From a virus: 29,135 nucleotides of DNA. The notes beneath the pieces are model-generated. The model saw only the letters and a program-made list of their open reading frames with translations. It made no database searches and was not told the origin of the DNA. Of this stretch, positions 1 through 29,135 are shown in pieces (the stretch's first letter is position 1; each line of letters opens with the position of its first letter). Where the stretch lies: positions 1 through 29,135 of IMG/VR virus record IMGVR_UViG_3300025087_000258; one strand, 5' to 3'. The translations under genes were made by a program, and so were the position numbers.

Positions 1-253
1 CTCCTTTGTTGCCCTGCGGCCCCTGTGTGCCCTTCAAAGACTCAACGTGCCGTAGTATCCCTGCTTGAGACTCCACCTTGCCTAGTTCGCTTTGTACTTC
101 GGCCTTAATCTCGCTTTTTAAGCTCTCGGAGTCAGATTGCAATTTCTCGAATTGACGAGCTAGAGATTCCAAATCTCTCGCTAACTTAGACACCTCTTTT
201 TCAAGAGCGGAGGCGGGATTGCGGGCTTGGATGATTTCGGCGATGGTGGGCAT
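1..253 (-). CDS. Collagen-like fibre protein, N-terminal part (cut by window edge)
   Basis: The reading frame starts at an ATG at 253 and stays open to the left edge, giving about 84 residues. The first 70 or so form a charged helical segment (ALEKEVSKLARDLESLARQF and similar heptad-like stretches), probably a trimeric coiled coil. The visible end, GTQGPQGNKG, is the start of a Gly-X-Y collagen-like repeat. Phage collagen-like proteins are usually trimeric tail or head fibres, and its place as the last known gene of the virion operon fits that. No Shine-Dalgarno site precedes the ATG. Function is inferred from architecture only, and the C-terminal receptor-binding part is outside the window. 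Confidence 0.72.
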   Translation of the reverse strand, partial: MPTIAEIIQARNPASALEKEVSKLARDLESLARQFEKLQSDSESLKSEIKAEVQSELGKVESQAGILRHVESLKGTQGPQGNKG

Positions 254-363
254 ACTTGACTTTAATATACTAGACGTGGTAGGGATTAGATATGGTTGGA
301 GTCTCTATTATTGTATTTTTTCTCTTTATCTACTCCTTACTTTATAGAGGATAGGTAGGTTGG
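254..363. other. Intergenic gap
   Basis: This 110-bp AT-rich spacer lies between the 1206-aa protein and the collagen-like gene. I see no convincing promoter, terminator hairpin or small gene in it. Confidence 0.5.
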
Positions 364-3300
364 TCATTTGTATTTTTCTAATAGCGAAGATTTAGGGATA
401 CTGATGTTATATTTTTCAAGTATGTCTTTTTTAGAAGGAGCTTCTATGCCATACTTTTTCAGAATTTCAGCGTTAGCTTTTGATTTTGGTTTGGATACAG
501 GAATAGCTTTTCTAATTAACTGACCCACCTGACTTGCGCCAGATATTCCACCAACTTCTGCTACGCTTTCTGCCGCCAGTAACCCTCCTTTAATTTTTGT
601 TTCAGTCTTTTTCCCCGCGACCACCGATGTTCCTCCCTGAATCATTCTTCGGAATACATCCATCGCAGGCACTCCGCTTCCGCCGTATTCCACCATGCTT
701 GTAAGATTTGAAATCACGGGTAAGTTAGTCACAACACCGCTAAATACTCGTTCGACGATATGTCGTTCTCTTTCCCCTTTTGCAGTCTCCTGACTTCCGA
801 AAATTTGCGCTATTCCAGTTGTAATATATCCTTCGGCAATCCCCGCCGCAACCAGCGAAGTTGCAATCGCCGCCGCTTTTATAGGGTCTTTTTCCTTTAA
901 CAATGCCACTTTAGCATCTCTCCACAAAAGAGACTGATTGTGAATAAACCTCTGAAACTGCAAAAGTGCCATCACATAATCCTTGTCCGATTTTACAGAA
1001 TAAAGTAATGGCGCGTCTTTATATTCCGAACTTCCTTGTGTGCGACGTGTTATTAAATCAGCATATTCTTTAGCGGTTTTATCTGCCTTACCCGCGCGAA
1101 AGTCGTCGGCGTTGAACTGTAATCTCCTATCATTAAAACTTTTACGATACGCCGCGTACCATACGCTATCCGCCGAAAAAGAGTCGAAGGCTTTGATTCC
1201 TTTATATCCCCACTCCTGCCATTGTTTCAGTCTCTTGGATTTTGCCATCTGCGTATAAACAGGGTCGTCAAATGACCTGTAAAGTTGTTGTTTGGATATT
1301 TTGTGTATGCCTTCCCGAAAATTTCCAATGAGTAGCGAACCATCAAACATATAACGCGAGTCTTTTCCAAGAAATCCAGTCGCAACAATCATAGAAAGTG
1401 GTTGTTTGACTATGGGAGAGAGCTTGAAACCCAATACTCCATGTCCGATATTTCGGATAATGGTAGAAACCGGGCCGGGCTGGTATCCTTTTGGAGTTCC
1501 GCCCCGCGCGATTAAATCCAGCCATCCCGCTGTCCACTTTTGTCCGATTTTGCCTACTGATTCTGCGTATTTGTCAGACCGTGCGATTTGACTCAAATGA
1601 TTTAACAATTCTTCCTTGTGTATGAAGTCTGTTGCATCGCTGATATGTTTTGTCAGAACTTCCAAAGCATCAAGATTGATTCTTTGCGTTCCCGCCAAAC
1701 TTCGTGTTTTGATGAACCCTTGTTCGGTGCGGGTTCGCAGATTAAAGTCCCCAGAAAGACGCTGGAACAGTTCGTCGGAGTTGTTAAAATCCGTCACCCA
1801 ACTCCAATAGTTATCTACTTTGCCTAATTTTTCACCGCGCGTAGCCCACGTGACTTTTTCAATCTGCGGGCGAAGTTCGTCAAAAATAGAACGGCCAAGG
1901 TTATAAAATTCTCTTTCGTTATCATTTAGTTTAATGCTGTCCAAAAATGTATCGGTGTACATTCTCGGATCAGTTTTCAAGAGCTTTGCCCGCCCCCCGG
2001 TTTGGCGAAGCGTTGCCCATAACATCACACGTTCGTAGTTTTCTTTTTTAAGTTTCCCCAAACGACCCTCGATGTCTTTTATCTTCACGAAAAGATTATC
2101 TATAATCGTGTTTCTTACTTCGTTCGACAAATCAGTGGCCTCATCCATTGGTGCTTTGAAGATTCTCCAATTAGAGCCAAACCATTCACCTTTATCTAAA
2201 ATCTGAAACCCGACATCAGGAGAAGCATAATACTGCACTCCTTTTCGCATACCCTCGACTATTGAATCTTTCGCACCCGCGAAACTTGTCGCAGGAACTG
2301 GCGTTCCGGGTTTTCGTGGAGCGGGCAATCCTTTATCTAAATTTCTTGAACTTTGAGCAATTTCTTTAAGAGCGTTGTCCACTTTTAACGCTTTGGTTTC
2401 TGCCGTTACTCTGCCAACAACTTTTCCCTGCTCGGCAATATGTTCTAAGCGACGATGCAAACCGATAAGGTCTCGTATTGGAACATCCCTAATGTTTTGT
2501 TTGCCCAACTCTCCCGCAAGTTCGGTTTTCTTTAATGTTTTCGCTCCAAACTTAAATAACGCGCTTGGTTCACGGGAAAGAAAATCCTTCAAATCGGCAA
2601 GTTTCTTTTGGGTCTTTTCAGAAAAAGTCCTAGAGGTTAAATTATCAGTTAGTTCTACTATTCGCTCCTGCTGTCGTTTAGGCAAAGAATCTACTTTCTC
2701 GATTATCTTTTCGACCTCTCCGATAATTTCTTTTTTTATTTCTTCGTTGCGTAATATATTTGTTCTGCGAACGATAGAAGCAATATTTCCTTGAGTTTTA
2801 GCCGTTGCCATTGCGGAGAGAAGTCTGCCGCGCAGTTCGGGAGACACACGGGTACGGATATAACCCACAATCTCTGCTTTTTGCGCCAAAAAGTCTTTAG
2901 CTTTATTTTTAAGTACTTGAACTGTTTTTTGAGCAATCGCCTGAACCTCGTCAATCGCTTTTTCATAAGAAAATCTTTCCCGAATAAGTTTTCTAAAACT
3001 GGAAAGTTCTTGCTGGCGCAAAGCTGTCGTCGCCTTTTCTGTTACACGCGCAGTCGCTCCCGCCACCGCTTCAGGAATTTCAGTTCGACGAATATCTTTT
3101 GCAACAGTTTTGGCTGTTCTAGCTTCAGCACGTATTTGACTTTTGAGTAATGATTCCTCTGTCCTAGAAATTGTGGGCGATATTTCGGGAGCAAGACCGA
3201 CTTTTTCAAGTCCTCGTCTGCCAGCTATGCCTTCTTTGACTGCCGTAGTTTTTTGTTGCACTTCCGCGATATGTGTGAATAATGCTTTGGCTGACTTTTC

Positions 3301-3984
3301 ATCAATTACTTTTACCACGTCTTGAGCAAATTGACGGGCTAGGTCTTCCGCTACTCCCATTTTAGTCAAGACACTAACTCCTTCTCCAATAGTTTTGACT
3401 TCTATCATCGCCTTGAACGCGCCCTTTTCTAGTCCTCCAAACGGGGTTAAATCAAGTCCCACGCTTCCCATAATTCCCATGAAAGCCACAGAGGGTACGT
3501 CCAGGTTGGCAAGAACTGTCGTCACGAAACGCTCTCGTACGTTCAATCCAGGGGTTTGAGCAACTTCTTGTAACGCCTTTTTCCATTCATCTACTTTCGG
3601 TTCAGCTTCAGCGATTCTTTGCTCAATAGATTTTACTTCTTTTCCTTTGCCAAATACAGTTTCAAAAAGCCCTTGCGAAAAGTAGTTGTGAAAATCCTCG
3701 GCTTTCAACAACTCGCCCGCGGTAGGATTTATTTTCCCCGCGATAGTTAATCCGGCGCTTGCAATGTTACTAGCGATACTCCTTCCAATATCGGCGGCAA
3801 ATCCACCTACTGCTTTTTGAATCGGTTGATAATCAGCAGGAAGCGTCGCGGGAGTGGATTGTGCCGTTTCGCCAAAAATACTGTTTATGACTAGTGGTAA
3901 AGACGGCGTTGGGATATTTGTTTTTCCTAACACTGGCACATAGCCCAAACTAGGTTTTGCGGTTAAAACTGGTGTATAGGGCAT
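364..3984 (-). CDS. Very large helical virion protein, candidate DNA-ejection/internal protein
   Basis: A 1206-aa protein follows the 541-aa gene with one base between stop and start (TGA-T-ATG), so the pair is probably translationally coupled. Residues about 270-560 are strongly helical and rich in Lys/Glu/Arg, suggesting coiled coils. A second helical domain covers roughly 620-1080. A hydrophobic Ala/Gly-rich segment (AAAIATSLVAAGIAEGYITT) lies near residue 1070, and a basic Lys-rich tail ends the protein. Size, helicity, the membrane-active-looking segment and the late position resemble internal virion (ejection) proteins of podoviruses and the large polyvalent phage proteins. No peptidase or transglycosylase motif was recognised. 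The exact role is an inference, and a tail structural role is the main alternative. Confidence 0.6.
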   Translation of the reverse strand: MPYTPVLTAKPSLGYVPVLGKTNIPTPSLPLVINSIFGETAQSTPATLPADYQPIQKAVGGFAADIGRSIASNIASAGLTIAGKINPTAGELLKAEDFHNYFSQGLFETVFGKGKEVKSIEQRIAEAEPKVDEWKKALQEVAQTPGLNVRERFVTTVLANLDVPSVAFMGIMGSVGLDLTPFGGLEKGAFKAMIEVKTIGEGVSVLTKMGVAEDLARQFAQDVVKVIDEKSAKALFTHIAEVQQKTTAVKEGIAGRRGLEKVGLAPEISPTISRTEESLLKSQIRAEARTAKTVAKDIRRTEIPEAVAGATARVTEKATTALRQQELSSFRKLIRERFSYEKAIDEVQAIAQKTVQVLKNKAKDFLAQKAEIVGYIRTRVSPELRGRLLSAMATAKTQGNIASIVRRTNILRNEEIKKEIIGEVEKIIEKVDSLPKRQQERIVELTDNLTSRTFSEKTQKKLADLKDFLSREPSALFKFGAKTLKKTELAGELGKQNIRDVPIRDLIGLHRRLEHIAEQGKVVGRVTAETKALKVDNALKEIAQSSRNLDKGLPAPRKPGTPVPATSFAGAKDSIVEGMRKGVQYYASPDVGFQILDKGEWFGSNWRIFKAPMDEATDLSNEVRNTIIDNLFVKIKDIEGRLGKLKKENYERVMLWATLRQTGGRAKLLKTDPRMYTDTFLDSIKLNDNEREFYNLGRSIFDELRPQIEKVTWATRGEKLGKVDNYWSWVTDFNNSDELFQRLSGDFNLRTRTEQGFIKTRSLAGTQRINLDALEVLTKHISDATDFIHKEELLNHLSQIARSDKYAESVGKIGQKWTAGWLDLIARGGTPKGYQPGPVSTIIRNIGHGVLGFKLSPIVKQPLSMIVATGFLGKDSRYMFDGSLLIGNFREGIHKISKQQLYRSFDDPVYTQMAKSKRLKQWQEWGYKGIKAFDSFSADSVWYAAYRKSFNDRRLQFNADDFRAGKADKTAKEYADLITRRTQGSSEYKDAPLLYSVKSDKDYVMALLQFQRFIHNQSLLWRDAKVALLKEKDPIKAAAIATSLVAAGIAEGYITTGIAQIFGSQETAKGERERHIVERVFSGVVTNLPVISNLTSMVEYGGSGVPAMDVFRRMIQGGTSVVAGKKTETKIKGGLLAAESVAEVGGISGASQVGQLIRKAIPVSKPKSKANAEILKKYGIEAPSKKDILEKYNISIPKSSLLEKYK

Positions 3985-3985
3985 A

Positions 3986-5611
3986 TCACTTAATATACTC
4001 GGCCAATTTTCTTATGAGTTGTTCCTGCGAAGCCTCCTCGAACATTCTTGTAATATCTTCATCTGCCTTCGTCCATGCCGAAGCATATCCGAAGTCTTCA
4101 GCCATCTGGTGCAATTCTTTGGTAGTGAACAAACTTCTCATGTCTTTTTCAATGTCCGCCTTAGTTACAATGGGTTTTACTCCATACGCTTTTTGCAGAG
4201 CTTTTAACTTATCTTCGGACGCGCCAGCGTCTTTTTCTGCTTTATACACCACATCAAAGCCATTTTCTCTTACTCCTTTATCAATAGAATCAATTTGGTC
4301 AGACGTTAATCCTGCCGTTCTCAACGTCATATGAACTAATGTATCGGGTTTAATCTTTTGAGATTCGTCTGGTTTTCTCTCCGCCGCCGCCTCTTGCGCT
4401 TGCCACTTCAAATACTGTAGCCTACCTTCAGGAGTTGTAATATCCGTATTCGGAAAAAATGATTTGAACTTCTGAATATCGGCGGGAATGTTTGGTTCTT
4501 TCGGCTCTTTCTTCGCAGGATACAAGTCCAGAATCTCATCCAACTCTTGGGCTGTCAGATTCGCTCCCGTTTGAGTACCGTCTTGATAAGTATTTATATA
4601 ATCCAAAAGAGTCGCGGGGTCTTCTATGCCTTGACTCTTTAAGTTAGCCACCGCAGTCGCCAAAGAACTCAATCTTTGGGCTTGGCGTTCTTGTTTCAAT
4701 CTTTCCTGAATAATTTTATCCTGCGCGACTTGGGCTTCATTCAGTTTATTAACTTCGGCTACTTGGTCTTTATATTTTGTTTCAGCTAAATCAACAAATT
4801 TGGCGTATTCTGTCCATTTTTGTTCTCTATAAGCCGAAGTCGCGGAAAGCAAAGCTCCGTGTTTTTGAGCTTCTAACCCAGCAATTCTTGAAACTCCTTG
4901 TCTTTCCTCCTCCGAAATAATTGACCCAAACATTCCACCCGCGCCTCCCGTAAAACGGGAACCCAAACGGATTCCCGTTGTTGTGATAGCGGCTTCTCGG
5001 CTTTTGTTGATGCGCTCCATATCCGCGATCCGCGTATTCCATTGCGCTGAAATGTTAGCGAGAGATTGCTGGAGCGCGGGGTCGTTGGAAACATCTATAT
5101 TTTTAAGTTTTGTAGTTGCGGCATCCCGCTCGGCTTTAGCGTTTGTTAAATCCGTATCGGCCTGGGTTTGAGCGGGAGTCTTATTGCTCGACGTTCCCAC
5201 AATCCCCATGCGTGCTAAAGCTGTTTCGTCCGCAATATACTTTCCATCGGCGGTCTGGTGAAATCCCGTAAAGTCATTGCCCGCGGGAGATTTTAAGATT
5301 TCGTCAAAAGTGAAAACTTGGCCAATCGTTCCGTCAATGGCCCTGTTGGGTTCGGGCGCGGGGGTTTCCATTTTTGGCGGAAGAGGCAAAGGAACTCCCG
5401 CGGCTTGATATGCTTGCGCTCTTTGTTCTGGGGTTTGAGGTGAAAGAAAATCAAATGTCGCTTTCTTTCTGTCTATGATTTCTGCTCCCGCGTTGGTGGA
5501 AAATGAAGTAGCTTCAGATTTTAGAATCGGCTCGGCTGTCGTAGCTGAAAAAGTTTGACCCAAATAGTCATATACTTTCCGCCCTAGCTCATCGGTGTAG
5601 ATTTTTGCCAC
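3986..5611 (-). CDS. Virion-associated protein of unknown function (541 aa)
   Basis: The start is a GTG (GTG-GCA-AAA-ATC), with no Shine-Dalgarno site and an A/T-rich leader. The N-terminal 170 residues are Pro/Ala-rich and probably poorly ordered. The central region, about 165-345, is a long helix with glycine breaks (GSRFTGGAGGMFGS near 225) flanked by Gln/Ala/Arg coiled-coil sequence. The C-terminal 200 residues are acidic and helical. The gene sits between the fibre-like protein and the giant 1206-aa protein and is coupled to the latter, so it is probably another internal or tail-associated protein. I do not recognise a named family. Confidence 0.6.
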   Translation of the reverse strand: MAKIYTDELGRKVYDYLGQTFSATTAEPILKSEATSFSTNAGAEIIDRKKATFDFLSPQTPEQRAQAYQAAGVPLPLPPKMETPAPEPNRAIDGTIGQVFTFDEILKSPAGNDFTGFHQTADGKYIADETALARMGIVGTSSNKTPAQTQADTDLTNAKAERDAATTKLKNIDVSNDPALQQSLANISAQWNTRIADMERINKSREAAITTTGIRLGSRFTGGAGGMFGSIISEEERQGVSRIAGLEAQKHGALLSATSAYREQKWTEYAKFVDLAETKYKDQVAEVNKLNEAQVAQDKIIQERLKQERQAQRLSSLATAVANLKSQGIEDPATLLDYINTYQDGTQTGANLTAQELDEILDLYPAKKEPKEPNIPADIQKFKSFFPNTDITTPEGRLQYLKWQAQEAAAERKPDESQKIKPDTLVHMTLRTAGLTSDQIDSIDKGVRENGFDVVYKAEKDAGASEDKLKALQKAYGVKPIVTKADIEKDMRSLFTTKELHQMAEDFGYASAWTKADEDITRMFEEASQEQLIRKLAEYIK

Positions 5612-5617
5612 AAAGGT

Positions 5618-7084
5618 TTATTTTATATATCCGACTGTATCAATCAGCAACGCAATCGTCGGCACATCACCCGTCAGCGAACTCACGTCGTACTCGAATA
5701 TCTCGCCTGAGTCTAAGGGAACGATAAAGAACCCAGAAAGTACACTTTTCACGCTGGCAACTTGAAGAATGTTATCGAGCCGCGAAAGGTTGGCAGTGGC
5801 AGATGAACCGTTTAAGCGGAATTTGACACTGCACCCTTTGGAGCCATCTACGGAACTTAAAGTGCAATCAAGTCTCGCGTTTATAATTGCAAACCGCGCT
5901 ACATTTGGCGTAGTTGTTGAGGTTAAATCAACGTCGGTGTACGTTCCCGCGGTAAACGTGGCCCGGTTTACCGAGTTTACCGGCGTGGTAAGGAACACCA
6001 TCTTATCAAGACCGGCGCCGCTAACTGAAAGCGCCCCGGAAATCTGCAAATCCCCCGCTATTTCCACATTTCTCTGCGTGGTAGTCGCCACACCTATCCC
6101 CAACGCTCCCACAATCATTTGCGAGGTTGAAGCAAGTGCTGAAACCTGTAAAGAAGTTGTTGTTGCGTTTGTGGTAGTTGATTTAGTAAATGTCTGGTTA
6201 CCCGTCCAAGTGTAATTGGAAGATGTTGCAATAAAATTAGGGTCAATAGTGTTATTATTCTGCGTTACCACAACATTCAATCCATTTCCTCCAGCCGTCC
6301 CGCCATTATAAGTTGAGGTCGCAGATTGAGCTTGAATAACCAATGGTGTATTGGCGGTAGTCGGAGTGGAAGAAGCTCCTTGAAGTTTTGTCGCAAGGCG
6401 CGAGATACCCGTTATGCTTTCGGTAGAAGTTGCGGCTCCCGCCAAAACTCCGCTATCTACGTAAGTTTTATTAGCCGCTTGGGTTGCGGCAGTTGGAGTG
6501 GGAACAGTGGGCGAAGTCGAGAAATCCCATATCCCCGTAACCGTTTCATCATTGTCTTTACCCGCAAATTGGTTGAATAATTGGGGCGGATCAGAGAAGA
6601 TGACCTGCGTCCCCCCTCCATGAGCGAACCGGAGCGTTGTAGAAGCGGTATAGGGGGTTATGGGTGATAATCCTCGCGTACAGCCCGAAAGCGTGGCTGT
6701 AGTCGTATTTTGAACGACTGTGGTACAGGATACTATCTCTTGTCTAGTTCTGTTCCCCGGCTCTAGGGTCAAATAAAAAGTAGTGGAGAAATCGGAATCA
6801 ACAAGTTTCTGACCTGTCTGGGGAAGGGTCAGAGTTGCGAGAGTTATTGAGGTTGCGGAGGAAGATACTCCCGCCCCGGAAAGATTATAAGTTGTACCCG
6901 CGATTGGAAGCGTTGAGTCGGCTCCAAGGGTCTGGGAATTTTTAATAGATTCCTCCACATAAAAGTTAATTATCTCCCTGATTTCGTTTTCGGGTATGGG
7001 TTTGAGAATAAATTGGTTAATCCCAAAGAAAGAACCAACCGAAATAGTAATTGCGATGATTGCCGATACGAGTACGTTAAACAT
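5618..7084 (-). CDS. Membrane-anchored, Ser/Thr-rich fibre or adhesin-like protein
   Basis: A 488-aa protein begins with one hydrophobic helix (residues about 4-28) without a clear signal-peptidase site, so it looks like an anchor. The body is very rich in Thr, Ser, Ala and Gly. A segment near 165-180 reads like the common tail-fibre stretch ending in NKTYVDSG. Around residues 300-350 come TSLQVSALASTSQ, GALGIGVATTTQ and EIAGDLQISGALSVSG, repeat types I associate with Parcubacteria surface proteins. The last 130 residues look like a compact beta domain. It lies in the tail gene cluster after the nozzle-like gene. A receptor-binding or cell-surface role is inferred. A membrane anchor on a virion protein is odd. 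Confidence 0.65.
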   Translation of the reverse strand: MFNVLVSAIIAITISVGSFFGINQFILKPIPENEIREIINFYVEESIKNSQTLGADSTLPIAGTTYNLSGAGVSSSATSITLATLTLPQTGQKLVDSDFSTTFYLTLEPGNRTRQEIVSCTTVVQNTTTATLSGCTRGLSPITPYTASTTLRFAHGGGTQVIFSDPPQLFNQFAGKDNDETVTGIWDFSTSPTVPTPTAATQAANKTYVDSGVLAGAATSTESITGISRLATKLQGASSTPTTANTPLVIQAQSATSTYNGGTAGGNGLNVVVTQNNNTIDPNFIATSSNYTWTGNQTFTKSTTTNATTTSLQVSALASTSQMIVGALGIGVATTTQRNVEIAGDLQISGALSVSGAGLDKMVFLTTPVNSVNRATFTAGTYTDVDLTSTTTPNVARFAIINARLDCTLSSVDGSKGCSVKFRLNGSSATANLSRLDNILQVASVKSVLSGFFIVPLDSGEIFEYDVSSLTGDVPTIALLIDTVGYIK

Positions 7085-7102
7085 GATTTTATTATACTTT
7101 AA

Positions 7103-8950
7103 TTATTGATGAATAGTAATGTTTTTCCTCGGAGATAGTTTGGCGTTTGCCCCGTGAGTTGTTATCGCCCAATATCTATCAATTTCATTAGTAGAAAATA
7201 CCGCCTGAATCATTCTAAAATCTTCTCTGGCGATTTCGTGTATGACCGCAAATTTTCTTGCATCATCGGGCGGGTTCAAAAGTCCACCCAACGGATTCAC
7301 GCCGAGATTCTGTTGTCCAAGCGAATTAAAACCGACATTGCCCTGAAGGATATTTTCATCTGTTCCATCAATAGTTTGATTGATTACTTGCCGTGAACCG
7401 CCAAAATCATAATTCAAAGTAAGAAGCAAGTCGGTAGTAGCGGGAGTAATTTCCCCTTCGGAAAAATACTCATCAAAGGTTTTAAGATTAACCCTGTCGC
7501 CGTATAGGTCATAGGCAAAAACGGCGATAGCATTTACAGGAACCTTGTCGTCTGGATTTCCCGCCGTTCCGTTCGGCACTAAATCTGAAGTTCCATCAAA
7601 AAGTTTATAGGTTTCAGGAACTCCGTTGGAATGTCCGTGCAAAGCATCGCCGATAACCGAGAAAGCTCTCACGGGCAAAATTTGGGGTGAGTTCCAAAAT
7701 CTTTTTAACTTCCCATCGGCATCCTCAATAAATTCCAAAATATACACTTTGGAATTTACGGGAGCAGATAAATAATAAGCGTTTTTATGCCAAATAGCGC
7801 ACGCGTTGGTAAATGTTTCCGCGTCAAAATCTGGCTTAATCGGATTGGAAAGCGTCTTGGGACTTAATCCTTCTAACTCGTTGGGGTCGCTAATCATCCG
7901 CACCGCAGGTTCGTGCGAAAGAAAGATAATGGCGTTGCCTAACTGCACGGTACTTTCTTGATTTTGCGCTCCTTGATCTACGCCCGTGTTCAATTTTTTA
8001 ACCTTCAGAGTTTCGGCGAGAGTGGTGGAAACAGTTATCTGTTCATAATTCGCTCGAAACCATGAACTCCTGCCCGCAGAAACAACAAAAAATGAACCAA
8101 GTATTCCAAACGCTTTAGCTGGAGCATCCAAGGTCAAAAGTCCTCCTTCACCAGAAAGACGGGGAGTGGAATAAGTAATCGCTGTATAATCGGTATTCTT
8201 GGAAATTAAAACTTCGTTATCATCTTCCGAACCAACCATAATCTGATTTTCAAAAGCGGAGATGGTGTGATTGGTATGAGAAGCGGCCGGTTTGTTCGTC
8301 TGGGTCACAATGGTCTGAACCAGAATATCTCCCGCCACAAGTCCCGTAGTATCTGCAATTCCCGTCAAAGTTATAGTCGTCTCACCACCCGTATATGTGT
8401 ATGTCGTCCCTGTTCTGGCGCACGTCACGGATTTATTCCTCGTTGTATAAAATCTGCTTTGAGCAAATGTGCTAGTTCCATTTTTGGTTATTGTTGTACC
8501 CGTGATTGAAAGCACTACCGCCACCGCGCCGTTCCACTCATATTCATTTGCGTCTCCCTGAACCATTATTTGAAGGTCAAGATTTTCAGTAGTGTCAAAC
8601 CAATTCGCGGGTCTTAAAATCTCGGTGGTACTCCAACCTGCCGCTACCCGCGTCCACGCATTGATAATTGTTCCATCTATCGTGCCTAGATAAACTTCCA
8701 GCTCATCATCATAAAATTTTTGAGCAAGTTCCGTACCCGTGGAAGTCAGCCAAGTCCATGCGTTGCGTGTGGGCGTTTCGGCATTATTTCCTGCACCCAA
8801 ACGAGTAAATCCCGAACGAATTTTGACTTTTTTTTGCCTATCAATGAGGACGTTTTGTGAACCAGTAACTAAAAGACGCTTATCGGAATTAGTTTCATCC
8901 GACGCGGTAACATATCCGAGTGTTTCCTCCGCCAAAGAGTATCTTTGCAT
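7103..8950 (-). CDS. Tail nozzle / stabilisation-like beta-propeller protein
   Basis: The 615-aa product has the hallmarks of podovirus tail nozzle (P22 gp10-like or T7 gp12-like) proteins. There is an N-terminal segment with an NVLIDRQKKVKIRSGFTRLG-type motif (residues about 33-52). A long all-beta region with many short strands and aromatic turns follows, including phrases such as NQIMVGSEDDNEVLIS and FFVVSAGRSSWFRA that look like propeller blades. It directly follows the adaptor-like gene (2-bp gap), the expected order for adaptor then nozzle. No catalytic motif is seen. The assignment rests on context, length and beta pattern, so the family name is tentative. Confidence 0.62.
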   Translation of the reverse strand: MQRYSLAEETLGYVTASDETNSDKRLLVTGSQNVLIDRQKKVKIRSGFTRLGAGNNAETPTRNAWTWLTSTGTELAQKFYDDELEVYLGTIDGTIINAWTRVAAGWSTTEILRPANWFDTTENLDLQIMVQGDANEYEWNGAVAVVLSITGTTITKNGTSTFAQSRFYTTRNKSVTCARTGTTYTYTGGETTITLTGIADTTGLVAGDILVQTIVTQTNKPAASHTNHTISAFENQIMVGSEDDNEVLISKNTDYTAITYSTPRLSGEGGLLTLDAPAKAFGILGSFFVVSAGRSSWFRANYEQITVSTTLAETLKVKKLNTGVDQGAQNQESTVQLGNAIIFLSHEPAVRMISDPNELEGLSPKTLSNPIKPDFDAETFTNACAIWHKNAYYLSAPVNSKVYILEFIEDADGKLKRFWNSPQILPVRAFSVIGDALHGHSNGVPETYKLFDGTSDLVPNGTAGNPDDKVPVNAIAVFAYDLYGDRVNLKTFDEYFSEGEITPATTDLLLTLNYDFGGSRQVINQTIDGTDENILQGNVGFNSLGQQNLGVNPLGGLLNPPDDARKFAVIHEIAREDFRMIQAVFSTNEIDRYWAITTHGANAKLSPRKNITIHQ

Positions 8951-8952
8951 AG

Positions 8953-10116
8953 TTATCTTTGAAATCTAGGGAGACCCCCGTATTTTGTTGCGGCCTTTTT
9001 CCTTTGATCGGGGTGTTCCGACTTAAACGCGGGATATAAAGCGGCCAGTTCTCTCTCGGCGTAAGCCAAATCAAAGTTTGAATCTACCCCCTCAACTTGG
9101 TGAGCCATTGCTTTTAGACATTCCAATAAAAAGAGCGGAAGCGAATCATTATCCACCATTACGTTATCTTCGTCTGAATCGGGACGAGAAAGATATGTCC
9201 CCGTTGAGTTCTTGAACAAGAACTTGGAATAATACTTAATATCAAAATTCCTGCCGATCGAGAAAATGATGTTATCTACTCTTATATTATTTTTGGCCAC
9301 CGTCGCCGCAAAAGTCAGTTTGAACGAATCTATGGTAGCGGGGGCCACTATGCCTGTTTCGGTAGCCGTACTCCAAGGAAACTTTAATAGATTCCATCCT
9401 GCCTTAAATGCCGTACCGTCTGCTTGCAAAGTTTGAGCGGCAGATGTCCAGTATGCTGTAGTAATATCGTTACCCCAGATTCCCGTGATAGAAGTTATGC
9501 CCGTGGTGGTTCCCAGATATACCGGAACAAACGCATCAGCCACTTCGTCCTCGTCCGTTAAATCCACCGCAGACATTCCGATATTTGAGATACCATCTCC
9601 CGAAGCCACAAGATCAAATTCTATCGAAGCAGAACCCGAAACTTTGAAGATGGTATTGGCAACAATCCCCGCGGCCGAACCTACCGCAATCCAGGTTCCA
9701 TTATCATCCACATCATTCATTGAATGAAGAACTTTACCCTGTCTTGTCCGCCAGTTTATTCGGATTATTTTAGAACCCTCGTCTCCCTCAATCGAGATGG
9801 TCTTCTGCTTAATGGCTTTCTCTAAATCAAACTGTCCCGCAAAACGTCTGAAAGCCAAATCCCAATTAGTTCTGTTGTCTTGAGGTAGAAGGTCTATCAA
9901 CGAATTATAATCTGTCGGCAAAGAATAGTTATACACGTCATCGTGAACGAGTGAGGTCAAGGTTCCAAATCGCATTGTTTCCAATGGCTTACATTTTTGC
10001 AGAAACATCGAAGCGGCACGCTCGAATAAAGCCTCAAGACTTCTAACCTTATTCAGAGTTCCTCCGTGAGAAAGTCCAATTAGGTTTTCTTTTATTTGCG
10101 AAAGAGGAAAGCTCAT
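8953..10116 (-). CDS. Head-tail adaptor-like protein with inserted beta-sandwich
   Basis: The first 120 and last 100 residues are helical and resemble phage adaptor (gp4/tail tubular A-like) proteins: VYNYSLPTDYNSLIDLLPQ near 75, then near the C-terminus LPLFLLECLKAMAHQVEG and ERELAALYPAFKSEHP. Between them, residues about 130-285 form a separate beta-rich block. It contains SASIEFDLVAS, AGWNLLKFPWSTATETG and RVDNIIFSIG, which look like a jelly-roll carbohydrate-binding-type module. The gene is followed 2 bp later by the nozzle-like gene, supporting a role at the head-tail junction. The start ATG is preceded only by an A-rich leader. Confidence 0.62.
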   Translation of the reverse strand: MSFPLSQIKENLIGLSHGGTLNKVRSLEALFERAASMFLQKCKPLETMRFGTLTSLVHDDVYNYSLPTDYNSLIDLLPQDNRTNWDLAFRRFAGQFDLEKAIKQKTISIEGDEGSKIIRINWRTRQGKVLHSMNDVDDNGTWIAVGSAAGIVANTIFKVSGSASIEFDLVASGDGISNIGMSAVDLTDEDEVADAFVPVYLGTTTGITSITGIWGNDITTAYWTSAAQTLQADGTAFKAGWNLLKFPWSTATETGIVAPATIDSFKLTFAATVAKNNIRVDNIIFSIGRNFDIKYYSKFLFKNSTGTYLSRPDSDEDNVMVDNDSLPLFLLECLKAMAHQVEGVDSNFDLAYAERELAALYPAFKSEHPDQRKKAATKYGGLPRFQR

Positions 10117-10145
10117 TTCGTTTTTAACTATTTATTTTTTACGAA

Positions 10146-10763
10146 CTATGGTTGTCTTTGTTTAGTTCCCATCATCTCCGCCCAAAACGCCGAAGGCTGT
10201 GTGCCAATCGGGGCGGTAAAGATGATTCTAGTGTAACGCGCGTAACCAGGAATCACATAGTTGCGCGAAGTAGTTGCCCCATTCAAACACGTCGTATCGG
10301 AGATACATCGCTCCATATTCGGAGTCGTGGTCGCGCCGACATTTATTCCAAATGTTTGCCTAACTCCTAACCCGAATACATTAGTGCTCGAACCTGTAAT
10401 GTTTGGAGTACTCCAAAACCAATCTTGTCCATTATCGGAATACTGCACGTTCATATCCAGCGTAGAAAGCGGAGAAGAAGACGGGGTGATCTGCACCCTT
10501 ACCGCTATCGAATCTGATAATGTCGGATTGGATGATGCGTTTCCGACGCCGCAAGTATTTGAGTAAGAATCGTGTATAAGCGTGGTGGTAGCTCGACCCG
10601 CTTGAATATAGTTCGGCGAAGTCGTGGCTGATGCGGTCTGGCACGCCGAAGTTGTGTTGGAGACGTTGCCTAATACTCTCTGTGAAGCGAGATATATGTA
10701 CCCCCCAACGGCAAGCCCGATGAACAAAATCGCAAATAATGATGTATAAAGATATTTTTTCAT
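10146..10763 (-). CDS. Membrane-anchored small Thr/Ser-rich protein A
   Basis: A 205-aa protein has a basic start (MKKYLY) and one hydrophobic helix (residues about 5-26). The rest is Ser/Thr/Asn-rich and beta-like, with four cysteines that could pair (near 41, 72, 152 and 158). No lipobox is seen. Like its neighbour at 10864 it carries short TSP/ATTTP-like motifs. It lies between the capsid and adaptor genes, so it is probably made with the virion proteins. It may be an exported or virion-surface protein, but no family is recognised. Confidence 0.6.
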   Translation of the reverse strand: MKKYLYTSLFAILFIGLAVGGYIYLASQRVLGNVSNTTSACQTASATTSPNYIQAGRATTTLIHDSYSNTCGVGNASSNPTLSDSIAVRVQITPSSSPLSTLDMNVQYSDNGQDWFWSTPNITGSSTNVFGLGVRQTFGINVGATTTPNMERCISDTTCLNGATTSRNYVIPGYARYTRIIFTAPIGTQPSAFWAEMMGTKQRQP

Positions 10764-10797
10764 AAATTCATAAATGTTTTAGTTATTTTTAGTTATT

Positions 10798-10857
10798 AGG
10801 TTTTTATAGAAACCTCATCTCGCCCCCCATCACAAGTAAGGAGCGAGTAAGGTTTCT
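10798..10857 (-). promoter_or_regulatory. Competing hairpins in the leader of membrane protein A
   Basis: On the minus strand AGAAACCT (10857-10850) can pair with AGGTTTCT (10815-10808), extended by CTCGC/GCGAG after a small internal loop. The same AGGTTT can instead pair with downstream AAACCT (10803-10798) to make a short second hairpin. The two are mutually exclusive. The arrangement lies 35-95 nt upstream of the 10763 start and could act as an RNA switch or processing site. No U-tract makes it a plain terminator. Confidence 0.4.
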
Positions 10858-10863
10858 ACCTCC

Positions 10864-11346
10864 CTATTGCGTATCAACTAACCAATACTGCCATGATGAG
10901 GTGGCTTGGATATATGATGTTGTCGCCGCACCGCTCCGCAATGTCATCGAAACCTGAATTACATCATTGGTTACGACCTCTGCGGCTACATACAAGAATC
11001 CTAGTTCGTTTGCCGACGTGGAAGCCATGCCTTTTGGCGGTGTCATCATCACAATATCCGAAGCACGCGCCCCCGTTGCAGAGCAAGTGAATACGGCTGT
11101 GGTGGATGCCGAGAAAGAGGCCGGCGCACCACCCAAGTTACAAGTTCCTGTTATGAGCTTTGAGATATTCGACGCGGAAAGCGAGTTTGGGCCTTCGCTG
11201 GGGCCAACGGTGATTCCGCTTGGAAACCGCGTTCCGATTCGTCCTAGCGTATCAACTACTTGTTGTACCTGTGTTGGGTAAAAGTACCCTCCAGTTGCAA
11301 TTACTAACGCAACAAGTAGCCCGACCCAAAGAAATTTTTGATTCAT
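10864..11346 (-). CDS. Membrane-anchored small Thr/Ser-rich protein B
   Basis: A 160-aa protein starts with a hydrophobic helix (MNQKFLWVGLLVALVIATGG) followed by a short helical linker (TQVQQVVDTLGRIG). The remaining 110 residues are a small beta-rich Ser/Thr domain with two cysteines near 69 and 89. It immediately follows the major capsid gene. Overall design matches the proteins at 10146 and 5618: anchor plus Thr-rich beta domain, suggesting a related role. Candidates are a capsid-attached surface protein or a membrane protein inserted during infection. No family is recognised. Confidence 0.6.
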   Translation of the reverse strand: MNQKFLWVGLLVALVIATGGYFYPTQVQQVVDTLGRIGTRFPSGITVGPSEGPNSLSASNISKLITGTCNLGGAPASFSASTTAVFTCSATGARASDIVMMTPPKGMASTSANELGFLYVAAEVVTNDVIQVSMTLRSGAATTSYIQATSSWQYWLVDTQ

Positions 11347-11373
11347 AGGATATGGTTGCGATTACGTTAATAA

Positions 11374-12339
11374 TTAAGCAGTTGTTCCGTTAGAATGCAC
11401 CGAACCTGACTGGGATTCTGGGAAGTGCATTTCCAGAAATCGCCCTCGATAGAGCCACGAGTCGTTCGCCGTATTCTCTGGCGGAATCAAGCTCGTCCAT
11501 AAATCTCTCAAGGTCTTCCGGTTAGCGCCGTGCTGTGAGGAAAGAACGTGAAAAGACGTATTGGCGTTGGTGTTGGTGTTGTAAGTTGAACCCAGAAATA
11601 TCGATGCCGCAATGCGGACAGTACCGTACACTGTGTCAAAGAAGTTAATCTGGTTCTCACCCGAAAACGGGACAAGTGTCGAGTTCATCACCTCCTTTGC
11701 GGTCTTGTAAAGAATGAAAGGATTCAAAATTCCCTCGAACACATACGACCCCGCTTCTCCGTCTTGGCCTTTCATATTGGCCAATGACTGCACATCAATC
11801 CAAAGGTTATCGGCATTCAACGCGCCTGTTTCTAGGTTGTCGATTGTCGCTCCCTTTAGGGTTGTGTGGCTATTGGATGCCCACGCATCCCCATCTGGCG
11901 TTGTATTGATGCTTCCCGCAAAAGCATCGCCATAAGTGTTAAGAATGGCTTTTTTGTCTTGTGTCGAACGGGCGCGGTCTCCCATCTGCTCGCCGATTTT
12001 GGCACGTTTGCCGACTTGGTCGGCCATAAACGCTTCAATAGACACGGGAACCTGCTTCGTCCATTTCTGGATTCGCTTGGTTTTCGTGTTGCCAATGAAT
12101 GTGTCTGTGTTTGTGATTTCTTCCTGCTCGTCGGTTTCATCGAAACCCCCGACGTTTGAATCCTCATCCCACGTATAAGCCATCAACGGAGTTGTTGACT
12201 GGTGGAAGTAGAAATCATCTTGTGCGGAAAGATATCCCGGTTGTTGAAGTCGCTGATATTTTTCCCACGCTACGCCGTCAATTTCTGTTTGAACCGCGTC
12301 AGGAGATAACGCGCTTGTATGTCCTCCTTGTGGATTCAT
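11374..12339 (-). CDS. Major capsid protein (HK97-fold type)
   Basis: The 321-aa product sits directly downstream of scaffold- and decoration-like genes. It has features of phage major head proteins of the gpT/HK97 type: a long helix with KRAKIGEQMGDRARSTQDKK (about 130-150), then DGDAWASNSHTTLKGA (about 172-187), a motif type (aDG..lF...H) typical of these capsid proteins. A C-terminal segment FLEMHFPESQSGSV gives a final strand. It would form the icosahedral shell. The N-terminus has no obvious cleavable delta domain, fitting a separate scaffold gene at 13525. There is no Shine-Dalgarno site, but a hairpin lies just upstream of the start. Confidence 0.8.
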   Translation of the reverse strand: MNPQGGHTSALSPDAVQTEIDGVAWEKYQRLQQPGYLSAQDDFYFHQSTTPLMAYTWDEDSNVGGFDETDEQEEITNTDTFIGNTKTKRIQKWTKQVPVSIEAFMADQVGKRAKIGEQMGDRARSTQDKKAILNTYGDAFAGSINTTPDGDAWASNSHTTLKGATIDNLETGALNADNLWIDVQSLANMKGQDGEAGSYVFEGILNPFILYKTAKEVMNSTLVPFSGENQINFFDTVYGTVRIAASIFLGSTYNTNTNANTSFHVLSSQHGANRKTLRDLWTSLIPPENTANDSWLYRGRFLEMHFPESQSGSVHSNGTTA

Positions 12340-12349
12340 TTTGGTTCAC

Positions 12350-12366
12350 TAATTAGTTGCTAATTA
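12350..12366 (-). promoter_or_regulatory. Leader hairpin before the capsid gene
   Basis: TAATTAG-TTG-CTAATTA is a perfect 7-bp inverted repeat with a 3-nt loop. Its downstream edge (minus strand) is 10 nt from the capsid ATG. It may stabilise or present the SD-less start, or be a binding site. It begins right after the stop of the preceding decoration gene region. Confidence 0.45.
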
Positions 12367-12891
12367 CGTGGTTACATCCGTGCGATATGCTCGGAAATCT
12401 ACTACGACATCTAAGGTCTGAATGGCGGTGTTACCGCCAACTAACTCAAGCCCCGATGTATCTGCGGAAGCCGCTTCTTTAATGAGATATAACTCACCGC
12501 CATCTGACGCGCCCGTCGCGTTGTAGTCGATAAGAACGAAATCTCCGATTAAAAGAGCCAGCTCGGTCAATGTATCCACTGACCCCACAGTCTCCGCTCT
12601 ACCTCGAATCCTTCCCACATTGGGAACGGGGTTAGAAGTATTTAAGAACTGTTCTGCGACCGTGCTCCCAGAAAGTACAGCGTTTTCATTCGCAATTCCT
12701 CTGAAAGCGTGCGTGCCTATTACCGGCGTATCCGCCGCCGCAAGTACGGAAGTATTTACATCAGTAGCCCCGCCCGTATAGGTTGCACCAACATTGTGCA
12801 GTGGCTCACCCGCGCTGATGGCGGTTCCCGCCGCTACTAAATAACGGGGGAAACTCGCCGCAGGGCCTATAACACTAAGGTCTCCTCTCAT
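12364..12891 (-). CDS. Head decoration-like protein, copy 2
   Basis: A 175-aa protein is about half identical along its full length to the next upstream gene (12898-13428). Both start MR(G/A)DL(S/K)VIGPAA, share AADTP.IGTH and PVPNVGR, and share the stretch LIDYNATGASDGG. Conserved glycines and short strands suggest a small beta-barrel such as capsid cement proteins (lambda gpD or Mu-type). Position between scaffold and capsid gene supports a head decoration role, which is an inference. The gene follows its paralog after 6 bp, without an SD site. Confidence 0.6.
   Translation of the reverse strand: MRGDLSVIGPAASFPRYLVAAGTAISAGEPLHNVGATYTGGATDVNTSVLAAADTPVIGTHAFRGIANENAVLSGSTVAEQFLNTSNPVPNVGRIRGRAETVGSVDTLTELALLIGDFVLIDYNATGASDGGELYLIKEAASADTSGLELVGGNTAIQTLDVVVDFRAYRTDVTT
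12497..12535. repeat. 39-bp exact repeat, copy within decoration gene 2
   Basis: This 39-bp sequence, encoding the LIDYNATGASDGG region, occurs again exactly at 13028-13066 in the paralog. It is much more similar than the flanking DNA, pointing to recent duplication, gene conversion or strong constraint. Confidence 0.85.
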
Positions 12892-12897
12892 GGTGGT

Positions 12898-13428
12898 TTA
12901 GGTTACATCAAGCCGATAAGCTCGCGCATCGACTACTGCATCGAGAGTTGATAGCGCCGTATTGCCACCGACAATTTCCAGTCCCGCAGTGTCCGCGACA
13001 GCTACTTCGATGATTGTGTAAAGCTGTCCGCCATCTGACGCGCCCGTCGCGTTGTAGTCGATAAGAGTAAAGTCTCCTATGATAAGGGCTAACTCTGTCA
13101 GCGTATCTACTGATGCGGCGGTTTGTGCCGCGCCGCGAAGCCGCCCGACATTCGGAACAGGAATCGCACAGTTAAGAAATTGCTCTATCACTACTGGCGT
13201 TGCCGCGCTATTATTCTGCGAATTTTCATTCGCCACACCGCCAAACCTATGGGTACCTATCGTTGGTGTATCCGCCGCCGCAAGTACGAACGTATTTGCG
13301 GTTGCGACGCCGCCTGACGATGTTGCCACCGAATGTACTGGTTCTCCCGCTTGAATACTGGTTCCTCCCGCTACGAGGTAGCGAGGCCAGATGGCCGCGG
13401 GGCCAATTACTTTTAAGTCTGCTCTCAT
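12898..13428 (-). CDS. Head decoration-like protein, copy 1
   Basis: A 176-aa paralog of the product of 12364-12891. Differences cluster around residues 35-50 and 70-80 (surface loops, including NSQNNSAATP), while the core motifs (GEPVHSV, AADTPTIGTH, PVPNVGR, DTLTELAL, YNATGASDGG) are retained. This is what one expects of two capsid-surface proteins that diverged in exposed loops. A 39-bp stretch is identical at DNA level between the copies. The start ATG lies 9 nt after a strong hairpin. Confidence 0.6.
   Translation of the reverse strand: MRADLKVIGPAAIWPRYLVAGGTSIQAGEPVHSVATSSGGVATANTFVLAAADTPTIGTHRFGGVANENSQNNSAATPVVIEQFLNCAIPVPNVGRLRGAAQTAASVDTLTELALIIGDFTLIDYNATGASDGGQLYTIIEVAVADTAGLEIVGGNTALSTLDAVVDARAYRLDVT
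13028..13066. repeat. 39-bp exact repeat, copy within decoration gene 1
   Basis: Identical to 12497-12535, in the same reading frame and orientation. Confidence 0.85.
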
Positions 13429-13437
13429 TTTGATACA

Positions 13438-13472
13438 AGAAAATCACCCGACTTTAGATCGGTTGATTTTCT
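13438..13472 (-). promoter_or_regulatory. Leader hairpin before decoration gene 1
   Basis: AGAAAATCACCCGA and TCGGTTGATTTTCT form a 14-bp stem with one mismatch and a 7-nt loop, ending 9 nt before the ATG at 13428. A weaker TTGGT/ACCAA hairpin lies further upstream near 13500. With no U-tract on the minus strand it is more likely a leader structure than a terminator. Confidence 0.5.
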
Positions 13473-13524
13473 GATTACGTTGCTAATAAAGCGTTGATTG
13501 GTATTTAACCAACCGTTGTAACGA

Positions 13525-14262
13525 TTACGAAATTGTTGTCTGTTTAGTGCGAGGGTCTTTGATTAAGAACTTGCCATTAGGCAGTTTCTTTTTCCAAAGT
13601 CGGTCTTTACCATCATAAGCGAATCCCGCTCGTTTGTAGGAGGCGACTGTTACCGCGTCCATCTTCGGCGCAACGCCTTCGGGCGCATCTCTAAATGTTC
13701 CCGCAACGTCATTCAACGCCGTCTCTCTGCCTCGTAGGGCTCGCGCCAGTTCGGAGTTTTGTCCCATAAGTTTTTTATAGTTCAGTCCTCCAACAGCAAA
13801 CGCAACATCTTCTTCAAGATTGCCCGTGGCATTAACCCGCGTTTTCCAAAAAAGGACAGCGGCTTTCGCTTCCGCATCAGAAGCAGTCAACCCCTTTGCA
13901 ATTTCAAAAGCCCTTTGCTCTTGAAATTCTTTTTGGGCAGACTGTCTTTCTTTCAAAAGAAGCTCCTGCATTTCACCGCGCGTGAGAGGTTTATTTTTTT
14001 CGTCCTCCTCGATTTTTTTCTTATCGTGTTCGGTTTCGCGCAGTTTGTACTCGGCCTCAGCGATAGCTTGTTGGCTGGCTATTCTTTCTTCCTCGACTTT
14101 CAAAACAGCTTCATAATCTATTTGTGAACGTGCTTCTTCAGCTTCTCTGGCTTCCTTCTCCTCTTCGGTTTCGTTGTCCAGCAAAGCATCCGCATCTGCT
14201 TCGGCTTTCGCCTCGGCTTCGGCTTTCGCGGTTTCAGCCGCTTCGATTTCTTCTTTAGTCAT
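13525..14262 (-). CDS. Probable capsid scaffolding protein
   Basis: A 245-aa protein is extremely rich in Ala, Glu and Lys over residues 1-125 (EAAETAKAEAEAKAEADADA and similar), typical of an extended coiled coil. A compact basic C-terminus follows (YKRAGFAYDGKDRLWKKKLP near 210-230). Acidic/Ala-rich helical proteins with a basic C-terminal capsid-binding end, encoded just upstream of the decoration and capsid genes, are characteristic of phage scaffolds. They direct prohead assembly and then leave. No protease motif is visible. Assignment is by composition and position. Confidence 0.7.
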   Translation of the reverse strand: MTKEEIEAAETAKAEAEAKAEADADALLDNETEEEKEAREAEEARSQIDYEAVLKVEEERIASQQAIAEAEYKLRETEHDKKKIEEDEKNKPLTRGEMQELLLKERQSAQKEFQEQRAFEIAKGLTASDAEAKAAVLFWKTRVNATGNLEEDVAFAVGGLNYKKLMGQNSELARALRGRETALNDVAGTFRDAPEGVAPKMDAVTVASYKRAGFAYDGKDRLWKKKLPNGKFLIKDPRTKQTTIS

Positions 14263-14269
14263 AGGACAT

Positions 14270-14286
14270 CCGCAATAAGTTTGCGG
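14270..14286 (-). promoter_or_regulatory. Leader hairpin before the scaffold gene
   Basis: CCGCAA and TTGCGG form a perfect 6-bp stem with a 5-nt loop, ending 7 nt upstream of the ATG at 14262. Its placement matches the hairpins before decoration gene 1 and the capsid gene. Confidence 0.45.
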
Positions 14287-14354
14287 TGGACTTTCTTAGC
14301 TAATGAGCATCCAGTTTAACGAGATAGTGCTCGATAGCCCGTTGGGGCATCGCC

Positions 14355-14711
14355 TTATGGCGTTTTTTTAATCTCCGCGATTTTCTTTACTTTACTCTGC
14401 AAAACATCAATAAGATACGCCAGGATATTCGCCGTGATGAGGTCTTGTTCCGTGGTCGCTTTATTGTGCTTGCTTTTGGCGTGCCACAGCATCTCATCGC
14501 AGAGGATTTTGAACAGTCCCATCTTACTAAAGGCAGTAGCCTCTTTGCTTAACAACCCCATCATTGTCGGCTGAAGCACGTTCCCCCTGTGTGTCCAGCG
14601 CCCCCCAGCATCCTGTTTCAAAATATCATCTTCGGTGATTGTATCAAAAAATTCACTTGCGAGAAATCTTGATAGATGCCTGTGTAAAATTTCCTGTTCT
14701 GTTTTATCCAT
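14355..14711 (-). CDS. Unknown helical protein (118 aa)
   Basis: The start codon directly abuts the stop of the gene at 14712 (TAG-ATG), so translation is probably coupled. An AAGGA-like sequence inside the upstream gene end could act as a weak SD site. The product is all-helical, with TMMGLLSKEATAFSKMGLF and EMLWHAKSKHNKATTEQDLI in the middle and a Lys-rich end. It lies between the operon promoter and the scaffold, a position often held by small head-assembly or decoration factors. No family is recognised. Confidence 0.55.
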   Translation of the reverse strand: MDKTEQEILHRHLSRFLASEFFDTITEDDILKQDAGGRWTHRGNVLQPTMMGLLSKEATAFSKMGLFKILCDEMLWHAKSKHNKATTEQDLITANILAYLIDVLQSKVKKIAEIKKTP

Positions 14712-15116
14712 CTATTTTTCCTTCCTTTTTGTCGTCTTGACTTCCTTCTTCACTCTCCCAACCGCCGCTTCTCCTTCTTCACCCGCCAATAACCTTGCGG
14801 CCTTTACAATTCCGGGAAGCTCTGCCCCGTCTGGCACTTCAACTTCTTTTCCGTTTACGCGGAATAAAAACGAAACTTCCGGTTTGCTTCTTGGCTTCTT
14901 GGCTTTGAAGTCATAAAAAGAACCGGTTTTCACTTTGTCTATCCCTTTCCGAATAAGCCCGCCTAAACGGTCATACTCCGCAAGTAAAGCGTCATCATCA
15001 TAGGAGCCGTCGGGATTGGCGATGCCGCCGACTTTATTTCCCGACCCCGTTACAACTCCTTCTAACGCGCGAGAGATTTTTTCCTGGGTAACTAATTCGA
15101 ATCCATTAACTTTCAT
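14712..15116 (-). CDS. Unknown virion-operon protein with basic tail (134 aa)
   Basis: The N-terminal half contains a Gly/Asp-rich stretch (GGIANPDGSYDDDALLAEYD). The middle has a small beta element (SFLFRVNGKEVEVPDGAELP), and the last 20 residues are strongly basic (VKKEVKTTKRKEK). A basic tail would suit nucleic acid or scaffold contacts. It is the second gene after the operon promoter and is joined stop-to-start with the following gene. A weak GGAAG lies upstream of the ATG. Function unknown. Confidence 0.55.
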   Translation of the reverse strand: MKVNGFELVTQEKISRALEGVVTGSGNKVGGIANPDGSYDDDALLAEYDRLGGLIRKGIDKVKTGSFYDFKAKKPRSKPEVSFLFRVNGKEVEVPDGAELPGIVKAARLLAGEEGEAAVGRVKKEVKTTKRKEK

Positions 15117-15130
15117 ACTTTAACTTCCAT

Positions 15131-15144
15131 AAATAAATTTATTT
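15131..15144. repeat. 14-bp AT palindrome
   Basis: AAATAAATTTATTT is a perfect 14-bp palindrome between the 17-aa peptide gene and the gene starting at 15116. It could be a protein-binding or RNA hairpin site, but low sequence complexity makes chance likely. Confidence 0.3.
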
Positions 15145-15198
15145 TTAGTAACCTCGACCTTTCTTTGCTTTCTTAACTTTCTTTTTTAATTTTTTCAT
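15145..15198 (-). CDS. 17-residue very basic peptide
   Basis: ATG at 15198 opens an 18-codon frame encoding MKKLKKKVKKAKKGRGY. Ten of 17 residues are Lys or Arg. It is too short for routine ORF calling but lies immediately downstream of a perfect consensus sigma70 promoter, making it the first gene of the virion operon with a leader of only about 9 nt. Comparable tiny basic peptides in phages bind packaged DNA (for example protein J of microviruses), so a DNA-condensing or capsid-binding role is possible. The coding call rests on position, start/stop and non-random composition. Confidence 0.5.
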   Translation of the reverse strand: MKKLKKKVKKAKKGRGY

Positions 15199-15213
15199 AA
15201 TTTTATTATTTTT

Positions 15214-15242
15214 ATTATATTGCCGATATGTTTTTATGTCAA
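15214..15242 (-). promoter_or_regulatory. Consensus sigma70 promoter of the virion operon
   Basis: On the minus strand TTGACA (15242-15237) and TATAAT (15219-15214) are both perfect and separated by exactly 17 bp. Transcription should start near 15207, about 9 nt before the 17-aa peptide ATG. The region is AT-rich and intergenic, downstream of the portal gene. It is the best promoter seen in the window and would drive scaffold, capsid and tail genes. Confidence 0.85.
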
Positions 15243-15308
15243 TCCGCTTGCGACTTGTGACATTTTTCCTCCATAAGTGTCAGTTTTCCTGTGGCACTCT
15301 ATACATAC

Positions 15309-17243
15309 TTAAACAGCCCCTTGAGCAATCATGCTCGCCTGTTTAGCTTGCACCATCGACCCAAGCTGATTTGTTTTACCGCTTTGTGGAATTGTCGGAA
15401 CTTTTGGCGCGGCGGTGAATTTTTTTCCTTTACTCTTGAAGAAAGAATACATCAGCTCCCTGTGCAACGCCTCATGCTCGGTGTACGGGTCGTTCGCCAG
15501 CATAGTGTAAAGATTCGTCAGTAATGCTTGCATCGTCTCGGAATTTCTTGGGAACATTTCTTCGGGGTCTATGCGAGATAAGTATTTATACTTGGAAAAA
15601 AGATGCGGATTGATGACTCTTAAACTTTTCTTGTTGTCGGGATAACCTGATTTTTCCAAAAGCCCCAAATTATAATCGTCTTTTTCTTGCTGGGTCATTT
15701 CCTTGCCGATAAAAAACTCATCAAAAGTAATTTCCTTGTCCACCTCTTTGCCATCCACCACTTGCTTGCCTAAAATGAATTTGCGATATTTTAACTTCGT
15801 ATTCTCTCCTACGATTTCATCAACCTGCGGGACGGTTAAATGATTCAAAACAATATCTGCCATTAAAGAACCATACTGCACAACTGATTCGGCCAAAGAC
15901 TTGCCCACTCCCGCAATCAACTTTTTAGCATTGGCTTGGGCTTGCGCCACCGAATATGCTTTTTGAGTGGCTTGCGGAAGCTGACCCGTCTGAACATCGG
16001 ACAATGACGCATCGTCCATTGAATCTTTAGTTGCCATCAATGCTTGAAATCCCGCCGCCATATTTCCTGCGGGAAGCAACGGTGTAACTCTGGTGTTCAC
16101 ATCGGCAAAAGACACCACCGATGACGGGAAAATAACTTCAGAATCAATTTTATCCGAACCCGAAACTGCAACAGGCATATTTACTTCAAGGAACGCTCGA
16201 TTCATCAGAATCTCGGACATCGCGTCATACAGCATATTGTCCCAGCCCATCGCGTTCATCATCGACTTGTAATAGAAAAAATGAGAACCGATGCGATGAT
16301 ATCCAAAAGGAGTTATGTCGTATTTGGGCGCGTTCTTTTGGTCGCGGTGCCTCACCCGATTATTTTTAACATTCTTATCCCCCACATACACCCCACCCAA
16401 AAAACAAACCTCGGTGTCTTCCCTGCGATTGAGATACGTAACTTCTAAAGTCAGATAGGGATGGCCGTCGTCTTTAATATCATAAAACAATCTATTGTCT
16501 GCGTTAAAGACCGTATTAACTCCGGGCTGGACAAAATCCCAATTTTCGTGTTCGCCGTATTTCGCCTCCGCCTCCTGATACTCAATCCACCTCCGCTTGA
16601 TGATACATTTTTGTTTTTGGATATTTCTTTCGTAAGGATTAGTAATTAAAATCTGGTCGGCGGAATATACGGGGGCTTTGAAGCCCGACAGAACCTCGTC
16701 AAGAACGTCTGTTTTGGAATATCCCTTATCAGTTTTTTCTTTGATTTTTTGATAGACCTCATAAAATTCCGCGCCCAAATAAACTACGGGGGCTTCTATC
16801 ATTCCAAAAACCAAAGAAAGAAATGAACTTTGATAATCAGAGTTGGCCGGCAAGGTCATCCACTCCACAATCTCGTCCATCGTATCCGAAAAATCCCTAT
16901 CTACTTCGTCATCGTCATTTTGCGCCGAAAAACCCGGTCTTAAAAAAGCGGCGGTAAGTTGGGCGTGCATAGCTATACCTTTATTTCGTGCCATTGACCT
17001 TGTGCCTCTCCACTTCCACGCCTCGGTGGGGTCTTCGATATTTTCATCGACAAACGCGTTAAAAAGTCTAGCCCCACGATTTGCGTCTTCAATAACAGAA
17101 TATTCATTAAGTTCTCGAAATGGTTTAGTCAGTATTTCTTCCCCGACTTGGTATGACTTTTGCACAATAGATGTAAAATCCTGCACCGCTTTTGAAGGAT
17201 TATATGCAGATGTGGGCGTGTCTTTATATATTTCTCCTATCAT
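15309..17243 (-). CDS. Portal protein
   Basis: The 644-aa product lies between the large terminase and the head genes, the standard place for portal. It shows portal traits: an acidic/helical N-terminal part with RSMARNKGIAMHAQLTAAFL, a central part with many aromatic beta strands (GGVYVGDKNVKNNRV, DITPFGYHRIGSHFFYYKSM), a long helix of the stem type (TQKAYSVAQAQANAKKLIAG, about 430-450), and a C-terminal helical crown. Size fits podovirus (P22-like) portals. It forms the dodecameric DNA channel. I choose the ATG at 17243; the open frame extends to a TTG at 17258 with no better initiation signal. Confidence 0.82.
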   Translation of the reverse strand: MIGEIYKDTPTSAYNPSKAVQDFTSIVQKSYQVGEEILTKPFRELNEYSVIEDANRGARLFNAFVDENIEDPTEAWKWRGTRSMARNKGIAMHAQLTAAFLRPGFSAQNDDDEVDRDFSDTMDEIVEWMTLPANSDYQSSFLSLVFGMIEAPVVYLGAEFYEVYQKIKEKTDKGYSKTDVLDEVLSGFKAPVYSADQILITNPYERNIQKQKCIIKRRWIEYQEAEAKYGEHENWDFVQPGVNTVFNADNRLFYDIKDDGHPYLTLEVTYLNRREDTEVCFLGGVYVGDKNVKNNRVRHRDQKNAPKYDITPFGYHRIGSHFFYYKSMMNAMGWDNMLYDAMSEILMNRAFLEVNMPVAVSGSDKIDSEVIFPSSVVSFADVNTRVTPLLPAGNMAAGFQALMATKDSMDDASLSDVQTGQLPQATQKAYSVAQAQANAKKLIAGVGKSLAESVVQYGSLMADIVLNHLTVPQVDEIVGENTKLKYRKFILGKQVVDGKEVDKEITFDEFFIGKEMTQQEKDDYNLGLLEKSGYPDNKKSLRVINPHLFSKYKYLSRIDPEEMFPRNSETMQALLTNLYTMLANDPYTEHEALHRELMYSFFKSKGKKFTAAPKVPTIPQSGKTNQLGSMVQAKQASMIAQGAV

Positions 17244-17249
17244 ACTTTT

Positions 17250-17277
17250 AATATACAACTTCCTTGCCGATACGCAA
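17250..17277 (-). promoter_or_regulatory. Possible weak promoter for portal
   Basis: On the minus strand TTGCGT (17277-17272) and TATATT (17255-17250) are 16 bp apart. Transcription would start at about the portal ATG, giving a leaderless mRNA. The -35 match is poor. Confidence 0.25.
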
Positions 17278-17295
17278 GTGTTAATAAGTGTTAAT
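17276..17295. repeat. Tandem 10-bp repeat between terminase and portal
   Basis: AAGTGTTAAT occurs twice in tandem, filling the short gap upstream of the portal gene. It may be a regulator-binding site. Two copies of a 10-mer in AT-rich DNA is modest evidence. Confidence 0.4.
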
Positions 17296-17297
17296 AA

Positions 17298-18740
17298 CTA
17301 AAACATACCCCGCCTCCGATTAAACCCGATATTTTTAGGATGGAAAATCGAAAAGCCGGTTTTAGCCGGAATGTCGAGTTGCAACTGATACGCCTCTGCA
17401 TCCAAAACATCGTCCGTCCGACCCTTAGGGAACGACAACTGTTCTTTTTCCAAATCTTCGCATTGCCCCTCGATATGAAACACCGAACCCGAAGAATATC
17501 GGGGTATCAATCCTCTAATTCTGGTCTCTTTGGCCGTCTGATTATGCAAAACTTCGACGATAGGAAGAAAAATGTTTCTTTTCCTCTGTTCCTGTTCCAA
17601 AAATGGCTTTAGTCCCTCGGTATAAGTCGTTTTTTCAATTCCAATTTTGGAGTATCGCCTTTGAATATGCAAAGCGAATAGAGTATCCAAAAGTTCATGC
17701 GGATTCAATCTCGCTTTCCACGCCTTAACATGCCAAAAGTTCTCTTTATTCACCGCATTATCGCAAAACCCCGTATAATCCGCGCTACTCTTTTTTGAAA
17801 TAGCCGTATCTACGGTCAAGATATTGGTCGTACTCATCGCATCCACCTCCCGTTGAGTAATCGGTTTCATCCATGACCTCCTAAACTCCTGCGAGCCGAT
17901 ATCAACAGGTTCCTGCTGAAAAAGCGCGGCCCAATCATACACCCCCACATCTTCCTTGATTTCATCCAACGCCTCTTTGGAATATCCAAACACCTCGTCG
18001 CCCACCTTAACCTCTGGCCATAAAACGTCCCCCTCTTTTCTAAATTCTTCGTCTTCGGTGGCAATCGCGGGGAATTTGATAATCTCCCATTTGTCTCCGC
18101 TTTCCAAAATCCTGCCCGCTAAATCTTTTTCATTCCAGCGAGTTTGGATCAAGCATATAGCCCCGCCGGGATTTAGACGGGTGCGAGCAGTCGAGCGATA
18201 CCAGTCCCACATTGAGTTTTGCACCAACTCCGATTCAGCGTCCGCTCTATCCTTTACGGGGTCGTCGAGTAAAAGAATATCTGCTCCGCGCCCAGTAAGC
18301 CCCCCGCCGATGCCTGTGGCGAAATACGCCCCTCCCTTATTCGTGTTCCACTTTCCCGCCGCCGATGAATCCTCGCTCAACTTAATTCCCGTAAAAACAT
18401 TAAAAAACTCTCTGGTACGCACCAGGTTTCTGGTCTTCTTGCCAAACTCCACCGCCAAATCCGCGTTATAGGAGGCCGCTATAACTTCTTTATCCGGGTG
18501 CCTGCCCAAAAACCAGGCGGGGAACTGTATTGAAGCTATCTCCGATTTTCCATGCCTCGGCGGAACCAGAATCATCAACCTTTTAATCTCACCCCTTTCT
18601 ATTTTTTGCAAGGCTTCAATAATCTTTCTATGGTGCCAGTTCGCTTGATAGTTAGGAAAATTATAGAGAATGAAATCAAACAGTCTCCGTCTTGCCAATT
18701 CTCTCTTGGCAAGTTCTTTAGAAGCTTCTTCTTTGGTCAT
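17298..18740 (-). CDS. terL: Terminase large subunit
   Basis: A 480-aa two-domain packaging motor. The N-terminal ATPase has Walker A VPPRHGKSE (59-67), Walker B ILLLDDP (155-161) and a coupling motif ICLIQTRW (195-202). The C-terminal RNase H-like nuclease has TVDTAIS with Asp311, IGIEKTTY with Glu369 and RTDDVLDAEAY with Asp443/444, the expected three acidic sites. It translocates DNA through the portal into proheads and cuts concatemers. The gene precedes portal and follows an HNH nuclease and a probable small terminase. No SD site precedes the ATG. Confidence 0.95.
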   Translation of the reverse strand: MTKEEASKELAKRELARRRLFDFILYNFPNYQANWHHRKIIEALQKIERGEIKRLMILVPPRHGKSEIASIQFPAWFLGRHPDKEVIAASYNADLAVEFGKKTRNLVRTREFFNVFTGIKLSEDSSAAGKWNTNKGGAYFATGIGGGLTGRGADILLLDDPVKDRADAESELVQNSMWDWYRSTARTRLNPGGAICLIQTRWNEKDLAGRILESGDKWEIIKFPAIATEDEEFRKEGDVLWPEVKVGDEVFGYSKEALDEIKEDVGVYDWAALFQQEPVDIGSQEFRRSWMKPITQREVDAMSTTNILTVDTAISKKSSADYTGFCDNAVNKENFWHVKAWKARLNPHELLDTLFALHIQRRYSKIGIEKTTYTEGLKPFLEQEQRKRNIFLPIVEVLHNQTAKETRIRGLIPRYSSGSVFHIEGQCEDLEKEQLSFPKGRTDDVLDAEAYQLQLDIPAKTGFSIFHPKNIGFNRRRGMF

Positions 18741-19025
18741 CTTCTGTTGTAATTTTTTTAGGAATTATTGGAACTTTTTTATTGATTAAAGGTTAGGTTA
18801 ATGTGAAATTATAAAATTTTATTTTTTGGTGAGAATGGCAAAGAGGGGAGATTAAAATAAAAAACGAGTGGGGGTACTGTCTCGCGTAGGGTGTACCACC
18901 TATCCTACCCCAACCAAACAAAAAAACAACCCGCAATGGGTCGTATAATACATATTTTATGACGCCGCCTAGCTCTATAGCCCATTCGTTTATGCTCTTA
19001 TGGTGTAATATCTTACAGTTTAGCC
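18741..19025. other. Non-coding gap between HNH gene and terminase
   Basis: No convincing gene lies in these 285 bp. It contains a minus-strand intrinsic terminator (18919-18943) and AT-rich sequence in front of terL. Open frames crossing it overlap the HNH gene and have no coding character. Confidence 0.5.
18919..18943 (-). terminator. Intrinsic terminator after the HNH gene
   Basis: On the minus strand CGACCC-ATTGC-GGGTTG makes a 6-bp stem (one G.U pair), followed at once by a T-rich tract (TTTTTTT). It would end transcripts from the small terminase/HNH genes before terL. Confidence 0.55.
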
Positions 19026-19442
19026 TTATATCCTTGACACGGCATGACTGCAATAATCTATACCCAGCCGGATACATGATGGGCATTTCTTCGCGGGTCT
19101 CTCTTTTGTTACTGTCTTACGCGATTGTTTTACTCTCTCCCATATTTCTGGCGTTCTTGCCCCCTTAGACTTATTGCAAGCAGCGCAACGTGTCGCTAGA
19201 TTCTCCATCAAGGTTTTACCGCCTAGACGTTGTGGCACGATATGATCTAAACATAAATGCTCTCGAGTACCGCAATCAATACACGTAAAATTATCGCGTT
19301 CCCACACTTGCCATCTCAAATCATTCGGGACTGGCAAATGTTTCCCCTGTTTTCGATAATATCTAACCTTACAGCTTGCGGAACAAAAAACATTGCGTGG
19401 CTCAAACTCTACCCCACAATAGCTACAGTTCATTATTGACAT
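19026..19442 (-). CDS. HNH endonuclease near terminase
   Basis: A 138-aa protein with two zinc-binding modules: CSYC (6-9) with C20/C24, and CIDC (54-57) with CAAC (86-89). The HNH core is LDHIVPQRLGG (Asp66-His67), Asn81 and Asn90. Free-standing HNH proteins beside terminase genes (HK97 gp74 type) assist terminase in DNA cleavage at packaging, so a packaging role is likely; a homing role is the alternative. Two ATGs are possible (19442 and 19433). The second gives the family-typical start MNCSYCG. The control region just upstream has a tandem palindrome. Confidence 0.82.
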   Translation of the reverse strand: MSIMNCSYCGVEFEPRNVFCSASCKVRYYRKQGKHLPVPNDLRWQVWERDNFTCIDCGTREHLCLDHIVPQRLGGKTLMENLATRCAACNKSKGARTPEIWERVKQSRKTVTKERPAKKCPSCIRLGIDYCSHAVSRI

Positions 19443-19480
19443 GTTATCTCTTAAGATAACAGTTATCTCTTAAGATAACA
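19443..19480. repeat. Tandem 18-bp palindromes, candidate operator
   Basis: GTTATCTCTTAAGATAAC occurs twice (19443-19460 and 19462-19479), a 19-bp period. Each copy has 7-bp inverted arms GTTATCT/AGATAAC around CTTA. They lie between a TATAAT box and the HNH start codon, ending one base from the ATG, the layout of a repressor operator covering the transcription start. No further copy was found in the window. Confidence 0.7.
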
Positions 19481-19485
19481 AGTCC

Positions 19486-19491
19486 ATTATA
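19486..19491 (-). promoter_or_regulatory. -10 box of HNH promoter
   Basis: A perfect TATAAT on the minus strand, preceded by TG, lies 6 bp before the tandem palindromes. No good -35 is present at 16-18 bp, so it may need an activator or act with the TG. Confidence 0.45.
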
Positions 19492-19527
19492 CAGGTACTT
19501 TACTACTGCCGGATAAAATAAGACACT

Positions 19528-19950
19528 CTACGGGGCCTGTAGCGCTTCGTTTTCTGGCTTATCTGCGCCATAAGCTATCTTTTCAAGCTCCTCGTCCGAT
19601 AATTGTGCTGTAGCTGATACACTTAAACTGATTGATTTCTCTGGCGCGTAGCTTCCAAACACCTTAAAAACCTTATCTGCCGCATTCAACCTACTATCTG
19701 GCTTAACTCTGCGATCTGTTAGTATTTCAGCCACTACACTTTTGGCTGTATATTCATCAAAGCCCAATCTTTTTAATTCATCTTGCACATCTTTTGATTG
19801 TAAAATCTCTTTTTGTTTAGCGTATGCTGTAGTTTTTGCATACCCGACTTTAACCAACTCGGCCCCAATATTGTTTATGGGCCGGTTAGAATTGAAACCA
19901 TCTACTATATTCCTTGCTAGTTTTATACGCCGGAGGGTATTCGCGGGCAT
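19528..19950 (-). CDS. Probable terminase small subunit
   Basis: A 140-aa protein just ahead of the HNH and large terminase genes. The N-terminal half is helical with a helix-turn-helix-like segment (INNIGAELVKVGYAKTTAYA, about 26-45) and SKDVQDELKRLGFDEYTAKS, the usual layout of small terminases that recognise viral DNA. A central VKPDSRLNAADKVFKVFG helix (about 88-105) would form the oligomer. An AGGAT sits about 7 nt upstream of the ATG, one of the few SD-like sites here. Position and domain pattern support the call, but motif conservation is weak. Confidence 0.65.
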   Translation of the reverse strand: MPANTLRRIKLARNIVDGFNSNRPINNIGAELVKVGYAKTTAYAKQKEILQSKDVQDELKRLGFDEYTAKSVVAEILTDRRVKPDSRLNAADKVFKVFGSYAPEKSISLSVSATAQLSDEELEKIAYGADKPENEALQAP

Positions 19951-19963
19951 TTTTATATCCTAG

Positions 19964-19972
19964 TTATCCACA
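19964..19972 (+). promoter_or_regulatory. DnaA box
   Basis: TTATCCACA is a perfect DnaA-box consensus in an intergenic region. It could be part of an origin or a DnaA-responsive control site. A second perfect match is at 28552. Confidence 0.45.
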
Positions 19973-20022
19973 CTTTTTAGCTCTATAATCAAAGATTCTT
20001 AGATTGTGCGACGTTGTATCTC

Positions 20023-20050
20023 TTGACTCTATTCAACCGCTTGCTATACT
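20023..20050 (+). promoter_or_regulatory. Sigma70 promoter of the plus-strand island
   Basis: TTGACT (20023-20028) and TATACT (20045-20050) are 16 bp apart, each one base off consensus. Transcription would start near 20057 and give a leader of about 44 nt to the gene at 20101. Confidence 0.7.
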
Positions 20051-20074
20051 GCTTCTCATAGAAAAGTCGGGATC

Positions 20075-20096
20075 AATAATCAATCTAATAATCAAT
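20075..20096. repeat. Paired AATAATCAAT repeats
   Basis: The 10-mer occurs at 20075-20084 and 20087-20096, one helical turn (12 bp) apart, between promoter and first gene. Possible operator. Confidence 0.4.
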
Positions 20097-20100
20097 AGTT

Positions 20101-20292
20101 ATGAAACATCCAACCTGCGAAAAACTAAAATACTATGATGGCGTAACTTACTTATGCGAACGTCCTGCCGTCAGGGTTTCTTATCGCTACAACGATAAAA
20201 AACGAAAATATCAAGCCTCTAATCGCTTCATAATTCATACCGGCCACGTGTTTTTATGCACGCAGCACATTAAAAAACTTACCAAAATCTAA
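20101..20292 (+). CDS. Small Cys/His protein (63 aa)
   Basis: First gene of the plus-strand island. The pattern Cys6, Cys19 ... Cys53-x2-His56 could bind one zinc. The centre is basic and aromatic (VSYRYNDKKRKYQASNRFII). The ATG follows an AT-rich leader without an SD site. Unknown function; small zinc proteins directly behind an early promoter are often regulators or host-takeover factors, but nothing specific shows this here. Confidence 0.55.
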   Translation: MKHPTCEKLKYYDGVTYLCERPAVRVSYRYNDKKRKYQASNRFIIHTGHVFLCTQHIKKLTKI

Positions 20293-20301
20293 CTCAATTA
20301 T

Positions 20302-20442
20302 ATGCTTAACGCATACAGCCCGTCAATGTGGAAAAGTCGGAGCCACTTAAATAAGGCTTATTCATTTATTATCTCGCTTTCGATTGTCGCGGGAATTGTC
20401 GGAGCGCTAATTCTCGGAGAAGTCATCGCGCCGATGCACTAA
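20302..20442 (+). CDS. Small single-span membrane protein (46 aa)
   Basis: ATG at 20302 gives 46 residues with a basic N-terminal part (WKSRSHLNK) and one hydrophobic helix, FIISLSIVAGIVGALILG (about 22-39), then a short EVIAPMH tail. The pattern gives an N-in/C-out small membrane protein. It could be a holin-like or superinfection-exclusion protein, but there is no lysin beside it. Spacing fits an operon: 9 bp after the previous stop, 2 bp before the next start. It is short but has clear membrane character. Confidence 0.5.
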   Translation: MLNAYSPSMWKSRSHLNKAYSFIISLSIVAGIVGALILGEVIAPMH

Positions 20443-20444
20443 TT

Positions 20445-20963
20445 ATGAACATAGAAAAGAAAAAAATCGCAGAAATTATAGAGACGCAACGCGAGGAACT
20501 AAAAACCGAGCGAGACGGCATAGGCGGGCTTGCTATACTCGAAAACGGCGAGATCAAAATCGAGCGGCACATGACTGATTATAACGGCGTGATTGACTGG
20601 GCCGTTGATATATCCGAACAGGCGCGGCTAGTTTCACTTCATACCCGCACTGGCACGTCTGGCGAGCGAACACTAAACAACGTGCATTTTTTTGAGGATA
20701 GAAACTACCTTGCGGCGCATAACGGCTTCGTATCCGATTATCATACCAGCTATAATCTGGGCTTTCGCATGGGCGAGAGTTACGCCGACTACGAGCGAGC
20801 CATAATAGACGATGAGATGCCGGATATTGCCCGTGAGGATTGCACGGGGTGCTATACGTCAAAAGCCGGTATCTGCAAACGCCACAAATGGGCAAACGAG
20901 CGGTCTATCTTAACAAGCGGAAAAAGGAAAATATCAAAACAATGTTTTTCTTCGAACGTCTAG
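20445..20963 (+). CDS. Class II glutamine amidotransferase-like protein lacking the N-terminal Cys
   Basis: The 172-aa product carries the signature order of class II (Ntn-type) amidotransferase domains. RDGIGGLAILENGEIKIERH (about 23-42) is like the RGxDSxGiA segment. SLHTRTGTSGERTLNNVHFF (about 64-83) is like the HtRyaT.G....N.HPf segment, and AAHNGFVSDY is like the HNG.I.NY segment. Family members use Cys2 as nucleophile, but here the start is MNIEKK and no in-frame MC start exists upstream. After the HNG motif the usual fold is replaced by a short region with Cys-Thr-Gly-Cys and CKRH, possibly zinc-binding. It may be inactive, a binding protein, or use another nucleophile. The 3' end overlaps the next gene by 76 bp. 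Confidence 0.55.
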   Translation: MNIEKKKIAEIIETQREELKTERDGIGGLAILENGEIKIERHMTDYNGVIDWAVDISEQARLVSLHTRTGTSGERTLNNVHFFEDRNYLAAHNGFVSDYHTSYNLGFRMGESYADYERAIIDDEMPDIAREDCTGCYTSKAGICKRHKWANERSILTSGKRKISKQCFSSNV

Positions 20964-21163
20964 CACAACGAGAAATCGCACGGCGAACGGGAATATCAAG
21001 ACGAATGGTTAGCTTTATTATATACCCCGAACGTGAGATGAGATGCAAAGTCCAATATAAAGAGCGAAGAAAAGACGGAAGATACTATAACCCCAAAACA
21101 TGGCCGCAAAAATTAAAAGAGCATAGACATTATAAACAATCGATTAAAAGCTCCCTAATATGA
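20888..21163 (+). CDS. Small helix-turn-helix DNA-binding protein
   Basis: I start this gene at the ATG at 20888 (91 aa). The frame is open further upstream, but those residues lie antiparallel to nothing recognisable and deep inside the previous gene. Residues about 23-45 (RLAQREIARRTGISRRMVSF) are a classic HTH of the resolvase/sigma4 kind. The basic tail YKERRKDGRYYNPKTWPQKL is a pattern I have seen in small phage proteins. It probably regulates early genes. It overlaps the next gene by ATGA. Confidence 0.65.
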   Translation: MGKRAVYLNKRKKENIKTMFFFERLAQREIARRTGISRRMVSFIIYPEREMRCKVQYKERRKDGRYYNPKTWPQKLKEHRHYKQSIKSSLI

Positions 21164-21357
21164 ACAAAATAAAAGAGATAGCTAAATTACTAGGCAAGCG
21201 CGGAGGCGACAAGACAAAAACCACGCATCTGGCCAGCTACTATAGCGAAATAGCTAAAAAGAGATGGGCGATGTACCGCACAACACGCCCCTCTCCTACG
21301 CTAAACTCGGGGGCAAGCAAAATGCCCCGTAAAGCGAGAACAAGCGAACGCGAGTGA
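21160..21357 (+). CDS. Small basic protein (65 aa)
   Basis: The start overlaps the stop of the HTH gene (ATGA), so translation is coupled. The N-terminus IAKLLGKRGGDKTKTTHLAS and AKKRWAMYR resemble short basic Gly-Gly-Lys proteins found in phage and mobile element genomes. The C-terminal 25 residues are Pro/Ser/Arg-rich and disordered-looking. Function unknown; nucleic acid binding is plausible from charge. Confidence 0.5.
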   Translation: MNKIKEIAKLLGKRGGDKTKTTHLASYYSEIAKKRWAMYRTTRPSPTLNSGASKMPRKARTSERE

Positions 21358-21359
21358 AA

Positions 21360-21389
21360 AGATACACGTATCTGGTTTTCGCGCGTTTT
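21360..21389 (+). terminator. Possible terminator of the plus-strand island
   Basis: AGATACACGTATCT can fold into a short hairpin and is followed by GGTTTT and, a few bases on, GTTTTT. It lies just after the last plus-strand gene, where it faces the opposing minus-strand block. Confidence 0.35.
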
Positions 21390-21423
21390 TGAAGGCAGAT
21401 TTTGCGAATTATGGGCATCCCAG

Positions 21424-21443
21424 AGCAAATAGCGGTATCTGCT
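21424..21443 (-). promoter_or_regulatory. Hairpin in the convergent gap
   Basis: On the minus strand AGCAGATA and TATTTGCT pair over 8 bp (one G.U) around CCGC, right at the stop of the HNH gene. There is no U-tract on this strand; on the plus strand it is followed after CCCC by TTTTT. It may act as a transcript end or RNA-stability structure. Confidence 0.3.
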
Positions 21444-21918
21444 ACAGCCCCTTTTTGCGCATTTTACAATATTTACTAATCCTATGACACAATCTTATGA
21501 AATCACTCTCTCTTAAATCTGTTTTCATTCTATTGATACTATAGTCCACAAATTGCACATTATCTTTTGTATATCCTCTTGCCGAGTCTATTCTATCAAG
21601 AGATAAATTCTTTTCATTAAGTACCGTGCCAGAAAGTGCACATTTTCCTTTTTGTTTCAAATATAATTCAGTTATAAACTCTTCAGTCAAATTATATTCT
21701 TTGTCGGTTTTTTTGCATCTTGCTCTCGCCCAAATTAAATATTTCTTAAAAACATAAGCATCGCTAAGTTTATATTTCAACGCCCTATCTCGCATGCATA
21801 ACAAACATACTATTTGTTTGTGTTTTTCACTATACTTCCAGCCATCGTGCAAACCGTGATGCCGACATTTTATCAATTTCCCATCTTGATATAGACGAGT
21901 CTTTTCTCCGTATTTCAT
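21442..21918 (-). CDS. Homing-type HNH endonuclease with zinc ribbon
   Basis: I start at the ATG at 21918 (158 aa). The frame is open up to a TTG at 22161, but that extension overlaps a better small gene at 21929-22096. An N-terminal zinc ribbon is formed by C18/H21 and C38/C41. The HNH part has GKCALSGTVL with Cys93, NLSLDRIDSARGYTKDN with Asp108 and Asn120, and SINRMKTDL with Asn129, a variant seen in phage free-standing homing nucleases. It cuts DNA to spread its own gene. It sits at the 3' end of the groEL transcription unit, suggesting recent insertion. Confidence 0.72.
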   Translation of the reverse strand: MKYGEKTRLYQDGKLIKCRHHGLHDGWKYSEKHKQIVCLLCMRDRALKYKLSDAYVFKKYLIWARARCKKTDKEYNLTEEFITELYLKQKGKCALSGTVLNEKNLSLDRIDSARGYTKDNVQFVDYSINRMKTDLRESDFIRLCHRISKYCKMRKKGL

Positions 21919-21928
21919 TTTTAATAAT

Positions 21929-22096
21929 TTAGTAACCCGCCTTCCGGGTTTTTGAAAGAGCAATCGCAATTCGTTGTTTTCTCGGCCTGATTTTACCTCC
22001 CGCGCCTCGCGCTGTGCCTTTCTTTTTATTATCCTCGGAAAGTTCGCGCATTGCCTGTCGCATGAACATTCTCCGAGCCGAACTTGAGAGTGGCAT
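21929..22096 (-). CDS. Small basic DUF6496-like protein (55 aa)
   Basis: ATG at 22096 opens 55 codons in a different frame from the longer TTG-started frame over the same DNA. The product ends GTARGAGGKIRPRKQRIAIA followed by LSKTRKAGY. This resembles small proteins of the DUF6496 kind (basic, with a VKNRKQAIAIALS-type motif), common in phages and in Patescibacteria, recognised from memory. The stop lies 10 bp before the ATG of the HNH gene. A hairpin AACCCG/CGGGTT overlaps its end. Function unknown, possibly nucleic acid binding. Confidence 0.65.
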   Translation of the reverse strand: MPLSSSARRMFMRQAMRELSEDNKKKGTARGAGGKIRPRKQRIAIALSKTRKAGY

Positions 22097-22197
22097 TTAG
22101 ATATTGTTGCCTTTTTTGAAATAAGGTCTTTTGAATGAGAACGCAAAACTGGTTCGACCAATATCTATGCAACACCAACCTTGAAAAAAATATATTC
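22097..22197. other. Gap between groEL and the small basic gene
   Basis: An AT-rich spacer of 101 bp. No promoter, terminator or RNA gene recognised. Confidence 0.4.
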
Positions 22198-23892
22198 TCA
22201 TCCTGTGTCTCGCAACATTATCTCCTCGAATTGCCGCATCCTGTCAGCTTCTTGCTCGTCTTCGTTTTCTTTCAGCATTGACTGGTGCTTAGCATCAAAA
22301 TAAACCCCTTTCAAAATTGAACGTGCGACGAGCTCCAGTCCCTCGGCTTCCGACATTTCCCTTTTTTCTGCGATAGATACATCAATCGTCAACATTGTCG
22401 CGGCCACCGATACGGCATTCTCCACTTCCATTCGCACAACTTTGGCGGGATCAATCACGTCTTTGCCAATCGCAATTCCTCCGCAATTCTCTTGAATTAA
22501 CTCGTAGGGAGCTTTTAAGGCTTCAGTTAACACGCCTTCGGGCAACTTTTCCGCGATCTTTTTCAAGCATAATCCTCCTCCCTCGACATATCCTTCCTCT
22601 AAAGCCGCTTTGCACGCATACACTCCATCGTCAATTTTTAGTTTTAGATACAGTCCCTCTTTATCGGTATCCGCGCCAACTCGGATCACCCCCACCGCAG
22701 ATGAAAGACTGGCGATTCTTTTTTCCAACGAAATGCGGGTCAATTCATTTCTCGATTCTTCAACTTGTTTTTTTAACACTTTGCATCTCTCGTACACCAA
22801 TGAGCCGTCGCCCCGTTTCGCCTTTTCGCCCTTGCCGCCAAGAAGCACCGCATCCTCTTTGTTTTCGGTGTCTTTTACCACAATTTTTTCAGCAAAACCC
22901 AAATCTTCGGCAACAACATTCACTAATTTCTTTCCTGTGTCTTTGTCGATTAAGGTCGCTCCAGTATAAACCGCCAAATCTTCCAACTGCTCGGTGCGAA
23001 GCGAGGGAGATTTTATGGGATAACAAAATAATCCGTTTTTGGTGGTTTCTACCAAAGACTTAATAACTCCTCCCGAAAATTCTGGAGCGAATAAAGCGAG
23101 TTTAGGAACCTTGCAATTATTGAGCAATGCCACAATCTCAAACGGATTATCGAGCTTGTAGTTTGTGATAAACACCGCCACATCTTCGGCTATCATCTCA
23201 AATCTTTCGGGCTTGTTGATAAAAGCTCGGTGGGCGAGTTTCGCGGGGAATCTCATTCCTCTCACCACCTCGGTTTCAATTTCCCCCTTATAGCCCTCGA
23301 CAACGTCAATATGATTATCTATAAACTTTCCAGTTGCGTCCCTACCAATTTCAAATACCATTTTCGCCACGACTTTGGAAATTTCTGGTTCTTTGGTTGA
23401 GATAAAAGCGATTTTCTCAAGCTCGGCCAGAGTCTTAATCGGCTTGGAAACCTTTTTGATTTCTTCCACCACCAAATCTTTGGCCAATTTCATGTCTCGT
23501 GCCATTACTACGACATCTTTTTCTTTTTTACCGCCTAAAGAAGCCGAGGGGGTGTCGTCCGTTAATCCCTGAAATGTATCGGCGATAATTTTTCCCGCAA
23601 TGACCCCCGTTGAAGTCGTGCCGTCTCCAACCCGTTGATTAGTTTTTGAAATGGCCTCCTTGAACGCATCGGCGGCGGCTCTCTCGTGTTCATCTTTCAA
23701 AATTACGTTTTCCGCCACATAAAAACCGTCGTCCGCGATACGGGGGCCGCGGTTATAACTTCTAGGAAGAATAGCTGAACGTCCACTCGGCCCCAAGGTT
23801 GGAGCGATAGCTTCCACCACCTTCATCACGCCCGATAAAATCTTAGCGCGGGCTTGATTTCCGATTAAAATACTTTTGTATTTTTCTTGCAT
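22198..23892 (-). CDS. groEL: Phage-encoded chaperonin, GroEL family
   Basis: The 564-aa product covers a full group I chaperonin. The ATP site is present: TLGPSGR (32-38), ADDG with Asp55 (53-56), GDGTTSTG with Asp90 (89-96) and, in the C-terminal half, IDDGVYACKAALEEGYVEGGG-like sequence around 420-440 with Asp422, so ATPase residues are kept. The apical domain is divergent, and an extra charged loop occurs near 117-130. The usual Gly-Gly-Met tail is replaced by an acidic/basic tail. It probably forms a ring that folds phage proteins such as the capsid. No GroES gene is seen nearby. It starts directly at the stop of the preceding gene (TAA-ATG). Confidence 0.92.
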   Translation of the reverse strand: MQEKYKSILIGNQARAKILSGVMKVVEAIAPTLGPSGRSAILPRSYNRGPRIADDGFYVAENVILKDEHERAAADAFKEAISKTNQRVGDGTTSTGVIAGKIIADTFQGLTDDTPSASLGGKKEKDVVVMARDMKLAKDLVVEEIKKVSKPIKTLAELEKIAFISTKEPEISKVVAKMVFEIGRDATGKFIDNHIDVVEGYKGEIETEVVRGMRFPAKLAHRAFINKPERFEMIAEDVAVFITNYKLDNPFEIVALLNNCKVPKLALFAPEFSGGVIKSLVETTKNGLFCYPIKSPSLRTEQLEDLAVYTGATLIDKDTGKKLVNVVAEDLGFAEKIVVKDTENKEDAVLLGGKGEKAKRGDGSLVYERCKVLKKQVEESRNELTRISLEKRIASLSSAVGVIRVGADTDKEGLYLKLKIDDGVYACKAALEEGYVEGGGLCLKKIAEKLPEGVLTEALKAPYELIQENCGGIAIGKDVIDPAKVVRMEVENAVSVAATMLTIDVSIAEKREMSEAEGLELVARSILKGVYFDAKHQSMLKENEDEQEADRMRQFEEIMLRDTG

Positions 23893-24132
23893 TTATTTTA
23901 TCGAGTGAGGGTGTAGTTCGCCACGCTCCGGTTTTTCCACTTGCGGTTTTATTTCGGTGGGAGAATCCGTAATAATACATTTTATTCCGTAAACTGTCGT
24001 CTGATCGGAAAGTTGGAGACGACCAAGTTCATCGCGCGTCCCTTCGATAACGTCTTTTAGGGGGTCAGAAATTAGCGCGGCAACTTCAAGGTCTGCGCGG
24101 TTGGTATAATTTTTGGAGAGTAATTTCGCCAT
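23893..24132 (-). CDS. Unknown 79-aa protein directly before groEL
   Basis: I prefer the ATG at 24132 (TGA-T-ATG after the previous gene, GAGGGG about 10 nt upstream); a GTG at 24141 is possible but too close to that SD-like site. The sequence has DELGRLQLSDQTTVYGIKCI and an acidic/Pro-rich tail. It shows no GroES mobile loop or beta pattern, so I do not call it a co-chaperonin, although its coupling to groEL invites the question. Family unknown. Confidence 0.55.
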   Translation of the reverse strand: MAKLLSKNYTNRADLEVAALISDPLKDVIEGTRDELGRLQLSDQTTVYGIKCIITDSPTEIKPQVEKPERGELHPHSIK

Positions 24133-24133
24133 A

Positions 24134-24316
24134 TCATTCACGCCCCTCTTCGCAGTATTCTTCTACCGCGCCGAGGTTGTTCTTAATCCGACTATAGATC
24201 TTTTCCCAATTTTTTACAATATCCTCTTGGGGCGAGGGCGGATAATTCTTTTCTAATCTTGTCCCGGGTCTTTTGCAACTATTTTCAATCTTGGGCTTTT
24301 TTAAGGGGAATTTCAT
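24134..24316 (-). CDS. Unknown 60-aa basic protein
   Basis: ATG at 24316 overlaps the stop of the NinG-like gene (ATGA), which decides this start over an upstream one at 24349. The N-terminus is basic (MKFPLKKPKIENSCKRPGTR) and the C-terminus acidic (VEEYCEEGRE). The middle QEDIVKNWEKIYSRIKN is helical. No family recognised. It belongs to a tightly overlapped series with its neighbours on both sides. Confidence 0.55.
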   Translation of the reverse strand: MKFPLKKPKIENSCKRPGTRLEKNYPPSPQEDIVKNWEKIYSRIKNNLGAVEEYCEEGRE

Positions 24317-24702
24317 AATGCGGATAATTCTTTTCTCAACTGCTTGCACAACTCTTTCTCAATAAATCTATCGTGATGACCTCTTTGTTCGCTTCTGAAT
24401 AATAATAAATTATATTCTTTCTTGCCGAGTTTTTTTTCTACAAATTTGTCGTGATCGCGGGGATTATTCTCGAAATACTGATGACACGGAATCGAGCAAA
24501 GAATAAAACAATTTTTTTTGTCATATCTCACTACTTCGCGCGACCTTTGTTTGTAATGGGACACTCCCAAATTCATTGAGTTCGGTTCGTGCCGTTTGCC
24601 GCATTTCTCGCATTGGTAATTTCTTTCAGCCCGAATAATCTTAGAAAATAAAACATCTGATTGCCTGCGCTTAACTCCTTTTTTAATCCCCCAGAATCCC
24701 AT
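24313..24702 (-). CDS. NinG-like HNH/zinc recombination protein
   Basis: A 129-aa protein with SDVLFSKIIRAERNYQCEKC (C31/C34), GVSHYKQRSREVVRYDKKN (His49) and CFILCSIPCHQYFENNPRDH (C65, C69, C73, H74). This arrangement matches the phage lambda NinG family of HNH-related zinc proteins, which act in recombination with phage proteins, though the C-terminal part differs. It is encoded in the early/replication block, as expected. An HNH homing enzyme is less likely because it lies in a compact operon with overlapping neighbours. Confidence 0.7.
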   Translation of the reverse strand: MGFWGIKKGVKRRQSDVLFSKIIRAERNYQCEKCGKRHEPNSMNLGVSHYKQRSREVVRYDKKNCFILCSIPCHQYFENNPRDHDKFVEKKLGKKEYNLLLFRSEQRGHHDRFIEKELCKQLRKELSAL

Positions 24703-25061
24703 TTTGTTTCTTCTTCAGAACTAATTTATTCAATGCTTCGCGCAAATAATACTCAAATAAATAACAAAATGTTTCATCATTTTCAATTTTTATGGGGATT
24801 TCTTTGTAGTTCATAATAGCAAATATCAGATGCGCAATCTCATGTCCCTTTGGGGATATGTAAGATACGAAAATCTTTGCCTTTCTCACCTACGAATGAA
24901 AAATATGTGGCATCATTTTTATTATAACTTTCCCAGTCAGCTCCTTCATAGTCGTCTTTCGTGACGTTTTTTCGAGCTAAAACTTCGACAGCTGATAAGG
25001 GTTCATTGATAAGAAATATGCAAGAAGAGTTATAGACAGGTTCGGATAGGATAAATTTCAT
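24683..25061 (-). pseudogene. HExxH-motif protein split by a +1 frameshift
   Basis: Two frames make one protein. The first, from ATG 25061, runs about 70 residues to DFRILHIPKG and stops at 24840. The second frame continues from the same point as HEIAHLIFAIMNYKEIPIKI then NDETFCYLFEYYLREALNKL and ends at 24683. The join gives the metal-binding HEIAH motif right after IPKG, and the whole resembles small phage Zn-peptidase-like proteins with an NDE(T)..CYL tail. The switch needs +1 at GGG-ACA in the stretch CCCCAAAGGGACATGAG. This may be a mutation, an assembly error, or programmed frameshifting. The second frame on its own starts only with GTG and has no sensible N-terminus. Confidence 0.6.
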
Positions 25062-25083
25062 GTGTGGTTTCTTTCTAAGATAC

Positions 25084-25155
25084 TCATTTTTGGCAAGATT
25101 TGCCCCCCAGGAACGATTTTACGGCGTTTTTGGTGATAAGGTACGGGCGGGTCAT
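25084..25155 (-). CDS. Possible 23-aa peptide or gene remnant
   Basis: ATG at 25155 overlaps the stop of the previous gene (ATGA). The product MTRPYLITKNAVKSFLGGKS plus CQK ends early. The start looks like the beginning of a longer protein, so a truncated gene is as likely as a real peptide. Confidence 0.25.
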   Translation of the reverse strand: MTRPYLITKNAVKSFLGGKSCQK

Positions 25156-25340
25156 ATCTTTTCCTCTATTTTAGATTTGAGGCCATCTGCATCTATTAAG
25201 TATGCAGGAATAATTATTTCGCAATCATGATTAAACTTCATCTCCTCAATCAATTTGAGGATGCGGATGCGTTCTGATTCTATCCCTGTTTTCGCTCCGT
25301 CATTGTATGCGTGAACCATATCGGGATTCTCTTTTTTCAT
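25152..25340 (-). CDS. Unknown 62-aa protein
   Basis: A small helical, acidic protein (GAKTGIESERIRILKLIEEM in the middle). It sits in the compact early operon and its stop overlaps the next possible start (ATGA). The leader is A/T-rich without SD. No family or motif recognised. Confidence 0.5.
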   Translation of the reverse strand: MKKENPDMVHAYNDGAKTGIESERIRILKLIEEMKFNHDCEIIIPAYLIDADGLKSKIEEKI

Positions 25341-25370
25341 ATTTTTATTTCTCAGGATGTAAGATTCTGA

Positions 25371-26429
25371 CTAAGTTCTTAAACTGGGTTTATAATCAAG
25401 TTTCCAGCGGGATAATTTATAACATCTCTCCATCGCTTCCTGCGGAGTTTTCATGGTCGGAGCAACTCGGACATAAATCATTTCGTTAAACTTTGACGGG
25501 TCAGCATCCCGAAAATAAACGTATTCATTTCCGTTACCGTCTTTCAAACTCTGTAGTCTCCATAACTCACCATATTCGTCTTCGGCGAATTTTTCCCCCT
25601 TGAGTTCTTTTAAGATTTTATTTCCTCCCAAATAACGCATAGCAACTGAACGCTGGTCTTGGTTTTCAATTTTAATGGCTTCTTGAGCGGACAAAGTTTT
25701 ATTAGTGATTGATGCCCACAAGTCTTTTTCAAAAAATACACCGTCCAAAAAATATCCCTGTAATCCGTCAGGCCATGAAATAGCAGGTACAGTTTGGGAA
25801 TGAAATTGGTTTGAGTCATTTATGCGAATTTCGGGGGCGGGTGCAGTATAAATTGTATCTTCCCATTCAACGACATAACCACACCCAGCTTTTCGAGCGT
25901 CAAAAAAGCACCTATAAATTGCATCGGCTTTTTGGCTATTTTTATCTTTTCTATGCTGGAGAAATTCGAAATCATCAACCCAATAATCGAAGTCATAATC
26001 TATAGAGGCGCGGAAGGCGCTGAAGGCAGTAAAGGCGCGGAAGGCGCTGAAGGCGCTGGAGGCGCTGGAGGCGCTGGAGACGCGGAAGGCGCTGGAGGCG
26101 CTGGAGGCGCGGGAGGCGCTGAAGGCGCTGGAGGCGCTGAAGGCGCTGGAGGCGCTGAAGGCGCTGAAGGCGCGGAAGGCGCTGAAGGCGCTGGAGGCGC
26201 GGGAGGCGGCACCCAATAATTTTTTATCTGTCCAATCGGTGCAAAAAATAATCTCACTGGGAAACTTACATTCTGCAAAAATATAAGACTTTTTCAATGC
26301 TTCAACAATTTTTTCCTTCTCGAAACGAAAAGACTGCAAATTGACTTGCCCAATTTCTTCAATTAAGGCAAGAGTTTTGTCCGTGAATCCTCTCTTTTTT
26401 TCCGCATCAGTTTTAAGCATATTAATCAT
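25371..26429 (-). CDS. DUF6745-like protein with a three-residue repeat domain
   Basis: A 352-aa protein. The N-terminal 70 residues contain a helix and a short strand block (FRFEKEKIVEALKKSYIFAE). Residues about 76-141 are a low-complexity run of A-S/F-S/R triplets (SAFSAFRAFSAFSASSAF) from a 9-bp minisatellite. The C-terminal part (about 255-345: VAMRYLGGNKILKELKGEKF, EYGELWRLQSLKDG, YVRVAPTMKTPQEAMERCYK) resembles the DUF6745 domain, recognised from memory. Such proteins are commonly next to a small partner like that at 26491. Their function is unknown. The repeat interrupts an otherwise folded protein and may vary in length. Confidence 0.65.
   Translation of the reverse strand: MINMLKTDAEKKRGFTDKTLALIEEIGQVNLQSFRFEKEKIVEALKKSYIFAECKFPSEIIFCTDWTDKKLLGAASRASSAFSAFRAFSAFSASSAFSASSAFSASRASSASSAFRVSSASSASSAFSAFRAFTAFSAFRASIDYDFDYWVDDFEFLQHRKDKNSQKADAIYRCFFDARKAGCGYVVEWEDTIYTAPAPEIRINDSNQFHSQTVPAISWPDGLQGYFLDGVFFEKDLWASITNKTLSAQEAIKIENQDQRSVAMRYLGGNKILKELKGEKFAEDEYGELWRLQSLKDGNGNEYVYFRDADPSKFNEMIYVRVAPTMKTPQEAMERCYKLSRWKLDYKPSLRT
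26007..26204. repeat. 9-bp minisatellite, 22 units
   Basis: Twenty-two consecutive 9-bp units of form GGCGCTGGA (8 units), GGCGCTGAA (7), GGCGCGGAA (3), GGCGCGGGA (2), GACGCGGAA (1) and GGCAGTAAA (1). On the coding (minus) strand each unit is GCC-TYC-NGC, encoding A-(S/F)-(S/R). Its GC content is far above the neighbouring AT-rich sequence. All six frames are mostly open, so long frames here on the other strand are by-products. Slippage and unequal crossing over would change length in 3-residue steps without breaking the gene. Confidence 0.95.
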
Positions 26430-26490
26430 TCACTTTATGTGGGCAGACTTTATAAAACGCTTTCGCCTAGAAAGAAACAAAGTAAAGTAC

Positions 26491-26841
26491 TCAATCCTGC
26501 ACTTTTCTATCCGCTAGCTCGTTATACTCAAACTGTACTTGAAAATAATACAATCCTTTTTCAAGAGTGTGCGGCTCATGTCCTCCTACTTTTTCATGGA
26601 CAATCTGCGCCGTACCCGACTTCACTTTAAGAAAATATCCGCCTCCGTCTTGAGCAAATTCAAGCTCCGCTTCTTTGTCTTTGACAATGACGTGATTGTG
26701 TCCCGATTCGCTGTGAGCGACGACCAGCCTCTCTGTTAAGGGACTGAATGTAAACTCTATGTCTGAAGCATCAAGCTGAATGATTAAGACATCTCCTTGC
26801 GCCCTGATTCTTGTATCTCCGTTTGGATAGATTTTGTTCAT
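26491..26841 (-). CDS. Conserved small partner of the DUF6745-like protein (116 aa)
   Basis: The pattern RIRAQGDVLIIQLDASD, VVAHSESGHNHVI (GH.H motif), FLKVKSGTAQIVHEKVGGHE and LEKGLYYFQVQFEYNELADR matches a small beta-rich protein that I know, in many bacteria and phages, as the neighbour of DUF6745 proteins (motifs of the RQGDVLL ... GH.H.I ... LPAG.Y.V..QREY type). The His residues could bind metal. It lies 61 bp upstream of the repeat-containing gene, transcribed together. Function of the pair is unknown. Confidence 0.65.
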   Translation of the reverse strand: MNKIYPNGDTRIRAQGDVLIIQLDASDIEFTFSPLTERLVVAHSESGHNHVIVKDKEAELEFAQDGGGYFLKVKSGTAQIVHEKVGGHEPHTLEKGLYYFQVQFEYNELADRKVQD

Positions 26842-26869
26842 GATTAGTTCTTAACTTTTAATAAACTAA

Positions 26870-27193
26870 CTAAATAACTGATTGGTTTTGCTCGACTTTT
26901 GGTGAGATAAAAACTTTAGGCGCTCTCCAACATTCACACTTTTCTCCTTTGGAGTGCCATCTATTATCTTCACATTTCCACTCGCCGTTTTTTCTTCTGT
27001 TTCTTTCTTCAATCTGCTGTGGTGTGAAAACTCCTAAAATCTCAAAGGTGTTTATTACTTCCTCCCCAATCTGAATAAACTTCTTGCCTCTCTCGATTTC
27101 ACTTAAAACAGATTCGACCTTATCTTGTTCCAGCCAAATTTCTATACTGCCACGGGCTATTAAACAACGAAGATTTTTGGCGAGTTCATTCAT
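26870..27193 (-). CDS. Unknown early protein with Cys/His C-terminus (107 aa)
   Basis: Its start overlaps the stop of the initiator gene (ATGA), so the two are coupled. The first 60 residues form helix and strand around EEVINTFEILGVFTPQQIEE. The C-terminal part NRRKNGEWKCEDNRWHSKGE followed by CECW has three Cys and a His and could bind zinc. I have seen similar INT..I.GIF ... RRKNG.W.C ... WH..GE.CEC proteins in phage genomes without known function. It may modulate replication, given its coupling. Confidence 0.55.
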   Translation of the reverse strand: MNELAKNLRCLIARGSIEIWLEQDKVESVLSEIERGKKFIQIGEEVINTFEILGVFTPQQIEERNRRKNGEWKCEDNRWHSKGEKCECWRAPKVFISPKVEQNQSVI

Positions 27194-27915
27194 ATCTTGG
27201 CAATTTTATTAACTGACTGCTTCTGTTGATGTTTTTTAAGGAAAACTATTAACGCACCTAATTTATCTTCCAAAGCGAGTGGGGTGGTAATTGTCGGGGC
27301 GTACTGTGAGGCGTTGGACTCTGGTAAAAGGGCTATTATCTGTTTTAGCTTATATTCTCCGTGAGCCTCTAAAAGCCTGGAAAGGGACTTACGCTGGGTT
27401 ACGTTCGCATATAGCCTCTTAAAAGACGGGTTAATCGGTTCAAATAGGGCTATAAGAGGGTTTATTTTATCCGCGACACCTGTGTCGCTAGTAGTTACTA
27501 ACTTATCTTTACTTAACTTAACTTTACTTAACTTACAGGGACGTTTACGTAACGGTTCAGTAACATCATTGTTACGTAACGGTAACGTACTTTTTTTGTA
27601 TAAATCACTACGAATTGATTGGTATTCTTTCCATTTTGGATGTTCAATATATTCAAATCCATCAATAGAATACACAGTAATTAAGCCATTTTTCTCAATT
27701 TCGTTACGGAAACGTAACGCTTCCGTAACGGACATTGATTCATTGTAGGGAAATATCTGCGCTCGTAAATAAGCGGGGTCGGCACGTAATTTACCATCAT
27801 CATCGGCTAATGTTATCATACCAATAAATAACAACTTTGCCTCATTAGACAATTTCCCAAACTGTCCTGATTCCCATATTTTGACGTACACCATTCTGCG
27901 TTGGTTATTAGCCAT
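27190..27915 (-). CDS. Replication initiator, DnaD/replisome-organiser-like
   Basis: The 241-aa product starts with a winged-helix domain (RMVYVKIWESGQFGKLSNEA, LLFIGMITLADDDGKLRADP, FEYIEHPKWKEYQSIRSD) typical of phage replisome organiser N-terminal domains of DnaD type. A Lys/Ser-rich linker (KLSKVKLSKDKLVTTSD, about 127-143) follows, then a helical C-terminal domain (about 145-241) that would recruit helicase or loader. It binds the origin and starts replication. Linker DNA has a 15-bp direct repeat, and five CGTAACG-type heptamers fall within the gene, as in lambda O, where iterons lie inside the initiator gene. Confidence 0.72.
   Translation of the reverse strand: MANNQRRMVYVKIWESGQFGKLSNEAKLLFIGMITLADDDGKLRADPAYLRAQIFPYNESMSVTEALRFRNEIEKNGLITVYSIDGFEYIEHPKWKEYQSIRSDLYKKSTLPLRNNDVTEPLRKRPCKLSKVKLSKDKLVTTSDTGVADKINPLIALFEPINPSFKRLYANVTQRKSLSRLLEAHGEYKLKQIIALLPESNASQYAPTITTPLALEDKLGALIVFLKKHQQKQSVNKIAKI
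27505..27534. repeat. 15-bp direct repeat in the initiator linker
   Basis: CTTTACTTAACTTAA at 27505-27519 and CTTTACTTAACTTAC at 27520-27534. It encodes the KLSKV/KLSKD linker and is very AT-rich, a possible unwinding element next to the CGTAACG cluster. Confidence 0.6.
27548..27731. repeat. CGTAACG heptamer cluster, candidate iterons
   Basis: CGTAACG occurs at 27548, 27575, 27713 and 27724, and its complement CGTTACG at 27702. Two more partial copies lie near 27582 and 27400. The heptamers are inside the initiator gene and overlap Leu-Arg / Arg-Asn codons. This is a candidate origin, but the codon pairs TTA-CGT and CGT-AAC could explain part of it. Confidence 0.4.
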
Positions 27916-27918
27916 ATC

Positions 27919-28395
27919 TTACGAATACAAAACATTTACACAAGCAAATTCACCAAAAATTCTTTTTGCGTTAAGGTTATACGCTTCTGCCGCGTCTTTC
28001 TCACTTTCAAAAGAACCAAGATAAATTCCCCCAAAATTTTTGTCATATATTTGTGAATACCATTTACTTATACGCTTATTCCGATATACTCCTTTATATT
28101 TTGATGAATTCCCCCAACTTTTTGTTTTGTTCATACAATTTTGACTTCGTGTGGCTATTCTAAGGTTTTCTCTTTGATTATCTAGTTTATTTCTATTTAT
28201 ATGGTCACAAAATTCTACTCCTTTTGGTTGTAGTATTTCTCGGTGCATAAATATATCCTTGCGTACCCCACGACGACCAATAGTTCTTACTGCGTATCCC
28301 CAATTACTTGCATGCCATTTAAAAGAGTTTAGATATTCAAAATCTTTATCGTCCACTAATGATATTTTTCCTTTAGTTAATTTAATTTCACGCAT
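27919..28395 (-). CDS. HNH-AP2 homing endonuclease
   Basis: I use the ATG at 28395 (158 aa) because MREIKLTKGKISLVDDKDFE is the typical N-terminus; the frame continues upstream into a structured non-coding element. Domain 1 (about 1-95) is HNH: FMHREIL (His51), EFCDHINRNKLDN (Asp64-His65, Asn68), ENLRIAT (Asn77). Domain 2 (about 99-151) is an AP2-type DNA-binding fold: YKGVYRNKRISKWYSQI then YLGSFESEKDAAEAYN and AKRIFGEFA. This pair is a common phage free-standing homing nuclease. It sits directly upstream of the initiator gene in the same orientation. Confidence 0.85.
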   Translation of the reverse strand: MREIKLTKGKISLVDDKDFEYLNSFKWHASNWGYAVRTIGRRGVRKDIFMHREILQPKGVEFCDHINRNKLDNQRENLRIATRSQNCMNKTKSWGNSSKYKGVYRNKRISKWYSQIYDKNFGGIYLGSFESEKDAAEAYNLNAKRIFGEFACVNVLYS

Positions 28396-28424
28396 ACTCG
28401 TAAACTTAAATCCGCCAGTCCAGT

Positions 28425-28503
28425 GGCGACAAAAGTACAAAAGCACATTTGTTTCTGGGCTGACGGGTTAAAATCTACGATGATAGTGCTTTTTATTGTC
28501 GCC
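28425..28503 (-). ncRNA. Large stem-loop upstream of the HNH-AP2 gene
   Basis: Two nested perfect 8-bp stems: GGCGACAA/TTGTCGCC (28425-28432 with 28496-28503) and AAAAGCAC/GTGCTTTT (28439-28446 with 28486-28493), separated by a small internal loop and capped by about 39 nt. It lies in the gap before the HNH-AP2 start (minus strand) and could be a regulatory leader or part of the nuclease-associated mobile element. Whether it is transcribed is unknown. Confidence 0.4.
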
Positions 28504-28551
28504 ATAGTCTCTTAATTTTAACTCTAGGTTTAAGAAGATGCAATAGGGGAG

Positions 28552-28560
28552 TTATCCACA
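28552..28560 (+). promoter_or_regulatory. DnaA box
   Basis: A perfect TTATCCACA in the gap between the winged-helix gene and the HNH-AP2 gene, about 640 bp upstream (minus strand) of the initiator gene start. Same sequence as 19964-19972. Confidence 0.45.
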
Positions 28561-28582
28561 GTTCTAATTCCATAATAATACT

Positions 28583-28822
28583 TCATATCATCGCCATCTG
28601 CTTAGGTTCTAATTTAGGAATGAGCCGATACCAATAAATCGTCTGACGTTCTGGGTCGTGCTTGCCTTCGATGGTGTGACCGTCTTGTTTTAAGTCAAAA
28701 ATACGAGCGCCTACGCGAGCTAAACCCAAATGTATAGCGCCGTAAACAATATCGCAAATTTCGATGGTTGAGTGCCATTCGTAGTCGGAAAGTAGATTAA
28801 GAAGTTTTTGTTTCTGGCTCAT
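28583..28822 (-). CDS. Winged-helix protein (79 aa)
   Basis: QKQKLLNLLSDYEWHSTIEI (about 3-22), GLARVGARIFDLKQDGHTIE and QTIYWYRL form a compact winged helix of the kind that reads DNA or regulates replication genes. It follows the zinc-ribbon gene after 5 bp, so both are likely co-transcribed. Probable regulator or initiator-associated protein; exact role unknown. Confidence 0.65.
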   Translation of the reverse strand: MSQKQKLLNLLSDYEWHSTIEICDIVYGAIHLGLARVGARIFDLKQDGHTIEGKHDPERQTIYWYRLIPKLEPKQMAMI

Positions 28823-28827
28823 GGTTT

Positions 28828-29013
28828 TTATCTTTGTTCATGGGAGGTTAGATTAAATCTCTTATTCCCGACAATTGGCAGAACAGAGTTTTGACGTGCG
28901 TTTTCATTACATTGTGGGCAGGCGGTTGGGTCAAAATCCACAGTATAGTCCGTGGTAGTTTTCGGGTCTTGAAAGAATGGCTTACCGCAAATTGTGCATT
29001 TTTGTATTTTCAT
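28828..29013 (-). CDS. Small zinc-ribbon protein (61 aa)
   Basis: Two Cys pairs, C6/C9 (KCTICGKPF) and C32/C35 (ACPQCNENA), form a zinc ribbon with a 22-residue spacer, followed by a short basic tail. AGGA lies about 9 nt upstream of the ATG, one of the few SD-like sites in the window. It is the first gene of the right-hand minus-strand block visible here. Function unknown. Confidence 0.6.
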   Translation of the reverse strand: MKIQKCTICGKPFFQDPKTTTDYTVDFDPTACPQCNENARQNSVLPIVGNKRFNLTSHEQR

Positions 29014-29135
29014 ATTTTTATTCCTTCTTTTTTTATTGGGCTAAAAATTACTTACGCCAGCAGATAAGTAGAGATTTGGGCGGCCTGGGCTAGTCTCTTA
29101 CCCCCCGTTCCGCCTAACTTTTTTCTCTGCTGGAG
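29014..29135. other. Right-edge non-coding structured region
   Basis: No gene is seen. CCAGCAGA (29057-29064) and TCTGCTGG (29126-29133) are inverted repeats, and GGCGG/CCGCC arms lie between them. On the plus strand the inner stem is followed by TTTTTT. It may be a terminator for a plus-strand transcript or part of an element continuing beyond the window. Confidence 0.35.

Follow-up and report, generated by a model that had tools for sequence, protein, structure and literature searches.

A tandem array lies in frame within a phage DUF6745 gene

What might a phage gain from a long and highly regular array of nine-base-pair repeats in the middle of one of its proteins? The locus that raises this question lies in a 29,135-nucleotide stretch of viral DNA (IMG/VR record IMGVR_UViG_3300025087_000258), the whole of which is referred to here as the window. 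Tandem Repeats Finder identified one outstanding array of period 9 (score 266, against 76 for the runner-up in the window), with 86% matches, 0% indels and 22.6 copies, a figure that is not an exact count, since the tract exceeds short-read length and the real population may differ. The array is in frame with a minus-strand open reading frame (Table 1), the C-terminal part of which matches Pfam PF20530 with an E-value of 4e-10 (39.8 bits against a gathering cut-off of 27). Tandem Repeats Finder, the list of open reading frames and Pfam thus agree with the original prediction of an in-frame, 22-unit array in a DUF6745-like gene. In the list of units, the first codon is GCC throughout save for one GTC, the second is TCC or TTC with a single TTT, and the third is AGC or CGC with a single ACT.

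Table 1 Features of the array-bearing gene and of its partner, in window coordinates.
Feature	Position	Strand	Basis
DUF6745 gene carrying the array, 352 aa	25371..26429	-	ORF list, Pfam
N-terminal domain ahead of the array, three helices and a strand	26208..26429	-	Alignment, AlphaFold2 model
9-bp tandem array, (A-[S/F]-[S/R])n, about residues 75-139	26006..26208	-	Tandem Repeats Finder, unit list
DUF6745 domain proper, residues 195-350, motif H-x4-P-A-I-x-W-P-D-G	25380..25847	-	Pfam, alignments
Partner gene, 116 aa, 61 bp upstream of the DUF6745 gene, uncharacterised all-beta family	26491..26841	-	Family HMM (E 4.7e-24), alignment, pairing census, AlphaFold2

The array had been likened to a contingency locus. 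A classical on/off switch of this kind is excluded, because the nine-base-pair unit never shifts the reading frame, and the array, free of indels and in frame within its gene, shows none of the frame- or promoter-based on/off features of a phase-variable locus. The order of its units was indistinguishable from random, and it was not amongst the 9 of 58 arrays in which block duplication was significant.

Confidence in the AlphaFold2 model is moderate for the N-terminal domain and the C-terminal region of the protein, both of which are folded, and the array tract has no structure in it (pLDDT 20-27), a result that establishes neither a triplet helix nor disorder. By alignment, the N-terminal domain matches that of other phage DUF6745 proteins; a search of viral contigs for relatives of the N-terminal domain found none. 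Fold searches with the DUF6745 model returned nothing in the PDB below an E-value of 0.7, and the top matches in BFVD were all to further DUF6745 proteins or to unnamed proteins of phages. At the sequence level, the window protein had no match in the PDB or in the phage and plasmid collections searched, and NCBIfam and PADLOC gave no useful match (PADLOC has no model for DUF6745, and weak NCBIfam matches on the L074 repeat are low-complexity noise). A search of the literature found no paper naming DUF6745 or PF20530.

The gene sits amongst replication and recombination genes (replication initiator-like and NinG-like). Downstream of it, the window also codes for a GroEL-like chaperonin (22198-23892, minus strand; Cpn60_TCP1, E 2.8e-20; phrog_5725, E 2e-69). 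A gene resembling HNH and AP2 homing endonucleases lies at 27919-28446 on the minus strand and shares a 55-bp stretch, at 87-89% identity, with homing endonucleases of uncultured human gut phages.

Arrays of three- or four-residue units are widespread in phage DUF6745 proteins

DUF6745 relatives were gathered from viral contigs by scanning with a motif and with a profile. Of the 68 distinct viral DUF6745 open reading frames that came from the profile scan, 59 carry an array in the corresponding position, with a unit of 4 residues in 43 of these arrays and of 3 residues in 16. The phage proteins have a common layout, in which the array stands between an N-terminal domain and a short linker that leads into the DUF6745 domain, and the array of the window belongs to this widespread class. 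The grammar of the unit is specific to lineages: three-residue units read A-[LR]-[AD], A-[RW]-[AD] or, as in the window, A-[FS]-[RS], and four-residue units read A-A-[ERW]-S, S-V-[GRW]-[AD], Q-V-[GRW]-[AD], N-L-[GRW]-[AD], A-T-[ERW]-[AD] or A-V-[DGR]-[DG]. A scan for the A-[SF]-[SR] pattern in DNA returned mostly antisense or shadow frames, including DUF6745 arrays on the opposite strand (L005, L013, L015 and L020).

An array is also present in a prophage of M. abscessus and in a small Nocardia farcinica plasmid, and is absent from actinobacterial chromosomal DUF6745 proteins, from Microcystis phages and from a Streptomyces plasmid. The chromosomal and Microcystis phage proteins share with the window both the homologous domain (PF20530) and the same partner gene, described below, but their central region is non-repetitive, implying that the array is dispensable for the domain.

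Several other proteins (L039, L040, L053 and L066) consist of many L-H-R-E-D-G-P-A repeats; DUF6745 contains a similar motif once. Bacterial DUF6745 genes adjoin genes of the STM4015/STM4014 family on plasmids of Methylobacterium currus (L426, 1147-3966) and Streptomyces cadmiisoli (L424), and matches on a Deinococcus plasmid overlap one DUF6745 gene and an STM4011 family radical SAM gene. These bacterial STM401x-family neighbourhoods suggest a cellular pathway for DUF6745.

Arrays turn over far faster than the sequences that flank them

Close copies of the window gene were found on two IMG/VR contigs. One of them (L002) is identical to the window gene along its length and stops at residue 195. 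The other (L001) is 88% identical across the aligned protein and 86% identical in the best segment; its array, within which the contig terminates, occupies the same frame and place and is built of other codons, partly as a hexapeptide (GCG TTC AGA GTG TCC AGC, AFRVSS). Since the two arrays differ in codons and units, the array has been rebuilt after the two phages separated. A fixed repeat number with identical codons amongst relatives, the pattern that the original prediction had named as refuting it, is thus not what L001 displays.

Across the family, arrays differ between DUF6745 genes with flanks that are 95-99% identical. Contig L109 (4059-6599) has a tandem pair of DUF6745 genes whose flanks are almost identical (2 differences in 185 C-terminal codons) and whose arrays, of 35 and 32 units, are 29 unit edits apart. 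Another pair (L161 and L163) has flanks that vary in a normal way, with 17 synonymous codon differences to 8 non-synonymous ones, and arrays, of 30 and 27 units, at a unit edit distance of 20. DUF6745 arrays therefore turn over as whole units are gained, lost and shuffled, far faster than their flanks. Rapid turnover, with lengths that vary between phages, had been anticipated, and is seen here both in near-identical genes that differ in array length and order and in the different units of L001. In 28 of the 82 DUF6745 open reading frames counted, the contig ends inside the frame on its upstream side, a pattern that arrays would produce by interrupting the assembly of short reads, and this again makes the copy number in the window approximate.

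Variation within arrays is almost entirely non-synonymous

We counted one-step codon variants in 69 arrays, a set that includes some related phages, using distinct variants because those within one array are not independent. The count was 261 non-synonymous against 19 synonymous variants. Given the codons in these arrays, 67 synonymous variants would be expected, and no simulation out of 200,000 yielded so few. Arrays had been detected through their amino-acid periodicity, which is a bias against finding non-synonymous variation. The window array contributes 3 non-synonymous variants and 1 synonymous variant, four being too small a sample by itself. In the DUF6745 arrays as a set, mean heterozygosity at the first, second and third codon positions was 0.143, 0.194 and 0.023, so that third positions are nearly fixed. 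Furthermore, one residue grammar can be written in different codons by different phages: A-[RL]-[DA] is found as GCG-C(G/T)G-G(A/C)T, GCC-C(G/T)C-G(A/C)C and GCA-C(G/T)C-G(A/C)C. As a class, DUF6745 arrays vary almost solely where the amino acid changes. SAA[WREG] arrays of other phage families lean the same way, at 196 non-synonymous to 25 synonymous variants (46 synonymous expected), and a collagen-like control, of only 3 arrays, showed ordinary synonymous variation, with 18 synonymous variants seen against 15 expected.

The array had also been proposed to act as a spacer. Because nearly all of the variation alters the amino acid, it is likelier that the identity of the residues in this segment matters than that the segment is a plain spacer. 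The same counts bear on the view that this is a neutral GC-rich minisatellite, in which slippage expands a tolerant linker and length alone, if anything, matters. Drift would leave synonymous variants in the arrays, of which far fewer were seen than expected, whereas the few collagen-like arrays retain them in ordinary numbers; limited sets of residues, moreover, recur with unrelated codons. We consider such neutrality unlikely, even though each array is made of homogeneous units, as slippage predicts, the tract is given no structure by AlphaFold2 and some DUF6745 proteins do without an array.

DUF6745 genes form a two-gene cassette with a small partner

Amongst viral DUF6745 open reading frames with both sides visible, 53 of 54 were accompanied by the partner gene listed in Table 1. 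The two genes were on the same strand in 53 of 53 cases, with the DUF6745 gene second in the cassette, after the partner. Chromosomal, plasmid and Microcystis phage DUF6745 genes are also flanked by it. The cassette provides the first fixed context for this uncharacterised domain. By alignment, the invariant features of the partner family are G-D, the glycine of G-x-x-H, three histidines (including H...H) and a C-terminal Asp. The adjoining same-strand gene of the window belongs to this family, which is marked by QGDV, GHxH, H-E-x-H and a C-terminal Asp; the second histidine motif (H-E-x-H in the family) is HEKVGGHEPH in the window. No Pfam, NCBIfam or PADLOC model matched the window partner. 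AlphaFold2 predicts an all-beta fold (mean pLDDT 88), for which the best PDB match (E 0.1, Z 4.3) is not meaningful and cupins appear only at Z 2-3.

A neighbour of such constant identity is what might be expected if the array were a repetitive binding surface, with variable R, W, F, L, G and E set against A, D and S on a regular backbone, that recognises a partner such as the small protein of the cassette or a host protein and has no counter-defence role. Each unit combines a single invariant scaffold residue with one or two positions that vary at balanced frequencies, which is compatible with this, but the tract has no structure in the AlphaFold2 model, and we think it a minority prospect.

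It is more improbable still that the two genes make up a toxin-antitoxin-like or modification cassette, common to phages and chromosomes, in which the array only tunes dimerisation or solubility. Searches against toxin, antitoxin and defence models gave no match, which argues against this. The pairing of a small partner with a larger gene on one strand, in phages, plasmids and chromosomes alike, would fit such a cassette, as would the near-invariant C-termini (Asp in 133 of 135 partner-family members; mostly ET, QT, ES or RT in DUF6745 proteins).

That the plus strand instead encodes a collagen-like G-x-y protein, of which the minus-strand reading is a shadow, can be practically discounted: a 95-aa plus-strand open reading frame (25932-26219) does read as GAE/GAG repeats, but on the minus strand the tract is flanked on both sides by domains conserved in relatives, and L001 loses the glycine period of the plus strand and keeps the triplet of the minus strand.

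The arrays resemble the repeats of Tweety gp54

Contrary to the original prediction that such a repeat had no description in phages, a similar one was published in 2007: gp54 of mycobacteriophage Tweety contains 48 tetrapeptide repeats, and its relatives Che8 gp57 and PMC gp51 contain 26 and 15 (PMC2884959). The authors found third positions to be fixed and suggested selection for variation (PMC2884959). Tweety mutants that escape a prophage-encoded defence have since been found with more or fewer gp54 repeats, which was read as the tuning of counter-defence (PMC9262239, PMC8549241). The idea that the array is tunable thereby acquires a published experimental parallel.

Like the window gene, Tweety gp54 is an accessory phage gene in which unique N- and C-terminal parts enclose a GC-rich array that keeps the reading frame, and both arrays have an invariant Ala scaffold with variable residues. 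Tweety gp54 and the DUF6745 arrays as a set also share fixed third positions and a repeat number that differs amongst close relatives. The unit is 4 residues (12 bp) in Tweety and 3 residues (9 bp) in the window, 12-bp units being the commoner form amongst other DUF6745 arrays. The flanking domains are unrelated: they are phrog_3416 in Tweety, to which the window protein has no match, and DUF6745 in the window. A Tweety-like protein (L247) matched phrog_3416 at 2.7e-138, and the Tweety-like protein cluster is without DUF6745. The window array is a three-residue-unit, DUF6745-cassette form of Tweety-type array-bearing phage proteins, and one case of a large set that had not previously been collected. 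Variable region VR2 of bbp36 in Bordetella phage BMP-1, compared here by its description only, is likewise a repeat array in a non-essential phage gene with a copy number that varies by isolate, but its element is 24 bp long rather than 9 bp (PMC2884959).

By analogy with Tweety gp54, a role in tuning counter-defence is the best current reading of the DUF6745 arrays. For the window gene, we put at about even odds that a hypervariable in-frame array, placed between the N-terminal and DUF6745 domains of a phage accessory protein, supplies variants tuned to defence. Errors in copying the repeats would rapidly generate new array lengths and residue patterns; the array may govern the way in which its two flanking domains engage a partner that itself changes, most probably a defence protein of the host or of a prophage, in which case selection would keep arrays diverse; and repeat loss or gain could retune counter-defence, for which Tweety gp54 is the precedent. 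A wider generalisation is possible but more doubtful, namely that the DUF6745 cassettes of phages form a large group of effectors that diversify themselves. Each unit of three or four residues would combine a fixed scaffold with one or two variable side chains; copying errors would rebuild the array and selection would keep it diverse, each lineage being tuned against the defences of its hosts or their prophages; and like arrays would have arisen in or moved into several unrelated phage families. If the link to counter-defence is true, phages would have a means of diversification that, unlike diversity-generating retroelements, does without reverse transcriptase, and further genes of this kind could be found by a computable signature.

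The isolated case of Tweety gp54 becomes a testable general pattern, in which many unrelated phage proteins contain arrays of rapidly changing length and composition, with amino-acid changes and very few silent ones. SAA[WREG] arrays like Tweety's were found in DUF6745, Tweety-like, DUF7666, Imm5_like and other phage proteins. Their occurrence in unrelated phage families indicates that the array behaves like a recurring module. The DUF7666 (PF24703) and Imm5_like (PF21805) phage proteins have the same kind of array as Tweety and the DUF6745 proteins and are otherwise unrelated to them; their flanking domains are different and, in those examined, only a short C-terminal tail follows the array. 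Individual examples of SAA[WRE] arrays in unrelated families are L239, L254, L271, L277 (DUF7666), L287 (Imm5_like) and L297.
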